Virus record (IMG/VR): IMGVR_UViG_3300018410_000011
Span: 1 to 55,797 of that record
From: a virus
Strand: one strand, 5' to 3'
DNA length: 55,797 nt
The notes under the pieces are model-generated. The model did not search any database. It was not told where the DNA came from and saw nothing but the letters and a program-made list of their open reading frames with translations. This document shows, piece by piece, positions 1-55,797 of the stretch (positions are counted from its first letter, which is position 1; the number at the start of each line of letters is the position of its first letter). The position numbers and the translations under genes were made by a program.

Positions 1-943
1 AGAACAAATAATTGAATTAGAAGGATTAAAAACAAATAGTAAGAATTTAAAACAATTCTTCTATGATAAATATATTAGAAAAAATATAAAATATGATTTT
101 CTAAAATATTATCCAGAATTAATCTCAATTTTCAAAAATTCTAAAAAATTAAATCTATCTAACATAGATTGGTATAATATTTCTAAGTATCAAAAATTAA
201 GTGAATCTTTCATTAAAGAATTTAAAGATCATGTAGATTGGTATAATATTTCATCTTATCAAAAATTGTCAGATGAATTTATAAGAGAATTTAAAGATAA
301 AGTAGGTTGGTCTTGTATTTCATCTTATCAAAAATTAAGTGAATCTTTCATTAGAGAATTTCAATATAAAGTAAATTGGTCTTTTATTTCACGTTACCAA
401 AAACATTCAGAATCATTTATTAGAGAATTTAAAAATTATATAAATTGGTCTTATATTTCAGTGTATCAAAAATTAAGTGAATCTTTTATTATAGAATTTC
501 AAGATAAAGTGGATTGGTCTTATATTTCAAAGTGTCAAAATCTAAGTAAAGAATTTCAAGAAGAATTTAAAGATAAATTAGGTTTCTATTCTATAGAAGA
601 TAGTTGGTATTATAAGGATGAATCATTTAAAAAGAATCGAATTATAGAAAGTAAAATGTATGAATGTCATGATGACTACTTTATAGCCTATAAAGGAATT
701 AGATCAGATCGATATAGTAATTATAACTTTCAATATCAATACTTAAAAGGTGAAACATATACTTGTCATGCTGACCATTCTAATAATGAAAATTCATTTG
801 GTCTTTCGGTTTGGACTAAAGAAATGGCAACAAGATACTGTGATGAACTAGTAGTTAAGGTAAAAGTATACTATAAAGATGTAGCTAGAATAGTACATGA
901 AAATGGTAAAATTAGATGCACTAAAATTAATATTCTAAATTAA
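1..943 (+). CDS. W/Q-repeat protein, 5' end cut by the window
   Basis: The reading frame is open from base 2, so the gene begins outside the window. The closely related protein at 48084 suggests only about five residues are missing. After a non-repeated N-terminal part come about five full copies of a 23-residue repeat with consensus KLSESFIREFKDKVDW followed by xxISxYQ. A C-terminal domain of about 110 residues follows, containing ECHDDYFIAYKGIRSD and SFGLSVWT. That C-terminal domain recurs almost unchanged in the 48084 gene and resembles, from memory, the phage family DUF7666. The function is unknown. Repeats of this kind also occur in proteins of large eukaryotic DNA viruses (recollection, not checked). 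An internal ATG at 266 lies inside the repeats and is not the start. Confidence 0.85.
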   Translation, partial: EQIIELEGLKTNSKNLKQFFYDKYIRKNIKYDFLKYYPELISIFKNSKKLNLSNIDWYNISKYQKLSESFIKEFKDHVDWYNISSYQKLSDEFIREFKDKVGWSCISSYQKLSESFIREFQYKVNWSFISRYQKHSESFIREFKNYINWSYISVYQKLSESFIIEFQDKVDWSYISKCQNLSKEFQEEFKDKLGFYSIEDSWYYKDESFKKNRIIESKMYECHDDYFIAYKGIRSDRYSNYNFQYQYLKGETYTCHADHSNNENSFGLSVWTKEMATRYCDELVVKVKVYYKDVARIVHENGKIRCTKINILN

Positions 944-968
944 TTGTATTAAATCGAAAAATAATTTT

Positions 969-976
969 TATATTTG
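969..976 (+). promoter_or_regulatory. Bacteroidetes-type -7 promoter element (TATATTTG)
   Basis: TATATTTG matches the TAnnTTTG -7 element of the Bacteroidetes primary sigma factor. A TTG at 944-946 is at a suitable distance for the -33 element. The motif starts 24 bases before the ATG at 993. Confidence 0.6.
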
Positions 977-992
977 TAAAAACTAAAAATAT

Positions 993-1673
993 ATGTTAAC
1001 ATTAGAGGATATTATAGAAATAGAAAAATTAGATTGTGATACTATACATTATAATCAATTTTTTTATGATAAATATATTAGAAATAAAATTGATTATTCA
1101 TTTTTAAATAAATATCCAGAAATAGTTTTATTTTTTAAAACAGAAAAAAGAATTAAAAAACATAAATTGAATTGGTTAACAATTTCTACAGATAGAATAT
1201 TGTCAGAAGAATTTATAGAAGAATATAAAGATAAAGTTGATTGGTATTATATTTCTAAGAATCAAATCTTATCTGAATCATTCATTAGAAAATTTCAAAA
1301 TGAAGTTGATTGGAATTGGATTTCATCTTATCAAAAACTTTCAGAAGAATTCATTAGAGAATTTCAAGATAAAGTTGATTGGAATTGGATTTCAGTTTAT
1401 CAAAAACTTTCAGAAGAATTTATCAGAGAATTTAAAGATAATGTTGAATGGACTAGTATTTCATCTAATCAAATCTTGTCTGAATCTTTCATAAGAGAAT
1501 TTCAAGATCATCTGAGTTGGTCTTATATTTCTAAATTTCAAAAATTATCTGAATCATTTATAATAGAATTTCAAGATAAAGTAAAATTGGAGTATATTTC
1601 TCAAAACCAATTTATGCCAGTTGACTTTATAAAAAAAATTAAATATAAAATAAATGGTAAAAATACAAAATAA
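993..1673 (+). CDS. W/Q-repeat protein without the C-terminal domain
   Basis: This 226-residue paralogue of the preceding gene starts MLTLEDIIEIEKL, matching the N-terminus of the 48084 gene, which fixes the start. After about 60 non-repeated residues it carries six 23-residue repeats of the LSEEFIREFQDKVDW / ISxYQ type and then ends in a basic tail. It lacks the roughly 110-residue C-terminal domain of its two larger relatives. A promoter-like TATATTTG lies 24 bases upstream. The next gene starts inside its last codons. The function is unknown; the repeat may form a helical solenoid (inference). Confidence 0.85.
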   Translation: MLTLEDIIEIEKLDCDTIHYNQFFYDKYIRNKIDYSFLNKYPEIVLFFKTEKRIKKHKLNWLTISTDRILSEEFIEEYKDKVDWYYISKNQILSESFIRKFQNEVDWNWISSYQKLSEEFIREFQDKVDWNWISVYQKLSEEFIREFKDNVEWTSISSNQILSESFIREFQDHLSWSYISKFQKLSESFIIEFQDKVKLEYISQNQFMPVDFIKKIKYKINGKNTK

Positions 1674-1908
1674 AAAAAAGAAAAGTAATAAAATTAATAA
1701 AAATGATATATTAAATTATTTAAAAGTTACTATTGAAAATATAAAAAAATGTGATAGTGATGTACTAAAGCATCAAACATATTTAACAGCAAGACATAAC
1801 ATAATTAATATGTTTAAATATTCAATAGAATATATTACTAATTTAGAAGATTTTAAAGAAGATAAATGTATAACGTTTTTAGAAAATCAAATGAATTATT
1901 TTAAATAA
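1654..1908 (+). CDS. Small basic hypothetical protein
   Basis: An 84-residue protein whose ATG overlaps the last 20 bases of the repeat gene, which suggests translational coupling. The N-terminus is strongly basic (KKKKSNKINKN). The rest looks helical, and I see no motif that I recognise. It faces a minus-strand leader gene that ends five bases downstream, and there is no obvious terminator between them. Function not recognised. Confidence 0.55.
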   Translation: MVKIQNKKKKSNKINKNDILNYLKVTIENIKKCDSDVLKHQTYLTARHNIINMFKYSIEYITNLEDFKEDKCITFLENQMNYFK

Positions 1909-1913
1909 TTTTA

Positions 1914-2294
1914 TTAATTATCGAAATATTCGTAATAATTTGTAAGAATATCATCAAAACTATATTTACATAATTCAATAACTTTATTCATCGTGTCTTC
2001 TGATAATGTATGATATGATTCTTTAATTTCATACCACATATTATCCATTTCAACAATAGATAATAATATATCATTATCTTCATTTGGTGTAATATCTAAT
2101 GGTTTAGATAAAATCATTTCATATATGTTTTTTAATTCTATACTAGTTTCATATCCATCAGAGAAAGATGAAATCATATTATGAATATGCATATCTAATA
2201 TTTTAATAAATTCTTCTTTATTTTTAGGTAATAATAAATCATTATCGATATTTTCATTTAAAAATTCTTTAAATTCATTTATAGTTGTTATCAT
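1914..2294 (-). CDS. Capsid-leader protein, unknown cargo
   Basis: This 126-residue protein begins MITTINEFKEFLNE, one of the clearest copies of the leader shared by about twenty genes here. The leader ends in LNE, which fits the (L/I)-x-E cleavage rule of T4 gp21 prohead protease, so the protein is probably packaged in the head and trimmed (inference from T4 internal proteins). The remaining acidic, helical 110 residues show no motif that I recognise. A late-type motif lies 25 bases upstream of the ATG. Confidence 0.75.
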   Translation of the reverse strand: MITTINEFKEFLNENIDNDLLLPKNKEEFIKILDMHIHNMISSFSDGYETSIELKNIYEMILSKPLDITPNEDNDILLSIVEMDNMWYEIKESYHTLSEDTMNKVIELCKYSFDDILTNYYEYFDN

Positions 2295-2319
2295 TTTTAA
2301 TATTTTAATATATTTTTAA

Positions 2320-2331
2320 TTATATATTAAA
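2320..2331 (-). promoter_or_regulatory. Candidate late promoter (TTTAATATATAA)
   Basis: On the minus strand the sequence reads TTTAATATATAA. The identical 12-mer precedes at least eight other genes in the window, nearly all with the capsid leader or a tail function. T4 late promoters (TATAAATA) are a functional analogy only. Confidence 0.5.
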
Positions 2332-2341
2332 ATATTTTTTG

Positions 2342-2349
2342 TATATTTG
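2342..2349 (+). promoter_or_regulatory. Bacteroidetes-type -7 element, leaderless spacing
   Basis: TATATTTG starts exactly 12 bases before the ATG at 2354, so transcription should begin at or next to the start codon. It also argues against a TTG start at 2339, which would put the promoter inside the gene. Confidence 0.6.
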
Positions 2350-2353
2350 TAAT

Positions 2354-2638
2354 ATGAAACATACTATAACAAATATCGACACATATTCTATAAGATCTAA
2401 AAAATCAGATACAATTGTATTTAAATTAAATAGCGATGATTTTAACTCTGATAAAATTAGAAAAATAACTAACTATATTAAAAGTTTAGGATATACTATT
2501 AAAAAAACTAGATCATATTCTAAAACTAAATTAATGTCATGGTGTAAATTTATTATTACAACAGAACAAAACAATATTTGTTGGTTTACAAATGATAAAT
2601 TAGCATTAGATATTGTAAATAAAGCGTTATTAAACTAA
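2354..2638 (+). CDS. Small hypothetical protein
   Basis: A 94-residue protein read from ATG 2354 (MKHTITNID). An in-frame TTG at 2339 was rejected because it lies upstream of the -7 element, so it would not be transcribed. The protein is mixed alpha/beta in character, with several Ser/Thr and Lys residues. I recognise no motif. The stop is followed at once by the ATG of the nuclease gene at 2640, so the two probably share one transcript starting at the promoter above. Confidence 0.6.
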   Translation: MKHTITNIDTYSIRSKKSDTIVFKLNSDDFNSDKIRKITNYIKSLGYTIKKTRSYSKTKLMSWCKFIITTEQNNICWFTNDKLALDIVNKALLN

Positions 2639-2639
2639 T

Positions 2640-3215
2640 ATGAATATAAAATTAGAACATATATTTATTAATCGTAGTCATGATTTAAAACAATTATTAA
2701 AAGATTGTTTTAAATTATCAACTTTTTGTTCAAGATTAGAAAAACAATCTTTATTATATCCAGATCGATATGATCCTGATAAATATAAAGGTGATGGTTT
2801 TGAATTATTTGTAGAAGCATTAATAAAATTATCACCAATAGATAATAGAATTGGAATAGCAAATTATCAAGTAGGTGATGAAACAAATGATAAAGGTATT
2901 GATGGTAGAGGACTAGGTATAGATGGTAAATTAGCTACTGTTCAAGTTAAATATAGATCAAATAATACGACATTATTAACAGCAAATAAAGATCATTTAT
3001 CAAATTTTGTTATGTCTTCTTTATTTGAAGGTGTTGATAAAGATTCAAATACAAATATGTTAATTATTACAACAGCCGAAAGTTTACACCACTTTACAGA
3101 TAATGAAATGTTTTTAAACAAAGTTAGGTGTATCGGATATAAACAATTAAGAGAATTAGTCGATAATAATATAAATTTCTGGAATAATTTTAGACAATTA
3201 TTAAATGTACAATAA
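2640..3215 (+). CDS. PD-(D/E)XK restriction-like endonuclease domain protein
   Basis: This 191-residue protein looks like a lone nuclease domain of the Mrr / type III-like restriction class. An acidic helix near residues 51-60 (KGDGFELFVEA) would supply the conserved Glu. The motif GIDG around D88 and the QVK triad at residues 102-104 match the D...(E/Q)xK metal site of PD-(D/E)XK nucleases. In restriction systems such a domain is joined to or paired with an SF2 helicase and a methylase, and both are found within 6 kb downstream (5291 and 7412-9674). It follows the 2354 gene with one base between. It may cut unmodified or competing DNA (inference). Confidence 0.65.
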   Translation: MNIKLEHIFINRSHDLKQLLKDCFKLSTFCSRLEKQSLLYPDRYDPDKYKGDGFELFVEALIKLSPIDNRIGIANYQVGDETNDKGIDGRGLGIDGKLATVQVKYRSNNTTLLTANKDHLSNFVMSSLFEGVDKDSNTNMLIITTAESLHHFTDNEMFLNKVRCIGYKQLRELVDNNINFWNNFRQLLNVQ

Positions 3216-3248
3216 ATGTACATTATTTCATAAACAGAAATCATTTTA

Positions 3249-3259
3249 TTAATATATAA
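3249..3259 (+). promoter_or_regulatory. Late-type motif variant (TTAATATATAA)
   Basis: An 11-base match to the core of the repeated TTTAATATATAA motif, 19 bases before the ATG at 3278 of the terminase-like gene. Confidence 0.35.
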
Positions 3260-3277
3260 AATAAAAATGTACAATTT

Positions 3278-4090
3278 ATGAAATATATTAATAAGGAATA
3301 TGTAGAATCAATAGATTCAAAATATAATAGTGGTGAAGTAATATCACGAAGAAAATCAATTTATTATAAAGGAAATCAATATACATTGAATGATAATGTA
3401 TATTATGTATTAAACAATACAGAAAAAATTGAATGGGCTAAATGTTATAAAGATCCTATTTATTTTATAGAAAAATATCTTAATATTAAATTAAGAAAAT
3501 ATCAAATTGAATGGATTAAATTATATAAAGAACAAAATATAATTTATAATGTTTCTAGACAAACTGGAATCAATTCTATATTATCAGCATTAAATTTACA
3601 TTCTATGATATTTAATAATCAAAATATTATACTTATTCCATGTAAATATAATATTGGTGTTGAATTCATTAATTTAATTAAAAAATATTATATGTTATTA
3701 CCATATTTTTTAAAACCAAATATAAAAACATGGAATAATAAATCTATTGAATTTACAAACAGTAAAATATGTGTATTTAATAATGATACTAATTTAGTAG
3801 AATATGATATTTTAGAATATCATGATTTTGCATTTAATAGCAATTATCCTAAGTTTGAAGTAGACAATAATAAATTAATTATTACATCAACACCAAATGG
3901 TAAAAATTATTTTTATGATCTGTATAAGAATAGTATATTACCAGAAGGACATCCAGATAAAAACAGTTTTAAATCTATTCAAACATATTGGTATGAAGTT
4001 GAAGGACGTGATGAACAATGGCGAATTAATGAAATAAAACGTTTAGGGAGTATTGATAAATTCAATAGAGAACATAATTTAGAATTTTAA
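3278..4090 (+). CDS. Degenerate terminase large-subunit ATPase-like protein
   Basis: A 270-residue protein that follows the plan of the T4 gp17 ATPase domain. It has the WAKCYKDPIYFIEKYLNI and RKYQIEWI segments, a Walker A position, a Walker B position, the coupling motif STPNG (residues 204-208), and an end that corresponds to the border before the nuclease domain. The Walker A lysine is missing (SRQTGINS, residues 93-100, where SRQTGKS is expected). The Walker B DEFAF has become YHDFAF (181-186). The nuclease domain is absent. It is therefore unlikely to hydrolyse ATP or package DNA. It may be a decaying duplicate or a reused DNA- or portal-binding module. The real terminase must lie outside the window. 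Confidence 0.7.
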   Translation: MKYINKEYVESIDSKYNSGEVISRRKSIYYKGNQYTLNDNVYYVLNNTEKIEWAKCYKDPIYFIEKYLNIKLRKYQIEWIKLYKEQNIIYNVSRQTGINSILSALNLHSMIFNNQNIILIPCKYNIGVEFINLIKKYYMLLPYFLKPNIKTWNNKSIEFTNSKICVFNNDTNLVEYDILEYHDFAFNSNYPKFEVDNNKLIITSTPNGKNYFYDLYKNSILPEGHPDKNSFKSIQTYWYEVEGRDEQWRINEIKRLGSIDKFNREHNLEF

Positions 4091-4110
4091 TAAAAAATAT
4101 AAACATAATA

Positions 4111-4875
4111 ATGATAACAGAAATTAGTACATATAGATTAGTTAAAGATTTAATTCTTTTAGAAAATAAATTAAATGAAGGATTAATAATGACTCATGAT
4201 ATACATGATAGTAAAAAAATTATTGAAAATTTTATTTCAGCTTATTTTTGGTATAATATAGAAATTGATATAAATAAATTTAAAATATTGTTATCTGATG
4301 GAAAATTCAATACCAATTCATATTTAGAATTTTTAATATTAATAAATAATTTAGGATATTTTATATCAAATATAAAAGCAAAAAATAAAAATAATATTAC
4401 AAATACAATTAATCCTAATGATTTTAAAAATAATTATTTGAATGATAAGTTTTTACAAAATATAATTGAATATAATTTTGTTATAGAACCAAAATTTGAT
4501 ACAACACATAAATTAAAAACAAATATTTTATATCATGTAACAGAAACAAGATATTTATATAATATATTAAAAAATTGGTTAGTTGCTAAATCAAAAAATA
4601 CATTATCTGAATATCCAGAAAGAATATATTTTGTTTATAATATAGAAGACGCTAATACATATATAAAATCTAAAAAGTTTTATTATTTAATGAATCAAAA
4701 AAATGCTAAACAACCAATTAAATCAAATTTTAAAGAAATTAAATATGTTATTTTAAAAATAGAATTACCAGAAAATAACAATTTAATATTGTATGAAGAC
4801 CCTAATTTTGTTGGTAAAGGAATATATACATATGAAAATATTTCACCAAAATTTATAAATATAGAAAACAAATAA
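4111..4875 (+). CDS. Capsid-leader protein with ADP-ribosyltransferase-like C-terminus
   Basis: This 254-residue protein starts MITEISTYRLVKDLILLENK and reaches a LNE site near residue 27. The C-terminal part has LYHVTE near residue 140, a short helix, then YPERIYF near residue 170. That order (LYHVT ... GL ... RIY) is seen in the ADP-ribosyltransferase / Tpt1-like fold, where the His contacts NAD. A full-length paralogue lies at 32443 and a truncated one immediately downstream. By analogy with T4 Alt, a packaged and injected ADP-ribosyltransferase is the best guess. The fold call rests on motif order only. Confidence 0.6.
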   Translation: MITEISTYRLVKDLILLENKLNEGLIMTHDIHDSKKIIENFISAYFWYNIEIDINKFKILLSDGKFNTNSYLEFLILINNLGYFISNIKAKNKNNITNTINPNDFKNNYLNDKFLQNIIEYNFVIEPKFDTTHKLKTNILYHVTETRYLYNILKNWLVAKSKNTLSEYPERIYFVYNIEDANTYIKSKKFYYLMNQKNAKQPIKSNFKEIKYVILKIELPENNNLILYEDPNFVGKGIYTYENISPKFINIENK

Positions 4876-4878
4876 AAT

Positions 4879-5253
4879 ATGACAATATATAAATTAATTG
4901 AAAATTTAATTATTTTAGAAAATAAATTAAATAATAATTTAATAGAAAAACAAGATATAAATTTAACATTAGACGCTATAATTAACACATTAGATTTTAA
5001 TGATTTTTGTAGGTGTGAAATAAAAGATAATAAAATATATACAACAATAGTAAATTATGATAATAATATAAATGTAGAAAAAATAATATATTTTCTATTA
5101 TCTATAACAAATTTAGCATATTGTGTATCACACCTAACAATATATAATAAACGTAATAAACCATATACATTAGACATTGATATTTTTAAAAATAATTATT
5201 TATCGGATTATGAATTAGAAAAAATAAATAAATTTGATTTAATAATTGAATAA
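4879..5253 (+). CDS. Truncated paralogue of the 4111 gene, lacking the catalytic domain
   Basis: The 124 residues follow the N-terminal half of the upstream protein closely: LILLENKLNEG is matched by LIILENKLNNN, and the shared segment ends at FDLIIE, exactly where the neighbour continues into LYHVTE. The ADP-ribosyltransferase-like domain is therefore cleanly missing. The leader here lacks the first residues (MTIYKLIENL) and has lost the LNE site. It is either a remnant of a tandem duplication or a stand-alone partner of the N-terminal domain. It lies three bases after its paralogue. Confidence 0.6.
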   Translation: MTIYKLIENLIILENKLNNNLIEKQDINLTLDAIINTLDFNDFCRCEIKDNKIYTTIVNYDNNINVEKIIYFLLSITNLAYCVSHLTIYNKRNKPYTLDIDIFKNNYLSDYELEKINKFDLIIE

Positions 5254-5278
5254 ATTTATAAATATTGAAAATAATTAA

Positions 5279-5286
5279 TATATTTG
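5279..5286 (+). promoter_or_regulatory. Bacteroidetes-type -7 element, leaderless spacing
   Basis: TATATTTG starts exactly 12 bases before the helicase ATG at 5291. The following GCTAT is identical to that before 10666 and 11024. Confidence 0.6.
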
Positions 5287-5290
5287 CTAT

Positions 5291-6817
5291 ATGAAAGTAT
5301 TAAGAACACATCAACAAGAAGCATTAAATGCTATTTCTAAAACAATTGAAGGTATTATACATTTACCAACAGGAACAGGAAAAACATTTATTCAAGCAAC
5401 TGCAATTGTTGATAATTTAGAAAATAATAGAGTATTTGTTGTATTAAGTCCTAGAATTTTATTAACAAATCAATTATTTTCTGAAGTAAAAGAAATTTTA
5501 CAAGTCAATAAAAAAGATTGTCAATACCTCATCGTACATTCAGGAAAAGCAGAAGATAAATCTGATTTCAAATGGACCGAAAATATGCCTTATAGAGAAG
5601 TTAAATCAACAACTTCTGTTAAAGATATTAAATCAGAATATGAAAGATCACAAAGAGAAAATGTACCTTTAATTATATTCGGTACTTATGATAGTTCTGA
5701 TAGAATCATGTTAGCTAATATTCCTGTTTATATGCTATTATGTGATGAAGCTCATTATTTAGTTACCGAAGAATTTTCATGGTTACGTTATGAAAAATAT
5801 ACTGATGGTAGAAAACAATTTAATGCAGATAGAAAATATTATTTCACCGCAACTTTAAAAGAAACAGCATCAGATGAAGGTTTAGGTATGAATAATAAAA
5901 AAGAATTTGGTCCTATTCTATATTCTAAAACACCACTTGATATGGTCGTTGCTGGTGAAATTTTAAGACCTAGAATGCATCTAGTCGATGTAAGTTCTGA
6001 TAATGTAGTTTCTGAATTAGATATGGACGTAAATGCTATATTAGAATCATTCACAGAACATAGAGTTCATTGTAAAATTGGTGCTAAATTATTAGTCGTT
6101 ACTAAAGGTTCAGAACACCTAAATCAAATTGTAAACCACCAAAAAATACAAGAAGAATTAGACACTAGACCGAATTTAAGAATCTTTGATATTACCTCAG
6201 CACATAAACCAAGAATCAATGGAACAATTGTAAAACGTGAAGAATTTCTTTCCGAATTACAATCAATGTCCGATTCAGATGAAGCTATTATATTACACGT
6301 TCGTATATTAACAGAAGGTATAGATGTTCCAGGTATTACTGGTGTTATGATTATGAATGATTTAACACTATCAAATTTTTTACAAACTTTAGGACGTTCT
6401 ACAAGATTATATAAAAAAGATAGAGAACGATTATATAATAATATTATTAAATATGATGAACTAAATAAATTTGTTAAATCGTTTGCTTGGATCATTATAC
6501 CAATTTATGGTACTATAGGAAACGATTTAAGAACTAATATTAAGTCTATGATATATTCACTTAGATCATATGGATTCAATGCAACAGAAGACGTCGTTAT
6601 TAAACAAAGTAAAGGTAAAGCAGTTCCTGTTCCATTATCAGGTTTAAATGTAATAGATACAAGAGGTTTAGCATATAGAGAAACATTCTTAGATATTGTT
6701 CATGATGTAGAAGAACAAGAAATTGCAGAACATCTAGAATTACAAAATTTTAAATTAGACGAAGAAATAAAAAATGAAAGTCTTGACAAAACTATTGCAA
6801 GATTTGCAAATATATAA
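5291..6817 (+). CDS. SF2 DEAH-box helicase, restriction-enzyme type
   Basis: A 508-residue helicase with all main motifs: Walker A PTGTGKT (about residues 26-32), DEAH (about 152-155), TATLK (about 187), EGIDVPG (about 342) and the arginine-finger motif QTLGRSTR (about 365-372). It opens directly with the helicase core, unlike T4 UvsW, which has an extra N-terminal domain. The style is that of type I/III restriction or Eco57I-like systems. It starts at a host-type promoter with leaderless spacing. It lies between the PD-(D/E)XK protein at 2640 and the methylase pieces at 7412-9674. Codons with C or G in the third position look more frequent here than in neighbouring genes, which hints at separate ancestry. 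Confidence 0.85.
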   Translation: MKVLRTHQQEALNAISKTIEGIIHLPTGTGKTFIQATAIVDNLENNRVFVVLSPRILLTNQLFSEVKEILQVNKKDCQYLIVHSGKAEDKSDFKWTENMPYREVKSTTSVKDIKSEYERSQRENVPLIIFGTYDSSDRIMLANIPVYMLLCDEAHYLVTEEFSWLRYEKYTDGRKQFNADRKYYFTATLKETASDEGLGMNNKKEFGPILYSKTPLDMVVAGEILRPRMHLVDVSSDNVVSELDMDVNAILESFTEHRVHCKIGAKLLVVTKGSEHLNQIVNHQKIQEELDTRPNLRIFDITSAHKPRINGTIVKREEFLSELQSMSDSDEAIILHVRILTEGIDVPGITGVMIMNDLTLSNFLQTLGRSTRLYKKDRERLYNNIIKYDELNKFVKSFAWIIIPIYGTIGNDLRTNIKSMIYSLRSYGFNATEDVVIKQSKGKAVPVPLSGLNVIDTRGLAYRETFLDIVHDVEEQEIAEHLELQNFKLDEEIKNESLDKTIARFANI

Positions 6818-6820
6818 ATT

Positions 6821-7408
6821 ATGAAAGATGAACAATTTAATATTTTAATAAAAACATTATCTGATAATTCTATGAATTATGGTGATTATATTCAATTAAT
6901 ATTAGTTATTATAACATTAATAATAGGTTTTCAATCTATATTTAATATTTATGATAAATATATTTTACCGTTTTTTAATAAAATAAAAAACAAATATAAT
7001 AAGATAAAAAAATATTTTATTGATAAAAAAAATAATAAATTAACATTTAAAAAATTACAAAAATTACAAAATTTAATAAAAGATTATCCATATTATTATA
7101 ATAAATTTATTATATTATGTTATAATAATAACAATAATTGTTTTTATGATTTAACATATAAAAACTATAAAAAATATAGAAATATTTATATTTGTATAGA
7201 TCCACAAAACTATATAAAATATTATAAATCAACACAAAGTGTTTGTTTAGATATTACAATAGTAAATAAATTATATTATCATACAGATTATGAAAATTTT
7301 GATTTAGTATATGATATTCAAAATCTTATTAAAAGAGATAATAATTTTGATTTGAAAAAAACACATCGGGTATCTAAAACACCACCATGTGAAATAATAG
7401 AGTTTTAA
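6821..7408 (+). CDS. Membrane-anchored hypothetical protein
   Basis: A 195-residue protein with one clear hydrophobic segment at about residues 24-42 (LILVIITLIIGFQSIF). A strongly basic stretch (KIKNKYNKIKKYFIDKKNN) follows it, so the C-terminal part should face the cytoplasm. The soluble part is rich in Tyr and Asn. I recognise no family. It sits three bases after the helicase and three before the methylase gene, so it belongs to the same transcript. Confidence 0.6.
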   Translation: MKDEQFNILIKTLSDNSMNYGDYIQLILVIITLIIGFQSIFNIYDKYILPFFNKIKNKYNKIKKYFIDKKNNKLTFKKLQKLQNLIKDYPYYYNKFIILCYNNNNNCFYDLTYKNYKKYRNIYICIDPQNYIKYYKSTQSVCLDITIVNKLYYHTDYENFDLVYDIQNLIKRDNNFDLKKTHRVSKTPPCEIIEF

Positions 7409-7411
7409 ATA

Positions 7412-8278
7412 ATGAATAAAGAAGAAATAGTAAAATCATTAGAAAAGATTTATAGTGAATCAACAGATTCACATAATATTTATACACCACTTGAATTGTG
7501 TGAAGAAATGATTAATTCATTAACTGATTTGAATGGTGATATTTTAGTTATATCTAATCTTGAATTTTTAATTGTTTTAAAACAAAAAGATGTTGATATG
7601 AATAATGTTCATTATTCAACTTCTTGTGATATTAAAAAACAAGTTGCAATTAGTTTAGGTGTTAATATAAACAATATTCATCTTTTAGAATATAACAATA
7701 AAGAAATCAATTTAGGAATAGAAGAAATGAAGTTTGATGTAATTGTTGCGAACCCACCATATCAAAAAGGTTTACATTTAAAATTTTTAGATAAATGTAT
7801 TGATATGAAACATGATGATGGTGAAATTATATTTGTCCATCCTGCAGAATGGTTAGTACAAAAAAGACAAACGTCCAGAACTAAATTACATGATATATTA
7901 AAATCTAAAATAAATGGTGCAAATATAACATTTATAGATAATCCATGGAATAATGTTGCATTATGGGTTCCGCTTGTTATAACCAATATAAATAATTCTT
8001 GTATTTATAATTTTAATGAAAAACGAAAATTTGTAAATAAAGAATATTCATTAAAATTAAAATCATTATATGATATATCATTTTTTGGTGTATTAACACA
8101 TATGCAATCAGTATATAATAAAATATATAATAAAGCAAAAGAAATATCATTTAAAGATATTGAAAAACAAAATTTAAATTTAAACAAATATATAACTTTA
8201 CATAGGTTTACTGGGTCTAATGTAGATTTAATAAATAAAACATCTTCTTTAGCTATGTTTAATAATATAGAAATATAA
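7412..8278 (+). pseudogene. N6-adenine methylase, motif I lost and 3' end frameshifted
   Basis: The 288 residues contain IYTPLELCEEMI (the region before motif I) and the catalytic motif VIVANPPYQKG near residue 111, as in Eco57I-like adenine methylases. The SAM-binding motif I is unrecognisable: where the relative at 9216 has LDPCSGKGNF, this protein has ILVISNLEFLIV. The frame ends at TAA 8276-8278, but a C-terminal methylase segment continues at once in another frame (next entry). It has probably lost methylation activity, although a DNA-binding or recognition role could remain. It follows the membrane protein gene by three bases. Confidence 0.65.
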
Positions 8279-8279
8279 A

Positions 8280-8621
8280 ATTTATGATAGATTTTTATTA
8301 CATAGAATAGATTCTAAACATTTTAATGTATTTAATGAACCACAATATGCAAGAACAGGGAATCAAAGATTATTTATGTCTTTTAATACTGAAATAGAAG
8401 CTCAAAATTGCTTGAATTTTTTAGGAAAATCAAAAGTATTTGTAGCATATTTTTCATATATAAAAATTGACCAACATGCTGCAGATACGCTATTATCTTG
8501 GATTCCTTGGTTAGATTGGACACAAGAATGGACAGATGATAAATTAATTGAATTTTTTAATTTAACAGATGAAGAAGTTCAAAATATAGAAGAAATAATA
8601 AATATAATTACAATAAAATAA
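8280..8621 (+). pseudogene. C-terminal methylase fragment in a shifted frame
   Basis: Read from 8280 the frame gives FLLHRIDSKHFNVFNEP and then the segment containing WIPWLDWTQEWTDDKLIEFF, followed by LTDEEVQNIEEII. That ending is typical of phage and bacterial adenine methylases of the Eco57I type. The frame is closed upstream by a TAG at 8268-8270, so an indel near 8271-8285 separates it from the main methylase frame. The first ATG is at 8376 and would give 81 residues. It could be expressed as a small separate protein, but simple gene decay explains it better. Confidence 0.6.
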
Positions 8622-8625
8622 AAAT

Positions 8626-9225
8626 ATGAATAACTACGAATATAAAATAATATTATCTAAAAATACAGATAATACATTAAATATTAAAAAACAAAACAAT
8701 TTAAATAAAGATAATTTAATATTAATAAATTATCGATTTGAAAAAATGAATATAAAAGATATTGATAAAAATACATATATTTATAAAAACAATGATGAAA
8801 TTGTACAATATAATGATGACGATTTTAATAATTTAGAAATAACCAATAATTATCTATTTTGTTTAATAGATATAAATAATAATATTTCAATATGTGATGA
8901 ATCATTAAAGTTTTGGCATATAGGAAATTTAGATATAAATAATAAAATTAACGAATATTTAATTTATGATGATTTAGTTAAATCAAAATTTGGTTTATAT
9001 ACAAATAATACATTACCAAACAATTCTATTTTTTCAATTATTGAAAAAGAAAAACTATATTATTTACAAATAATTAAAACTAAATATAAAAATATTAAAA
9101 AAATTGGATTTATTATAATTAATAATAATGATATAATTAACAATAATGACATTTATGCTAATTATAATGGTATTAATACCATTATAAACCCAGTAAATTC
9201 AACAATTGATGTTAAATGGATATAG
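8626..9225 (+). CDS. Hypothetical Asn-rich protein
   Basis: A 199-residue protein, very rich in Asn, Ile and Lys, inserted between two methylase remnants. Its 3' end overlaps the ATG of the next gene by ten bases. I see no signal peptide, membrane segment or known motif. The alternating hydrophobic and polar pattern suggests a beta-rich fold. Function not recognised. Confidence 0.5.
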   Translation: MNNYEYKIILSKNTDNTLNIKKQNNLNKDNLILINYRFEKMNIKDIDKNTYIYKNNDEIVQYNDDDFNNLEITNNYLFCLIDINNNISICDESLKFWHIGNLDINNKINEYLIYDDLVKSKFGLYTNNTLPNNSIFSIIEKEKLYYLQIIKTKYKNIKKIGFIIINNNDIINNNDIYANYNGINTIINPVNSTIDVKWI

Positions 9226-9674
9226 TTAAGTATTTAAAGGAACAGATAAAGAATGAGTCAACTTATTCTAAGGATAAATCTAATGCACATGGTGAGGTTT
9301 TTACGCCGCCATCATTAATTAAGGAAATGTTAGGATCTTTAGATGGAGATGCATTTACTGATCCTAATAAAACATTTCTTGATCCATGTAGTGGGAAAGG
9401 TAATTTTCCTGTATTTATTATACAAGCATTGATGAAAGGATTAGAAACACATTTTCCTAAATCTAAACAACGATATAGGCATATTATTGAGAATATGTTA
9501 TATATGTGTGAATTTCAAAAAGAATCAGCAATATTTATTAATGATTTATTTGGTATGGATGGTGAATTTAAAGTAAATTTATATGTTGGTGATACATTAA
9601 AATTACCAGATGATTTCTTTGATTTATCATATGAAGATAGAAAAATTAAATATCCTGAAAATGTTATTGCATAA
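9216..9674 (+). CDS. N-terminal adenine methylase fragment with intact SAM motif
   Basis: This 152-residue protein has GEVFTPPSLIKEML and the SAM-binding motif I FLDPCSGKGNFPVF (about residues 53-66), plus a YVGDTLKLP segment that binds the adenosine end in related enzymes. It stops before the NPPY catalytic motif. It is thus complementary to the 7412 product, which has NPPY but no motif I. It ends in SYEDRKIKYPEN, and a near copy of that ending recurs in the small fragment at 11656. A strong terminator follows directly. It may be a truncated gene or one half of a split enzyme. Confidence 0.65.
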   Translation: MDIVKYLKEQIKNESTYSKDKSNAHGEVFTPPSLIKEMLGSLDGDAFTDPNKTFLDPCSGKGNFPVFIIQALMKGLETHFPKSKQRYRHIIENMLYMCEFQKESAIFINDLFGMDGEFKVNLYVGDTLKLPDDFFDLSYEDRKIKYPENVIA

Positions 9675-9704
9675 AAAAAGTCACAATTAATTGTGACTTT
9701 TTTT
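9673..9704. terminator. Bidirectional intrinsic terminator
   Basis: A perfect palindrome: seven A, GTCACAA, TTAA, TTGTGAC, seven T. It lies between the convergent genes ending at 9674 and 9718 and can serve both strands. Confidence 0.9.
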
Positions 9705-9717
9705 ATATTATATTTAT

Positions 9718-9993
9718 TTAATATCTACCTGATGATTTTAAACCTTTCCAACCATCTTTTACTGATTTAAATACATCATTTAATTTCTTTTCATTATTTT
9801 TAAGTGCTTCGAATGATGTGATAGTAAGTAATTCATTTACTTGAACTTCTAAACCATCATCAAAATATGAAGATGGTAATTCACCTTCTCTACTTAATAC
9901 TAATCTTAATTTACTAAAATAAAATCTTACAAAAGATTTAAATTTTTTAATTAATTTTTGATTTTCTGGAGTTTTATAATTTAAATTTGACAT
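9718..9993 (-). CDS. Small hypothetical protein
   Basis: A 91-residue protein starting MSNLNYKTPENQKLIKKF, mixed charge and probably helical, with a basic aromatic segment (SFVRFYFSKLRL) and a Gly/Lys-rich C-terminus. I know no family. It is transcribed alone on the minus strand, from a host-type promoter about 50 bases upstream to the shared terminator at 9673-9704. This suggests an early or middle single-gene unit. Confidence 0.6.
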   Translation of the reverse strand: MSNLNYKTPENQKLIKKFKSFVRFYFSKLRLVLSREGELPSSYFDDGLEVQVNELLTITSFEALKNNEKKLNDVFKSVKDGWKGLKSSGRY

Positions 9994-10035
9994 ATCTTTT
10001 AAGTTTTAAATTTTGTTATTATTAATTGAACAATA

Positions 10036-10043
10036 CAAATATA
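10036..10043 (-). promoter_or_regulatory. Bacteroidetes-type -7 element, minus strand
   Basis: CAAATATA on the plus strand is TATATTTG on the minus strand. It begins 50 bases before the ATG of the 9718-9993 gene, leaving room for a 5' untranslated leader. Confidence 0.55.
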
Positions 10044-10090
10044 ACAATAATATATGAATCGAGGTACTTTTTATTAAATATATTATGTTA

Positions 10091-10102
10091 TTTAATATAT
10101 AA
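10091..10102 (+). promoter_or_regulatory. Candidate late promoter (TTTAATATATAA)
   Basis: An exact copy of the repeated motif, starting 17 bases before the ATG at 10108 of a capsid-leader gene. Confidence 0.5.
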
Positions 10103-10107
10103 TTTAT

Positions 10108-10645
10108 ATGATAACAACAATTAATGAATACAAATTAATTAATGAAAAATTTGTAAATTTATGGAATAAAGAAGATATGAAGTTATATATTGATGAAGTA
10201 TTTTCTTTAATGATTAAAGCATACGAATCTATTGGTGGTTTTTTAACAGCAAAATCGGCTGATGAATTATGTGAAAAAACTGATTTAATTAAAATAATAA
10301 AAAGAAATGGAAAGATTAGTGCTGTTTCTTGTTATAAAGTATCTTCTTTCGGAAGAAAAATTAATATGTGGTGCGACTAATGCTACAGAACAAGGTAAAA
10401 AAGATTTGTTATCTATTATAAAAGAAGATATAACTCAAATAAAAAGAAATTCTTATTCTGAAGTTAGTGGTAAATTAGAACACATATATTTAAAATATGG
10501 TGCGACTGTTGTACAAAATTATTTGGTATCTGATATAATAGGAAAAGATATAATTATTGATAAAACAGATGATTTTCATTATTATAGAGAAATTAAAGGA
10601 CAATTACATAGAAAATTATTAGTAGGAAATATTAATAAGTCATAA
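10108..10645 (+). pseudogene. Capsid-leader protein, split by a poly-A frameshift
   Basis: The first frame (10108-10380) starts MITTINEYKLINE and runs through CYKVSSFGRK. The continuation (to 10645) is in the next frame and reads LICGATNATEQGKKDLLSII and onward to EVSGKLEHIYLKYG. Removing one A from the A5 run at 10356-10360 joins them into one protein of about 178 residues reading FGRKLICGATN. From memory the joined protein resembles an acetyltransferase-like family of large phages with the same GATN...GK and EVSG pattern. Either the gene is broken, the homopolymer is misread, or slippage lets both forms be made. An ATG at 10307 could start the second half alone. Confidence 0.65.
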
Positions 10646-10670
10646 ATAATTGTTATATTTGCTATATGAA
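10612..10670 (+). repeat. 59-bp direct repeat, copy 1
   Basis: Identical to 10970-11028. It covers the last codons of the frameshifted leader gene, a TATATTTG promoter and an ATG at 10666. That ATG now opens only a 16-residue reading frame. Confidence 0.9.
10654..10661 (+). promoter_or_regulatory. Bacteroidetes-type -7 element in repeat copy 1
   Basis: TATATTTG starts 12 bases before the ATG at 10666. The downstream frame is only 16 codons long, so this promoter copy probably drives the leader gene at 10753 or nothing useful. Confidence 0.5.
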
Positions 10671-10711
10671 AATAATATTTAGTTATACAATTAATTTTTA
10701 TGTGAAAATTA

Positions 10712-10723
10712 TTTAATATATAA
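10712..10723 (+). promoter_or_regulatory. Candidate late promoter (TTTAATATATAA)
   Basis: An exact copy of the motif, starting 41 bases before the ATG of the leader gene at 10753. Confidence 0.5.
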
Positions 10724-10752
10724 TAAAAAATAATAAAATCACTAAATAATTT

Positions 10753-10971
10753 ATGATAACAACTATTAATGAATTTAAACAATTTATGAATGAAAATAAA
10801 ATAACATTACAACAAGATAGCGCTGATAAAATAAAAATAACGTTAGATGAAAATATTATTTTAACACATGCAAAAAAAATGTTTAAAAAAATAAAAACAA
10901 TGAAAGATGTTTATGGTTTAGGTTCTATTGATTATAATAAATTAATTAAACATTTATCAAAAATTAATTAA
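10753..10971 (+). CDS. Small capsid-leader protein
   Basis: A 72-residue protein starting MITTINEFKQFMNE, with a possible cleavage after MNE that would leave about 58 basic residues (KKMFKKIKTMKD). Small basic packaged proteins are typical of T4 internal proteins, which is the likely role (inference). The gene lies exactly between the two copies of a 59-bp direct repeat, so it looks like a cassette inserted by duplication. A late-type motif precedes it. Confidence 0.65.
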   Translation: MITTINEFKQFMNENKITLQQDSADKIKITLDENIILTHAKKMFKKIKTMKDVYGLGSIDYNKLIKHLSKIN

Positions 10972-11028
10972 AATTATTAGTAGGAAATATTAATAAGTCA
11001 TAAATAATTGTTATATTTGCTATATGAA
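10970..11028 (+). repeat. 59-bp direct repeat, copy 2
   Basis: Identical to 10612-10670 and shifted by 358 bp. It begins at the last two bases of the stop codon of the 10753 gene and ends in the first codons of the esterase gene, so it supplies that gene's promoter and start codon. Confidence 0.9.
11012..11019 (+). promoter_or_regulatory. Bacteroidetes-type -7 element, leaderless spacing
   Basis: TATATTTG starts 12 bases before the esterase ATG at 11024. It is part of repeat copy 2. Confidence 0.6.
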
Positions 11029-11626
11029 CATTTTATATTTACACGGATTTCAATCATCATCAAGTAGTAATACAATTAATTACTTGAAAAATAATATTAG
11101 TAATGATCACGTCGTGTTCAGTATTGATTTACCACATCAACCAGAATTAGCAATTAATCTTATAAGTGATACTATAAAAAAATTAAAAATAGATATTATT
11201 ATTGGTACTAGTTTAGGAGGTTTATATGCTTATAATTTTGAAATGCCTAGAATATGTATTAATCCAGCTTTTCAATTTGATATGAAGCCAGGAATTTATA
11301 AATATTTGAATCCTAGAATTAATAATGAAACACATTTTTCAATTGATTATAATGATGTTTTATATTTAAAAAAACTTAAAGAATCATATAAAAATAGATT
11401 ACCGATTGATGAATTACATTATACATCATATATTTTAATTGGTAATAATGATGATGTAGTTAATTTTGATAAATTATCAACATATACAAATATTTATGAT
11501 GAAATTATTTATGATGATTTTGAACATAGATTAACTACTGAAATTATTGATAAACATATTTTTAATTTAATTGATAAATTAGATAAAGTTATCGAAACAA
11601 TAAAAAATTATGGTATTTCTGATTAA
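11024..11626 (+). CDS. YqiA-like alpha/beta-hydrolase esterase
   Basis: This 200-residue protein has the layout of the YqiA (UPF0227) esterase family. The N-terminus is ILYLHGFQSSSSSNT, the nucleophile motif is GTSLGGLYA (Ser near residue 66), and FEHRLT near residue 166 supplies the catalytic His. The length is normal for the family. The substrate is unknown. The protein has no capsid leader and starts at a host-type promoter with leaderless spacing, so it probably acts in the cell early in infection. Confidence 0.8.
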   Translation: MNILYLHGFQSSSSSNTINYLKNNISNDHVVFSIDLPHQPELAINLISDTIKKLKIDIIIGTSLGGLYAYNFEMPRICINPAFQFDMKPGIYKYLNPRINNETHFSIDYNDVLYLKKLKESYKNRLPIDELHYTSYILIGNNDDVVNFDKLSTYTNIYDEIIYDDFEHRLTTEIIDKHIFNLIDKLDKVIETIKNYGISD

Positions 11627-11655
11627 AATATATAGATGTATCTAATGTTACTTAT

Positions 11656-11766
11656 ATGTCTTATTTATTTAATAATTCGAAATTTGATGGTGACATAATC
11701 AAAAGTTATGAAGAAAGAAAAATTAAATATCCAAATAATTGTATAAATTTTATAAATGAAAATTAA
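11656..11766 (+). pseudogene. Small remnant related to the methylase fragment end
   Basis: A 36-residue frame containing SYEERKIKYPNN, which matches SYEDRKIKYPEN at the end of the methylase fragment at 9216. Nothing else of a methylase is present. It is probably debris from the same kind of gene. Confidence 0.4.
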
Positions 11767-11794
11767 TTTATATTATAACTAAAAAATTATATTA

Positions 11795-12802
11795 ATGGCA
11801 GAAGTTAGAAAAAGATTGTTTTATAGTAAAAATTCAAAAGTAATAACTATATATTCAGATAATACAAAAAAAGAAAGATATGTTAATTTACATGATTTAT
11901 GTTTAAGCGATTGTACAGTACTTGTAACAAATAATTTAGAATTTAATCAAGTAAAAAATAATTTAACAAGTCTTGGTTATTATTCTTATGATTTATTTAT
12001 GTATGATAGTAAACGTGGATATATATCTATATCATACGGTGTAAAGATAGATTGGGAATATTATCATGTACGTAATCCATTTAATAAACCAACGTATTGT
12101 TATAGTATAAATTTCTCAAGTTATTTAAATGGATTATGTATATTACTTTCTTTATCAGATTATTTGGAATTAATAGAAATAAAACTAGAAGAAAAAGCAA
12201 AAAGAAAACAATTTAAACAAAAACAAGAAAAATTTAATTCATTATCTTTTGAAGAAAAATTAAAATATTTTAGCCATTTAGATATAACGCATATTAATAA
12301 AACAATTATAGAAAATTTACATTTATTAATATTTACAAAAAGTGATGAATTTGAAGAAACAATAAACAGTAAATATTATTTTAATAAATTACAAAATGAT
12401 ACTAGACAAGTATTACATAAATTAGTTCCATTAAAAAATGATGATATTATTGAAATAGATGCTATTGATAATGAATTAGAATTATATCTTGATATAACAA
12501 AATATTTTTTTATTATTGCACCAAAATTTTATAACATAACACGTCCATTAAGTTGTAATTTAACATTTAATGAAACACTTAAAATGATAGATGTATGTCC
12601 ACAATTGTTGGATTCACCTAAAGAAACTTCTATATTATTAGTTATTAAATCACAATTTGATAGTGTAATTAATAATATTAAAAAATTAGGAATAGATATT
12701 ACAATACGTGAATTAATGAAATATCTTAAAAATGAAGATAATATAAATTATAAAAATACTTATAAAGCATATAATTTATTAATTTCTAATAATCATATAT
12801 AG
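11795..12802 (+). CDS. Hypothetical protein with central coiled segment
   Basis: A 335-residue protein with no family that I recognise. The N-terminal 130 residues look mixed alpha/beta and rich in Tyr. A highly charged helix (KLEEKAKRKQFKQKQEKF, about residues 130-147) follows, and the C-terminal half is helical with repeated Leu/Ile positions. There is no leader, signal peptide or membrane segment. It stands alone between a methylase remnant and a convergent leader gene. Confidence 0.6.
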   Translation: MAEVRKRLFYSKNSKVITIYSDNTKKERYVNLHDLCLSDCTVLVTNNLEFNQVKNNLTSLGYYSYDLFMYDSKRGYISISYGVKIDWEYYHVRNPFNKPTYCYSINFSSYLNGLCILLSLSDYLELIEIKLEEKAKRKQFKQKQEKFNSLSFEEKLKYFSHLDITHINKTIIENLHLLIFTKSDEFEETINSKYYFNKLQNDTRQVLHKLVPLKNDDIIEIDAIDNELELYLDITKYFFIIAPKFYNITRPLSCNLTFNETLKMIDVCPQLLDSPKETSILLVIKSQFDSVINNIKKLGIDITIRELMKYLKNEDNINYKNTYKAYNLLISNNHI

Positions 12803-12853
12803 AATAGAAAATGAAAAGTTATGCAGTAGGAACAAATATTGATGTGAATATTA

Positions 12854-13099
12854 TTAATGATTTTCTATTTTTTGTAATTCTGTATAATAATTAGGCATTT
12901 CAGTTAAATGATCTAATGCAATTTCTTTAGCTAAATTTTTATCACTAGTGTGTTCTAATTCAACATTAATTCCTTTTTTAAGTTCATGTTGTATATTTGA
13001 AATAGTTGTATTGTGTTTACTGGCAATATCTTCTATAGATAAATTATCACCAATTCCACCTTTTAAATAATTTTTAAATTCGTTTATTGTTGTTATCAT
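12854..13099 (-). CDS. Capsid-leader protein with a DUF5661-like domain
   Basis: The 81 residues start MITTINEFKNYLKGG. Unlike most of its relatives this leader has no (L/I)-x-E site, so it may stay uncut. The body contains GINVELEHTSDKNLAKEIAL followed by DHLTEMPNYYTEL, which matches my memory of the small DUF5661 family (EHT...A..IA.DHL.E...YY..L). That family is widespread in phages and some bacteria, and its function is unknown. A late-type motif lies 25 bases upstream. Confidence 0.7.
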   Translation of the reverse strand: MITTINEFKNYLKGGIGDNLSIEDIASKHNTTISNIQHELKKGINVELEHTSDKNLAKEIALDHLTEMPNYYTELQKIENH

Positions 13100-13123
13100 A
13101 TTATATTTATGTGATTAATAATT

Positions 13124-13135
13124 TTATATATTAAA
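13124..13135 (-). promoter_or_regulatory. Candidate late promoter (TTTAATATATAA)
   Basis: An exact motif on the minus strand upstream of the leader gene starting at 13099. It lies back to back with the host-type element at 13145 that serves the divergent gene. Confidence 0.5.
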
Positions 13136-13144
13136 AAATATAAT

Positions 13145-13152
13145 TATATTTG
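13145..13152 (+). promoter_or_regulatory. Bacteroidetes-type -7 element
   Basis: TATATTTG followed by TAAATAATTAAAA. The motif starts 44 bases before the ATG at 13189, which is the longest spacing of the set. Confidence 0.55.
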
Positions 13153-13188
13153 TAAATAATTAAAAAGTACTAATTAAATATAATAAAT

Positions 13189-14043
13189 ATGGAAGTAATA
13201 CACGCACAAATATTTGATGTTAAAAATGCGTTATTTAAACAGAAAGCATCAGTAAAAAGTAAATTAACAACAGTTTCATGTAATAATAAAGATAATTGTT
13301 CTTTATATAAAAAAGGTCAATGTTCTTTAGTTGGAATGTTTCAAGATAAATGTGTATACGGTAAAAAAGTATCTATAGACGGATTTACTAGAAAAGCATC
13401 TAAATATAATTCATGGATAAATGATAATAAAGAACAATATAAAGATGTTTTTAATAAATTAAAGTCAGCAACAAAAAAAATGGCTATTGTTGGTGATTAT
13501 ATTTATTTACCATATTCACATTTAAATATGAATAAGAAATTACCATTTAATAATTTTGGTGGATTTATGAATGATGGTGATAAATATATGTTATTAAAAG
13601 ATTTTACTGATGAGGTAATTTTTTCAATTATTACATTTTCACCACAAGCATTAATGGGTGGAACAATTAAATCATATGCAAAAGAAGTAGTTCCTGATTT
13701 CATTACACATATAATAGAAGTGTTTCCTGATAAAGTTAAATCTTTCTTAATGAAATATCCAAATATGGAATTTATGTTTGTTATTAGATCTCCTATTGGT
13801 CGAAAAGCATTATTAGAATCATTAAAACCCGGAACAGTTATTACAAAATATCATGATTCTGATAAATTAAATACACAACATTGGACATGGGATGGTGAAT
13901 ATATTACATCTACAGATTGTGGATATTCTTTTTCTGTTGTTGAATTTGATACAGTAGAGGTAAAATTAAAACCTAAAGAAAATACAGCGGTTGTTATTAC
14001 TGATAAAAATCAAACAGATCAAGATACAATTTATATAGATTAA
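13189..14043 (+). CDS. Cys-cluster hypothetical protein
   Basis: A 284-residue protein. Near the N-terminus it has four cysteines (C31, C37, C45, C55) with spacing that could bind zinc or an Fe-S cluster. The middle contains AIVGDYIYLPYSHLNM and an aromatic, hydrophobic part. A WTWDGEYI segment lies around residue 230, and the tail is acidic. I do not recognise the family. It heads a run of small genes ending at the terminator at 15012, and it has a host-type promoter, so it may be expressed early or in the middle phase. Confidence 0.65.
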   Translation: MEVIHAQIFDVKNALFKQKASVKSKLTTVSCNNKDNCSLYKKGQCSLVGMFQDKCVYGKKVSIDGFTRKASKYNSWINDNKEQYKDVFNKLKSATKKMAIVGDYIYLPYSHLNMNKKLPFNNFGGFMNDGDKYMLLKDFTDEVIFSIITFSPQALMGGTIKSYAKEVVPDFITHIIEVFPDKVKSFLMKYPNMEFMFVIRSPIGRKALLESLKPGTVITKYHDSDKLNTQHWTWDGEYITSTDCGYSFSVVEFDTVEVKLKPKENTAVVITDKNQTDQDTIYID

Positions 14044-14045
14044 AT

Positions 14046-14435
14046 ATGTATAAATATAAACCAATTGTAGAAATAACAGATATAGCTAAAAAAATTATAT
14101 TAAAAAATAAAAAACAAAAAAAATATAGTTATAAAAAATGGTATAATATTGCATTTGATGAAAGTCTTAAATATGATGGTGATTATGTTAAAGCAAAAAA
14201 AAATGCTCTTTATGCTAGAGAAATGCATAAACTTTTATATAATGATTTTAAAACAGAATTTAAAAACAGAAAAAAATATAAAACATTTATAAATTATTCT
14301 GATATGGGCGAATATTATTGCTATATTGAATTTGATACTAAAAAAGATAGTAATACTAATTATCATAATAGTTATGATTTTGATTCAGATTTAAATAATA
14401 ATGGTACGTATTGGCATACTAGTGCTGATCTATAA
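14046..14435 (+). CDS. Hypothetical basic/acidic protein
   Basis: A 129-residue protein starting two bases after the previous stop, so probably co-transcribed. The first 90 residues are strongly basic and probably helical (KKIILKNKKQKKYSYKKW). The end is acidic and Asn-rich (YDFDSDLNNN) and finishes in TYWHTSADL. I recognise no motif. Confidence 0.55.
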   Translation: MYKYKPIVEITDIAKKIILKNKKQKKYSYKKWYNIAFDESLKYDGDYVKAKKNALYAREMHKLLYNDFKTEFKNRKKYKTFINYSDMGEYYCYIEFDTKKDSNTNYHNSYDFDSDLNNNGTYWHTSADL

Positions 14436-14491
14436 TTTTTTATTTAATATAGTAAAATAAATAATGAAAAAATATTAATACCTGTAACACA

Positions 14492-15007
14492 ATGGGATTA
14501 GTAAAAAAATATAAAGAATTAATGTTAAAAAAAAAAAATATGGAAGTAATAAATAGTTATCAAAAAGAAAAATTAATTAAAGGAAAAAAATACTGGACGT
14601 TTTACACATTTACATCGAATAGTGGTAATAGCTTTTCTGAATATGTAAAAGTATTTCAAACTGAAGTATTAAGTAAAGGTCCTAGATTTATATTTGATGT
14701 TGAGAATGCACAAACAACAGAAAGATTTAAATCAAAATTAAATACATATATGAATGGATATGGTTTAGCAACTTGTAATTTTTATGAAACTGAAGAAGAT
14801 GCTAAATTAGCGCATGATATGTATATCATATCATTTAGTAAATCTTTAAAAGGTAGTCATAAAGAAAAAATATTAAAAAAATTATATGATAACTCTTTAA
14901 TTATTATTGAACCTATAGAAAAAGATTCTATAAATTGGTATAACTCTTTATCTGATAAAGAAAAGACATATTTAAAATGGATTAAAGATTATTATACAAA
15001 AATTTAA
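14492..15007 (+). CDS. Hypothetical protein
   Basis: A 171-residue protein that I do not recognise. It has a beta-rich segment (KKYWTFYTFTSNSGNSFSEY) and a helical C-terminus ending TYLKWIKDYYTKI. An alternative ATG at 14540 follows a run of twelve A residues and would remove 16 very basic residues. I kept the first ATG, but either is possible. The gene ends just before a strong bidirectional terminator. Confidence 0.55.
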   Translation: MGLVKKYKELMLKKKNMEVINSYQKEKLIKGKKYWTFYTFTSNSGNSFSEYVKVFQTEVLSKGPRFIFDVENAQTTERFKSKLNTYMNGYGLATCNFYETEEDAKLAHDMYIISFSKSLKGSHKEKILKKLYDNSLIIIEPIEKDSINWYNSLSDKEKTYLKWIKDYYTKI

Positions 15008-15011
15008 ATAA

Positions 15012-15045
15012 AAAAAAACATATGATTATAATCATATGTTTTTTT
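15012..15045. terminator. Bidirectional intrinsic terminator
   Basis: The 20-bp palindrome centred on CATATGATTATAATCATATG is flanked by A and T runs. It lies between the convergent genes ending at 15007 and 15064. Confidence 0.9.
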
Positions 15046-15063
15046 ATTTTTTAATTAAAATTA

Positions 15064-15840
15064 TTAATCTTGTCTTAATACATAACCTTCTTCGGAACAA
15101 AAATCTACCATTTTATTTAGTCCTGTTGAACCATAAGGTCCACCTGGATTAAAATTATAGAAAGATACAGTATTTGGTTGAAAAATTACATTAATAGATT
15201 CTTTTTCGTAATATATATATGATTCTAATTTAGTTTCTTTAATATCGTTATATGAATTTTCTTGGAATAAAAATAGTGCCCATCCTGGTTGTTCATTTTC
15301 ATTAGCCATAACATCAAATCCCATTCTAAAATATCCACGTTCGTGATTATTTAAATCTTTATTTTTAATTTCAGATGATAATATATTAATAGAATTTTGT
15401 ACATCATTATCATCAACCGTACTAAAATTTTCGTTATCTTCTTCAGGTGACCCAGAATCTCTATATATTTCACCAGGAATATATGCTAAAAAACACTCTT
15501 GACTATCATAACCTTTTTCTTCAATCCATCTACTGAATTGTTCGGCATTGTTGTAAATTTTATTTATAGAATCACCACCAGATGTTAATCTATCCATCCC
15601 TAAAGATTTAATCCAATTAGGTATTAATTCTCTATGGAATTTTGTATATGTATTATTTAGATTACCAGGACCTACATGCAATGATGTGAATATAGTACCA
15701 CTTTCAACTAAAGAAACTAATATATCTAAATCTTTTAAATCTGTTAAATTATTTAACACACCTTTTAAAATTTCATATGTTGAATCATTTTCTATATTTT
15801 CTCTAATATATTTTTTAAACTCGTTAATATTTGTTATCAT
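15064..15840 (-). CDS. Large capsid-leader protein, unknown cargo
   Basis: A 258-residue protein with the leader MITNINEFKKYIRE, which ends in IRE and fits the (L/I)-x-E cleavage rule. The cargo contains GTIFTSLHVGPGNLNNTY, an RWIEEKGYDSQECFLAYIPG segment and a Gly/Pro-rich end (FNPGGPYGSTGLNKM). It is mixed alpha/beta with a single obvious His-containing motif. I cannot assign a family. A late-type motif lies 18 bases before the ATG. It is probably packaged and injected (inference). Confidence 0.65.
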   Translation of the reverse strand: MITNINEFKKYIRENIENDSTYEILKGVLNNLTDLKDLDILVSLVESGTIFTSLHVGPGNLNNTYTKFHRELIPNWIKSLGMDRLTSGGDSINKIYNNAEQFSRWIEEKGYDSQECFLAYIPGEIYRDSGSPEEDNENFSTVDDNDVQNSINILSSEIKNKDLNNHERGYFRMGFDVMANENEQPGWALFLFQENSYNDIKETKLESYIYYEKESINVIFQPNTVSFYNFNPGGPYGSTGLNKMVDFCSEEGYVLRQD

Positions 15841-15858
15841 TTTTTTTCTTTTTTTTTA

Positions 15859-15870
15859 TTATATATTAAA
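15859..15870 (-). promoter_or_regulatory. Candidate late promoter (TTTAATATATAA)
   Basis: An exact motif on the minus strand upstream of the leader gene at 15840. It is divergent from the host-type element at 15881. Confidence 0.5.
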
Positions 15871-15880
15871 AAAAAAAGAT

Positions 15881-15888
15881 TATATTTA
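15881..15888 (+). promoter_or_regulatory. Variant -7 element (TATATTTA), leaderless spacing
   Basis: TATATTTA starts exactly 12 bases before the ATG at 15893. This is the same spacing as the four canonical leaderless cases and supports that ATG as the start. Confidence 0.5.
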
Positions 15889-15892
15889 CAGC

Positions 15893-16564
15893 ATGGAAAC
15901 ATTTAATACACCTAAAGACGATACATTACGAGGTACTGGTTACGGAAAATTAGATTATACTAATTCAAGTAAATTACATAGTACTGCTAAACGTGTACAA
16001 TCTACATTTAATGATGACCAACAAACTAGTAAACAAAAAACTAAATCCGTTTTTTGTTCTAAATGTAAAAATCATTTTAAAATTCATGATTCTAAAACTG
16101 ATTTACCAACACATACTAAAGAGGTTACTAAATATGATAATCATAAAACAAAACCATATGTTGTAATTACAACATATGTAAATGAACCATGCGTTGGTGG
16201 TGAAATTGTAAATTTAGGAAATAAAAATTTAGAAACTACTATTATTAAATCATATAAAAAAATTACACCAACTTTAGGTTTAATTTCATTTGATTTAGAA
16301 ATTAAACCTAAAGATAATTTACTTGTTTCTTATATAGTAAAAAATAAAAAACATACTAAATATAATCGACCAGTAGATAAAGAAGAAATATTTTTAATTG
16401 AATTAACTGTTAAATCTATTGTTAAATCAATTAAACGTGGATATAGAATGAGTAATAGCAGAACATTTAAGTGTTATTCTACATTTGTAGAAAACATTGA
16501 AGTATATTTTACTGATGGATCTAAATTGAGTGATTATTCTACACGTGAAATTATTGTTATATAA
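15893..16564 (+). CDS. Hypothetical protein with N-terminal CxxC pair
   Basis: A 223-residue protein starting METFNTPKDD. A longer frame upstream would run through the divergent promoter region and was rejected in favour of the ATG 12 bases after the -7 element. An FCSKCKNHFKIH segment (C55, C58, H61, H65) looks like half of a zinc-binding site. The remainder is rich in beta-type alternation and Lys, and contains LGLISFDLEIKPKDN. I do not recognise the family. Confidence 0.65.
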   Translation: METFNTPKDDTLRGTGYGKLDYTNSSKLHSTAKRVQSTFNDDQQTSKQKTKSVFCSKCKNHFKIHDSKTDLPTHTKEVTKYDNHKTKPYVVITTYVNEPCVGGEIVNLGNKNLETTIIKSYKKITPTLGLISFDLEIKPKDNLLVSYIVKNKKHTKYNRPVDKEEIFLIELTVKSIVKSIKRGYRMSNSRTFKCYSTFVENIEVYFTDGSKLSDYSTREIIVI

Positions 16565-16579
16565 TTTAATATATATTAT

Positions 16580-16888
16580 ATGACAAGATTTATAGTTACC
16601 ACACGAATTTCTGTATTAGAAATTTATGATTTTTTAAAAGAACACATTGAATTACCATTTTCTTATAAAGAATTGGAAGAACATATTCCATCTAATGTTT
16701 TACAAATAATTGCTGAACTTATGGTTGAATATAGTTATAGCCAAGATATATTATTTAAAAACGTTCAAGATGTTTTAGACGTTCATGAAATTAAATTACC
16801 TACAACAAATGAGGAAGTTCAAGAAGATGAAATCTATGAAAGTAAATTATATACAAATATAAATAGTTTTAAAAATTCATTAAAATAA
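16580..16888 (+). CDS. Small hypothetical protein
   Basis: A 102-residue, probably helical protein (RISVLEIYDFLKEHIELPF, then ELMVEYSYSQDILF) with an acidic middle and a C-terminus ending KLYTNINSFKNSLK. It lies 15 bases after the preceding gene, behind a TTTAATATATAT sequence that resembles the late motif. No family recognised. Confidence 0.55.
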   Translation: MTRFIVTTRISVLEIYDFLKEHIELPFSYKELEEHIPSNVLQIIAELMVEYSYSQDILFKNVQDVLDVHEIKLPTTNEEVQEDEIYESKLYTNINSFKNSLK

Positions 16889-16917
16889 TTTTTTTAATTC
16901 ATAATAATCGATTAAAC

Positions 16918-16964
16918 TTTTAAATAATTTATTCATATAAAATGTATGAATAAATTATTTAAAA
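16918..16964 (+). repeat. 20-bp perfect inverted repeat over a start codon
   Basis: Arms 16918-16937 and 16945-16964 are exact reverse complements separated by seven bases. The ATG at 16946 lies in the right arm, so in the mRNA the start codon would be paired. Confidence 0.85.
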
Positions 16965-17389
16965 CAATTTTAGGTTTATTTAAAAAATCTAAACCGATAA
17001 AAAAATCATATAAAAAAATTATATTAAAAGATCAAATCCTTTATAATGTTGATGTAGAAAAAATTAATGTAAATTCACTTGAAAATTGTATTGATGATTT
17101 TAATAAAAAATTAGAAACTATTGGTGTTATGTATGGTGAATTAGATCATACATCAAAATTAGATATTACATTACATAATGTATCTCATAGTATTGAAAAA
17201 ATTAAATTAGATAATAATAACAATATAATAGCAAATGTAAAAACATTATCTACACCAAGTGGTAAAATATTACAAAATTTAATTAATGATGGGTTTAAAA
17301 TTAATTTTAAACCTAGTATGATTGGAATAAAAGATAAAAATAATATTTTTGAGGTAAAAGAAATACTTACATTTGATGTATGTATATAA
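16946..17389 (+). CDS. T4 gp21-like prohead protease homologue
   Basis: A 147-residue protein whose middle follows the T4 gp21 core. It has GVMYGELDH with His68 (GELNH in gp21), then NVSHSIEKIKLD (the dimer/HII-type segment), then STPSGKILQNLINDG (around residues 102-116), then FKPSMIG with Ser124 where gp21 has GVSSRG. His and Ser are thus both kept, but the Arg of SSRG is not. The family matures heads by cutting after (L/I)-x-E. It is shorter than gp21 (about 210 residues) and has a basic N-terminus. It may be the enzyme that trims the many leaders in this window, or a specialised paralogue. A start-codon hairpin may control it. Confidence 0.65.
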   Translation: MNKLFKTILGLFKKSKPIKKSYKKIILKDQILYNVDVEKINVNSLENCIDDFNKKLETIGVMYGELDHTSKLDITLHNVSHSIEKIKLDNNNNIIANVKTLSTPSGKILQNLINDGFKINFKPSMIGIKDKNNIFEVKEILTFDVCI

Positions 17390-17406
17390 AAAGAATTTAA
17401 TTATGA

Positions 17407-18120
17407 ATGTTAGAAAACCTTATAGGAATTGATCCATCTATTATATCTACAGGATTAGTAGTTAATGGTATAGTATTTAATTATTGTCGTGAAAAAGATG
17501 CTAAAAATACAAAATTAACAAAATTATCTAAATGGTATTTATTATGTGAAAGCGTTATAAATTATAGATATATTAAATTGGATTATGTTGAAGGATATTC
17601 AAAAAATGAAATTCAAAAAATGTTTTTATATGACGCTATCACGGATATGATGATTGATGATATTATAAAAACAATAGATAATACCTTACCTACTAGAGTA
17701 GCAATAGAAGGATATTCATATTCATCAGGCGCAGGTGATATTATTGATTTAGTAACATTTTCAACTTTATTACGTAGAAAATTATTAACTATTACTACAG
17801 ATATTACTATTTTAGCACCTATGACTTTAAAATTGGAATCATGTAAATTAACATATACTCCAATAGAAAAGAAAATAGGCGGAAAGAATCCACGTACAGA
17901 ATATATTTATAAAAGTAAATTAGGCATTCCTGGTGGATCATTTAATAAATTAGATATATTCCTATCACTTATTGAAAATGATTCATTAAATGATACATAT
18001 GTTAATTTTTTAAAAGAACATAAAATGTCAATAGCATTTACAAAAAATATTAAAAAACCATTAGAAGATACTAATGATGCATACACATTATATTTATTAT
18101 TAAAAAACAATAAAATATGA
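17407..18120 (+). CDS. RuvC/RNase H-fold Holliday junction resolvase-like nuclease
   Basis: The 237 residues carry the acidic positions of RuvC-type nucleases in order. LIGIDPSIISTGLVVNG holds the first Asp (D9), VAIEGYSYSSGAGDIIDL holds the Glu (about residue 100), and PLEDTNDAYTLYLLL near the C-terminus holds the paired Asp residues (about 222-225). Such enzymes cut branched DNA before packaging; T4 uses the unrelated gp49 for this. The first ATG after the AT-rich spacer was used. It follows the protease gene by 17 bases and overlaps the next start (ATGA). Confidence 0.75.
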   Translation: MLENLIGIDPSIISTGLVVNGIVFNYCREKDAKNTKLTKLSKWYLLCESVINYRYIKLDYVEGYSKNEIQKMFLYDAITDMMIDDIIKTIDNTLPTRVAIEGYSYSSGAGDIIDLVTFSTLLRRKLLTITTDITILAPMTLKLESCKLTYTPIEKKIGGKNPRTEYIYKSKLGIPGGSFNKLDIFLSLIENDSLNDTYVNFLKEHKMSIAFTKNIKKPLEDTNDAYTLYLLLKNNKI

Positions 18121-18488
18121 AACATGCTAATATTATAAATATTCCAAAAAATCCAAAAAAACTTTTAGATTATGCAATGTCTAAATCTTTTGATTATTGG
18201 ATTGATGAGAAAAGTTCTATAGATAATCCATCAGTACATTATAGAGCAAATAGTAATTTAACATTTGATGAGGCATTTAATATAATATTTAATAATAAAC
18301 CACATTGGACAATTATTTTTAGAAATATGTCATATATTAATATCAGTGAAGAAGATTATTGGGAATTTGGTGGATGTAATATTGGTGCTAATTCTTATGG
18401 TGAAGTTTTTATTTGGATTAAAGTCAAAGTAAATATTGCCTATGAAATATTTGAAAAATTTAATCTACAAATTAAATATATAAATTAA
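18117..18488 (+). CDS. Hypothetical protein
   Basis: The 123 residues start four bases before the end of the resolvase gene (ATGA overlap), so translation is probably coupled. Segments such as DEAFNIIFNNKPHWTIIFR and ISEEDYWEFGGCNIG suggest a compact alpha/beta fold. I cannot name the family. The operon ends at the terminator at 18555. Confidence 0.6.
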   Translation: MKHANIINIPKNPKKLLDYAMSKSFDYWIDEKSSIDNPSVHYRANSNLTFDEAFNIIFNNKPHWTIIFRNMSYINISEEDYWEFGGCNIGANSYGEVFIWIKVKVNIAYEIFEKFNLQIKYIN

Positions 18489-18554
18489 ATATAATAAATA
18501 TAATTATATCTTTTAATAGACGAAATAAATAATCAATAATATTTTTAATAAATT

Positions 18555-18586
18555 AAAAAAACCTAGAATTAATTCTAGGTTTTTTT
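18555..18586 (+). terminator. Intrinsic terminator
   Basis: A-run, ACCTAGAATT, AATTCTAGGT, T-run, forming a perfect hairpin with eight Ts. It closes the 16580-18488 unit 12 bases before the next ATG. Confidence 0.9.
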
Positions 18587-18598
18587 TATATATATTAT

Positions 18599-19165
18599 AT
18601 GATAACTGAATTTAAAATATTTGAGAATAACAGAGCAGATTTATATCATGCAATAAAAACAAAATACGCTAATATAGCATTAGAAAAAAACGAATTAGAT
18701 ATTTATTCTTATCAACGATATTGGGCTAATGGAAAAAGATATAAAGATAATGAACCAGAATATAAAAATTCATTTTTTTATCGTGGTTTATCATTAACTA
18801 GAGATATAAATTATGCAAAAAATTGGGCTAGTGTTATTTTAGTTTTTGATACAAATAAATTAAAAGAAAAATATAAAATTGTTCCTTATAACTGGGGCTT
18901 TAGTATAGGTAATATAACTAATCAAAATATAAAAAAAGAAAAAGAAGAATTTTTAATTGTATCATATAATAAAAATCATTTAACAGATAAAGAATTTATT
19001 AATATGTATGGTAAATCTGGTGGATCTATAAAAAATCTTTCTTATTATTTAAAAGGTTTTTATATAAATAAATCAACATATAATATTTATACTGAAAATG
19101 ATACAAAAATATATGAACCATATGAAAAATTAAAAAAAAATAAATTATATTTAGGACTACTATGA
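18599..19165 (+). CDS. Capsid-leader protein, ADP-ribosyltransferase-like
   Basis: The 188 residues start MITEFKIFE, a shortened leader ending in IFE. The body has DLYHAIKTKYANIALEKNEL, then FYRGLSLTRDINYAKNWASV, then VFDTNKLKEKYKIVPYNW. An N-terminal H/Y strand, an S-x-TR element and a later acidic part are the usual order in phage and bacterial ADP-ribosyltransferase-fold proteins. It opens a block of four overlapping leader genes (18599-21748). I infer an injected effector, and the fold assignment needs structural confirmation. Confidence 0.6.
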   Translation: MITEFKIFENNRADLYHAIKTKYANIALEKNELDIYSYQRYWANGKRYKDNEPEYKNSFFYRGLSLTRDINYAKNWASVILVFDTNKLKEKYKIVPYNWGFSIGNITNQNIKKEKEEFLIVSYNKNHLTDKEFINMYGKSGGSIKNLSYYLKGFYINKSTYNIYTENDTKIYEPYEKLKKNKLYLGLL

Positions 19166-20526
19166 TAACTGAATTTAAAAAATATTTACTAAATGAATCC
19201 ACAAAATTTAAAGAAAGTGAATATGATTTAGTAATAGTGGATGTACAAGAAGGATTTAAGAAATTTTTTGGTGAAGAGTATTTATTAGCATTAGAAGAAT
19301 ATTGTGAAAATTTTACAAGAGTTTTTCAAATATTTGATACTAATAATACAAATCACAGTGATTATATATTTCCAAATCAAACATTAGAAATAGAAAAAAC
19401 GTATGGTGGTCAATTAGATGAAGAAGATATAGATTATTTATTTACTGAACCTATGCGAGATTATGTTAGATCTAAAATGAATAATTTACAAGAACGTGAC
19501 ATTTTCGAAACAATAAATGGAGATTATTATGTATATGTTGATGCCGCACATGAATGGTTTTTTTGTACAAAAGAAATGGCAGATTTATTTAAAAAATTTA
19601 AATCTGAAAATAGAAAAATTATGTTAGTTGGTGGTGCTGGTGGATCTAAAAAAAATCCTAAAGGTGAATGTTTACGAGATATTTATGTTACATTAAAAGC
19701 ATTTGGAGTTGATACAAGATATAATTTAGATTATGTTTATTCAGCAGATGGAAATATGTTTAAATCAAATATTAAAGGCGTTCCGTTAACAGACGAACAA
19801 CGAAATAAAGTAAAATCTACTAATGAAAATTACAATAATGATGATATAATTAATTTAAAAACTTTTGATTTTACTACTTTATTTAATACTATAAATAAAG
19901 AGTGTTTTAATTCTTCTTTATCTATAATTCCTATCAAATTTTCTACTTCTAAATCATACACTGCACAATTTGTTAGACCACGTTATCCTAAATATGATGG
20001 AACTGATAAAGAATATTTTGTTTTTTCTACTTTATTTGAAATGACATATAAAAAATTAAAAAATGTGTTAGCGCATGAAATGATACATTATTATTTGTAT
20101 GCTATTATGGATAGAGATAAATCACATCATGGATATTCTTTTCAAAATAAAATGAATTCTATTAATAATTTAAATTTAGGATATATCATAACATTAAAAG
20201 ATGATGAACCAAGTAATGTATCAGAAGAAAATTTAAATAAAAAGTTACAAAAAAAGAAATTTATAACATATAAAATAAAAGGACAAAACGGATATTCTTT
20301 AATAAACGAAATTACATTTATTAAAGATAAAGCTAATTTTTTAAGTAAAAGAACAATGTATGGTGTTACAGATATAAAAGTGTATGATACATCATCAGCA
20401 CATTATAAAGTATTATCTGGATCTACAACAAAAATAAAATTATCAATAATAAAACCACAATATCAATATTTAATAGACAATATTATTAATGATACAAAAA
20501 ATACAAAATTTTTATATAATTTATGA
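19162..20526 (+). CDS. Capsid-leader fusion: isochorismatase-like plus SprT-like metalloprotease
   Basis: The 454 residues begin MITEFKKYLLNE, a clear leader with an LNE site. Residues of about 20-210 resemble the isochorismatase / cysteine hydrolase fold: DLVIVDVQEGF at the start and the nucleophile region GECLRDIYVTLKAFGVDT. The C-terminal half contains LAHEMIHYYLYAIMD with HExxH near residues 306-310 and a following HHGYSF, as in SprT-like zinc proteases. I know no other protein with this pair of domains. It overlaps both neighbours by four bases. A packaged double enzyme that attacks host proteins on entry is an attractive inference. Confidence 0.65.
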   Translation: MITEFKKYLLNESTKFKESEYDLVIVDVQEGFKKFFGEEYLLALEEYCENFTRVFQIFDTNNTNHSDYIFPNQTLEIEKTYGGQLDEEDIDYLFTEPMRDYVRSKMNNLQERDIFETINGDYYVYVDAAHEWFFCTKEMADLFKKFKSENRKIMLVGGAGGSKKNPKGECLRDIYVTLKAFGVDTRYNLDYVYSADGNMFKSNIKGVPLTDEQRNKVKSTNENYNNDDIINLKTFDFTTLFNTINKECFNSSLSIIPIKFSTSKSYTAQFVRPRYPKYDGTDKEYFVFSTLFEMTYKKLKNVLAHEMIHYYLYAIMDRDKSHHGYSFQNKMNSINNLNLGYIITLKDDEPSNVSEENLNKKLQKKKFITYKIKGQNGYSLINEITFIKDKANFLSKRTMYGVTDIKVYDTSSAHYKVLSGSTTKIKLSIIKPQYQYLIDNIINDTKNTKFLYNL

Positions 20527-21107
20527 TAACGACGATAAATGAATTTAAATTAAATATATCAGAATCCGTTCAAAAATATGATTTAGATGCTATATTAAAT
20601 ATAGCATTAACATATAAAGATGATGAGTATTATTTTTATAAATATGCTGATGAAACTAATGATGATATAGATAATATAGATGACGAAAGTGATGAATATA
20701 TATCATGGTACAAAGAAGAAATTGAATATATAATAGAAAATATATATTTTTTAATGAAAAGTAATTATTCTTCACCTGGTTTAGTATATAGAAAAATAAC
20801 TGTTAATGAAAATTGGTTTAATAATTTAAAATCTGGTGATAATTTAGGAATATATTGGACATATGATGAAAACTCAGCAGAATCACATTGGTCAAAAGAA
20901 GATATTGAAGTTTTATTAATAGCTGAAATTGATTCATCAAATATAGATTATAAAAATACATATTTAGCACATATAATACCTTATACTGGCGAAGACGAAA
21001 AAGAAATAAGATTATTAAAAAATACAGAAATTAATATTAAATCTATAATTATAAAAGATGAAGAACAAGATTTATCTAAATTTGAAAATACAATATTTAA
21101 AGCTTAA
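20523..21107 (+). CDS. Capsid-leader ADP-ribosyltransferase (R-S-E type)
   Basis: The 194 residues start MITTINEFKLNISE. The cargo has GLVYRKI (Arg near residue 91), GIYWTYDENSAESHW and, near residue 158, DEKEIRLL. These follow the R ... S/T ... ExE order of arginine-type ADP-ribosyltransferases such as T4 Alt and ModA. T4 Alt is itself packaged, injected and modifies host RNA polymerase, which makes this the most direct functional parallel in the cluster. It overlaps the previous gene by ATGA and the next by one base. The target is unknown. Confidence 0.65.
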   Translation: MITTINEFKLNISESVQKYDLDAILNIALTYKDDEYYFYKYADETNDDIDNIDDESDEYISWYKEEIEYIIENIYFLMKSNYSSPGLVYRKITVNENWFNNLKSGDNLGIYWTYDENSAESHWSKEDIEVLLIAEIDSSNIDYKNTYLAHIIPYTGEDEKEIRLLKNTEINIKSIIIKDEEQDLSKFENTIFKA

Positions 21108-21748
21108 TGATAACAACGATAAATGAATTTATGATTAATGAAACATATTCTAAATTAGAATTTGAAAATATACATTTAGATTATCATAATCAACAAAACT
21201 GTTATAAAATGAATGCTAAATTAAATGGTGAAATTGTAGCATATTGTGATTATACAGAGTATAATGGTATTTATCAAATAAGTATGATAGAATCATTAGT
21301 TAAAGGCCAAGGATATGGTAAAGCTATAATGATGGAATTAGCTAGATTATATGGATATAAGAATATAGAACGAAATAATTTAACTCCTGATGGTCAAAAA
21401 TTACGTAATAAAGTTGATAATGAATTAGGTTTTGATTACACCGAGTATAAAAAATCATTAAATAAACATTTATCTAATGAAGAATCAATAGATAAAATAA
21501 GAATTAAATATCCTTTATGTGCTGATTTTATGTCTGAAATTATATTATTTGATTATAGTGACACATGGTTAAAATGGAAAAATAATAATAAAATAAAAAA
21601 TATAGAACAAGAATTACAAAATACAGATATAGATATAAATGATTTATCAGATATAACAGAATGGATAAAAAATTCAGCGACAAATAATAATTCTACTACA
21701 GAATCTGTTCCAGATTATATTTTAGAATATATTCAAAAATTATCATAA
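21107..21748 (+). CDS. Capsid-leader GNAT-like acetyltransferase
   Basis: The 213 residues start MITTINEFMINE. The first half contains KLNGEIVAYCDYTEY, then IESLVKGQGYGKAIMMEL, the GNAT motif A (Q/RxxGxG/A) that binds the acetyl-CoA pyrophosphate, then a helix and GFDYTEYK. The C-terminal 100 residues are helical and unassigned. A second leader GNAT-like protein is at 34760. It is the last gene of the four-gene leader operon. I infer an injected protein-modifying enzyme. Confidence 0.65.
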   Translation: MITTINEFMINETYSKLEFENIHLDYHNQQNCYKMNAKLNGEIVAYCDYTEYNGIYQISMIESLVKGQGYGKAIMMELARLYGYKNIERNNLTPDGQKLRNKVDNELGFDYTEYKKSLNKHLSNEESIDKIRIKYPLCADFMSEIILFDYSDTWLKWKNNNKIKNIEQELQNTDIDINDLSDITEWIKNSATNNNSTTESVPDYILEYIQKLS

Positions 21749-21761
21749 TTTTTTTAAACTT

Positions 21762-21773
21762 TTTAATATATAA
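21762..21773 (+). promoter_or_regulatory. Candidate late promoter (TTTAATATATAA)
   Basis: An exact motif, starting 32 bases before the ATG of the tail fibre gene at 21794. It supports assigning this motif to late genes. Confidence 0.5.
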
Positions 21774-21793
21774 TAATAAAAAACAATTATATT

Positions 21794-22840
21794 ATGGAAT
21801 ATATTAATGTATATAATTTTTTAAATTATTTTAAAAGACCTGGTGATAAGAGATTAGCTAGAATAGGACATGTTAATGAAGTTATTGAAAAAATTAATGA
21901 AGGTGGTTCTGGTGGTGGTTCTGCTGGTGTAATAGAAAATACGTATGAGGAATTAACTATATTAAAATCAAATAATGAATTAATTCCTGGAGCATTATAT
22001 AAAATAACAGACTTCCAAACAATTTATGACCAACCAGATTATACAAGTGGTGGTTCTTTAAAAGGTACATTAGTAACTAAAACAGCTAGTATTGATCCTA
22101 TAATTTTATTTGCAATATCTAATAACGAATTTCATATCACAGCATATAGACCAAGTACACCAAATCATAAAATAGAATTTGATTTTGATTTTAATCAAAC
22201 TGAAATAATGTCAGCTCCAGCTAAAGGTAGAATTAGTTCTTTAATAGACGAATTTGATAATCATACTAATTATGATCATTCAGTAGTTCTTTTAAAAAGA
22301 TATGAAACAGTAAGTGGTTCTGGAATTTATAATTCATATAAAGACACTGGTTTTGGTTCAGTTGAAGTAAATACATTTGGAACAAATTGTAATAACAATA
22401 CAATGTATTATAAAGTTACTTCTGGTATTTTAATTTCAAATAATACATTTGGAGATAATTGTTTTGGAAATTCATTTAGAAATAATTGTCGAAATAATTC
22501 ATTTAGAAATTATAGTGTTATTAATATATTTGGATATAATTGTTTTGGAAATTCATTTGGAAATTATTGTAATACTAATTCATTTGGAAATGATTGTCAA
22601 TATAATTCATTTGGTGAAGATTGTTATAATAATACATTTGGAAATGGTTGTAGTAGTAATACAATTGTAGATAGTTGTCGATTTAATGATTTTAAAAAAT
22701 CACAAAGTTTGAATTATACAACGGCAACTCATATTTACACTGATTATACTTGTACTATTTCGGTAAGACTGGATGGAACATATATATTACAGTATATTAA
22801 CAATAGTGATGTTCAAGTGATAGTAGCAGCGAATGCATAA
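21794..22840 (+). CDS. Tail fibre / spike protein with NxFGxxC repeats
   Basis: A 348-residue protein. After a short N-terminal region comes a flexible linker (GGSGGGSAG), then YEELTILKSNNELIPGALYK and ITDFQTIYD, a module typical of Bacteroidetes-phage tail fibres. Residues of about 195-300 hold a run of short repeats with the pattern N-x-F-G-x-x-C-x-x-N, which probably form a triangular beta-helix with stacked Phe and Cys ladders. A beta-rich end follows. It is probably receptor-binding or an adaptor. It is preceded by a late-type motif and followed by a terminator. Confidence 0.75.
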   Translation: MEYINVYNFLNYFKRPGDKRLARIGHVNEVIEKINEGGSGGGSAGVIENTYEELTILKSNNELIPGALYKITDFQTIYDQPDYTSGGSLKGTLVTKTASIDPIILFAISNNEFHITAYRPSTPNHKIEFDFDFNQTEIMSAPAKGRISSLIDEFDNHTNYDHSVVLLKRYETVSGSGIYNSYKDTGFGSVEVNTFGTNCNNNTMYYKVTSGILISNNTFGDNCFGNSFRNNCRNNSFRNYSVINIFGYNCFGNSFGNYCNTNSFGNDCQYNSFGEDCYNNTFGNGCSSNTIVDSCRFNDFKKSQSLNYTTATHIYTDYTCTISVRLDGTYILQYINNSDVQVIVAANA

Positions 22841-22914
22841 AAAATACTTTAGTAGTGGTAGCACCAACAGTTTAAAAAATAATAATCGGTAACTATTCGT
22901 AAAAAATAATTCAT

Positions 22915-22958
22915 AAAAAAAAAACATAAAATATTAAATATTTTATGTTTTTTTTTTT
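22915..22958. terminator. Intrinsic terminator
   Basis: Ten As, CATAAAATATT, AA, ATATTTTATG and a long T-run form a strong hairpin. The 22841-22914 stretch after the fibre gene holds no other feature that I can see. Confidence 0.9.
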
Positions 22959-23025
22959 AAACTTTTTAATTAAAATATTATATAATATATATAAAAAATA
23001 ATTAAAAAGAATAAAAGGAAAAATT

Positions 23026-24024
23026 ATGGCAGATGTATTTAATTTAGACGAATCAGCAGAAGTAAGCTCATGGTCAGAATCAAAAAAAGTAAACAATGAT
23101 GGTCTTTTAAGACCGAAATTAGAAGAAGGAAAAGATGGTAAACGTGAATTAACTATTCGATTTTTACCAAATATGATTTCAGAAAATCAATTAGGTCCAA
23201 CAGCAATTGAAAAACATATTCACTATGCAAATTTCAAAAATAATCCAGAATTACAAGGATATTATGACTGTTTAAAAAACACAAATATTGGAAAAGATTG
23301 CCCATTATGTAAAACATTTTGGTTATTGAAAAATTCTAATAATCCAGCAGAACAAGAAAAAGCAAAATTAATAAGTAGAAATACAAAATACTATTCATAT
23401 GTATTAGTAGTAGATGATGAACAAGTTCCAGAAAACGAAGGAAAAATCTTTATTTTCCCATTTGGATTTAAAATCTACGAAAAAATTAAAGCAAAATTAG
23501 AAGCTAAAAAACGTCCATTTAAAGTAGAAGATTTAATTAATGGTGCTGACTTTAATTTAGTTATTAAAGAAGTAGCAGGTTTTTATAATTATGATTCTTC
23601 TGAATTTGATACACCAGAACCAATTACTATTAATGGTAAAATGTTAAAAGTAAATGATGATGGAACTATTGATAAATCAGAAAGAAAACGAGTAATTGAA
23701 TTCTTATTATCAAGAGAACACACATTAGAAGAATTCTTACCTCAAGATTGGACGCCAGAACAATATGATAAAGTGGAAAAAATTATTTCTGTATTATCAG
23801 GACAAGCATATACTGGACAATCTAGTAATAACAACACAACAACACCATTAAGTACATCATCTGTATTTTCTGATGATGATGATGATGATGATGAAGTGGT
23901 AGTAACGAAAACTAGAAAAACTAAAGTTGTAGAAGCAGTAGAAACAGAAGAAGAAGAAGCACCACAAGCTTTGAAAGCATCTAAGAAAAGAGCTGCACAA
24001 TTTTTTGATGACGATGAAGATTAA
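23026..24024 (+). CDS. 32: gp32-like single-strand DNA-binding protein
   Basis: A 332-residue protein that matches T4 gp32 in plan. It has a basic N-terminal arm, an OB-fold core and a zinc site in which H64 or H66 pairs with C82, C92 and C95. The spacing C-x9-C-x2-C is the same as in T4. The C-terminal tail is extremely acidic (DDDDDDDE, then FFDDDED), as expected for the part that recruits replication proteins. It covers ssDNA in replication, recombination and repair. The AAAAGGAAAAATT before the ATG is one of the few Shine-Dalgarno-like sequences in the window. It is transcribed alone between two terminators. Confidence 0.9.
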   Translation: MADVFNLDESAEVSSWSESKKVNNDGLLRPKLEEGKDGKRELTIRFLPNMISENQLGPTAIEKHIHYANFKNNPELQGYYDCLKNTNIGKDCPLCKTFWLLKNSNNPAEQEKAKLISRNTKYYSYVLVVDDEQVPENEGKIFIFPFGFKIYEKIKAKLEAKKRPFKVEDLINGADFNLVIKEVAGFYNYDSSEFDTPEPITINGKMLKVNDDGTIDKSERKRVIEFLLSREHTLEEFLPQDWTPEQYDKVEKIISVLSGQAYTGQSSNNNTTTPLSTSSVFSDDDDDDDEVVVTKTRKTKVVEAVETEEEEAPQALKASKKRAAQFFDDDED

Positions 24025-24040
24025 AAAATTTAATTTAATT

Positions 24041-24076
24041 AAAAAAAACCATTACTAATGTAATGGTTTTTTTTTT
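24041..24076 (+). terminator. Intrinsic terminator
   Basis: A-run, ACCATTAC, TAAT, GTAATGGT and ten Ts, placed 17 bases after the gp32 stop. Confidence 0.9.
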
Positions 24077-24108
24077 AAACTTTAATAAAAAAAAATAATA
24101 TAATAATT

Positions 24109-25053
24109 ATGGAACAAATTTTAAATAAAAAATATATTAGAAAAAATAGTATAAATTCTGATATATTTATACCTATTAATATAAATGATCAAGATATACA
24201 CTTTTCTAATGGCGCCATAGGTAACATAAATTCATTTATGAATGATTTTGAAGAATATAAAGAACAAATAACTGAATCATTAGAGTTAGATCCAAATAGT
24301 TTTTTTAATACTCCTACAAATGATCAAAAACTTTTAAATGATGTTGAAAGTATAGCAAAAAATCCTAGTGCTAAAATAGGTATGAGTCAAAAATATCAAG
24401 AAGAATTACAAAATCAACCATCATTTTTAAATTATAATAATACAAATAATAATACAGAAGATACTGAAATTAATTATACAGTACAAGAAAATACATCTAT
24501 ACTAAATAAAGTAAAACCTTCTAATAGATTACCAGAATATGATGTTTTCGATCGTATTAAAAAATCAGAAGAAATTGAAATACTTATACCATTTACAATT
24601 AAATTACCACGAGCTGAAAAAATTGATGCGATAAATGATATGTTTGAAACATCACTAACAGATTATTTATCTAAAATGTATATAGAAGATAATATTTCTA
24701 AAAATTCTAAAAAATTACAAAAATTAATTAAAGATTCAATAGAAGAATGGGTTGAAAAAGAATTATATAGTAATAAAAAACCTAGAAAAGTACGAAAAAA
24801 TAAAGTTCAAGAAGTAGAAAAAGTTCAAGTAGAAAAAGTTCAAGAAGAAAATATTCCAATAATTGATGATATTTCTGTTTTTACTACACCTATTAAAAAA
24901 TGGGATAAAGATTTGAAAAAATTATTTGTAATAACAACTGAAGAACAATTTATTGAAGTAGAAAAAGAATATAATAGACTGAAAGATAATAATATAATAA
25001 ATGTTGATTTTGACAAATATGAAGATATGATTTTTCAATATAAAAATAAATAA
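24109..25053 (+). CDS. Hypothetical protein, possible head or scaffold-type protein
   Basis: A 314-residue protein with no motif that I recognise. It has an N-terminal region with many Asn/Asp and Ile, a low-complexity middle (NYNNTNNNTEDTEINYT) and a helical part. A basic-acidic segment repeats VQEVEKVQVEKVQEENI-like units near residues 235-250. A structural or chaperone role is possible because the following genes are tail genes, but this is only context. Confidence 0.55.
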   Translation: MEQILNKKYIRKNSINSDIFIPININDQDIHFSNGAIGNINSFMNDFEEYKEQITESLELDPNSFFNTPTNDQKLLNDVESIAKNPSAKIGMSQKYQEELQNQPSFLNYNNTNNNTEDTEINYTVQENTSILNKVKPSNRLPEYDVFDRIKKSEEIEILIPFTIKLPRAEKIDAINDMFETSLTDYLSKMYIEDNISKNSKKLQKLIKDSIEEWVEKELYSNKKPRKVRKNKVQEVEKVQVEKVQEENIPIIDDISVFTTPIKKWDKDLKKLFVITTEEQFIEVEKEYNRLKDNNIINVDFDKYEDMIFQYKNK

Positions 25054-25064
25054 ATAAATAAAAC

Positions 25065-25439
25065 ATGGTAATAGATAATATTTACATATTAGAAACAAAA
25101 AGAATTTTAGATAATTTTAATTACATTTTTAATGAAATTTCAAATTATGAAAAAACATTAATAGATAAAAAAAATAAGATGTTAAACATCAAAAAAGAAT
25201 TATCTGTTATAAATAAATCTAATAAAGATGATTTATTTAAAGAACAAGAAATATTTAAATTAATAGACACATATAATTTAGAAATTTCGAAAATAGAAAA
25301 AGAAATAAGTCCATTAATAGAAAAAATAGAATTAACAAAAAAAGAAATAGCTATTTTATATAATACAATTATTGAAAAATATTCAGATTATACAGAAGAA
25401 GAAATTAAAGAAGCAATAAAAATCCAATTAGAAAATTAA
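25065..25439 (+). CDS. Coiled-coil hypothetical protein
   Basis: The 124 residues are almost entirely a predicted long helical hairpin, with heptad-like Ile/Leu spacing and many Lys/Glu (KKNKMLNIKKELSVINKSN). It starts 11 bases after the preceding gene. Its stop codon lies inside the terminator stem. Small coiled-coil proteins near tail genes often act as assembly factors, but I have no specific evidence. Confidence 0.6.
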   Translation: MVIDNIYILETKRILDNFNYIFNEISNYEKTLIDKKNKMLNIKKELSVINKSNKDDLFKEQEIFKLIDTYNLEISKIEKEISPLIEKIELTKKEIAILYNTIIEKYSDYTEEEIKEAIKIQLEN

Positions 25440-25450
25440 TTGGATTTTTT
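25417..25450 (+). terminator. Intrinsic terminator overlapping a stop codon
   Basis: AAAAATCCAATTA and TAATTGGATTTTT pair around a short loop. The TAA of the upstream gene (25437-25439) is in the right arm. It lies between convergent genes, but the T-run favours the plus strand. Confidence 0.8.
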
Positions 25451-25451
25451 G

Positions 25452-26924
25452 TTATAAATAATTTATAGTAAAATCAAATTTATAATCACAATTTACTTCA
25501 ACCGCATATCGTCTAGCTTTTAATAAAGGACCTTCTGTTGCACTAAAATCCCATATAATTTCTTCAATAAGTGTATCATTATATATTTCAGTTAATTCTG
25601 GTGTACCTACTGATGTATATGTAGTACCACTACCTGTGCTTATATAATAATGTTTAACTTCATATACAGCGTATTTTGTAGATAATGGTAATTTTATAAA
25701 TAATTTACCAATTATACAAAACATACCATCTATTAATGGTAAATGATTTGTGATATTAAATAAAGTTGTTAATGTTTCATCTATAAATGAATTTTTTGAT
25801 ATGTTTTTATAATATTTTTTTTCTAATTCTACTAAACCATCATCTTGTACTGATATTTTAATATTTTTAGATACCATTTCTAATATTGTAGGTTTATATT
25901 GTGTATATGAATATAGATTTCCTATATATAATGAACCAACACCATCAGATTTGACTATAGCAAACATATTACTACCTCCATAATTATGATTTATATTAAT
26001 TCCTGTTTGTGTTATTTCAAAATACATTTTTTCATCATTTGTATCTTGGTCATTAATTATATAAACTAATTTACTTCCATTCGTATTATGTACTAATGGA
26101 TCATATATTGCAAAATTACTTCTTTCATTATAATATGGATTAACGTCATTTAAAGTATTTATTTTAAAATCTATTTTATTAGATAATATTTCATTTGATA
26201 TAATTTGTCTACCAGCATTATCATATATACTATATAAATAAGATTCATAATCATGTATAATTTTAGATCCTCTTGAGCCTGTATTTTTACGAATAAATGT
26301 TGTTTTATTGGATAACAAATCAGATTTAAATTCTTCATGAATACCTGCTGCATCTAATTTATAATATCCAGCGTATGCTTCTTGTCCGTAATATAATAAT
26401 GATTCTGTTTCAGATAAATTTAAATTTGTATTATGTCCATTATCTAAATTTCTATATGCTAATAAAATGTCAGATTGTCCAATACTTGCACCACCAATAA
26501 TTATATTATTATATATCCCAGATGTTGGTGGTGTAGTTAAATCATATATATCTCCTAAATTTATAAAATTTGGTGCTGAAACTGGTGTATTTAATCCAAA
26601 TAATATACCAAAAGTACTATTTGGATTATAAATTCCTTGTTGTCTATTTATTAATATATCATTAGAACCTGTTAAATTACCTAAAACTAAAGTTTGTGCT
26701 AATGTTTGATCGCCACCAGAACCTACTAATGAATTTAACCACGCTACTTCATCACCAACAAAACCATTATTTACTGCTATTTCATACGCTGATAATCCTG
26801 TACCATTATTTAATAAATTAGTAATAGCTTTTAATAATTCATTTAATAATGGACCAGTAATTTTTTTTTGTCCATTTGAAATTATATAATTATTTATAAA
26901 ATCTAATATTTCTTGTTTGTTCAT
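25452..26924 (-). CDS. Tail fibre protein
   Basis: The 490 residues start MNKQEILDFINNYI. The segment GLSAYEIAVNNGFVGDEVAW (residues 43-62) is a common tail-fibre linker module in phages, placed before the repetitive shaft. The middle is rich in Gly, Asn and Thr beta-strands. The last 100 residues (from about FNITNHLPLIDGMF) look like a C-terminal beta-sandwich that could bind receptor or another fibre. It follows the giant virion gene on the same strand. A late-type motif lies just before its ATG. Confidence 0.75.
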   Translation of the reverse strand: MNKQEILDFINNYIISNGQKKITGPLLNELLKAITNLLNNGTGLSAYEIAVNNGFVGDEVAWLNSLVGSGGDQTLAQTLVLGNLTGSNDILINRQQGIYNPNSTFGILFGLNTPVSAPNFINLGDIYDLTTPPTSGIYNNIIIGGASIGQSDILLAYRNLDNGHNTNLNLSETESLLYYGQEAYAGYYKLDAAGIHEEFKSDLLSNKTTFIRKNTGSRGSKIIHDYESYLYSIYDNAGRQIISNEILSNKIDFKINTLNDVNPYYNERSNFAIYDPLVHNTNGSKLVYIINDQDTNDEKMYFEITQTGININHNYGGSNMFAIVKSDGVGSLYIGNLYSYTQYKPTILEMVSKNIKISVQDDGLVELEKKYYKNISKNSFIDETLTTLFNITNHLPLIDGMFCIIGKLFIKLPLSTKYAVYEVKHYYISTGSGTTYTSVGTPELTEIYNDTLIEEIIWDFSATEGPLLKARRYAVEVNCDYKFDFTINYL

Positions 26925-26928
26925 AATA

Positions 26929-26940
26929 TTATATATTAAT
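26929..26940 (-). promoter_or_regulatory. Late-type motif variant (ATTAATATATAA)
   Basis: It differs from the consensus at one end position. It lies immediately upstream of the tail fibre ATG at 26924 and inside the gap after the 1360-residue gene. Confidence 0.4.
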
Positions 26941-26948
26941 AAATTATA

Positions 26949-29900
26949 CTAAATATAAAAATCATCATTATAATCGTCATTATAATCACCTAAATTAATA
27001 ATATAATTATTGATGTTATTATCATTAGAGTTTGGAATTATATACGATTTAGTCATTTTTTTTGTATTCGAATATCCAGAATGCCAAAATACTTCTACTA
27101 TAAAATATGGGTCTATATTTTGATTTATTGAAAATGATACAGGATCAAGATCGTTTTTAGAAGATCTTAAAATTTGTGTATTTTGTAATTTATCTAATGT
27201 TGTTATTTCCCATATATTATTAATACCAGGTTCATCTGTTGGTGAAGATGTAACATTATTAATCCAAATATTATTGTTATGAAATAATATAGTTTCTGGT
27301 AAATATGTAATATTATTCCATTTAGATAAATTAAATGTTTTAATTACATAATCGAACCAAATATCTTCTGAATTAGTATTAGTACTAATAAATTGTACAG
27401 ATATATTATATAAATTAGAACCTTGTGATATTGGCTGAAGATAACCTGTTACATGAAATGATATAGCATCACTGTATTCTTCGGTTCTAAAATTTTTAGT
27501 CATATATGATTCGTGTTCTAATATAAAATTATTTTGTATTTTATATTTACCATTAATATCTAATATTTTTGTGCCTATAGGTATAATATTTTCAGTTAAC
27601 CAACGTTTTAATCCTAATAATTTAACTTTAACTTCTTCTAATGAATAAGCATTTATAAAATTTCCATTATCATCAGTAATTTTATAATTTAATGAAAATA
27701 AATTAGTTTTTCTAAATCCTTGATTTCTATAATTTTCATATGCTAAATTAGAATATAAATATTCAGTAGAGTCTTTTGTTAGTAAATTTAATAATTCTAA
27801 ATTAAATAATTTTCCAAATTTACTATTTTCTGGATCTATATTTTGAAAATATTCTGTAAACGTCAAATCATTATATCCAAAAAAGTTAATTGCATATATT
27901 ACACTTTTATAACTAGCTAAATAATTAAATATTTCTGGGTATATTTCTATTAATTCTTTACGTTTTCTATTCATTAATACCCAATCAATACCATTTTCAT
28001 TTATATCTACTTCTTTAAAAATAAAATAATCTTGTAATTTTAAAATATTTAAATTTTTATTGTTAATATTTATTTCATGTCTAATATCAACTCCTTCAGT
28101 TTCACCATATAAATCAAAATATGCTATTTGTTTTGGTAAAACTGATATATTTACGTTTAATAATCTATTTACATATAATAAATTACCATTAATATCATAA
28201 AATGGTAAAGTATTTTTAACTACAGATTTAACACTTGTCTCTTCTATAACATTTTCTTCAAATACTAATTTATTTAAATATATTTCTTTTATTGTATAAT
28301 CTATACCATTATTACTTAATTTTCCTAATAATTGTCCATCTGAACTTGTATCATTAGATGAAAATTGTATAATTTGTCCTGTTTTAAATCCTAAAGAAAT
28401 AAAATCTATAGTATTTGTAGAAAATTGTATTTCTACATAATTATCTTTAAAAATAAATAAATCATCATACGAAGATCCAACACTTGTTGTAGTTAAAGAA
28501 AAAACAACATCTTCTATTTTTTCTAAATATAATCTAGCATTAGTCCATCCTTCATTTAATGTATTATAACCTATAAATATTTGCATAGGATCTGGTTCTA
28601 ATTGATTATTTGTTATATTAGAATTAATATAAGGTATGTCAAAAGTTATCGTATCAAATATTGTTTGTTGTTTATATGGATTAGATATTTCATTAATATC
28701 AGTATTAGGTTTATAATTTAATGTAATATCATATTCACCGTTTTCACCACATAATGGTGTTATACCATTATAATTTGGAAAATATTCAGTATAAGGTTGT
28801 AATTGTGTACCACTAAAATCATATAAAAACATATCATTAATTTGTGTATCTTTCCAAGTCCACTTATATTTAGTTTGAACATTAATTCCATCTAAACCAG
28901 ATTTAGGATAACGTATAAAAAAATCAGATTCAATATCTAAATCTAATAAAGAAATATTCCAAAATGGACCTTGATATGATAATGAAATAATATTTTCTGT
29001 TAAACCAATAATATTAAACGATTTATTTTGTGAAATATATGTTGAACCATTAATACTAATTTTTTGTCCAACTGAATAATAATCTAAAAAATTATATAAT
29101 CCAGGTGCACAAATAATTTCATTTCCAGAAATTACACTACCACTATAATTTATAGCGTGTAATGTTTCTAAAATAGATAAATCACCGGATTTTGGTATAT
29201 AACCAATATTATAAAATATATCTAATTGTCTTTCAGGATCTAATATATTAATAAAAATAATCGTATTAGATACAGAAATAATGATACCTAACAACTTTAA
29301 TTCTTCATACCATGTATTATACCAATCTAAAATAGTTTGTGCGTCAGATGTGTTATATGGAACAATATAATCTACTTCATTAATATTTATTAATAATTGT
29401 GATTTAATATTTGTAATATTTATATCTAAATATTTAATATCATAAATAGTTCCATCACCAAATAACATATTTAAATAAACAGGTATATTAGGATATGTAT
29501 TTGTTAAAGTTAATACATTTAAAGTTGAACTTATATTAATTCCTAAATTAAATAATTCTGTTTGATATGTAGAAACAAAATCATTTATTGTTGTATCAAT
29601 GTCTGTATTAAATGGTACATAATAATTTTTAGAATTAATATTAATTTTAATTCCAAAATTATCTATATTATAAAATTCAATAATACGTGTATATAAATTA
29701 GAATCTTTTTTTAATAATTCTAATTCTTTTAATGGTTCTTGTACATATAAAGGTGTTACATCATAAATTGTTGTATTTATTGATGTTGTATAATCCGTAA
29801 TTACATTATTTATATTTATTATAGATAATGATATTGTACTATAATTATCTGTAAATATTGAAATTAAGTCTAATGAATTATCTTCTTTGTTATATTCTAA

Positions 29901-31031
29901 ATTATATCCACCAGCTAATTCTGCTAATTCTTCACCATAATTATTCATTATAGAAAAATATGTTAATGGTAATGATAATAAATTATTATTATCATATAAA
30001 ATATTTGATTCTATAGAAAATATATTAGATGCTAAATATAAATAACAATCAACTAATTGTGTTGATACGGTATTACCTATATCAAATGTTAAAGTATTTG
30101 TAGAACGATCTATATTAGTAATTATAAATTGTTGTTGGTTTAATAAATTTAAAGATGTACTTTTTTCTTTAAATATTACACTATCACCTATTTTAATAAA
30201 ATATGGAACATAAGGTATAGATACAGTATTAGTACTATTATCAAAATTAGATTCACCATCACTAATTAAAATATTAGATGTTTTTAATTGTATATTTATT
30301 TTGATTTTATCACCATCTGATGGAGTATAAAATAAGTCTGGAATGTTATAAGAATATCTATTTTTAGTATTTGTTTTTTTAGATATAGTATAAATACCAT
30401 CATTATCAGTATTTGATATTAAAGATATTTTTTTATTTTCATAAATATTTGTTAATGAATCATTCCATATCGGTTCATTATATTGTTGAACTTCAATAAC
30501 ATCTACTGGTATAATTTTAGCATTAGTTATATTAAAATTTGGTAATGCTGTAAAATTATTAGTACTTGTATAAACTAATATTTTATCTTTTTTAACATCT
30601 AATATTTTAAATAATTGGTAATTAGTATTTATAGTGTCGAAATCAGTATTATGATATGAATCTAATCCAGTAAAATAACACCACATTCCTGTATAAAAAT
30701 ATTTATGAATATTTTCTGATGATACCCATTTAGTATTATAATTAGAATCTATGATAGTACTTTCTATATTAGTTATAATAAACTCTATAGCATCATATTT
30801 AGGAAAAAAATTAAATCCATTAGTATTAAATACTTGAAATTTATTCAATGATGTATTAAATGTATTTTGTGTTCCTTCTATTTTTTCAAATGTATAAATT
30901 CCTTGTGTTTTAAATGTATCTGTTGAATTTTTATCAAAAAATAATGATGTATAATACATTTTATTATTCTCATCATAATTCATATTTAATTGATGTCCTT
31001 CTTTATTAAAGAATATTAAGTTTTCTTCCAT
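26949..31031 (-). CDS. Very large virion structural protein, probably baseplate or tail fibre
   Basis: At 1360 residues this is the longest gene here. The sequence is rich in Asn, Ile, Thr and Tyr with many short beta-strands, and contains repeated FITNI..STN-like segments. This is the composition of multi-domain tail or baseplate proteins. It lacks membrane segments, a leader and enzyme motifs. A KRKELIEIYPEIFNYLASYK helix around residue 1010 interrupts the beta-rich pattern. From memory, similar very long proteins next to fibres occur in Bacteroidetes phages. The exact position in the tail cannot be told from sequence. Confidence 0.65.
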   Translation of the reverse strand: MEENLIFFNKEGHQLNMNYDENNKMYYTSLFFDKNSTDTFKTQGIYTFEKIEGTQNTFNTSLNKFQVFNTNGFNFFPKYDAIEFIITNIESTIIDSNYNTKWVSSENIHKYFYTGMWCYFTGLDSYHNTDFDTINTNYQLFKILDVKKDKILVYTSTNNFTALPNFNITNAKIIPVDVIEVQQYNEPIWNDSLTNIYENKKISLISNTDNDGIYTISKKTNTKNRYSYNIPDLFYTPSDGDKIKINIQLKTSNILISDGESNFDNSTNTVSIPYVPYFIKIGDSVIFKEKSTSLNLLNQQQFIITNIDRSTNTLTFDIGNTVSTQLVDCYLYLASNIFSIESNILYDNNNLLSLPLTYFSIMNNYGEELAELAGGYNLEYNKEDNSLDLISIFTDNYSTISLSIININNVITDYTTSINTTIYDVTPLYVQEPLKELELLKKDSNLYTRIIEFYNIDNFGIKININSKNYYVPFNTDIDTTINDFVSTYQTELFNLGINISSTLNVLTLTNTYPNIPVYLNMLFGDGTIYDIKYLDINITNIKSQLLININEVDYIVPYNTSDAQTILDWYNTWYEELKLLGIIISVSNTIIFINILDPERQLDIFYNIGYIPKSGDLSILETLHAINYSGSVISGNEIICAPGLYNFLDYYSVGQKISINGSTYISQNKSFNIIGLTENIISLSYQGPFWNISLLDLDIESDFFIRYPKSGLDGINVQTKYKWTWKDTQINDMFLYDFSGTQLQPYTEYFPNYNGITPLCGENGEYDITLNYKPNTDINEISNPYKQQTIFDTITFDIPYINSNITNNQLEPDPMQIFIGYNTLNEGWTNARLYLEKIEDVVFSLTTTSVGSSYDDLFIFKDNYVEIQFSTNTIDFISLGFKTGQIIQFSSNDTSSDGQLLGKLSNNGIDYTIKEIYLNKLVFEENVIEETSVKSVVKNTLPFYDINGNLLYVNRLLNVNISVLPKQIAYFDLYGETEGVDIRHEININNKNLNILKLQDYFIFKEVDINENGIDWVLMNRKRKELIEIYPEIFNYLASYKSVIYAINFFGYNDLTFTEYFQNIDPENSKFGKLFNLELLNLLTKDSTEYLYSNLAYENYRNQGFRKTNLFSLNYKITDDNGNFINAYSLEEVKVKLLGLKRWLTENIIPIGTKILDINGKYKIQNNFILEHESYMTKNFRTEEYSDAISFHVTGYLQPISQGSNLYNISVQFISTNTNSEDIWFDYVIKTFNLSKWNNITYLPETILFHNNNIWINNVTSSPTDEPGINNIWEITTLDKLQNTQILRSSKNDLDPVSFSINQNIDPYFIVEVFWHSGYSNTKKMTKSYIIPNSNDNNINNYIINLGDYNDDYNDDFYI

Positions 31032-31103
31032 GAATTATATATTATATCTATATAATTCTGTTTAATTATTTAAACTAATAGTATAATTTATTATAAAATA
31101 TAT

Positions 31104-31652
31104 ATGGAAAATAAAACTCTACATATAAATTTATATGCTGGACCAGGTACAGGAAAATCAACAATGGCAGCTGATATATTTTCAAAATTAAAATATAAAA
31201 ATATTAATGCTGAATTAATAACAGAATATGTTAAAGAATTAGTTTGGGAAGAATCATTTAAAAAAATAACTAATCAAATATATTTATTTGCTAAACAATT
31301 AAAAAAACATTCTACTTTAGAAAATAAAGTAGATGTATTAATTACCGATTCAGCATTACCATTAGGATTAATTTATGATAATGGTAATACTAAGTATTTA
31401 AAAGAATTAATTCTTTCTGAATTTAATAAATTTGATAATTTAAATATTTTTTTAAAAAGAACTAAAAAATATAATCCTAATGGTCGAATGCAAACGGAAT
31501 TAGAAGCAATAGAAAAGGATAAAGAAATATTATCGTTTTTAGAAGAAAATAATATAGAATATATAACTATAGAAGCAACAAATACTGCTTATATAGAAAT
31601 ATTAAATATTATTAAAAAAAGAAGACCTAATTTATGGAACAACATACAGTAG
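31104..31652 (+). CDS. P-loop nucleoside kinase-like ATPase
   Basis: A 182-residue protein with Walker A LYAGPGTGKST (residues 10-20), an ELITEYVKELVWE segment typical of the AAA_28 / NadR-kinase-like group, and VDVLITDSALPLG as the Walker B-like strand. A basic lid (KRTKKYNPNGRMQTE) follows. The length fits phage nucleoside or nicotinamide-riboside kinases. The substrate cannot be told. It is divergent from the giant tail gene and overlaps the next gene by 19 bases. Confidence 0.7.
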   Translation: MENKTLHINLYAGPGTGKSTMAADIFSKLKYKNINAELITEYVKELVWEESFKKITNQIYLFAKQLKKHSTLENKVDVLITDSALPLGLIYDNGNTKYLKELILSEFNKFDNLNIFLKRTKKYNPNGRMQTELEAIEKDKEILSFLEENNIEYITIEATNTAYIEILNIIKKRRPNLWNNIQ

Positions 31653-32440
31653 AAAGTATAAAAGAAAAACTAAAAGTATATAATGATAAAGATTTTAAAT
31701 TTGATCCTGAAAAACATGTATACACTTATAATGGTAATGTAATGAGAGGAACAACCGGATTTTTACATAATTTTGTAAAACCATTTGATTCCGATTATTG
31801 GTCAAAGAAAAAAGCAGAACAGGCTGGAATAACACAAGAAGAAATGTTAGCACAATGGGATGCAAAACGTGATAGATCATGTGACTTAGGACATATGGTA
31901 CACGATTATATAGAACATTTTTATGAAAATAATTCAACTAAATTAACAGAAGATGAAGAAGCTAATTTAAGAATTGCTAAATTTCATACTATTTATGAAA
32001 ATAAATTAAAAAACTTAATTTCAGTAGGATCAGAAATTAAAGTTTTCTCAAAAAAATGGAATTTAGCTGGAACAATAGATAAGATATATTTATATGAGAA
32101 TTCTATTATATTAGGTGATTGGAAAACTAATAAAGAAATCAAAACAGATAAATCATTTTGTTTCGGTAAATTATTAACACCATTTAATAATTACAAAGAT
32201 AATGAATTAAATAAATATTCTTTACAATTATCTATTTATGCCTTATTATTAGAAGAAGCTGGAATATATGTAGATTATTGTTTTATTTGTCATATACCAG
32301 AAAAAGGTGATTCTGAAATTTATAAATTAAAAGATTTTAGAGCTGAACTTAGAGCATACTTTACACATCAATTTTTAATGACTGAAGTTGTGGATATAAA
32401 TAAAGAAAAAGAATTAGTAAAAATGGAGGTAATATGGTAA
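31634..32440 (+). CDS. RecB/Cas4-type PD-(D/E)XK exonuclease
   Basis: The 268 residues show the exonuclease motifs in order: GHMVHDYIEH (H87 or H90), LAGTIDKIYL (D149), LGDWKTNK (D162, K164) and YSLQLSIYALLLEEAG with the Q-x3-Y motif (Q198, Y202). That set defines PDDEXK_1 enzymes used in DNA recombination or end processing. Phages use such nucleases for recombination and for degrading host DNA. It overlaps the upstream kinase gene and is followed directly by a leader gene. Confidence 0.85.
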   Translation: MEQHTVESIKEKLKVYNDKDFKFDPEKHVYTYNGNVMRGTTGFLHNFVKPFDSDYWSKKKAEQAGITQEEMLAQWDAKRDRSCDLGHMVHDYIEHFYENNSTKLTEDEEANLRIAKFHTIYENKLKNLISVGSEIKVFSKKWNLAGTIDKIYLYENSIILGDWKTNKEIKTDKSFCFGKLLTPFNNYKDNELNKYSLQLSIYALLLEEAGIYVDYCFICHIPEKGDSEIYKLKDFRAELRAYFTHQFLMTEVVDINKEKELVKMEVIW

Positions 32441-32442
32441 AT

Positions 32443-33216
32443 ATGATAACAGATATAAATTTATTTAGAATATATGAAAATTTTAAAGACTCAGAAAATA
32501 AATTAAATGAAGGATTAATTAAATCCTATCCTATAGATAAATCATTTGATATTTTAATTAATAAAACAGATCCTGTTTTAGATAATGTAAAAAGAGAATC
32601 TATGATACAAAATAATAAAATTATGTTATGTTGTAATAAACTAAATATTAGTGAATTTTTAGATTTATTAACTACAATAAATAACTTAGGTTATTTTATA
32701 TCAACTATTAAACCATATCAAAATACACCATTTAAATTTTTACAATTTAATGAGTTTAAAATAAAATTTTTTAATGAAAATAGTTTAAACAAATTCACAT
32801 CTTATGATATAATAATAGAAGCAAAGTTTGATATAATATACAAAACTAGTAGTAATAAATTATATCATGTAACTGAAGATATTTATGTTAATAAAATTTT
32901 TAAAAATGGTTTAATTGTTAAATCATATAATACATTATTAGATTATCCTGAAAGAATTTATTTAACAGATGATATACAACATAGTAAATTATTTATAGAT
33001 AAAAAGAAATTTTATTATAATAATTATCAAGATAAAAATATAGAAAGAAGAATAGGTAAAGATCAATATAGAAAAAAATCAGATAATGTTTATGTTATAC
33101 TTGAAATAGATAATTCTAATAAAGATATTATTTTGTATTTAGATCCAAATATGTCTAATGCATATTTTACTTTAAATACAATACCACCAAACAAAATTAA
33201 AAAATATGAAGAATAA
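32443..33216 (+). CDS. Capsid-leader protein with ADP-ribosyltransferase-like C-terminus
   Basis: The start was set at ATG 32443 (MITDINLFRIYENF), not the in-frame ATG three codons upstream, because the leader begins there. The 257-residue protein has a LNE site near residue 25 and is a paralogue of the 4111 gene over its full length. The shared signature is KLYHVTEDIY, FKNGLIVKSYNTLLDYPERI and then YLTDD. His in LYHVT and Arg in ERI are candidate NAD-contact residues of an ADP-ribosyltransferase-like fold. I infer an injected effector. Confidence 0.6.
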   Translation: MITDINLFRIYENFKDSENKLNEGLIKSYPIDKSFDILINKTDPVLDNVKRESMIQNNKIMLCCNKLNISEFLDLLTTINNLGYFISTIKPYQNTPFKFLQFNEFKIKFFNENSLNKFTSYDIIIEAKFDIIYKTSSNKLYHVTEDIYVNKIFKNGLIVKSYNTLLDYPERIYLTDDIQHSKLFIDKKKFYYNNYQDKNIERRIGKDQYRKKSDNVYVILEIDNSNKDIILYLDPNMSNAYFTLNTIPPNKIKKYEE

Positions 33217-33219
33217 TAA

Positions 33220-33765
33220 ATGAATCGAGTAATAATAATAGAAGGTGTACGAAATGTAGGAAAATCATTCTTAATATCTAAAATAGATAAACCTGAAAAA
33301 TATAAATTTATGTTTTCAGATTATTTTGTAAATTCATTTATATATGATTTTGATGAAACTACAATTGAATGTAATGATAAAAAAGAATTACACTATTTTT
33401 TATTAGGAACTGATGTATCTTTTCTAAATTTAATAAAAGAAAAAATAATAAATAAAGATTTAATCATAGATCGTGGATTTATTTCAACATTAGTTTTTGG
33501 TATTCAAGCAAATAGAATTACTTATAAACAAGCATTAAATCAAGGAAAATATATTTTAGACAAATACGGAAATAATATTAAAATAATTTTAGTATCATCA
33601 GAATTTAAAGAAGATAATAGAAATAAAGACATGTGGTCTTTTTATAATCAAAAAGAAACTAATGATTTATATTTAAAATTATTAAAAGATTTAAATATAG
33701 AATACGTAATTTTTAATAATGAATTTAAAGAAAAAAATATAGAAGAATTTAGAAATATGTTTTAA
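33220..33765 (+). CDS. Deoxynucleoside / thymidylate kinase-like protein
   Basis: The 181 residues start with Walker A IIIEGVRNVGKSF (GKS at 14-16) and have LIIDRGFISTLVFG with the DR motif near residue 84 that senses the nucleotide sugar in dNK/TMPK enzymes. The C-terminal part IKIILVSSEFKEDNR fits the strand before the lid. The length is short but acceptable. It would feed dNTP synthesis. It starts three bases after the leader gene. Confidence 0.7.
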   Translation: MNRVIIIEGVRNVGKSFLISKIDKPEKYKFMFSDYFVNSFIYDFDETTIECNDKKELHYFLLGTDVSFLNLIKEKIINKDLIIDRGFISTLVFGIQANRITYKQALNQGKYILDKYGNNIKIILVSSEFKEDNRNKDMWSFYNQKETNDLYLKLLKDLNIEYVIFNNEFKEKNIEEFRNMF

Positions 33766-33781
33766 TATTAAAAAAAAATGT

Positions 33782-33789
33782 TATATTTA
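33782..33789 (+). promoter_or_regulatory. Variant -7 element (TATATTTA)
   Basis: TATATTTA lies 28 bases before the ATG at 33810, in a gap after the kinase gene. The last base departs from TAnnTTTG. Confidence 0.4.
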
Positions 33790-33809
33790 CACAACTAAAA
33801 TAACAATAT

Positions 33810-34505
33810 ATGAAAAGTATTAAAGAAATTGTTTTAAATTCTAATTATTCATTTGATTTTGATAATAGAAATAAAGCAGTTAAAAGTATTAATAATGTAT
33901 TAAATAATAGTAATATTGAAATTGTTTTAGCAAAAAAAGGATATAGTTGGAAATTAACAACTGGAATGTCTGTTAATTTAATTATTAAATTAAATGGTAA
34001 AAGAATAGGATTTGATTGTAAAGATATTACACCATATCGTATTCTTACAAATTTAGGATTTTTTCTTAAAAAAGATTGGGTTAAAGAACACATTTATTCT
34101 GAAGTTCAAACTAAATATAAATGTAGTAAATGTAATGGTACAGGATATTTACCAATGTTTGCACATTATGCTAATGGTGTTTGTTTTGATTGTATGGGTA
34201 TAGGTATTAGAGGAAAATTAAGTGTTAATAATATACAAGATCAAAAAAATCTAAAAGGACACCCATATTTAAGATCATTTTATGTTAGTAAAGAATATTC
34301 TACATATTTTCCTAATGATGTTAAAAAACTTAAACCAATTTCTTATATAAATCACCCTACAGCAGAAACATTTTTAGGAGAAAATGATACAAATTATTTT
34401 ATATATCAACCAGTTTGTCAAGCTAACTCATGGTATAGTATTCCTAAAAATGATTTTGATAAATTTAAAACTGAATGGAATAAATTAAAATATGATTTTA
34501 TTTAA
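33810..34505 (+). CDS. Protein with a DnaJ-like zinc finger
   Basis: The 231 residues include CSKCNGTGYLP (C104, C107) and GVCFDCMGIG (C128, C131). This is a pair of CxxCxGxG units like half of the DnaJ zinc domain. The N-terminal 100 residues are mixed alpha/beta (GYSWKLTTGMSVNLIIKLNG), and the C-terminal part has no known motif. The finger should bind zinc and a protein or nucleic-acid partner. A J-domain is absent, so it is not DnaJ. Confidence 0.65.
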   Translation: MKSIKEIVLNSNYSFDFDNRNKAVKSINNVLNNSNIEIVLAKKGYSWKLTTGMSVNLIIKLNGKRIGFDCKDITPYRILTNLGFFLKKDWVKEHIYSEVQTKYKCSKCNGTGYLPMFAHYANGVCFDCMGIGIRGKLSVNNIQDQKNLKGHPYLRSFYVSKEYSTYFPNDVKKLKPISYINHPTAETFLGENDTNYFIYQPVCQANSWYSIPKNDFDKFKTEWNKLKYDFI

Positions 34506-34524
34506 TTTTTTTTTTTTCTAGTAT

Positions 34525-34722
34525 TTAAAAATTATCATCATCTTCATCAAATTCTTCATCTTTGTCTGAATTAGCTAACATGATAGTATGATAAGTCATA
34601 TTTTCAATAGCATCTTCTAATTCATCACAAGTTCTAAGATAATTTATAATTTCATCAAGAGTAAATGATGGATTATAATTCTCGTTAATATTTTGTTTAA
34701 AAGTATTTATATTTGTTATCAT
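34525..34722 (-). CDS. Small acidic capsid-leader protein
   Basis: The start was set at 34722 (MITNINTFKQNINE), not an upstream in-frame ATG, because the leader begins there and an exact late motif lies 14 bases further upstream. The 65 residues after trimming at INE leave an acidic, helical peptide ending DKDEEFDEDDDNF. It may be a small internal head protein. It is the last gene of the minus-strand leader cluster 34.5-37 kb. Confidence 0.65.
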   Translation of the reverse strand: MITNINTFKQNINENYNPSFTLDEIINYLRTCDELEDAIENMTYHTIMLANSDKDEEFDEDDDNF

Positions 34723-34735
34723 AATTATTTTATTT

Positions 34736-34747
34736 TTATATATTAAA
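34736..34747 (-). promoter_or_regulatory. Candidate late promoter (TTTAATATATAA)
   Basis: An exact motif on the minus strand, starting 25 bases before the ATG at 34722. It excludes the longer start of that gene. Confidence 0.5.
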
Positions 34748-34759
34748 TAAAATATGATT

Positions 34760-35269
34760 TTATTTAATTTCATATTTATCTTTTAAATAATTATATTCTG
34801 GATTAGATTTTAAAATAAATAAATCACCATTAGTATTAGTTTTAATGTGATCTATATCATTTTCCAATTTTAATTTTTGTGCCATTTTAGGAACTTCATT
34901 TTTATTTAATGTTCTTCCAGGTGTTGTATACATATGACCAAATTCATGAATAAATTTTAATGTTATTTTATATCCTAATCCTTGATTTTGTAATGTATTT
35001 GATATATGTCGATGAGGATGATATAATTCATCATTAATAATTTGAATATCAAAAATTATTCCTTTATTTATTTCATTATCTGTTGGTAATTTTATACCTA
35101 AATGTATAATAGAATTATTATCATCACCTAATTCTATTAATTCAATATCTTTCCAATTAATATTTTTATAATCTTTATATTCTACTGTCTCATCAGGTAA
35201 TCTTAAACCAGGAAATAAATGAAATTCTTCATTTAATTTATTTTTAAATTCATTAATTGTCGTTATCAT
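34760..35269 (-). CDS. Capsid-leader GNAT-like acetyltransferase
   Basis: The 169 residues start MITTINEFKNKLNE, an ideal leader with an LNE site. A GIIFDIQIINDELYHPHRHI strand-turn leads into LQNQGLGYKITLKFIHEFGH, where QNQGLG is the acetyl-CoA-binding GNAT motif A. The C-terminus holds NEVPKMAQKLKLE. It overlaps the upstream leader gene by ATGA. It is a second packaged acetyltransferase-like protein besides 21107 (inference). Confidence 0.65.
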   Translation of the reverse strand: MITTINEFKNKLNEEFHLFPGLRLPDETVEYKDYKNINWKDIELIELGDDNNSIIHLGIKLPTDNEINKGIIFDIQIINDELYHPHRHISNTLQNQGLGYKITLKFIHEFGHMYTTPGRTLNKNEVPKMAQKLKLENDIDHIKTNTNGDLFILKSNPEYNYLKDKYEIK

Positions 35270-35892
35270 TCAATAGTTCTCTCTTTTATATTTAATATTC
35301 CTAAATAATCCATTTTTAAATCTTTTAATGACCATAACTCATTACTAATATCAGCGTCAGGTACGCAACTATAAAATTTCTTTTTATATTTTTCAGGTAA
35401 ATCAGATGGTCGTTTAACATTTAGTTTATTAAATATATTTAACTTAAGTGATTTTCTTATTTCTTTTATTTCATCTTTTTCTAATGATGAAATCCAAACA
35501 TTTAAATCAAATTTTACACCGTATTTATTATTAATTGAATTAGGACATTTTTGTTGTTGTTGTTTTATATTAATAATATCAATATCATCTGTCTTATCAT
35601 TATATAAATCAACACCATATACATAAAATAATCTAGTACTGTCATCCACACCCTTTAAACAATTATCGATAGAATTTGATAATGAAACTCTAGCTGTAAA
35701 ATCATCTTCTATAACTGAATTATTGTTTTGGTACGGGTTATTTGGTACTTTTGCTGTAAAAATAAAAGTACCATCATTATTTAATAATTTTTTATAAGAT
35801 AAATGAAAATATTTATACTCAGATTCTGCTTTATCTATAGTATAAATATTTTCATTTAATTTATTTCTAAATTCATTAATTGTCGTTATCAT
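35266..35892 (-). CDS. Capsid-leader protein, unassigned catalytic-looking domain
   Basis: The 208 residues start MITTINEFRNKLNE. The cargo has YKYFHLSYKKLL, then AKVPNNPYQ, then IEDDFTARVSLSNSIDNCLK, then LFYVYGVDL. I recall this pattern (FHLS ... P.NP ... ED.T.R...S.S...C) from phage and bacterial proteins related to ADP-ribosyltransferase-like folds, but cannot prove it. It overlaps both neighbouring leader genes by four bases. Confidence 0.6.
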   Translation of the reverse strand: MITTINEFRNKLNENIYTIDKAESEYKYFHLSYKKLLNNDGTFIFTAKVPNNPYQNNNSVIEDDFTARVSLSNSIDNCLKGVDDSTRLFYVYGVDLYNDKTDDIDIINIKQQQQKCPNSINNKYGVKFDLNVWISSLEKDEIKEIRKSLKLNIFNKLNVKRPSDLPEKYKKKFYSCVPDADISNELWSLKDLKMDYLGILNIKERTIE

Positions 35893-36638
35893 TTAGCTGT
35901 AATAAATTTATTTTTATTTATATCATAAACTAACCAACCATCTTCACCTCTTCCAGGAATCCATTCACAATCTATTTCAATATTTATTAATTTTTCACAT
36001 TCAGAAAATTTATCAAATATATGATTTTTAATAAGATTTATTAAACCATTATCATCAAAAGGATTAGAATCACATAAATTAATTGCTATTTTATACTCTT
36101 CTTTATTAATATAAACATCACCATAATCTATTGATAATGTTTTAATACCATTTGAAAAATTTATTAAATTTTTCAAATTTATAATTTTATCAAATTTATT
36201 ATTAGATTCAATTGATTCTTTAATATATTCACCGTTTTTTAATACATCTATAAATTCTTGTTCGAAATTACCATTATTATCAAAAACAGTATATTCCGTT
36301 CTATCAATATAACATACTAATGGATAATTATCTTTAGAATTTATAGTAGTACCAAATTCATAATATTCATCATTTATTTTTATTGTATAATTAGAAATAA
36401 AAATAATTCCTAATAAATTATTTTGTTTTATATCAAATGGTTCTCCACTTTCTTCTATTACTATATTAATACCTTCTGGTAATTTATTTTCATGTATTAA
36501 TAAAGCTAATCTACCCATACATTTTAATAATTTAGATTCATTAAAAAAATCACGAGGAATTACTCTATGATAATTATAAATAGATTCATTTATTTTTTTT
36601 AATGTTATTAATTTATATTCATTAATCGTTGTTATCAT
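35889..36638 (-). CDS. Capsid-leader protein, unknown cargo
   Basis: The 249 residues start MITTINEYKLITLKKINE, a leader with a four-residue extension before the INE site. The cargo begins YNYHRVIPRDFFNESKLLKC and continues with a beta-rich region ending WIPGRGEDGWLVYDIN. I recall DFFNESKLLKC from other phage proteins of unknown function. It heads the three-gene overlapping run 34760-36638. A TTTAATATATAA-like variant lies upstream (around 36643). Confidence 0.6.
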   Translation of the reverse strand: MITTINEYKLITLKKINESIYNYHRVIPRDFFNESKLLKCMGRLALLIHENKLPEGINIVIEESGEPFDIKQNNLLGIIFISNYTIKINDEYYEFGTTINSKDNYPLVCYIDRTEYTVFDNNGNFEQEFIDVLKNGEYIKESIESNNKFDKIINLKNLINFSNGIKTLSIDYGDVYINKEEYKIAINLCDSNPFDDNGLINLIKNHIFDKFSECEKLINIEIDCEWIPGRGEDGWLVYDINKNKFITAK

Positions 36639-36674
36639 ATAATTATATATTTATTTTTATAACAGACATTAATA

Positions 36675-37031
36675 TCATTTAAAATATCTAAAGCCTTGAA
36701 ATCCTTTCATTGTAATTGGATCAATTTTATAAAATTTACCGGTACGTTCAATAAATTTACCTTTCCAAATATTACCAGTAGTTGTACATTTAAACTCTTT
36801 TTCACTCAGTCCAGAGATAATATGGTAGCCTATAACATTACCATTATAACATATATAGCATTTACTTCCAATATTTGTTCTAGGGAAACCATTTGTCTTA
36901 AAATTTAAAACTTCACCATTTTCTGCTGCAATTAATTCTTTTTCATACTCATTCCATTTAATTGATTTAGGAATAGTAATTATAATGTCTTGACTCATAT
37001 ATTTTTTAAATTCGTTAATTGTTGTTATCAT
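36675..37031 (-). CDS. Capsid-leader protein, small beta-rich cargo
   Basis: The 118 residues start MITTINEFKKYMSQ. The expected cleavage Glu is replaced by Gln, so processing is doubtful. The cargo has IGSKCYICYNGNVIGYHIIS and KEFKCTTTGNIWKGKFIERT, a compact beta-barrel-like pattern that could bind RNA or nucleotides (for example an ASCH/EVE-like fold; low certainty). It follows the deoxyribosyltransferase-Nudix gene by 12 bases. Confidence 0.6.
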   Translation of the reverse strand: MITTINEFKKYMSQDIIITIPKSIKWNEYEKELIAAENGEVLNFKTNGFPRTNIGSKCYICYNGNVIGYHIISGLSEKEFKCTTTGNIWKGKFIERTGKFYKIDPITMKGFQGFRYFK

Positions 37032-37043
37032 ATAATTATATAT

Positions 37044-38195
37044 TTATTTTATAACTGACATTATTTGTCCTAAGTTGGACCAATCTAAATATTGCATATT
37101 GATAGCATCTTCTAATGTAATTACATGTAATTCTGTTCGTTCCGTGTCTTCTATATTTCCAAAAGTTTGACCAACACAAGATTTTATTTTATTCATTTCT
37201 AATTCTGATAAAGTATAAGAATATAAAAACGATTTATGTGTTAACATAGTAGAACAAATTTGTCTAGCACTTTCAAATATTAATTTTTCTATTTGTGGTG
37301 TAAATCCAGTTTCTTCTTCTAATTCATCAACCATAATTGTTTTAGGATCTACTCCTTCTTTTACGCTTGACCCACCTGGTAATTCATATACTTTACCTTT
37401 TGTATTATTAACTGGTGATCTAAATTCAGATACTAAAACTAATTCTGTTTTCATTATATCTTGATTTGGTAAGTATAAAACACATGAACTAATATCTGGT
37501 CTAGAAAATATAAATTCGTTATTTTTATATCTATTTTCATCACGGATATAAATATTAACCCATAAAGAAAAAGCAAATATTTTATTATTACTAGGAATAC
37601 GATAAACATTTAATACTTTGGCATCAGAAATCCAATTACGATTTAATTTTAATTGTTTATACCAAGATTGAAATTGTTCTGTTTTCCATATTTCTTGTGG
37701 TATAAATCTTTCTCCATCAATTCTTTTATAATCTTCTTGTGTTTCATATACATGTTTAATAGCAGAAAATAATTCATGATAAACTGGTACTTTTAAATCT
37801 TTTGCCCACCATTCTTGATAACGTACTGAATCTGCAGTTAATTCTGTAGACAAGATACATTTACCAGAATCTTTCCAGTAACCCCATTCATCATTCGTAG
37901 TTAACCCTAATAGTTCAGTCTTAGTATTTCTATTAATATGAAATAATATGTTATCTGACGCTCTTAAGGCACGAGTTTCCCATAATATTTGTGATTCATA
38001 ATTAAAATCTTCAAAATTTCCTTCTCTAGCTTCCGGTACAAATACGATACCATCATATCCAATTAGATTTAATATTTCTAATGCTTTAATTCTCCAACTT
38101 ATACCTACTTGTCCAGGTCTTAATGACGGACCAGCTAAAAATAAAGATTTATTAATTTCATTTGGTATAGATTCTTGTGCGTATATTATTTTCAT
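37044..38195 (-). CDS. Nucleoside deoxyribosyltransferase-like / Nudix hydrolase fusion
   Basis: A 383-residue two-domain protein. Residues 1-150 resemble nucleoside 2-deoxyribosyltransferases: SLFLAGPSLRPG, ALEILNLIGYDGIVFVPEAR and RALRASDNILFHINR. The C-terminal third holds a Nudix box around residues 273-297 (GGSSVKEG ... DELEEETGF), slightly longer than the standard spacing. Such fusions could remove or recycle modified nucleotides or ADP-ribose compounds. ADP-ribose-related activity would fit the ADP-ribosyltransferase-rich leader arsenal or a counter to NAD-depleting defences (both inference). There is no leader, so it is probably made in the infected cell. Confidence 0.75.
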   Translation of the reverse strand: MKIIYAQESIPNEINKSLFLAGPSLRPGQVGISWRIKALEILNLIGYDGIVFVPEAREGNFEDFNYESQILWETRALRASDNILFHINRNTKTELLGLTTNDEWGYWKDSGKCILSTELTADSVRYQEWWAKDLKVPVYHELFSAIKHVYETQEDYKRIDGERFIPQEIWKTEQFQSWYKQLKLNRNWISDAKVLNVYRIPSNNKIFAFSLWVNIYIRDENRYKNNEFIFSRPDISSCVLYLPNQDIMKTELVLVSEFRSPVNNTKGKVYELPGGSSVKEGVDPKTIMVDELEEETGFTPQIEKLIFESARQICSTMLTHKSFLYSYTLSELEMNKIKSCVGQTFGNIEDTERTELHVITLEDAINMQYLDWSNLGQIMSVIK

Positions 38196-38252
38196 ATTTA
38201 TTATTTAATGTTATATTTATTCTCTTGTATATGTTGTTTTATATACCATATT

Positions 38253-38822
38253 TTAATTAGTAGAATTTGCATACCTTGTATTATATAATTCTTTTAATTC
38301 TAACCAAAATTTATAGTATTTAGATGGAATTTGTTCTGGTTTATAATGTCTACTATAACTTCTAAAAGTTGATCCAACAGAATAATTTGATCCTTTATAA
38401 TATTCCATACTTTCTGCTTTTGTATTAATATCAATAGCATATGTTATATATGAACCATCATAAAAATGTCCTTCTAAAATATCATAATCTGAATTATGTT
38501 TAGTATGTGAATTGAAATTTATTCTAACAAAGGAATTTCCAGCATTCTCATTAATATTAGTATCAACAAATTGTTGAATATCTGTAAAATTTTCATCTGC
38601 TTCAATATAATTTCCGTCTTCATCCTTTTTCATCAATTCAATAATATCGTGTCCTTTGATAAGGGCATAATTGACCCCATTATGTGTGTAAGCGATTATT
38701 CCATTTTCTAATCTAGCATCAGGAAATTTTGTGGCAACCATAGCCACATCAGTATTGTTAAAGTTAGAAGCAGTTCCTAATTGCTCATTCAATTTTTCAA
38801 ATATTTTAAAATTAGTAATCAT
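38253..38822 (-). CDS. Capsid-leader protein, unknown cargo
   Basis: The start is placed at 38822 (MITNFKIFEKLNE), 17 codons inside a longer frame, because an exact late motif and the leader mark it. The 189-residue protein has a possible cleavage at LNE. The middle (AYTHNGVNYALIKGHDIIE) uses more G and C than its neighbours, which hints at recent acquisition. The C-terminus is rich in Tyr (YKGSNYSVGSTFRSYSRHY). Family not recognised. Confidence 0.6.
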   Translation of the reverse strand: MITNFKIFEKLNEQLGTASNFNNTDVAMVATKFPDARLENGIIAYTHNGVNYALIKGHDIIELMKKDEDGNYIEADENFTDIQQFVDTNINENAGNSFVRINFNSHTKHNSDYDILEGHFYDGSYITYAIDINTKAESMEYYKGSNYSVGSTFRSYSRHYKPEQIPSKYYKFWLELKELYNTRYANSTN

Positions 38823-38838
38823 GATTTTATGTTTTATT

Positions 38839-38850
38839 TTATATATTAAA
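38839..38850 (-). promoter_or_regulatory. Candidate late promoter (TTTAATATATAA)
   Basis: An exact motif on the minus strand, starting 28 bases before the ATG at 38822. It touches the end of the upstream membrane gene. Confidence 0.5.
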
Positions 38851-39057
38851 TTATAAATAATTCTCCATATCAAACCATGATATTATTAATGCATTAATAA
38901 TTAGAACTAATGAAGAACATAGGTATGTATAAGTTAAAAAAATTGACACATATCCTATTGCTATTAATATAGCAGATATTAATACAATTATTAAAGGAAT
39001 TAATAATAATATTGCTCTGATTTTTATTTGTTGTAAGTATTTATTTACTTTTTTCAT
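38851..39057 (-). CDS. Small two-helix membrane protein
   Basis: The 68 residues have a basic N-terminus (MKKVNKYLQQIKIR) followed by two hydrophobic segments at about residues 15-36 and 40-60. This should give an in-in hairpin in the inner membrane. Holins and superinfection-exclusion proteins can look like this, but there is no direct evidence. It overlaps the FMN reductase gene by four bases. Confidence 0.55.
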   Translation of the reverse strand: MKKVNKYLQQIKIRAILLLIPLIIVLISAILIAIGYVSIFLTYTYLCSSLVLIINALIISWFDMENYL

Positions 39058-39524
39058 AATTTTAAAAAATTGTTTATTTGGTTATTTATTAGTGTTTTAG
39101 TTTTATTATCTATAATTTCATTATCATTTATAAGATTATTGATAGACGGAAAATATAATCTATCATAAAATGGTATAGCTTTAAGATATAACATTACATC
39201 ACATAAATGATCTACTCCACGTACATTACCTTGTAATCCAGCTGCAATACCTGTGAATAATATATGTTTATCTTTAAATGTATTCATATTGCAATTATCA
39301 ATTAATAATTTTAATTGTCCAGGATATGATCCATTATATTCAGGAATAACGAATATTATTTTATTAGAATTGTTTATATTATTTTGTACTTGTAATATAT
39401 CTGTGTTTGGATATATTAAATGTGTATTATACATTTCATGTAATATTTGATAGTAATATGTAGAAAATATTTGACTCTTATTACCAGTTCTATTAGTACC
39501 GTTTATTATTGTTATATCATTCAT
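39054..39524 (-). CDS. NADPH-dependent FMN reductase-like flavoprotein
   Basis: The 156 residues follow the flavodoxin-like FMN reductase plan. IINGTNRTGNKSQ is the phosphate loop, VIPEYNGSYPGQLKLLID is the family signature, and TGIAAGLQGNVRGVDHL lies near the flavin. Family members reduce FMN, quinones or azo dyes with NAD(P)H. A role in phage redox supply for nucleotide synthesis is possible. It is divergent from the DNA-modification operon. Confidence 0.8.
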   Translation of the reverse strand: MNDITIINGTNRTGNKSQIFSTYYYQILHEMYNTHLIYPNTDILQVQNNINNSNKIIFVIPEYNGSYPGQLKLLIDNCNMNTFKDKHILFTGIAAGLQGNVRGVDHLCDVMLYLKAIPFYDRLYFPSINNLINDNEIIDNKTKTLINNQINNFLKL

Positions 39525-39576
39525 AATCTTTATATAAAAATTTTAAACAATTGTTTATATATCATATATAAAGTTT

Positions 39577-40284
39577 ATGAATGAATATAATACATTTGAA
39601 GAAGCTTTTATTGGGCTAAATCAAGAATTAATAGAAAAATATCAATATAATATTGAATCACGTATTGGAACAACATTAGAAATTTGTCCTATTTTATATA
39701 AAATAAATGATGTATCAACATATAAATTTGATAATGAAAAAATAGGACGTTTAGATTATGAATATTGTGATACTTATTATAATTGGATGATTAGTGGAAA
39801 TACAGAAATTAAAGAATTGGCTGAAAAATATCCTAATACTTCTAGATTTTTAGAAAAACCAAAATCAAATCTTTTACCAGAAAATTTCAATACATTTTAT
39901 GGTCCAAGAATTAATTATCAATTAGAAAATATAATTAATGAACTTAAAAATAATAAAAATACTAGAAGAGCTGTTATATCTATATTAGATAAAGAAGATA
40001 CTAATTTATTAGCTTTAGATGAAACATTAGAATTCCCGTGTACAGATTCGGCAACATTTTATATTAGAAATAATAAATTAAATGTTCATGTACATATGAG
40101 ATCACAGAATGTTGGACAAGTAATTAAGTTAGATATGTATTTATGGGGTAGATTTACAACAGAATTAGCAAATAAATTAGGTTATGCGCCTGGTTCATTT
40201 ACGTCTAGTATTGTATCAGCTCATTTATTTACAAGAGATTTAGATTATTTAAAAGAATTAATAAACACATATAATGAGAAATAA
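39577..40284 (+). CDS. Deoxycytidylate hydroxymethylase (thymidylate-synthase family)
   Basis: The 235 residues keep the thymidylate-synthase core: FYGPRI, TRRAVIS with R130 and R131 for phosphate, EFPCTDSATF with catalytic C155, and MRSQNVG. The Asn that reads uracil in true synthases (LPFN in the gene at 46115) aligns with D186 (KLD). That Asn-to-Asp change is the known mark of enzymes acting on dCMP, such as T4 gp42. The likely reaction is dCMP plus methylene-tetrahydrofolate giving 5-hydroxymethyl-dCMP. It is the first gene of a four-gene overlapping operon whose other products handle a sugar. The protein is a little shorter than T4 gp42. Confidence 0.75.
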   Translation: MNEYNTFEEAFIGLNQELIEKYQYNIESRIGTTLEICPILYKINDVSTYKFDNEKIGRLDYEYCDTYYNWMISGNTEIKELAEKYPNTSRFLEKPKSNLLPENFNTFYGPRINYQLENIINELKNNKNTRRAVISILDKEDTNLLALDETLEFPCTDSATFYIRNNKLNVHVHMRSQNVGQVIKLDMYLWGRFTTELANKLGYAPGSFTSSIVSAHLFTRDLDYLKELINTYNEK

Positions 40285-41929
40285 ATTAATATTAGATTTT
40301 GATGGTATTTTTGCATCAAATATGTTATATAATGAAACAGGTAAAAGTTATAAAACTTTTACTTGGGGCATTAGACACGCTATAGATATGTTAATTGAAA
40401 ATGGAATTGATGTTTATATAATTAGTGGAGATTCTACAGAAAAAGGACAATCCATTACTAGAAAATTTTGTGAAAATTTAAAAGTTAAAGAAATTACATT
40501 TACTAATTCTAAACATAAATTATCATATTTAAAGCAAAAATATAATTTAGATGAATGTTATTATTGTGGTGATGATATTTATGACGTAGAATTATTTAAA
40601 CATATGTACGGTATTACACATAAAAATACACATCATACAATAAGTAAATATGCTAAATATGTTAGTGAATATACAACATCAGATTATTTTTTTACTGATA
40701 TGTCATTATATATATTAGCTAAAAAATATAATACGGGTATAAATAATATTTCTAATTTAATTGGTAAAGATTGTAATAAAGAATCATTATCTGATTCATT
40801 AATGGATTTACGATATAAAAACATTTTTATATTACAGCAATATAGTATGAGAAACCATACCGATAATAAATATAATCCATTATTAGATGGTAATTTAAAT
40901 TTAACATTTAATAGAATTTATAATTCTGTTAAAAATAATCCAAATTTAAATTATACAATTACTATTCCTACTAATATAAATGAATCACAATATGAAACAT
41001 TGAAAATATTAGTTGATAAGATTTTTGGTGAAAATCGTATATTTTTTAAAGAAATAGAATATGGTATAAATGCACCAGCTAATTATGAGAAATTTTCTGG
41101 AGATTATATTATAGATAATAAATATGATTTGTTTATTACATATTTTGCTAATTATGGTATAAATATTGATAAATTTACAAATAATCAAGAATATAAAATA
41201 ATTTATTGTTTTAATATATCTAAAGTAAAAGATTTATCACGTGAATATATTGATAAATTTTTTAAAATTCAATATGAATCAGTTAAATCTTTTACAAATA
41301 AAGTTTATGTTTTAAATCAAAATCAAAAAGATTATTTTTTAGAATATTCAAAAGAAATTAATGATATATTTATAAAAGAATTACAAATAAAACAAAATGT
41401 TTTAGTTGATAGTCTTTTAATTAATAAAACATTTTTAAATAATCAAATTATTAATTTAATCCCAAATGAAACAAATGAAATTACACATGATTTTTTAAAA
41501 ATTTTAAAAAACAGAAAATCTAATTTCATATTTTTTCCATTTAGGTTATCAGATAAATGTTATGAATTTGAATTTTTATTAGAAAAAATAAGTAAAAGTA
41601 ATTCATATTATACAATATTTATAACGGATCCTAACAATACAATTAATGATTATATTATACCTAATAATGTAAATATATATAATTTACAAAATAAAAAATA
41701 TGATAGTAAAGTTATGTATTTATTATTTTTAATGTATTGTAATGAATATAATGTTAGTATTCCTGTATTTGAAAATCCTTTAATAGTTATGCACCAATCT
41801 ATTTTAGAAATGACGCATTTAACTGATAATGTTAAATTTTTAAATGTAAATAATTTTGATATTAAAACATTATATGATTTTAATGATATAACAGGTATAA
41901 AAGATAAAATAAAAAATTATATTAATTGA
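40274..41929 (+). CDS. HAD phosphatase / GT-B-like glycosyltransferase fusion
   Basis: A 551-residue protein. Residues 1-160 form a HAD phosphatase of the KdsC type: LILDFDGIFASN (D8, D10), IISGDSTEKGQ and YYCGDDIYDVELF (D100, D101). The remaining 390 residues have two Rossmann-like halves and an end such as VSIPVFENPLIVMHQSILEM, which resembles the C-terminal half of GT-B glycosyltransferases. I infer that the HAD part removes the 5-phosphate of an activated pentose and that the rest transfers the sugar to hydroxymethylcytosine in DNA. It overlaps the hydroxymethylase gene by 11 bases. Confidence 0.65.
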   Translation: MRNKLILDFDGIFASNMLYNETGKSYKTFTWGIRHAIDMLIENGIDVYIISGDSTEKGQSITRKFCENLKVKEITFTNSKHKLSYLKQKYNLDECYYCGDDIYDVELFKHMYGITHKNTHHTISKYAKYVSEYTTSDYFFTDMSLYILAKKYNTGINNISNLIGKDCNKESLSDSLMDLRYKNIFILQQYSMRNHTDNKYNPLLDGNLNLTFNRIYNSVKNNPNLNYTITIPTNINESQYETLKILVDKIFGENRIFFKEIEYGINAPANYEKFSGDYIIDNKYDLFITYFANYGINIDKFTNNQEYKIIYCFNISKVKDLSREYIDKFFKIQYESVKSFTNKVYVLNQNQKDYFLEYSKEINDIFIKELQIKQNVLVDSLLINKTFLNNQIINLIPNETNEITHDFLKILKNRKSNFIFFPFRLSDKCYEFEFLLEKISKSNSYYTIFITDPNNTINDYIIPNNVNIYNLQNKKYDSKVMYLLFLMYCNEYNVSIPVFENPLIVMHQSILEMTHLTDNVKFLNVNNFDIKTLYDFNDITGIKDKIKNYIN

Positions 41930-41930
41930 T

Positions 41931-42551
41931 ATGATAAAAATTAGTAAACATATACAAAATACACAAAATTATTTAAATCAATCATTAACTGATTTATTAA
42001 CAGATAATAATATTAAAACAATAGATAATATAATTGAAGATATTATTAAAACAGTTAATAATAAAGGAAAAGTTATTTTTACTGGTATAGGTAAAAATGT
42101 GTATGCTGCACAAAAATTAGCTGCTTCTTATTCATCTATAGGTATTCCATCATTTTTTTTAGATGCAGTACATGCCGTACATGGTGATATAGGTGTAATG
42201 AATGATAATGATTTATTAATTTGTATGTCTAAATCTGGAAATACTTCTGAATTAATAAATACATTAATTCATATTAATAACAATAAAAAAACTTTTAAGT
42301 TTAAAGTAATAGGTATTGATTGTAATCCAGATAATGAAAATGGTTTTAATAAATATTGTGATTATTCATTATCTATTAAAACAGATAATGAATTAGATAT
42401 TTTAAATATGGTGCCAACTATTTCTTTATTAATGATTCAAATTGTTGGTGATATTATAGGTATAGAAGCAAGTGAACAATTAGGATTTAGTTCAGAAAAA
42501 TTTAGTATTAATCATCCTGGTGGATCTATTGGAAAGGCGTTAAGTAAATAA
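41931..42551 (+). CDS. kdsD-like: KdsD-like arabinose-5-phosphate isomerase (SIS domain)
   Basis: The 206 residues form one SIS domain without the CBS pair of bacterial KdsD. VIFTGIGKNVYAAQKLAASY (residues 48-67), HGDIG (84-88; HGDLG in KdsD) and CMSKSGNTSELI are family signatures. The C-terminal end INHPGGSIGKAL matches KdsD PGG.LG..L. KdsD interconverts ribulose 5-phosphate and arabinose 5-phosphate. Arabinose attached to hydroxymethylcytosine is known in T4-like phage RB69, so arabinose is the best guess for the sugar made here. A heptose-type isomerase is the main alternative. Confidence 0.8.
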   Translation: MIKISKHIQNTQNYLNQSLTDLLTDNNIKTIDNIIEDIIKTVNNKGKVIFTGIGKNVYAAQKLAASYSSIGIPSFFLDAVHAVHGDIGVMNDNDLLICMSKSGNTSELINTLIHINNNKKTFKFKVIGIDCNPDNENGFNKYCDYSLSIKTDNELDILNMVPTISLLMIQIVGDIIGIEASEQLGFSSEKFSINHPGGSIGKALSK

Positions 42552-44122
42552 TGACTAATAAAGGAATTATATTAGCAGGCGGTTTAGGAACACGTTTATA
42601 TAAATATACTAATGGATTATATCCTAAAATATTATTAAATTTAGGAAATTCTATATTTTTAGATAATCTTATAGAATTTTGGTTTAATGTACAAGAGGTA
42701 GAAGAATTAATAATAGTATTAAGTGAAAATGATCATATTTATAAAATACAAGAATATTTAAAAATTTTTTATAACGATAAAAATATAACATTATTAAAAT
42801 ACGATAAAGTAAATGGTACATTTAATACATTATTTTATGTATTAAATATGCGTAATGATTTATTAAAATCTAATTTAATAATATCATGGTCTGATATTAT
42901 TCCAACAGAAAAATTGAATATTCTTGAATATTCAGGTATAAAAATATTTACAGATAAAATATCAAGACATCGTTGTAATATTTGTAATTTAGGAATAATA
43001 ACAAATAAACCAGATTTAACAGGTAATATTCCTGGATTTTATAATATTAATGGATTAAATATTACTGATTGGATCAATTTTAAAAATTCTTATGAAAAAA
43101 TAAAACCAGAAATAGATATTACAGATTATTTGATAACATGTTCAAATATTATTCAAGAAAAAATAGATTTATTAGATATAGGTGATATTGAAAAATACGA
43201 AAACGTATTAAAAACACAAGATATTAAACAAAGATGGTTTAATAATATTATATTTAATACAGATAATGTAATTAAATCATCTAATAGTGATTATGGTTTA
43301 TCAGTAATTAAATCTGAAATTGAATTTTATAAAAAAATTCAAGGTACTGAAGCAGAAAATATATTTCCAAAAATATATGATTTATCAAATAATTCGATAA
43401 ATATGGAAAATTTATGTACTAATGGATATGTTACAGTAAATGAATTTTTAGAATCTAATCCTAATCAAGAAGATAAATTATTAGAAGATTATAAGAAAAA
43501 TATTAAAACATTACATAATATAAACCATACATTAACTAATTTTAATACAGATATTTATAAAGAATATATTCAAGTTCCTATTGAACGTTATTCTAAAATA
43601 AATTATTTTATTCCTAATATCGATATTTTAAATATAAATGATAAAGATATTTATATTAATTATGATTTTTATGAAACTATGGATAAGTTATTAAAATATT
43701 TTTCTAATAAAGAATTTAATATAGCCCTTATACACGGTGATACAAACAGTACTAATACTTTATATAATCAATCAACTAATAAAATAGCCTTAATTGATCC
43801 AAGAGGTAAATTTGGTAATACATTATATTACGGTGATACCAATTATGATTTAGCTAAATTTGTATATGGTATCACTGGTTATGATAAATTTAATTTAGAT
43901 AAGTATTTTAATTTTAATTTTTCTAATAATTTCCTAGACCTTAAAAAAATTAAAATAGATTTACCAGAATTAAATTTATTAGATAACCTAAATATTTCTA
44001 ATGATATAAAAATTTTAGTAGGTTTAATATGGTTAAAATTACCATTTTATATAAAAAATAATCCAAATAAAATAATAGCTTCTTATTATATAGGAATGTA
44101 TCTTATTAATAAATATTTATAA
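42551..44122 (+). CDS. Sugar nucleotidyltransferase / APH-like kinase fusion
   Basis: The 523 residues contain an N-terminal nucleotidyltransferase (GIILAGGLGTRLYKYTNGLY then PKILLNLG, with K26 of the signature) and a C-terminal kinase of the aminoglycoside-phosphotransferase fold (ALIHGDTNSTNTL near residue 395, IDPRG near 416, YDLAKF near 433). Together they would phosphorylate C1 of a sugar and then make the NDP-sugar, as the separate HddA and HddC proteins do for heptose. The ATG overlaps the previous stop. A terminator follows, so the operon ends here. Confidence 0.75.
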   Translation: MTNKGIILAGGLGTRLYKYTNGLYPKILLNLGNSIFLDNLIEFWFNVQEVEELIIVLSENDHIYKIQEYLKIFYNDKNITLLKYDKVNGTFNTLFYVLNMRNDLLKSNLIISWSDIIPTEKLNILEYSGIKIFTDKISRHRCNICNLGIITNKPDLTGNIPGFYNINGLNITDWINFKNSYEKIKPEIDITDYLITCSNIIQEKIDLLDIGDIEKYENVLKTQDIKQRWFNNIIFNTDNVIKSSNSDYGLSVIKSEIEFYKKIQGTEAENIFPKIYDLSNNSINMENLCTNGYVTVNEFLESNPNQEDKLLEDYKKNIKTLHNINHTLTNFNTDIYKEYIQVPIERYSKINYFIPNIDILNINDKDIYINYDFYETMDKLLKYFSNKEFNIALIHGDTNSTNTLYNQSTNKIALIDPRGKFGNTLYYGDTNYDLAKFVYGITGYDKFNLDKYFNFNFSNNFLDLKKIKIDLPELNLLDNLNISNDIKILVGLIWLKLPFYIKNNPNKIIASYYIGMYLINKYL

Positions 44123-44156
44123 AAAAAAGAGACTCTAAAAAGTCTCTTTTTTTTTT
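44121..44156. terminator. Bidirectional intrinsic terminator
   Basis: A-run, AGAGACT, CTAAAA, AGTCTCT and T-run lie between the sugar operon and the convergent hydrolase gene. Confidence 0.9.
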
Positions 44157-44159
44157 ATT

Positions 44160-44759
44160 TTAAAATAAAGAAAATGTATTGTTTTCTTTATTTATATCTT
44201 TTAATAATTTTGTCATAGCTATCATTAATACTTTAGGAGAATGACCATATTCGTTTACTAAATATTCTGGTTTATATTTATCAAATATATTTCTTGTTTG
44301 TCTTTCTATTTTCTCTTTTTTATTTATAGTAACTATAACTTTACCTTGATTTAATAAATTATAATTATCTATGGCTTCTTTAGTTGAAACATTAAAAGAT
44401 TCTGGTAAATACCATACAGGACTATTTATAATAATAGCTTTAAATTTTTGTAAAAAAATATAACTAGATAACATAATTCCACCATTAGAAAAACCAACTA
44501 ATATAGTTTCTTCTGTATTTATATTTATTTTTTTTAATATTTCAAACCCATGTCTATAATAAGGTTCGAAACCAGAACTTCTATTTTTATCCTTTCCATC
44601 TGCTGGAAATATTACGTATACATTACATTCATTTGGTATATGATATGGACAAGCATATAGATTAGTGTTATATCCAGGGAAATATAATACAGTTTGTCCT
44701 TCTCTATTACCAAATCTATATAATTTCAATCCATTAAATAATGTTTTTATAAATATCAT
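44160..44759 (-). CDS. Alpha/beta-hydrolase
   Basis: The 199 residues have the hydrolase order: VLYFPGYNTN (oxyanion region), VGFSNGGIM with the nucleophile Ser (GxSxG, near residue 94) and, near the C-terminus, VNEYGHSPKVLM with the likely catalytic His. It is closest in style to small esterases or peptidases of unknown substrate. There is no signal peptide or leader. It is a single gene between a terminator and the divergent DenV promoter. Confidence 0.7.
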   Translation of the reverse strand: MIFIKTLFNGLKLYRFGNREGQTVLYFPGYNTNLYACPYHIPNECNVYVIFPADGKDKNRSSGFEPYYRHGFEILKKININTEETILVGFSNGGIMLSSYIFLQKFKAIIINSPVWYLPESFNVSTKEAIDNYNLLNQGKVIVTINKKEKIERQTRNIFDKYKPEYLVNEYGHSPKVLMIAMTKLLKDINKENNTFSLF

Positions 44760-44794
44760 TTTTTTTTTTTAACAATTATATAAATTTAAATTGT

Positions 44795-44802
44795 TATATT
44801 TG
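44795..44802 (+). promoter_or_regulatory. Bacteroidetes-type -7 element
   Basis: TATATTTG starts 24 bases before the denV ATG at 44819, as at 969 and in the TATAATTG variants at 48060 and 51529. Confidence 0.6.
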
Positions 44803-44818
44803 TAAAAAATAAAAAAAA

Positions 44819-45271
44819 ATGACAAGAATAAATGGAAATATTCCACCTAAATTATTAGTAGATTCACATTTATTAGCCGAATATAGAGAAATTATTAGAA
44901 TTCCTAATATGGTTAATTCTACTGATTGTAATATTATATTAAGTCGCTTAAAAAATGCACCGAAACAATTTGTATTAGGTAAAGGACATGTTTTGTTTTT
45001 TTATGATAAAATACTATTTTTACATAAAAGGTTTTTATCTATATTATTAGAATTAAAAGCACGAGGATTTACTACAACTATAGATGACACATTATTTAAA
45101 AATACAAATACATTATTTTATAATGACGTGGATTTAGAATATTCTAATAATATTGTATGTGAAAGGATATGTGAACGTATTTTAAATATGAAAAGTATTA
45201 AAATTAATAAAAAAAATATAGATAAAAATGTCTATATTAATTATTTAAAAACTAAATTAAATGAGAGATAA
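44819..45271 (+). CDS. denV: Pyrimidine dimer DNA glycosylase / endonuclease V
   Basis: The 150 residues align along their length with T4 endonuclease V. They start MTRING, so Thr2 becomes the N-terminal nucleophile after Met removal. The catalytic Glu is in HLLAEYREIIR (E24, shifted by one from T4 E23). FVLGKGHVLFFYDKILFLHK (GHV.FFYDK.EFL.KR in T4) is kept. It nicks DNA at UV-induced cyclobutane dimers by glycosylase and lyase steps. It is under a host-type promoter and overlaps the next gene by 11 bases. Confidence 0.92.
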   Translation: MTRINGNIPPKLLVDSHLLAEYREIIRIPNMVNSTDCNIILSRLKNAPKQFVLGKGHVLFFYDKILFLHKRFLSILLELKARGFTTTIDDTLFKNTNTLFYNDVDLEYSNNIVCERICERILNMKSIKINKKNIDKNVYINYLKTKLNER

Positions 45272-45632
45272 TCATAAAAATTATTTATTAGCACCATTAA
45301 AAATAGGATTTACTAATAATTTTATAGAAAAAGAAAATTCTACAATATTTGAACGTGTATTTAAAACCATAGAAAATGGTAAAGAAGTAAACTTAAGTGT
45401 TAGATATTGTGAATTAATGTTTGGTGATAATAATGAATATACTGTGAATGGTATAGTAACTGATCAATTATGTTTAGACGGTAAACCTGGATCATATTCA
45501 CATATAGATATTAGTAAAACATTAGAAAAGAGTATAGTAATTGTAGCACAAGATCTTAATTTAGATATTTGTCATAAAGTATGTTCTTGGCCATTTGCTA
45601 AAGTAGTCGTTACAAAACAAAGAGACAATTAA
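45261..45632 (+). CDS. Hypothetical protein downstream of denV
   Basis: The 123 residues start inside denV, so translation is coupled. The protein is mixed, with a beta-rich middle (VNLSVRYCELMFGDNNEYTV), a Gly-Lys-Pro-Gly turn and an end containing CHKVCSWPFAKVVVTKQ. I recognise no domain. The stop codon lies in a perfect palindrome shared with the convergent deaminase gene. Confidence 0.6.
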   Translation: MRDNHKNYLLAPLKIGFTNNFIEKENSTIFERVFKTIENGKEVNLSVRYCELMFGDNNEYTVNGIVTDQLCLDGKPGSYSHIDISKTLEKSIVIVAQDLNLDICHKVCSWPFAKVVVTKQRDN

Positions 45633-45649
45633 TTTAAATTAATTGTCTC
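45622..45649. terminator. Palindrome covering two convergent stop codons
   Basis: A 28-bp perfect palindrome, GAGACAATTAATTT and its complement. The stops of the genes ending at 45632 and 45634 are both inside. No long T-run follows, so termination strength is uncertain. Confidence 0.6.
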
Positions 45650-46068
45650 ACTTTAACACCAGCGTTGATTAAAAAATCAATACTTTCAGTTATTCTATAT
45701 TTTTCTTTATATACAACTTCTTTAATTCCGGCTTGTATAATTAATTTAGCACATTCAAAACAGGGAGATAACGTTACATATAAAATACTATCAGTACTTG
45801 AATTTGTAGATTTAGCTACTTTTGTAATAGCATTACTTTCAGCGTGTAATACTTCTTGTTTTGTTACTAATTTCCCATCTATAAGATTTTCTCCAGTATT
45901 ATCAAATCCTTTAGGAGTGCCATTAAATCCATAACTTATAATATTATCTTCAGCATCTATTAATACCGCTCCTACTTTCGCTCTAGTACAATGTGATAGC
46001 GATGCTACATTGCTAGCTATATTCATATAAACATTGTCAAACTGTTTTTTTCTTTTTTCTTTATACAT
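45634..46068 (-). CDS. Deoxycytidylate deaminase
   Basis: The 144 residues show the zinc motifs of dCMP deaminases: LHAESNA (HAE near residues 75-77, with the proton-shuttle Glu) and SPCFECAKLI (PCxxC near 103-107). GAVLIDAEDNIISYGFNGTP is the substrate-side strand of this subgroup. The reaction is dCMP to dUMP, which feeds thymidylate synthase just downstream on the same strand order (46115). In phages with modified cytosine it also diverts unmodified dCMP. Confidence 0.9.
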   Translation of the reverse strand: MYKEKRKKQFDNVYMNIASNVASLSHCTRAKVGAVLIDAEDNIISYGFNGTPKGFDNTGENLIDGKLVTKQEVLHAESNAITKVAKSTNSSTDSILYVTLSPCFECAKLIIQAGIKEVVYKEKYRITESIDFLINAGVKVRQLI

Positions 46069-46114
46069 AAATATTTAATTAATATTAAGTAATATAAAGA
46101 AAAAAGAAAAAAGT

Positions 46115-47173
46115 TTAATTAGATAATGGTAAATTAATTTTATTGCTTGATTCATAATCAATAATTTCTAAATCATTAAATTTATAATCGAAGATATTTG
46201 TATATCTTCTTCTATGTATTAATAATTTAGGTAATTTATATCTTTGATTATTAAATTGTTCTTTAATAGGATATATATGATTATTATAAATGTGTGTATC
46301 ACCTAAATTAGATATTAATTCATCCGGTACCATATTTACATTTAATGCTAATAATTGTAATAATAACGCATAACTTGCTATATTAAATGGTAAACCTAAT
46401 CCAACGTCAACAGAACGCATATTAAATAATAAAGAAATTGATCTAGTTGGTAAATTTAATACATCACAATCATTATGTGTAAAAATATTTGGTGTATTTT
46501 TTGGTACTAAATTTATTCTTTCTTCTAGTGATAATTTTCTAGTAAATACTTGAAATGAATAATGACATGGTGGTAAAACAGCATTTTTTACATTTGTAGG
46601 ATTCCATGCCGTTACTAACATTCTTCTTGAATCTGGATTATTTAATAAAGTATTAACTAAATCTTGAATTTGATTGATATTATCATTCCAATTTACCCAT
46701 TCAGACCCATATACTTTATTCAATTCACCCCATACTTCATAAAATCCTGGATGATTTTCATCATCTTTTATAGCTTCTATAAATTCTTCTCTTGTATACA
46801 TTCTTGTATTATCTTTATTGGTAGTATCTAAAGATTTAACTAAATTAACAACAGAATATTTTATAGCTTCACTATTATTTTTATTATATTCAGTTACATA
46901 ATTTTTATAACAATCTCCTACCCAAATATATACATTATTATCTACTAAATATTTAATATTTGTATCACCTTTCAAAAACCACAATAATTCATGAAAAATA
47001 CCATTATAAAACATTTTTTTACTTGTCAATAATGGAAAACCATCATTCATATTGTGTCTTAACGTTCTACCAAAAACTTTTCTAGTTCCTGTTCCAGTTC
47101 TATCATCACTTTCATATCCATTAGAAATAACATCTTCTACTAAATCTAAATAATCTTTATCTAATTTATTCAT
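46115..47173 (-). CDS. thyA: Thymidylate synthase (ThyA type) with an insertion
   Basis: A 352-residue enzyme with GYESDDRTGTGTRKVFG at the N-terminus, LPPCHYSFQVF with the catalytic Cys (near 203), DVGLGLPFNIASYALL with the uracil-reading Asn, and YNNHIYPIKEQ near the end. It is about 80 residues longer than the E. coli enzyme because of a segment around residues 85-160. Similar insertions are known in some synthases. It converts dUMP to dTMP. It should be compared with the dCMP-type paralogue at 39577. Confidence 0.92.
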   Translation of the reverse strand: MNKLDKDYLDLVEDVISNGYESDDRTGTGTRKVFGRTLRHNMNDGFPLLTSKKMFYNGIFHELLWFLKGDTNIKYLVDNNVYIWVGDCYKNYVTEYNKNNSEAIKYSVVNLVKSLDTTNKDNTRMYTREEFIEAIKDDENHPGFYEVWGELNKVYGSEWVNWNDNINQIQDLVNTLLNNPDSRRMLVTAWNPTNVKNAVLPPCHYSFQVFTRKLSLEERINLVPKNTPNIFTHNDCDVLNLPTRSISLLFNMRSVDVGLGLPFNIASYALLLQLLALNVNMVPDELISNLGDTHIYNNHIYPIKEQFNNQRYKLPKLLIHRRRYTNIFDYKFNDLEIIDYESSNKINLPLSN

Positions 47174-47234
47174 AGATATTATATGAATAAATAAATAAAT
47201 AGTTTAAATTTATTATTCTGATATTATTAATAAT

Positions 47235-47516
47235 TTAGATGTTTTTTTTGGATGAAATTATATCAAATTTTTTCTTCATTTGATAATCAATAGATTTATG
47301 AATATCATTAGTTAATTGACTATATAATTCAGTATTAGATTTATATGTATTATTTAATATAGGTTCTAAATTAGTTTCTAAATATGCTAAATATTCAGTT
47401 GTTTTTTCTTTAACTACATCTAAATCGTTAACATCATCTAATGTATAAATTAATTCTTGTAATAATAATACGGTTTTTAATAAATTAAAATCTTCTGTTC
47501 TAATTTTATGAGCCAT
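47235..47516 (-). CDS. Small helical hypothetical protein
   Basis: The 93 residues are predicted helical throughout (LLKTVLLLQELIYTLDDVND) with a basic C-terminus (KKKFDIISSKKNI). No family recognised. A host-type promoter lies 23 bases before its ATG, so it may head the run that includes thymidylate synthase and the deaminase. Confidence 0.6.
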   Translation of the reverse strand: MAHKIRTEDFNLLKTVLLLQELIYTLDDVNDLDVVKEKTTEYLAYLETNLEPILNNTYKSNTELYSQLTNDIHKSIDYQMKKKFDIISSKKNI

Positions 47517-47531
47517 TTTTATAATTTTTTA

Positions 47532-47539
47532 CAAATATA
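47532..47539 (-). promoter_or_regulatory. Bacteroidetes-type -7 element, minus strand
   Basis: CAAATATA on the plus strand, 23 bases upstream of the ATG at 47516. It is a candidate promoter for the nucleotide-metabolism run on the minus strand. Confidence 0.55.
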
Positions 47540-47551
47540 AAAAAAATAATT

Positions 47552-47653
47552 TTACTTTAAATATTTTTTATATAAAAAATATAAAAATTTCGCTATAGAA
47601 TAAAAAGACCCATATATTCCAATCCAAATTAATATCATTAAAAATATAGCCAT
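47552..47653 (-). CDS. 33-residue membrane micro-protein
   Basis: The frame starts at 47653 and reads MAIFLMILIWIGIYGSF, then SIAKFLYFLYKKYLK. That is one membrane helix with a basic cytoplasmic end. It starts two bases after the leader gene ending at 47656 and has no other gene on top of it. Tiny membrane proteins in phages can affect lysis or superinfection. Expression is unproven. Confidence 0.45.
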   Translation of the reverse strand: MAIFLMILIWIGIYGSFYSIAKFLYFLYKKYLK

Positions 47654-47655
47654 AT

Positions 47656-48009
47656 TTAGTGGTTTTCCATATATTTATTTAATAAATCAGATGATTCATT
47701 TACATTACTATTATAAGTTGGACGATACCAATTATCTATATTTTCTGGGTCAATATTATTTCTATCTAAAAATTTACGAGTTACTAATTTAACTGTTGTA
47801 GAATTTATTTTTTCTTCTGGAAAATTATCTTTTAAATCGTTATAAAAATAAAAATTCTTATCTGAATTTAAATCATCTGTTTCAATATCAGAATAATTCC
47901 ACCCATCCATTATTTGATTAGTAGATTTAAATATAGCAAAATGAGTATAGTTTTTATCTGCCATAACATTTTCATATATTTTTTTAAACAATTTAATATC
48001 CGTTATCAT
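47656..48009 (-). CDS. Capsid-leader protein, unknown cargo
   Basis: The 117 residues start MITDIKLFKKIYE, and cleavage after IYE would leave a basic/acidic body (NYTHFAIFKSTNQIMDGWNY ... TTVKLVTRKFLDRNN). The motif W(N)YSD ... F.YNDL ... T..KL suggests a small alpha/beta fold, but no family is recognised. The late motif lies 29 bases upstream, back to back with the promoter of the large repeat gene. Confidence 0.6.
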   Translation of the reverse strand: MITDIKLFKKIYENVMADKNYTHFAIFKSTNQIMDGWNYSDIETDDLNSDKNFYFYNDLKDNFPEEKINSTTVKLVTRKFLDRNNIDPENIDNWYRPTYNSNVNESSDLLNKYMENH

Positions 48010-48038
48010 ATTTTTTTTATATTTTTTAATTATATATG

Positions 48039-48050
48039 TTATATATTAAA
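48039..48050 (-). promoter_or_regulatory. Candidate late promoter (TTTAATATATAA)
   Basis: An exact motif on the minus strand, starting 41 bases before the ATG at 48009. Confidence 0.5.
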
Positions 48051-48059
48051 ATAATAATT

Positions 48060-48067
48060 TATATAAT
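48060..48067 (+). promoter_or_regulatory. Variant -7 element (TATAATTG)
   Basis: TATAATTG starts 24 bases before the ATG at 48084, the same distance as the TATATTTG at 969 in the paralogous gene. It supports 48084 over the upstream in-frame ATG at 48036. Confidence 0.4.
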
Positions 48068-48083
48068 TGTAAAAAATATTGAA

Positions 48084-49727
48084 ATGCGAACATTAGAGGA
48101 AATAGTTGACTTAGAAGGATTAAAAACAAAATCAAAGAATTTAAAACAATTCTTCTATGATAAATTTATCAGAAAAAATATAAATTACTATTTTTTATAT
48201 AATTATCCTGAACTAATATCACTTTTCAAAAATTCTAAAAAAATAAATCTAGATCAAGTAAATTGGTATAAGATTTCATCTAATCAAAAATTAAGTGAAT
48301 CTTTTATTAGAGAATTTAAAGATAAAGTTGAGTGGTCTTGTATTTCTAAGTATCAAAAACTTTCTGAATCTTTCATTATAGAATTTCAAGATAAAGTTAA
48401 TTGGACTTATATTTCAGAATATCAAAAACTTAGTGAAAAATTTATTATAGAACATCAAGATAAAGTTAATCGGTCTTTGATTTCTAAGTATCAAAAACTT
48501 TCAGAAGAATTTATAAGAGATTTTCAAGATATAGTTGAGTGGACTAGTATTTCATCTTATCAAAAACTTTCTGAAGAATTTATAAGAGAATTTCAAAATA
48601 AAGTTACTTGGACTTGTATTTCAGCTTATCAAAAATTAAGTGAAGAATTTATAAGAGAATTTCAAAATAAAATTGATTGGTCTTGGATTTCTAAACATCA
48701 AAAATTAAGTGAAGAATTTATAAGAGAATTTAAAGATTATGTAGATTGGACTAGTATTTCATCTAATCAAAAATTAAGTGAAGAATTTATTAGAGAATTT
48801 AAAGATAAAGTTGATTGGAAGATGATTTCAGAATATCAAAAACTTTCTGAAGAATTTATAAGAGAATTTCAAGATAAAGTTGATTGGAAGATAATTTCAG
48901 ATAGTCAAAAACTGTCTGAATCTTTTATTCGGGAATTTCAAGATAAAGTAAATTGGAACATGATTTCAAAGTTTAAAAAATTATCTGAAGAATTTATTAT
49001 TGAATTTAAAGATAAAATAAATTGGTCTAATATTTCATATAAACAAAATTTAAGTGAAGAATTTATAAGAGAATTTAAAGATAAAGTAAATTGGTCATAT
49101 ATTTTAGAATATCAAAAACTAAGTGAAGATTTCATTAAAGAATTTAAAGATAAAGTAAATTGGTCTATTATTTCATCTTATCAAAAACTTTCAGAATCTT
49201 TTATTAGAGAATTTAAAAATAAAGTTTATTGGTATGGTATTTCATCTAGTCAAAAACTTTCAGAATCTTTCATAAGAGAATTTAAAGATAAAGTTGATTG
49301 GAGTTTTATTTCTAGGTATCAAAAACTTAGTGAAGAATTTATAAAAGAATTCAAAGATAAATTGGATTTAGATGAAATTAGAGATAGTTGGAATTATAAG
49401 GATGAATCTTTTAAAAAGAATCGAATTATAAAATCTGGACTATATGAATGTCATGATGACTATTTTATTGCATATAAAGGTATTAGAAGTGACAGACATA
49501 GTAATTTTAATTTTCAATTTCAATACTTACCTAATGAAACATATACATGTCATGCTGACTATTCTAATAATGAAAGTTCATTTGGTCTTTCAGTTTGGAC
49601 TGAAAAAAAAGCAACTGATTATTGTGATGAATTAGTAGTTAAAGTGAAAGCCTACTATAAAGATGTAGCTAGAATGGTACATAATAACGGTAAAATTCGT
49701 TGTAGCAAAATAACAATTCTAAATTAA
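48084..49727 (+). CDS. Large W/Q-repeat protein with conserved C-terminal domain
   Basis: The 547 residues start MRTLEEIVDLEGLKTK, matching the truncated gene at the window start. About 80 N-terminal residues precede at least fifteen 23-residue repeats (KLSEEFIREFKDKVDW ... ISxYQ), one degenerate repeat and the roughly 110-residue C-terminal domain seen in the first gene. The conserved Trp, Ile-Ser, Gln and Phe positions suggest a right-handed helical solenoid. Repeat number varies among the four paralogues (about 5, 6, 15 and 7). The function is unknown. Candidates are host-range, decoy or scaffold proteins (inference). Start 48036 was rejected. Confidence 0.9.
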   Translation: MRTLEEIVDLEGLKTKSKNLKQFFYDKFIRKNINYYFLYNYPELISLFKNSKKINLDQVNWYKISSNQKLSESFIREFKDKVEWSCISKYQKLSESFIIEFQDKVNWTYISEYQKLSEKFIIEHQDKVNRSLISKYQKLSEEFIRDFQDIVEWTSISSYQKLSEEFIREFQNKVTWTCISAYQKLSEEFIREFQNKIDWSWISKHQKLSEEFIREFKDYVDWTSISSNQKLSEEFIREFKDKVDWKMISEYQKLSEEFIREFQDKVDWKIISDSQKLSESFIREFQDKVNWNMISKFKKLSEEFIIEFKDKINWSNISYKQNLSEEFIREFKDKVNWSYILEYQKLSEDFIKEFKDKVNWSIISSYQKLSESFIREFKNKVYWYGISSSQKLSESFIREFKDKVDWSFISRYQKLSEEFIKEFKDKLDLDEIRDSWNYKDESFKKNRIIKSGLYECHDDYFIAYKGIRSDRHSNFNFQFQYLPNETYTCHADYSNNESSFGLSVWTEKKATDYCDELVVKVKAYYKDVARMVHNNGKIRCSKITILN

Positions 49728-49786
49728 TTATGAATTTTTTTTTTATATTTTTTATAACTTTATGTGAACGTATAAATTATTTTGTG

Positions 49787-49794
49787 TATATTTG
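49787..49794 (+). promoter_or_regulatory. Bacteroidetes-type -7 element
   Basis: TATATTTG starts 29 bases before the ATG at 49816. Confidence 0.55.
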
Positions 49795-49815
49795 TAAAAA
49801 TAAATAAATAAAAGT

Positions 49816-50337
49816 ATGAAAAATATCATTAAATATATTAAAAAGAAATTAAATTTAAATACTAAATTTTATGAAATGTTTAAATACAATGCATATCATG
49901 GAAATTTATCACCTAAATATGTTCTTTTAGAAAATGAAGATATTATTTCTAAATTTACTATTTATACTGATCATTTGTCAAATGTGATTAGAGAGAAAAA
50001 GAAAAAAGGTTTAATTCAATATAATCGTTTACAATATGATAATAGAACAGGATATTATATTGATGGACGAAAAATTGATACAAAAATTCATCCATTACAT
50101 GGAAAAACATTAGTAAATATACTTAATGATATTAAATATACTATTGATATTGTTTCACATAATAATTATTATGGTGAATATATTTCATTATTAGTACGAG
50201 CACATGGATCTAAATCACATAAAGAAGTGATTTGGCAAGATGTTTCATGTCACTATGAACCATTTTTACGAGAAATTGAAATCAATAATAACAAATATGA
50301 ATTAATTGATTTTATTAAAGAACCAGAAATTAAATAA
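49816..50337 (+). CDS. Hypothetical protein
   Basis: The 173 residues start with a basic helix (MKNIIKYIKKKLNLNTKFYE). They contain KYVLLENEDIISKFTIY, a HNNYYGEYISLLVRAHGSK segment and a WQDVSCHYEPFLREIEI end. Several His residues are spread through the protein. I do not recognise a family. It precedes the phosphatase by three bases and shares its promoter. Confidence 0.6.
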   Translation: MKNIIKYIKKKLNLNTKFYEMFKYNAYHGNLSPKYVLLENEDIISKFTIYTDHLSNVIREKKKKGLIQYNRLQYDNRTGYYIDGRKIDTKIHPLHGKTLVNILNDIKYTIDIVSHNNYYGEYISLLVRAHGSKSHKEVIWQDVSCHYEPFLREIEINNNKYELIDFIKEPEIK

Positions 50338-50340
50338 AAT

Positions 50341-51102
50341 ATGAAAAGATATTGTATAGGAGATATACACGGTGGATATTTACCATTATTAGAATTATTA
50401 AATACTATAAATTTTGATTATGAAAATGATCAATTGATTGCTTTGGGTGATGTTTGTGACGGTTGGTCACAAACACCTGAGGCAATTGAATTATTAATGA
50501 AAATTAAAAAATTGGTTTACATTAATGGTAATCATGATTTATGGACAGCACAACATTTATTAAATTCTAATAAATATGATATGGATAAGGATGCTTGGAT
50601 ATATAATGGTGGAAAATCTACAATACTAGCATATTCTAAACTTCCAGTAGAAACAGTAGAAAAACATTTAAACTTTCTTAAAAATGCTTTACCGTTTTAT
50701 ATAGATTCAGAAAATAATTTATATATTCATGCTGGATATGAAAATTATATTCCTGGTAAACAAGATTGGACATTAAATCCAATATATAAATCTATTGTAG
50801 AAGAATATTGTTGGAGTAGAAAATTTTGGTTAGATGCGTATAATGGTAGAAATGTTGCTAAACAATTTAATAAAGTATATATTGGTCATACACCAACATT
50901 AAATTTTCCTAAATCTAATTTAGAACATTTATTACCAATGACGAGAAAAAATGTAATTAATATGGACACTGGTGCATGTTATACTGGAAAATTATCTTTA
51001 ATAGATTTAGATACTAATAAAATATATCAATCTGAAAAAAGAGTAATGGAATACTATCCTACTGAAAAAGGTAGAAATAAAAAACCTTTTAATGAAAACT
51101 AA
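50341..51102 (+). CDS. PPP-family metallophosphatase (lambda phosphatase type)
   Basis: The 253 residues show the metallophosphatase signatures in order: GDIHGG (7-12), GDVCDGW (36-42), GNHDLW (62-67), a second-metal His in YIHAGYEN and a final IGHTPT. Such phage enzymes remove phosphate from proteins or nucleotides, and lambda phosphatase is the best-known relative. Motif GDVCDGW has Cys where GDVVDRG is typical, so substrate specificity may differ. It overlaps the next gene by 11 bases. Confidence 0.8.
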   Translation: MKRYCIGDIHGGYLPLLELLNTINFDYENDQLIALGDVCDGWSQTPEAIELLMKIKKLVYINGNHDLWTAQHLLNSNKYDMDKDAWIYNGGKSTILAYSKLPVETVEKHLNFLKNALPFYIDSENNLYIHAGYENYIPGKQDWTLNPIYKSIVEEYCWSRKFWLDAYNGRNVAKQFNKVYIGHTPTLNFPKSNLEHLLPMTRKNVINMDTGACYTGKLSLIDLDTNKIYQSEKRVMEYYPTEKGRNKKPFNEN

Positions 51103-51499
51103 ATTATTTTCTTTATTTAAATATAATAAATTTGAATTTGGTAATCAAATTGTATCACAATTTATTATATTTGAATGTAAATATCTTTTTAGTATTATTT
51201 TATTTTATTTTCATAAATCAGATAAAGAACAAGATAGATACCATACACACGCATTCAATGCACATTCATTTAAAATATTTGGTAAATATACCGAATATGT
51301 ATTATATGATGAAAAAACATTAGAAAATAAATCATACATTAGAGAAAGTGTTTATAAGTATTTCCCTAAAGATTGTTATCATAAAATAGGTAATAGTACA
51401 GGTTGTTTAACCATTTTATTTTCAGGAAAATGGGATAAAACATGGAAAGAGTGTAATGATAAAGGTGAAATAAAAACATTAAATTGGAATAGAAAATAA
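51092..51499 (+). CDS. Cupin-like small protein
   Basis: The 135 residues contain DRYHTHAFNAHSFKIFGKYT with H51, H53 and H58. These resemble the metal-binding His cluster of a cupin barrel. FPKDCYHKIGN and a later W-rich end (GKWDKTWKE) give further strands. Metal and substrate are unknown. A low-complexity start (KLFSLFKYNKFEF) is unusual for cupins. It is coupled to the phosphatase gene. Confidence 0.55.
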   Translation: MKTKLFSLFKYNKFEFGNQIVSQFIIFECKYLFSIILFYFHKSDKEQDRYHTHAFNAHSFKIFGKYTEYVLYDEKTLENKSYIRESVYKYFPKDCYHKIGNSTGCLTILFSGKWDKTWKECNDKGEIKTLNWNRK

Positions 51500-51528
51500 T
51501 AATATTTTTATTATTAAAATATAAATTG

Positions 51529-51536
51529 TATAATTG
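51529..51536 (+). promoter_or_regulatory. Variant -7 element (TATAATTG)
   Basis: TATAATTG starts 24 bases before the ATG at 51553, the same spacing as at 48060. A long A-run fills the gap to the start codon. Confidence 0.4.
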
Positions 51537-51552
51537 TTAAAAAAAAAAAAAT

Positions 51553-52089
51553 ATGAAAAAAATGTCAGATGACTCTGTATTATTAGTAACATCATTATTA
51601 ATTCATACAAATGGGTCAACAACTTCTTTAGAAGTTAAAAATTTATTAAGAAGTCTTAATTATAAAGCAACACAATCAGATGTATCTGAAAAAATGAAAA
51701 ATATTGCTGATGTTATTAATGAACTTAGTTCAACCGATTCTGGTGAAGGTTATCTAATTTATAAATTTAACAAAGATGGTATGGTTGTTGAAGATGTAGA
51801 AGAAGAAGAAGATGATATAGTTGGTTCTAAAGAATTACCTCATTCTACAGAATATTCAAATTCATATACAAATGAAAATCATTTAGTTCATGATAAATTT
51901 ATAAATTCTTTAAATGTTGTTAGTAATGATGATATGAATTGGGTTGTAAATTCAACACATAGTGATACTGAATATTTAGTTTTTAACAAAAATTTATCAC
52001 GTGATAAAGTAAGATATTTATTTGCAAAAATTTATTCAATTAAAAAAGATGATGTACGTTCTAGACGTTATTTAAATTTTAATAAATAA
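51553..52089 (+). CDS. Hypothetical acidic protein
   Basis: The 178 residues start MKKMSDDSVLLVTSLL; a second Met at residue 4 is an alternative start. The N-terminal half looks like a small winged-helix or alpha bundle (STTSLEVKNLLRSLNYKAT), with an acidic linker (VEDVEEEEDDIV) and a C-terminal part DMNWVVNSTHSD ... SRDKVRYLFAKIY. A regulatory role is possible but unproven. It is followed by a terminator. Confidence 0.6.
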   Translation: MKKMSDDSVLLVTSLLIHTNGSTTSLEVKNLLRSLNYKATQSDVSEKMKNIADVINELSSTDSGEGYLIYKFNKDGMVVEDVEEEEDDIVGSKELPHSTEYSNSYTNENHLVHDKFINSLNVVSNDDMNWVVNSTHSDTEYLVFNKNLSRDKVRYLFAKIYSIKKDDVRSRRYLNFNK

Positions 52090-52119
52090 TAATACATAAT
52101 AAAATAAACTTTATTAAAT

Positions 52120-52152
52120 AACCTTTATATAAATTATATAAAGGTTTTTTTT
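52120..52152 (+). terminator. Intrinsic terminator abutting a start codon
   Basis: AACCTTTATAT, AAATT, ATATAAAGGTT and eight Ts form a strong hairpin. The T-run ends one base before the ATG at 52153, so translation of the next gene has almost no untranslated leader from upstream. Confidence 0.85.
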
Positions 52153-52512
52153 ATGTATAATAAATTATTAAAAATAATAGAATATAAAGGTTATTTAATA
52201 ATATCTTATTTAGATATTAATTCTCCTAAAATATCATTGGTTGGTACTGGTACATTAATATCTGGTTTTAATTCAAATGATATTTTAATTTCAAATGAAG
52301 CTCTTAAATTATTAAAAAACAATTTAAAAATTAATAAACTTATTAATGATCCTGTATTAGAAATAATATCAAAAGATAGATTATGGGTGAATATGATTGG
52401 TAATATAATAATACCTCCTAATGAAATAATAAATACATATACAATACCATATCATACTATATGTGAAAATACTATAGATGAAAAAATAAAAATAGAATTA
52501 GATAAAATATGA
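52153..52512 (+). CDS. Hypothetical protein directly after a terminator
   Basis: The 119 residues start MYNKLLKIIEYKGYLIISYL. They have a Gly-rich turn (SLVGTGTLISGF) and a repeated pattern of beta-strands (DILISNEALKLLKNN). Family not recognised. The ATG follows the terminator T-run, so read-through or a leaderless transcript from inside the T-run would be required. It overlaps the membrane protein gene by four bases. Confidence 0.55.
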   Translation: MYNKLLKIIEYKGYLIISYLDINSPKISLVGTGTLISGFNSNDILISNEALKLLKNNLKINKLINDPVLEIISKDRLWVNMIGNIIIPPNEIINTYTIPYHTICENTIDEKIKIELDKI

Positions 52513-52745
52513 CAAATCCATTATTAGACTTAAGCATAATATTATTATACATAATAATAATTTTTAAAAATGAAATTATTTATCATATAATAAATAGTAC
52601 ATCATATATGTTTTATATTTTAGGTAATATATTTAACAATTTGACAAATGTATATTACTTAAATAATATATCAATTACATTTACATATTTAAGTGTAATA
52701 TCATATTATATACAATATTCTTTATTAACTATTTTAAATATATAA
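52509..52745 (+). CDS. Small multi-helix membrane protein
   Basis: The 78 residues contain hydrophobic stretches at about 5-20, 33-45 and 56-76, rich in Ile, Tyr and Phe. They suggest two or three membrane helices. The start overlaps the preceding stop (ATGA). No family recognised; a holin-like role is one possibility but there is no direct support. Confidence 0.55.
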   Translation: MTNPLLDLSIILLYIIIIFKNEIIYHIINSTSYMFYILGNIFNNLTNVYYLNNISITFTYLSVISYYIQYSLLTILNI

Positions 52746-52748
52746 AAT

Positions 52749-53648
52749 ATGATATATAGACATAAATTATTATATAATTCAAATAGAGAATTATGTTTTC
52801 TAAGAAAACCAAAATATAATATAACAAAAAAGATTAATGAAGATTCTAGTTTTGTTCCTAGGTTTACTATAAAGAATGAAGAAATATTTTCTAATTTTCC
52901 TACTAACACACCAATGAAACTATCACAGGAGTTGTTAGAAACCGCTATAACGCATGGTATGATACTTCAAATAGATTATAAAGGTGAAGAAGATGATAAT
53001 TTTTCAGGACATGAGAGAACCATTTATCCTATGGTTTATGGAAAAACTAAAGAAAATAAAGGAGTTTTAAGAGGTTATCATTTAAAAGGTTGGTCAGTAT
53101 CAAATGGTGGAAATATAGATAAAGAATGGAGAATGTTTAGAACTGATAGAATTTTAAATGTTGTATTTACAGGCTCATTTTTTAGATTAGCACCTAATGG
53201 ATATAATGAAAGTGGGGATAAAGGTATATCTAAAATTATATATCAAGCTGATTTTAATACTATAAGAAATAATCAATCTAAATTATTACAAAAAAATGAA
53301 ATAGATGAACAAGATAGAGTTATATTATCTAAAATTCATAATATTGAAACCAAAGATTTAAATTATAATTTAAAAATATTTAAACCTTGGGAAGGTAATG
53401 TAATACCAAAAAAAGATGCAAAAAATATTAGAATAACATTTGCTAAACCTATTGTAGGTACAGGACAATGGGTAGCTATAATAGGTACAAGTATTGTACC
53501 TGGTAATATATTTAAATTAAAAATAAATGATAAAATAGAAGGATCTTATAAATCTGTTAAGTATTTAATGGCAAATGAATTAGATTCATTAAATACTATA
53601 GAACAACAATCAGAATTTAAATCTTTATTATTTTTAAAAGGAAATTAA
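52749..53648 (+). CDS. WYL-like domain protein
   Basis: The 299 residues contain GMILQIDYKGEEDDNFSGHE then RTIYPMVYG (near 75-100), VLRGYHLKGWSVSNGG and EWRMFRTDRILNVVFTGSFF. This follows the order of a WYL ligand-binding fold: acidic start, R-x-I-x-P, then R-x-F-R-x-D-R-I. A C-terminal beta-rich domain (PIVGTGQWVAIIGTSIVPGN) follows. WYL domains sense nucleic acid or nucleotide ligands in bacteria. Whether that applies here is unknown. It may instead be a structural protein, since related ones lie near tail genes. Confidence 0.6.
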   Translation: MIYRHKLLYNSNRELCFLRKPKYNITKKINEDSSFVPRFTIKNEEIFSNFPTNTPMKLSQELLETAITHGMILQIDYKGEEDDNFSGHERTIYPMVYGKTKENKGVLRGYHLKGWSVSNGGNIDKEWRMFRTDRILNVVFTGSFFRLAPNGYNESGDKGISKIIYQADFNTIRNNQSKLLQKNEIDEQDRVILSKIHNIETKDLNYNLKIFKPWEGNVIPKKDAKNIRITFAKPIVGTGQWVAIIGTSIVPGNIFKLKINDKIEGSYKSVKYLMANELDSLNTIEQQSEFKSLLFLKGN

Positions 53649-53657
53649 AAAAAAAAT

Positions 53658-53996
53658 ATGATATTTAATTATAATTTTTATAAAACACCAGAACATAGAT
53701 GGTATGCTGATATTCCAGAATGGACTGGAACAATAGATGATTTAGAAATGGTAAGTGGGGCCGATACAATGTTAGATATTTTATCACAAGGTGAAAATAA
53801 AATAAATATTTCATTTTCAGATAATCCGTTACATAATTCTATTAAATTATCTAAAATAAATGATACACCGGAAATAGGTGGAGCTGAATATTTATTTACA
53901 GAGTATTTAGGTATAGAATATAATATTAAAATTTGGTTATGTGATGTAACTAAATGGGTTTTTGATTATTTACCTGAAAAGATATGGATTATTTAA
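53658..53996 (+). CDS. Hypothetical protein, DUF6717-like
   Basis: The 112 residues contain FYKTPEHRWYADIPEWTGT, LEMVSGADTMLDILSQG and IWLCDVTKWVFDYLPEKIWI. I recall this pattern (W.AD.PEW ... L.MV.GAD.mLD) from a small family of unknown function found in Bacteroidetes and phages. The 3' end overlaps the gp25-like gene, on the other strand, by eight bases. Confidence 0.6.
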   Translation: MIFNYNFYKTPEHRWYADIPEWTGTIDDLEMVSGADTMLDILSQGENKINISFSDNPLHNSIKLSKINDTPEIGGAEYLFTEYLGIEYNIKIWLCDVTKWVFDYLPEKIWII

Positions 53997-54360
53997 ATAA
54001 AACTGATACGTTACTATTTCCTAAATTAATTTCTATTACACCTATATCTTGTATAGTTCCTTTCATTATATAAACACGTACATTATATTGATTAGGTGAT
54101 AATTCTGGAATATATAAAGATATTTGTTCTTCAATTTCTGCTTGAATAGAAGACGCAGGAAAACTTGTTTTCCATAAATATGTTGGAATATCAGCACCGA
54201 AATTTATATCACTTAAAACTTCACCTTTATTAGTAAAAAGAATCATATATAATTTAGAAATAATACCATCTAATTTAGTTATAGTTTCTATTTCTAATTC
54301 ATTATAATAAGGATCTTTTATACCTCTTATATAAATATCTTTATAATCTTCACTAGCCAT
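53989..54360 (-). CDS. 25: gp25-like baseplate wedge protein
   Basis: The 123 residues follow the gp25/gpW lysozyme-like baseplate family: YIRGIKDPYYNELEIETITK, MILFTNKGEVLSDINFGADI then PTYLWKT, ISLYIPELSPNQYNVRVYIM and a final INLGN. In T4 the protein sits in the baseplate wedge and helps trigger sheath contraction. The length is near that of T4 gp25 (132). Its start is one base after the leader gene's stop region on the same strand. It indicates a contractile tail. Confidence 0.85.
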   Translation of the reverse strand: MASEDYKDIYIRGIKDPYYNELEIETITKLDGIISKLYMILFTNKGEVLSDINFGADIPTYLWKTSFPASSIQAEIEEQISLYIPELSPNQYNVRVYIMKGTIQDIGVIEINLGNSNVSVLFK

Positions 54361-54983
54361 TATACTGTTACTTTATATGTTTTATTTTTATTATAAAATT
54401 CTTTACTAAACATACATGTAATTAATTTAAATATAATTATATCTGAATTTTTTTTAGCTATTAAACCACCAACAACATTTAAATCATTACTAGTGTCATA
54501 AATCCAAACTGGATCTCCAGCATTTAAAGTATTATTAATTAATAAATCTACAATTTGTTCTGTAGCTTTTTCGACAGCGGATTTAATATCTGAATTTTTT
54601 ATAAATTCAGATGATCTACCTTGTCTTTCCATTGAATGATATGAATGTTTTAAATCTAATTCTATAGTTATTTCTTTAGTAATTTTACCTATATTAGAAA
54701 CAGCATCAAAATCATTTCTTTCTAAAATTTTACCATTAATTATATCTAAAATTTTTAAATCTTTCTTAACTCTTTTTATTTCATTTGGAACTTTAGAATA
54801 TTGTTTTTTAATTAAAAAAGTTAATTGTAATTGTTCATCTTTATCAAAATCAGATTCTATCCAATTCATATAAGCCCTTTTAACTTTAGTATCTATAGTT
54901 TTGAATTCTTTACTATCTACAACATATTTAGATATTTGTTGTTTATATGTATCTATTTTAAATTCATTAATCGTTGTTATCAT
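54360..54983 (-). CDS. Capsid-leader protein, BECR-like cargo
   Basis: The 207 residues start MITTINEFKIDTYKQQISK. The leader lacks an obvious (L/I)-x-E site. The C-terminal part has ELDLKHSYHSMERQGRSS, then a long helix (AVEKATEQIVDLLINNTL) and LNVVGGLIAKKNSDIIIFKL. From memory, the H-S-x-x-R-x-x-R start followed by a helix and beta-hairpin resembles BECR-type ribonuclease toxins (DUF4258/BrnT-like). I infer a possible RNA-cutting effector carried in the head. Confidence 0.6.
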   Translation of the reverse strand: MITTINEFKIDTYKQQISKYVVDSKEFKTIDTKVKRAYMNWIESDFDKDEQLQLTFLIKKQYSKVPNEIKRVKKDLKILDIINGKILERNDFDAVSNIGKITKEITIELDLKHSYHSMERQGRSSEFIKNSDIKSAVEKATEQIVDLLINNTLNAGDPVWIYDTSNDLNVVGGLIAKKNSDIIIFKLITCMFSKEFYNKNKTYKVTV

Positions 54984-54998
54984 ACTTTATATATTGTA
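54978..54998 (+). repeat. 21-bp direct repeat, copy 1
   Basis: Identical to 55005-55025, 27 bases apart. It covers the start codon of the 54360-54983 gene on the minus strand. Confidence 0.9.
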
Positions 54999-55004
54999 AA
55001 TTTC

Positions 55005-55025
55005 TATCATACTTTATATATTGTA
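55005..55025 (+). repeat. 21-bp direct repeat, copy 2
   Basis: It overlaps the stop codon (55014-55016) of the repeat gene upstream on the minus strand. The start-like ATG is duplicated too. Confidence 0.9.
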
Positions 55026-55797
55026 TATTTCTTTTATTTTTTCTTTTAATTCATCAGATAAATTATCGTTTTTTAATAATCTATTTATATTTAATTTATT
55101 TTTAAATTCTCTTATAACTTCTTCAGATAAGATTTGGTATAGTGAAATAAAATACCAATTTACTTTATCTTTAAATTCTCTTATAACTTCTTCAGATAAG
55201 ATTTGGTATAGTGAAATATAATACCAATTTATTTTATCTTGAAATTCTCTAATGAAAGATTCACTTAATTTTTGAGTATATGAAATATTAGACCAATTTA
55301 CTTTATCTTGAAATTCTATAATAAAAGATTCAGAAAGTTTTTGTTTAGATGAAATATAATCCCAATGTACTTTATGTTTAAATTCTCTAATGAAAGATTC
55401 TGAAAGTTTTTGATAAGATGAAATTCTAGTCCAATTTACTTTATCTTGAAATTCTCTAATAAACGATTCTGAAAGTTTTTGATATTCTGAAATATAAGAC
55501 CAATTTACTTTATCTTTAAATTCTCTAATTAAAGATTCTGAAAGTTTTTGGTAATATGAAATATTATACCAATAAACTTTATCTTGAAATTTTCTTATAA
55601 AATCTTCAGATAAAGAACCATATCTTGAAACAAAAGACCATTCATCGTGATTTAAATTATTGTAATTTATTGAATCAGGTTCAAATATAAATGTTAATTG
55701 AATTGGTATTTTATAATTAGGATATTTGTTTTGAATTAGTTTGAATATATTATAGATATAAGGTTTATTTTTTAATTCATCATCATCATCAAATATA
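55014..55797 (-). CDS. W/Q-repeat protein, 5' end cut by the window
   Basis: The minus-strand frame is open to the window end and stops at 55014. Read from 55797 it begins IFDDDDELKNKPYIYNIFKL (no start seen), then a 60-residue non-repeat part, about seven copies of the 23-residue repeat (SESFIREFQDKVNW ... ISxYQ) and a short end KNDNLSDELKEKIKEIYNI. It lacks the 110-residue C-terminal domain. Two adjacent 69-bp repeat units near 55100-55220 are nearly identical, a sign of recent unit duplication. Same family as 1-943, 993 and 48084. At least 260 residues. Confidence 0.85.
   Translation of the reverse strand, partial: IFDDDDELKNKPYIYNIFKLIQNKYPNYKIPIQLTFIFEPDSINYNNLNHDEWSFVSRYGSLSEDFIRKFQDKVYWYNISYYQKLSESLIREFKDKVNWSYISEYQKLSESFIREFQDKVNWTRISSYQKLSESFIREFKHKVHWDYISSKQKLSESFIIEFQDKVNWSNISYTQKLSESFIREFQDKINWYYISLYQILSEEVIREFKDKVNWYFISLYQILSEEVIREFKNKLNINRLLKNDNLSDELKEKIKEIYNI

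What the first reader, a model, noticed from the sequence alone, without database searches (positions are those of the whole stretch)
37044..38195. Deoxyribosyltransferase-like and Nudix domains in one enzyme
The pairing could recycle nucleobases or clear ADP-ribose-type signals, relevant to NAD-based defence or to the phage's own ADP-ribosyltransferases.
Basis: inference. Interest (0 to 1): 0.5.

Follow-up and report, generated by a model that had tools for sequence, protein, structure and literature searches.

The report
Phage sugar-base cutter fused to Nudix
A large-phage protein joins an enzyme fold that cuts nucleobases off nucleotides to a fold that cuts ADP-ribose-like molecules; a relative is already in print as a predicted NAD-signal enzyme, and conserved residues hint that it takes apart ribonucleotides rather than DNA building blocks.

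Summary
With the window I compared 24 distinct fused proteins: 21 viral, one Planctomycetota MAG, two Streptomyces plasmids.

It is not new in kind. The 40%-identical Bacillus phage G protein (AEO93593.1, gp334) was named in 2021 and 2022 as a predicted ADP-ribosyl-cyclase-superfamily member, a class often fused to Nudix.

Added here: (i) MilB, a ribonucleotide N-glycosidase, is the nearest fold of named activity to the N-domain, and F19 appears to fall on MilB Phe17, the ribose selector, so 'deoxyribosyl' probably misleads; (ii) the Nudix-box Arg is absent in 24 of 24 while ExxEE is kept in 24 of 24; (iii) the presumed acid D81 is kept in 24 of 24 fused but 6 of 23 stand-alone proteins.

Best reading: a two-step ribonucleotide dismantler for ADP-ribose/NAD-type molecules. 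Context is mixed (NAMPT, PARG or macro genes near some relatives, thymidylate synthase near others), so substrate and any defence role are unproven.

The parts
37044..38195 (-). Two-domain protein, 383 aa, PF15891 (NDT-like) + ADPRase-type Nudix; relative of Bacillus phage G gp334
37743..38195 (-). N-terminal NDT/N-glycosidase-fold domain, residues 1-151
   Evidence: PF15891; domain modelled alone: VIA 4mcj_C Z 18.2, MilB 4jem_B Z 12.1, DNPH1 4p5d_C Z 11.2
38139..38141 (-). F19 codon: apparent equivalent of MilB Phe17 / DNPH1 Tyr24 / CtNDT Tyr7 (from alignment start offsets, no residue table seen)
   Evidence: F in 22 of 24 fused and 22 of 23 stand-alone, Y in the 3 Streptomyces proteins that lost E103
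37953..37955 (-). D81 codon: presumed general acid (DNPH1 D80, MilB D78)
   Evidence: 24 of 24 fused, 6 of 23 stand-alone; equivalence inferred from motif and spacing
37887..37889 (-). E103 codon in TTNDEWG: presumed nucleophile (DNPH1 E104, MilB E103)
   Evidence: 22 of 24 fused, 22 of 23 stand-alone; equivalence inferred
37047..37649 (-). C-terminal ADP-ribose-diphosphatase-type Nudix domain incl. its N-terminal beta part, residues 183-383
37302..37376 (-). Atypical Nudix box, residues 274-298: ExxEE kept, Arg replaced (D290 here), Gx5E Glu not in place
   Evidence: control
37140..37142 (-). E352, invariant Glu in the loop after the Nudix core; candidate catalytic base
   Evidence: 24 of 24; role inferred from recalled E. 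coli ADPRase anatomy

Best explanation
A bifunctional ribonucleotide-dismantling enzyme. The Nudix half hydrolyses a pyrophosphate bond in an NDP-X molecule, most likely ADP-ribose or a relative, giving AMP plus a sugar phosphate. The N-terminal half, a MilB/DNPH1-like N-glycosidase with E103 as covalent nucleophile and D81 as acid/base, cleaves the N-glycosidic bond of a phosphorylated ribonucleotide (AMP, NMN, NAD or similar), giving free base plus ribose 5-phosphate. Both orders are possible: NAD -> ADP-ribose -> AMP, or ADP-ribose -> AMP -> adenine. The likely net effect is removal and recycling of NAD/ADP-ribose-type metabolites during infection. Shown: both folds (by prediction), conserved acidic residues, recurrence. 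Inferred: substrates, ribose preference, order, and any counter-defence role.
For: Folds. For the N-domain MilB is the nearest structure of named activity (VIA Z 12.1; Foldseek E 2.6e-3), after 4mcj, YtoQ and an E. faecalis protein; a deoxyribosyltransferase (11.3) and DNPH1 (11.2) follow within one Z unit, so these are tied. VIA pairs model residue 14 with MilB 12, DNPH1 19 and CtNDT 2, which puts F19 on F17/Y24/Y7 if no gap falls in those five residues. PMC10603095 (passages) says MilB F17 accommodates ribose, F17Y reverts preference to deoxyribose, and names the DNPH1 triad Y24/D80/E104. D81 24/24 and E103 22/24 in fused proteins. Nudix ligands E291/E294/E295 and E352 24/24. Relatives' context: within 4 kb of the fusion, NAMPT plus an NrtR-type Nudix protein in L022, microbial PARG in L018 and L020, macro in L023 (positions); a stand-alone PF15891 gene overlapping a KptA gene behind an ADP-ribosylglycohydrolase in a planctomycete, another next to a PARG-like stretch. 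Precedent for pyrophosphatase + NDT-fold hydrolase as one phage protein: DutZ/DmtZ (passages).
Against: I found no tested activity for a PF15891 protein. The Nudix box lacks its Arg in 24 of 24 and the Gx5E Glu, so that half could be weak or only bind. The ribose argument is not general: Y7F/D72N in LlNDT-2 gave poorer activity, on ribonucleosides too, although the like mutant of the T. brucei enzyme accepted a ribonucleoside better (passages). TIR (NADase-class) domains also appear among the weak matches of the N-domain: BtpA at Foldseek E 8.7e-3, TIR-bearing SfSTING at Z 9.4 among Ras rows of like Z. Context is not consistently NAD: NAMPT 7 of 20 records, thymidylate synthase 9 of 20 and within 1.4 kb of the gene in the window's three nearest relatives. 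L007, L035 and L041 have only the N-domain, and two Streptomyces plasmid forms keep the Nudix but not the N-domain motif, so the steps are not always coupled. The published view is that the N-domain belongs to the ADP-ribosyl cyclases.
Confidence: 0.42

Rival explanations
1. Published reading: the N-domain is an ADP-ribosyl-cyclase/DrHyd NAD-consuming enzyme that makes an ADP-ribose-derived signal and the fused Nudix destroys it, a 'toggle' by which jumbo phages control the host.
For: PMC7824862 section 3.4.8 and PMC9503650 section 3.3.3 name AEO93593.1, the 40%-identical relative. DUF4062, distantly similar to TIR and NDT domains, is an NADase family (abstract start, passage). TIR rows among weak fold matches.
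Against: MilB is the nearest fold of named activity, and D81, an acid needed for poor leaving groups, is invariant in the fused proteins. The only cyclic-ADP-ribose-synthase match by profile is ThsB at E 0.17, not significant.
Confidence: 0.22
2. Nucleotide-pool sanitation or salvage in DNA precursor metabolism: the Nudix half makes an NMP from an unwanted NTP or NDP-X and the N-domain removes its base, as DutZ/DmtZ do in Z-phages, possibly linked to modified pyrimidines made by the phage's second thymidylate-synthase-like protein.
For: Thymidylate-synthase and thymidylate-kinase-like neighbours in the window and its nearest relatives; DNMK neighbour in L022 and its homologues in L017, L025, L026; phage precedent.
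Against: F19 hints at ribose, not deoxyribose; thymidylate synthase in only 9 of 20 fusion-bearing viral records; the best Nudix fold matches are ADPRase-type.
Confidence: 0.22
3. The Nudix half is a regulatory or ligand-sensing module (as in NrtR) and only the N-domain is an enzyme.
For: Nudix Arg lost in 24 of 24, Gx5E Glu not in place; structural match to NrtR Nudix domains, Z 15.2-15.4.
Against: All three ExxEE glutamates and E352 are 24/24; E. coli GDP-mannose diphosphatase YffH has K in place of the Arg (passage). Two Streptomyces plasmid forms keep the Nudix and lose the N-domain motif, the opposite of the expectation.
Confidence: 0.1

Closest known systems
Bacillus phage G gp334 (AEO93593.1), noted as 'NUDIX hydrolase' in its record
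   Same: Same two-domain architecture, 39.9% identity over the full length; predicted NAD/ADP-ribose enzyme in PMC7824862 and PMC9503650
   Different: Sequence divergence; I saw no test of either protein
MilB, hydroxymethyl-CMP/CMP N-glycosidase; DNPH1/RCL
   Same: N-domain fold (Z 12.1 and 11.2), Phe at the apparent ribose-selecting position (as MilB), D and E of the triad
   Different: 15% and 12% identity over the aligned part; base preference here unknown
4mcj, putative nucleoside deoxyribosyltransferase of Parabacteroides distasonis
   Same: Closest fold of the N-domain (Z 18.2) and the only PDB sequence match of its profile below E 0.1 (E 1.5e-10)
   Different: Short stand-alone chain without a described function in what I saw; TLLEMG in place of TTN(V/D)E(F/W)G
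ADP-ribose diphosphatase (NudF/NUDT5 type), YffH GDP-mannose hydrolase
   Same: C-domain fold including the N-terminal beta part (Z 17.7 and 16.6)
   Different: Nudix box without Arg and with the Gx5E Glu not in place; an RQ...T...H element after the box; substrate unknown
Phage DmtZ/DutZ (NDT-Dut-like protein of phage Wayne; PMC12884076, passages)
   Same: Phage fusion of a pyrophosphatase with an NDT-fold nucleotide N-hydrolase
   Different: dUTPase-fold partner and deoxy substrates (dAMP), in Z-DNA phages

Membership tests
PF15891 Nuc_deoxyri_tr2 | Pfam profile score above the curated cut-off | tested here: met
   30.6 bits vs 30; 22 of 22 members match at E<=0.01
Nucleoside 2-deoxyribosyltransferase (PF05014 kind) | Tyr at the sugar-selecting position for 2'-deoxy substrates | tested here: inconclusive
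   Phe at position 19 in 22 of 24 fused, which speaks against it, but the equivalence rests on VIA range offsets
Nucleoside 2-deoxyribosyltransferase (PF05014 kind) | PF05014 profile match | tested here: not met
   Not among the families listed for the window protein at E<=1; 5 of 22 members match at E<=0.01
MilB/DNPH1 nucleotide N-glycosidases | Fold with (F/Y)-D-E triad | tested here: met
   F19, D81, E103 and fold; residue equivalence inferred, not read from a residue alignment
MilB/DNPH1 nucleotide N-glycosidases | Hydrolysis of NMP to base and pentose 5-phosphate | not testable with these tools
   needs an enzyme assay
Nudix hydrolase (ADP-ribose diphosphatase type) | Nudix fold with the ADPRase N-terminal extension | tested here: met
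Nudix hydrolase (ADP-ribose diphosphatase type) | Canonical box GX5EX7REUXEEXGU | tested here: not met
   Arg 0 of 24; ExxEE 24 of 24. Hydrolases with altered boxes exist
ADP-ribosyl cyclase / DrHyd (published assignment) | Profile match to an ADP-ribosyl cyclase family | tested here: inconclusive
   Pfam scan at E<=1 listed none for the window protein, but the authors' own profiles were not available
ADP-ribosyl cyclase / DrHyd (published assignment) | Makes cADPR or ADPR from NAD(P) | not testable with these tools
   needs an enzyme assay

The most novel reading that the evidence does not exclude
A distinct, so far untested two-step enzyme in which an Arg-less ADPRase-type Nudix domain and a ribo-specific MilB-like N-glycosidase take ADP-ribose or NAD down to free base and ribose 5-phosphate in one polypeptide: a phage route that clears NAD-derived immune signals or the products of NADase defences completely and feeds nucleobase and R5P back to the phage. 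The N-domain chemistry changed (D81 lost, F19/E103 kept) in the lineages that shed the Nudix half.
Probability: 0.22. Interest if true: 0.65.

Novelty: new member of a known kind. Interest (0 to 1): 0.4.

Why it matters
PF15891 is common (56 of 392 Planctomycetota genomes at E<=0.001, 44 over the cut-off; also phages and actinobacterial plasmids), and one full-text search for the Pfam name gave 0 papers. The residue evidence turns a vague 'deoxyribosyltransferase-like' label into testable statements: ribose rather than deoxyribose, E103/D81 catalysis, and an Arg-less Nudix that keeps its metal ligands. If the substrate is ADP-ribose or NAD, large phages would carry a complete clearance pathway for NAD-based immune signals in one protein.

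Tried and rejected
Whole-record association with NAD salvage, not supported: NAMPT (PF04095) in 7 of 20 fusion-bearing records against 33% of jumbo phages for NadV in PMC9503650 (passage); records differ in length and many are fragments. Thymidylate synthase: 9 of 20, not general either.

Bacterial origin of the fusion: in 392 Planctomycetota genomes only the seed genome gave a full-length match (up to 4 candidates scored per genome). Of the other 36 partial matches I read four loci, L063-L066. L063 is an NDT-like domain fused to a metallophosphoesterase. L065 is a Nudix related to the C-half without the N-domain, and it has K at the Arg position, so Arg loss is not confined to the fusion. Plasmids: 3 records with a match over at least 80% of the query, all Streptomyces.

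One origin of the fusion: on a tree of 45 N-domains (22 fused, 23 stand-alone; L056 and L057 left out) the label needs at least 6 changes, 4 of them forced by well-supported branches. L035 and L041 sit in well-supported, otherwise fused groups (98/91, 98/92); L007 does not (87/88). The Fisher p of 3.7e-8 for D81 ignores relatedness and overstates the case; L059, counted as stand-alone, is a truncated fusion.

Left out before counts as duplicates or near-duplicates: L002, L008, L009, L010, L012-L015, L019, L024, L028, L029, L033, L043, L045, L062; hits H4, H5 (N-domain only) and H7 were not fetched, and most of the 33 plasmid records were not either (six fetched). R26, invariant in A2 and A3, is R in only 22 of 24 fused and 19 of 23 stand-alone in the wider set. 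One fused protein (L034) has an Arg one residue before the Nudix Arg place. The control for the Arg sees only boxes with canonical spacing.

The neighbour search of planctomycete loci used 14 queries by tblastn at E<=0.01 with flanks up to 1.5 kb: 2 of 30 loci had an ADP-ribose-type neighbour, and one of these (L075) is the L064 locus from which three queries came.

VIA lists: no ADP-ribosyl cyclase row among the 50 shown, which excludes nothing; TIR-bearing SfSTING is there at Z 9.4. An ART-like look of window ORF 32434-33216 was my impression only; Pfam, PHROGs and PDB sequences gave nothing, though Lak phages have relatives.

Change after checking: best explanation 0.45 -> 0.42 and published toggle 0.20 -> 0.22, because the TIR rows and the LlNDT-2 result had been left out.

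Literature seen: PMC7824862, one section whole plus passages; PMC9503650, PMC10603095, PMC12884076, PMC4081090, PMC11647913, PMC5389931, PMC13174449, PMC12548924 and PMC6102473, passages only (some abstract starts in listings). Carabias 2024 (retron-Eco1) was seen only as a reference in PMC12548924. The E. coli ADPRase catalytic base and the T4 capsid-targeting rule are recalled.

Full report
Observation. The ORF is real, on the minus strand (38195 to 37044), 383 codons plus stop. Pfam gives PF15891 at residues 16-115 just above cut-off and a sub-threshold NUDIX match. The structure model from a 22-sequence alignment (mean pLDDT 86.5, pTM 0.77) supports both domains: residues 1-151 on 4mcj_C (Z 17.9), 180-383 on ADP-ribose diphosphatases (Z 17.7) and YffH (Z 16.6).

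Distribution. tblastn in the phage collection found 5 records: Bacillus phage G (two records, 39.9% over the full length), an uncultured 485-kb phage (37.6%), and two N-domain-only matches. IMG/VR scans gave 7 and then 44 loci, near-duplicates included. Twenty-four distinct fused proteins (window, 20 viral contigs of which 11 exceed 200 kb, one MAG, two plasmids) and 23 stand-alone PF15891-type proteins were compared. The Planctomycetota MAG gene lies among ORFs that I read as glycogen branching enzyme and primase, so it is probably chromosomal. Among 392 Planctomycetota genomes only that one gave a full-length match, while 56 have PF15891 at E<=0.001.

Prior description. [quoted passage not shown] PMC9503650 (passages) repeats the cyclase prediction for AEO93593.1. 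The finding is therefore a new member of a predicted kind; I saw no experiment on it.

N-domain. Modelled alone (pLDDT 90.0) it matches 4mcj best (Z 18.2, rmsd 2.4, 143 aligned), then YtoQ (13.6), an E. faecalis protein (12.4), MilB (12.1), a deoxyribosyltransferase (11.3), DNPH1 (11.2) and further deoxyribosyltransferases (11.0 and below); rows within one Z unit are tied. Foldseek puts MilB next after 4mcj (E 2.6e-3), with unrelated folds, TIR domains of BtpA (E 8.7e-3) and Ras proteins close behind; DNPH1 is not among its 50 rows. The start offsets of the VIA alignments put F19 on MilB F17, DNPH1 Y24 and CtNDT Y7; this is inferred, since the tool prints only ranges. PMC10603095 (passages) states that MilB F17 accommodates ribose, that F17Y reverts preference to deoxyribose, and that Y24/D80/E104 form the DNPH1 triad. 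Against a simple rule, Y7F/D72N of LlNDT-2 worked worse, on ribonucleosides too (passages). F19 is Phe in 22 of 24 fused and 22 of 23 stand-alone proteins; the three Tyr are Streptomyces plasmid proteins that also lost E103. R26 lies near the place of MilB R23, which contacts the phosphate; it is R in 22 of 24 and 19 of 23.

D81. The presumed acid is Asp in 24 of 24 fused and 6 of 23 stand-alone proteins. Three stand-alone proteins that fall inside mostly fused groups, L007, L035 and L041, have T, G and R there, and the fused C-halves give no tblastn hit at E<=0.01 in their loci; L035 and L041 are well placed, L007 less so. A poor leaving group such as adenine needs an acid, while nicotinamide does not (general chemistry), so the fused enzymes may cleave ordinary bases. 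This is inference; 4mcj and the PF15891 proteins of L064 and L066 keep an Asp at what looks like this place without a Nudix (sequences).

Nudix domain. E271, E291, E294, E295, E352 and R259 are 24 of 24; the Nudix-box Arg is 0 of 24 (E 6, H 6, D 4, K 4, A 2, S 1, T 1). As a control, a regex leaving the Arg position free found 9 boxes in the loci fetched by then, 8 with Arg; the exception is a member of this family. A stand-alone planctomycete relative (L065) has K there, in a box that the regex misses. PMC5389931 (passages) gives the box of E. coli GDP-mannose diphosphatase YffH as GX4DX7KEX2EEXGU, so loss of Arg does not by itself mean loss of activity.

Context. Window neighbours: FMN-reductase-like 39054-39524, thymidylate-synthase-like 39577-40284, thymidylate synthase 46115-47173, two thymidylate-kinase-like ORFs at 31104 and 33220. 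In the close relatives L001, L003 and L004 a thymidylate synthase lies within 1.4 kb of the fusion. In other relatives, within 4 kb: NAMPT and an NrtR-type protein (L022), microbial PARG (L018, L020), macro (L023). In planctomycete L064: ADP-ribosylglycohydrolase, a weak 2H-like ORF, KptA and PF15891, the last two overlapping. PMC12884076 (abstract and passages) gives a phage precedent in which a dUTPase-like pyrophosphatase and an NDT-fold N-hydrolase are separate or fused.

Conclusion. Most likely a two-step ribonucleotide hydrolase of the NAD/ADP-ribose network (0.42), with the published toggle (0.22), DNA-precursor sanitation (0.22) and a non-catalytic Nudix (0.1) as rivals.

Noticed in passing
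window 1914-2294(-), 10108-10380(+), 10753-10971(+), 15064-15840(-), 20523-21107(+), 21107-21748(+), 34525-34722(-), 34760-35269(-), 35266-35892(-), 35889-36638(-), 38253-38822(-); also 36675-37031(-): Eleven otherwise different ORFs share a start like MITTINEFKxxLNE; a twelfth has the start without the LxE. Also 3 ORFs in L001 and 2 in L004, none in L003, 1 hit in nine other phage loci; the pattern was written after seeing the motif. It resembles a T4-type capsid-targeting leader with a prohead-protease (L/I)xE site (rule recalled), so these may be packaged internal head proteins. The NDT-Nudix gene lacks it but is flanked by them.
   Followed up: partly
L063 832-1938 (-); L038 6459-7061, L044 7271-7891, L046 8755-9360: An NDT-like domain fused to a calcineurin-like phosphoesterase in a planctomycete, and homologous phosphoesterases near stand-alone PF15891-type genes in three phages, directly adjoining in L038.
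   Followed up: partly
L064 3-1950: Gene group ADP-ribosylglycohydrolase, weakly 2H-like ORF, KptA, PF15891 with the last two genes overlapping: suggests that this PF15891 protein acts on KptA-type ADP-ribose products.
   Followed up: partly
L058 149-6395; L060 4456-6268; L061 4424-5492: Variovorax plasmid: PF15891 beside an NAD kinase gene, a few kb from macro and Nudix genes; actinobacterial plasmids: HIT-PF15891, with NUDIX directly after it in L060.
   Followed up: no
L056, L057, L059: Streptomyces plasmid relatives look decayed: two keep the Nudix but lost the N-domain motif, one lost E103 and most of the Nudix half.
   Followed up: partly
BFVD A0A1V0SJZ7 (Klosneuvirus): Top viral structure match, 412 aa, 442 alignment columns but rmsd 11.7: possibly the same two-domain architecture in a giant virus.
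   Followed up: no
window 39577-40284 and 46115-47173: Two thymidylate-synthase-family genes in one 56-kb fragment; the first matches PDB 9iqu/9iqc far better than other entries (E 1e-66, next 1.9e-12), hinting at a special thymidylate-synthase-like activity.
   Followed up: no

What the first reader, a model, noticed from the sequence alone, without database searches (positions are those of the whole stretch)
39577..44122. Self-contained four-gene operon for sugar-modified hydroxymethylcytosine DNA
The order is: dCMP-hydroxymethylase-like gene, HAD/GT-B-like fusion, KdsD-like isomerase, nucleotidyltransferase/APH-kinase fusion. They overlap by 1-11 bases or abut and end at one terminator. Together they could take ribulose 5-phosphate to arabinose 5-phosphate, phosphorylate C1, remove the 5-phosphate, make NDP-arabinose and transfer it to hydroxymethylcytosine. 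Arabinosyl-hydroxymethylcytosine is known from T4-like RB69. Here all steps are compressed into four genes, two of them fusions. The exact sugar is inferred.
Basis: partly seen in the sequence, partly recalled or inferred. Interest (0 to 1): 0.92.

Follow-up and report, generated by a model that had tools for sequence, protein, structure and literature searches.

The report
Compact phage operon for sugar-capped 5-hydroxycytosine
Four tightly packed virus genes most likely replace the cytosines of the phage's DNA with 5-hydroxycytosine carrying a D-arabinose, a known kind of protective DNA decoration, here in an unusually compact form with the sugar phosphatase fused to the sugar transferase.

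Summary
The operon is real: four genes at 39577-44122, overlapping or abutting by 11, -1 and 1 bases, ending at the only terminator-like site of the region. Domain calls hold: thymidylate-synthase superfamily; KdsC-like HAD fused to a GT-B transferase (AlphaFold plus Foldseek); KdsD-like isomerase; nucleotidyltransferase/APH-kinase fusion. The chemistry needs correcting. The first enzyme is not a hydroxymethylase: it groups with phage RB69 ORF048c, apart from gp42, and has lost the catalytic Glu that every sampled gp42/TS keeps (Tyr67 here). RB69-type DNA has since been shown to carry arabinose directly on 5-hydroxycytosine, not on hydroxymethylcytosine. So the product is most likely 5-arabinosyl-hydroxycytosine. 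A second viral contig has the same fusion in the same operon (46% identity). Verdict: a new variant of a known kind. Accessory flavin-reductase or U32-hydroxylase genes beside the synthase are an open lead to how the oxygen is put on. Sugar identity and the end product are inferred.

The parts
39577..40284 (+). P0001: 5-hydroxy-dCMP synthase (thymidylate synthase superfamily, RB69 ORF048c type)
   Evidence: Best PDB match 9iqu/9iqc E 1e-66, near-identical to RB69 ORF048c, against E 2e-12 for the next best TS. In a 100/99 supported clade with RB69 ORF048c, apart from gp42. Cys155 and Asp186 kept; catalytic Glu replaced by Tyr67.
40274..40768 (+). N-terminal domain of P0002 (residues 1-165): KdsC/KDN-9-P-phosphatase-like HAD, proposed 5-phosphatase of arabinose 1,5-bisphosphate (or of arabinose 5-phosphate)
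   Evidence: TIGR01670 E 1.3e-12; Foldseek to KDN-9-P and KDO-8-P phosphatases, probability 1.00; motifs DFDG at 8, SGDST at 51, GDD at 99; homolog of PAU gp216.
40820..41878 (+). C-terminal domain of P0002 (residues 183-535): GT-B glycosyltransferase of the RB69 ORF047c/046c family, proposed arabinosyltransferase on 5-hydroxycytosine in DNA
   Evidence: AlphaFold model mean pLDDT 81.5; Foldseek to GT-B UDP-sugar transferases, PDB 9kt0 E 4e-6, probability 1.00, and to RB69ORF047c; gene lies within +/-11 bases downstream of the synthase in most of 37 distinct relatives.
41931..42551 (+). P0003: D-arabinose 5-phosphate isomerase (KdsD/GutQ/KpsF-like SIS domain)
   Evidence: TIGR00393 E 1.4e-30, KdsD E 2e-28; phrog_5670 'arabinose 5-phosphate isomerase' E 1.3e-43; GIGK, SGNTSE, NELDI and NHPGG sites present.
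42551..43225 (+). N-terminal domain of P0004: sugar-1-phosphate nucleotidyltransferase (approximate boundary)
   Evidence: PF00483 E 1.2e-6; GGLGTRL, PK and WSD motifs; the whole protein matches phrog_4098 E 1.7e-82 and RB69 ORF053c/052c.
43226..44122 (+). C-terminal domain of P0004: APH-fold kinase, proposed anomeric (C1) sugar kinase (approximate boundary)
   Evidence: Weak Pfam signals to Choline_kinase, Fructosamin_kin and APH; HGDTNSTN at 395 and IDPRG at 415, with H395, D397, N402 and D416 invariant among six relatives.
44121..44154 (+). Rho-independent terminator-like hairpin closing the operon
39054..39524 (-). Accessory candidate: NADPH-dependent FMN reductase-like gene, divergent, 53 bases from the synthase
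   Evidence: PF03358 E 2.7e-15; homologs near the synthase in all six distinct contigs of the closest synthase group and in 0 of 84 gp42/TS-type loci.
33220..33765 (+). Accessory candidate: dNMP/thymidylate-kinase-like gene, possibly the 5-hydroxy-dCMP kinase (weak)
   Evidence: Match to the RB69 ORF045c family E 1e-6; phrog_761 thymidylate kinase E 1.1e-6. No PDB match.

Best explanation
The operon makes 5-arabinosyl-hydroxycytosine DNA. P0001 hydroxylates dCMP at C5 to 5-hydroxy-dCMP; a dNMP kinase raises it to the triphosphate and it is built into DNA in place of dC. P0003 turns ribulose 5-phosphate into D-arabinose 5-phosphate. The kinase half of P0004 phosphorylates C1, the HAD half of P0002 removes the 5-phosphate (the order of these two is not resolved), and the nucleotidyltransferase half of P0004 makes NDP-arabinose. 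The GT-B half of P0002 then transfers arabinose to the 5-hydroxyl of cytosine in DNA, shielding it from nucleases. Shown here: gene order, domain identities, folds, family membership, conserved sites, co-occurrence. Inferred: enzyme activities, the sugar, the nucleotide carrier, the final product.
For: P0001 is in the RB69 ORF048c clade (100/99) and lacks the gp42/TS Glu; its best PDB chain is a Mosigvirus-type enzyme. Literature: Mosigvirus DNA carries arabinose on 5-hydroxycytosine made by a TS-superfamily 5-hodCMP synthase, with isomerase, kinase and NTP-transferase genes in the cluster (PMC13390438). All four parts have relatives in the RB69 module: ORF048c, ORF047c/046c, ORF055c, ORF053c/052c. 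GT-B fold and KdsC fold of P0002 by structure. 30 of 31 distinct NTase/kinase genes with synthase and GT in the same locus also have a phosphatase from one of three families (EcbF identity of RB69 ORF051c; histidine phosphatase). Same operon with the same fusion in a second contig.
Against: No chemistry on this phage. No ORF003c-type second arabinosyltransferase in the window, though it is a 55.8-kb fragment. The dNMP kinase candidate is weak and outside the operon. P0002-GT shows no profile similarity to ORF003c, so its transferase role rests on fold, synteny and the literature's placing of one transferase inside the cluster. 32 distinct isomerase + NTase/kinase pairs occur without synthase, GT or any of the three phosphatases in the fetched flanks, so that pair also serves elsewhere. 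The papers establishing the 5-hydroxycytosine pathway could be read only through a citing paper.
Confidence: 0.74

Rival explanations
1. One reading: P0001 is a dCMP hydroxymethylase and the DNA carries arabinosyl-5-hydroxymethylcytosine.
For: Same superfamily; P0001 keeps the Cys and the dCMP-selecting Asp that gp42 also has; the 2018 RB69 paper proposed ara-hmC (PMC6024577).
Against: gp42 and TS keep Glu at the position that is Tyr/Phe in P0001 and nearly all of its relatives, RB69 ORF048c included; separate supported clades; the RB69 structure has been corrected to 5-hydroxycytosine (PMC13390438).
Confidence: 0.06
2. Same 5-hydroxycytosine base, but the sugar is not D-arabinose (another pentose, or a sugar modified further by other phage or host enzymes).
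For: The sugar is only inferred from the isomerase. Close relatives of P0001 sit beside other GTs and NAD-dependent epimerase/dehydratase genes, so the base is combined with different sugars. Shewanella phage Thanatos was reported with a deoxypentose on cytosine (PMC12838424).
Against: The isomerase is clearly KdsD/KpsF-like with its active-site residues, its family is annotated arabinose 5-phosphate isomerase in 5-ara-C phages, and no epimerase or dehydratase is in this operon.
Confidence: 0.15
3. The sugar genes decorate something other than DNA (host surface glycan or capsule) and lie next to a nucleotide enzyme by chance.
For: KdsD, KdsC, EcbF and NTase/kinase families come from polysaccharide synthesis; many viral isomerase + NTase/kinase pairs lack the synthase and this GT.
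Against: The GT gene starts within about 11 bases of the synthase stop in most of 37 distinct relatives; the genes overlap in one transcription unit; the module is conserved between straboviruses and unrelated phages.
Confidence: 0.04

Closest known systems
RB69 / Mosigvirus 5-arabinosyl-hydroxycytosine module (ORF045c-ORF055c plus ORF003c)
   Same: Homologous synthase (ORF048c), GT (ORF047c/046c), isomerase (ORF055c) and NTase/kinase (ORF053c/052c).
   Different: The phosphatase is KdsC-like and fused to the GT instead of a separate EcbF-like HAD (ORF051c); no U32 gene, no in-operon dNMP kinase and no ORF003c copy in the window.
IMGVR_UViG_3300025168_000033 (L115/L032)
   Same: Same HAD-GT fusion (46% identity), isomerase and NTase/kinase in the same order; synthase 54% identical; FMN-reductase gene upstream.
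   Different: Has a dNMP kinase gene between the synthase and the fusion.
Sphingomonas phage PAU (gp181, gp182, gp212, gp215, gp216)
   Same: KdsC-like HAD directly after the NTase/kinase; GT next to a TS-like gene; isomerase.
   Different: HAD and GT are separate genes about 22 kb apart; its TS-like protein is far diverged.
T4 gp42 / glucosyltransferase system
   Same: Same logic: modified dCMP built in, then sugar added on DNA.
   Different: Hydroxymethyl instead of hydroxyl; host UDP-glucose instead of a phage-made sugar donor; unrelated clade of TS-like enzyme.
Bacterial GDP-/ADP-heptose pathway (isomerase, C1 kinase, bisphosphate phosphatase, nucleotidyltransferase)
   Same: Same order of steps by analogy (own knowledge of GmhA/HddA/GmhB/HddC).
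   Different: Pentose instead of heptose; the kinase is of the APH fold.

Membership tests
5-hydroxy-dCMP synthase (RB69 ORF048c type) | Thymidylate synthase superfamily with the catalytic Cys and a dCMP-selecting Asp | tested here: met
   Cys155 and Asp186 aligned with C148 and D179 of T4 gp42
5-hydroxy-dCMP synthase (RB69 ORF048c type) | Clade with RB69 ORF048c, apart from gp42 | tested here: met
   21-row clade 100/99; gp42 clade 99/99
5-hydroxy-dCMP synthase (RB69 ORF048c type) | Makes 5-hydroxy-dCMP | not testable with these tools
   needs enzymology
dCMP hydroxymethylase (gp42) | Catalytic Glu (E60 in T4 gp42) | tested here: not met
   Tyr67 in P0001; Glu in all 13 gp42-type rows and in the window's own TS
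5-arabinosyl-hydroxycytosine module | Synthase, GT, arabinose-5-P isomerase and NTase/kinase together | tested here: met
5-arabinosyl-hydroxycytosine module | Dedicated dNMP kinase (ORF045c type) in the cluster | tested here: inconclusive
   none in the operon; weak match at 33220-33765
5-arabinosyl-hydroxycytosine module | Second arabinosyltransferase ORF003c | tested here: inconclusive
   no hit in the 55.8-kb fragment
5-arabinosyl-hydroxycytosine module | Arabinosyl-hydroxycytosine in virion DNA | not testable with these tools
   needs LC-MS
GT-B glycosyltransferase | Two Rossmann-like domains, match to GT-B structures | tested here: met
   AlphaFold pLDDT 81.5; Foldseek 9kt0, 8xfh and others, probability 1.00
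KdsC equivalog (KDO-8-P phosphatase) | Score above the NCBIfam cut-off | tested here: not met
   47.9 bits against 106.95: KdsC-like, not KdsC itself
KdsD equivalog | Score above the NCBIfam cut-off | tested here: not met
   99.6 against 505 bits; a short SIS-only form. Active-site residues present

The most novel reading that the evidence does not exclude
The TS-like 5-hydroxy-dCMP synthase gets its oxygen through an exchangeable partner: a dedicated flavin reductase gene in this phage group, a peptidase-U32 protein (family of RlhA and TrhP, linked to C5-hydroxylation of pyrimidines with prephenate) in RB69-like phages. A TS fold whose catalytic Glu became aromatic would then be a hydroxylase with swappable electron or oxygen sources.
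Probability: 0.2. Interest if true: 0.7.

Novelty: new variant of a known kind. Interest (0 to 1): 0.47.

Why it matters
It corrects the proposed base, shows the 5-hydroxycytosine sugar module outside straboviruses in a compact form with a phosphatase-GT fusion, and identifies the phosphatase step (non-homologous phosphatases in one slot; RB69 ORF051c re-annotated) of a pathway that a 2026 paper still calls not fully characterised. It also gives two testable partner candidates for the C5-hydroxylation of dCMP.

Tried and rejected
Single-sequence scan of IMG/VR with P0002 found nothing; an alignment of the two fusions found only the second contig again; no phage record matches over 80% of P0002. 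Scan of bacterial genomes for the NTase/kinase found no relative, so its cellular source stays open. Profile comparison of P0002-GT with ORF003c and ORF050c: no similarity; rejected the idea that P0002-GT is an ORF003c copy, and ORF050c turned out to be a U32 protein. Huge-phage records nearest by SSB lack the module. The FMN-reductase gene has no tblastn match in phage records.
Full report
Observation. Four + strand ORFs, 39577-40284, 40274-41929, 41931-42551 and 42551-44122, are packed with an 11-base overlap, a 1-base gap and a 1-base overlap and end at a hairpin with a T run at 44121-44154, the only terminator-like site in 38900-45000. The window is a 55,797-base virus record, probably a fragment. 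The arrangement is conserved: contig IMGVR_UViG_3300025168_000033 has synthase, dNMP kinase, the same HAD-GT fusion (542 aa, 46% identity), isomerase and NTase/kinase in one run.

First gene. P0001 matches PF00303 (E 4e-15), but its best solved relatives are 9iqu/9iqc at E 1e-66, whose sequence is nearly that of RB69 ORF048c; the next TS is at E 2e-12. In an alignment with T4 gp42, 12 further gp42-type proteins and the window's own thymidylate synthase, the catalytic Glu (T4 E60) is Glu in all of them, Tyr67 in P0001 and Phe or Tyr in nearly all of its relatives, while the nucleophilic Cys and the Asp that replaces the TS Asn are kept (catalytic roles from established TS/gp42 knowledge). In a maximum-likelihood tree P0001 lies in a 21-row clade (100/99) with RB69 ORF048c; gp42 forms another (99/99) (two very long branches, L072 and L029, are placed unsurely). 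A 2026 paper states that RB69-type phages carry arabinose joined directly to C5 through 5-hydroxy-dC, that the earlier hydroxymethyl assignment was an error, and that a TS-superfamily 5-hodCMP synthase makes the precursor (PMC13390438). It cites Lee et al. 2025 and Mahler et al. 2025, which are not held. So the base here is most likely 5-hydroxycytosine.

Fusion gene. Residues 5-133 of P0002 match KdsC-type HAD phosphatases (E 1.3e-12) and are homologous to PAU gp216, the gene directly after PAU's NTase/kinase. Residues 183-535 match phrog_3891 and RB69 ORF047c/046c, PhT2_004, Acj61p079 and PAU gp181. AlphaFold with 31 sequences gave pLDDT 81.5. Foldseek puts the N-terminus with KDN-9-P and KDO-8-P phosphatases and the C-terminus with GT-B UDP-sugar transferases, and finds RB69 ORF047c, ORF046c and phage glycosyltransferases in the viral library. 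A His...Glu pair (H507, E512) and an Arg-Ser-Asp motif (R424, D427) are conserved in the GT half; a donor-binding role is inference.

Isomerase and NTase/kinase. P0003 is KpsF/KdsD-like (E 1.4e-30) with Lys, two Glu and His at the sites known for KdsD (the catalytic roles are own knowledge). P0004 has the GGxGTRL...PK nucleotidyltransferase motif and the HGDxNxxN / IDPRG kinase motifs, whose key residues are invariant in six relatives, and is a full-length homolog of phrog_4098 and RB69 ORF053c/052c.

Phosphatase slot. RB69 ORF051c and relatives, annotated as phosphoheptose isomerase, match EcbF/BcbF HAD phosphatases (TIGR01689, E 3.8e-13 for RB69, below that model's cut-off). Tenacibaculum phage PTm1 has a histidine phosphatase between its NTase/kinase and synthase. 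PAU, L041, L055, L056 and L067 have stand-alone KdsC-like HADs. Of 31 distinct NTase/kinase genes with synthase and GT in the locus, 30 have one of these three phosphatases. Non-homologous replacement in one slot supports a kinase-plus-phosphatase route to arabinose 1-phosphate; the order of the two steps is open. The GT gene lies within about 11 bases of the synthase in most of 37 distinct loci.

Limits. The sugar, the nucleotide carrier and the product are inferred. A dNMP kinase is missing from the operon (weak candidate at 33220-33765). No ORF003c copy is in this fragment. Thirty-two distinct isomerase-NTase pairs occur without the other parts in the flanks fetched, so that pair has other uses. 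'Diverse viruses' in the title of Lee et al. suggests that part of this distribution may already be known; that could not be checked.

Side lead. A PF03358 flavin-reductase gene (39054-39524) lies 53 bases from the synthase, divergent. Homologs lie 2.4-5.7 kb upstream of the synthase in all the close relatives and in none of 84 gp42/TS-type loci (the gp42 loci have shorter flanks, 4 kb, and the relatives form one clade). Many RB69-like phages instead have a peptidase-U32 gene (ORF050c) beside the synthase. U32 proteins RlhA and TrhP are needed for C5-hydroxylation of RNA pyrimidines with prephenate (PMC6599085). In 28 records the two never occur together, but many have neither.

Noticed in passing
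window 39054-39524 (-); L008 2598-3071, L013 1867-2328, L114 1798-2268, L115 3795-4283, L112 2555-3106: NADPH-dependent FMN reductase-like gene near the synthase in every close relative and in none of 84 gp42/TS-type loci; possible reductant supply for dCMP hydroxylation.
   Followed up: partly
L004 6493-7662 (RB69 ORF050c); L055, L056, L067, L072: RB69 'peptidase' ORF050c is a U32-family protein (RlhA/TrhP family, C5-hydroxylation of pyrimidines) inside the 5-hydroxycytosine cluster. In L055, L056 and L067 it sits near GT, isomerase, NTase and KdsC-HAD genes with no synthase found in the flank, so it might replace the synthase there.
   Followed up: partly
L004 7709-8095 (RB69 ORF051c), L003 5504-5890: Annotated phosphoheptose isomerase but matches EcbF/BcbF HAD phosphatases: likely mis-annotation.
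   Followed up: yes
L108, L109, L110: gp42-type hydroxymethylase (Glu kept) beside NTase/kinase and EcbF-like HAD: candidate for a real sugar-hydroxymethylcytosine system with its own sugar donor.
   Followed up: no
L008 7983-11732; L013 7989-13932: 5-hydroxy-dCMP synthases 59% identical to P0001 followed by a different putative GT, a dNMP kinase and NAD-dependent epimerase/dehydratase genes: the same base with other sugars.
   Followed up: no
window 23026-24021: The SSB is closest to 635-735 kb uncultured phage genomes (LR756504, 46%); the window may be a fragment of a huge phage. Those genomes lack the module.
   Followed up: partly
window 37044-38195 (-): Nucleoside 2-deoxyribosyltransferase-like domain with a weak NUDIX signal at the C-terminus, close to the operon.
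   Followed up: no
window 35889-36638, 36675-37031, 47656-48009 (-); L008, L013: Several short proteins share a similar N-terminus (MITTINEFKK..., MKNLxTFEEFVNE...), also in relatives; possibly a targeting or packaging signal.
   Followed up: no
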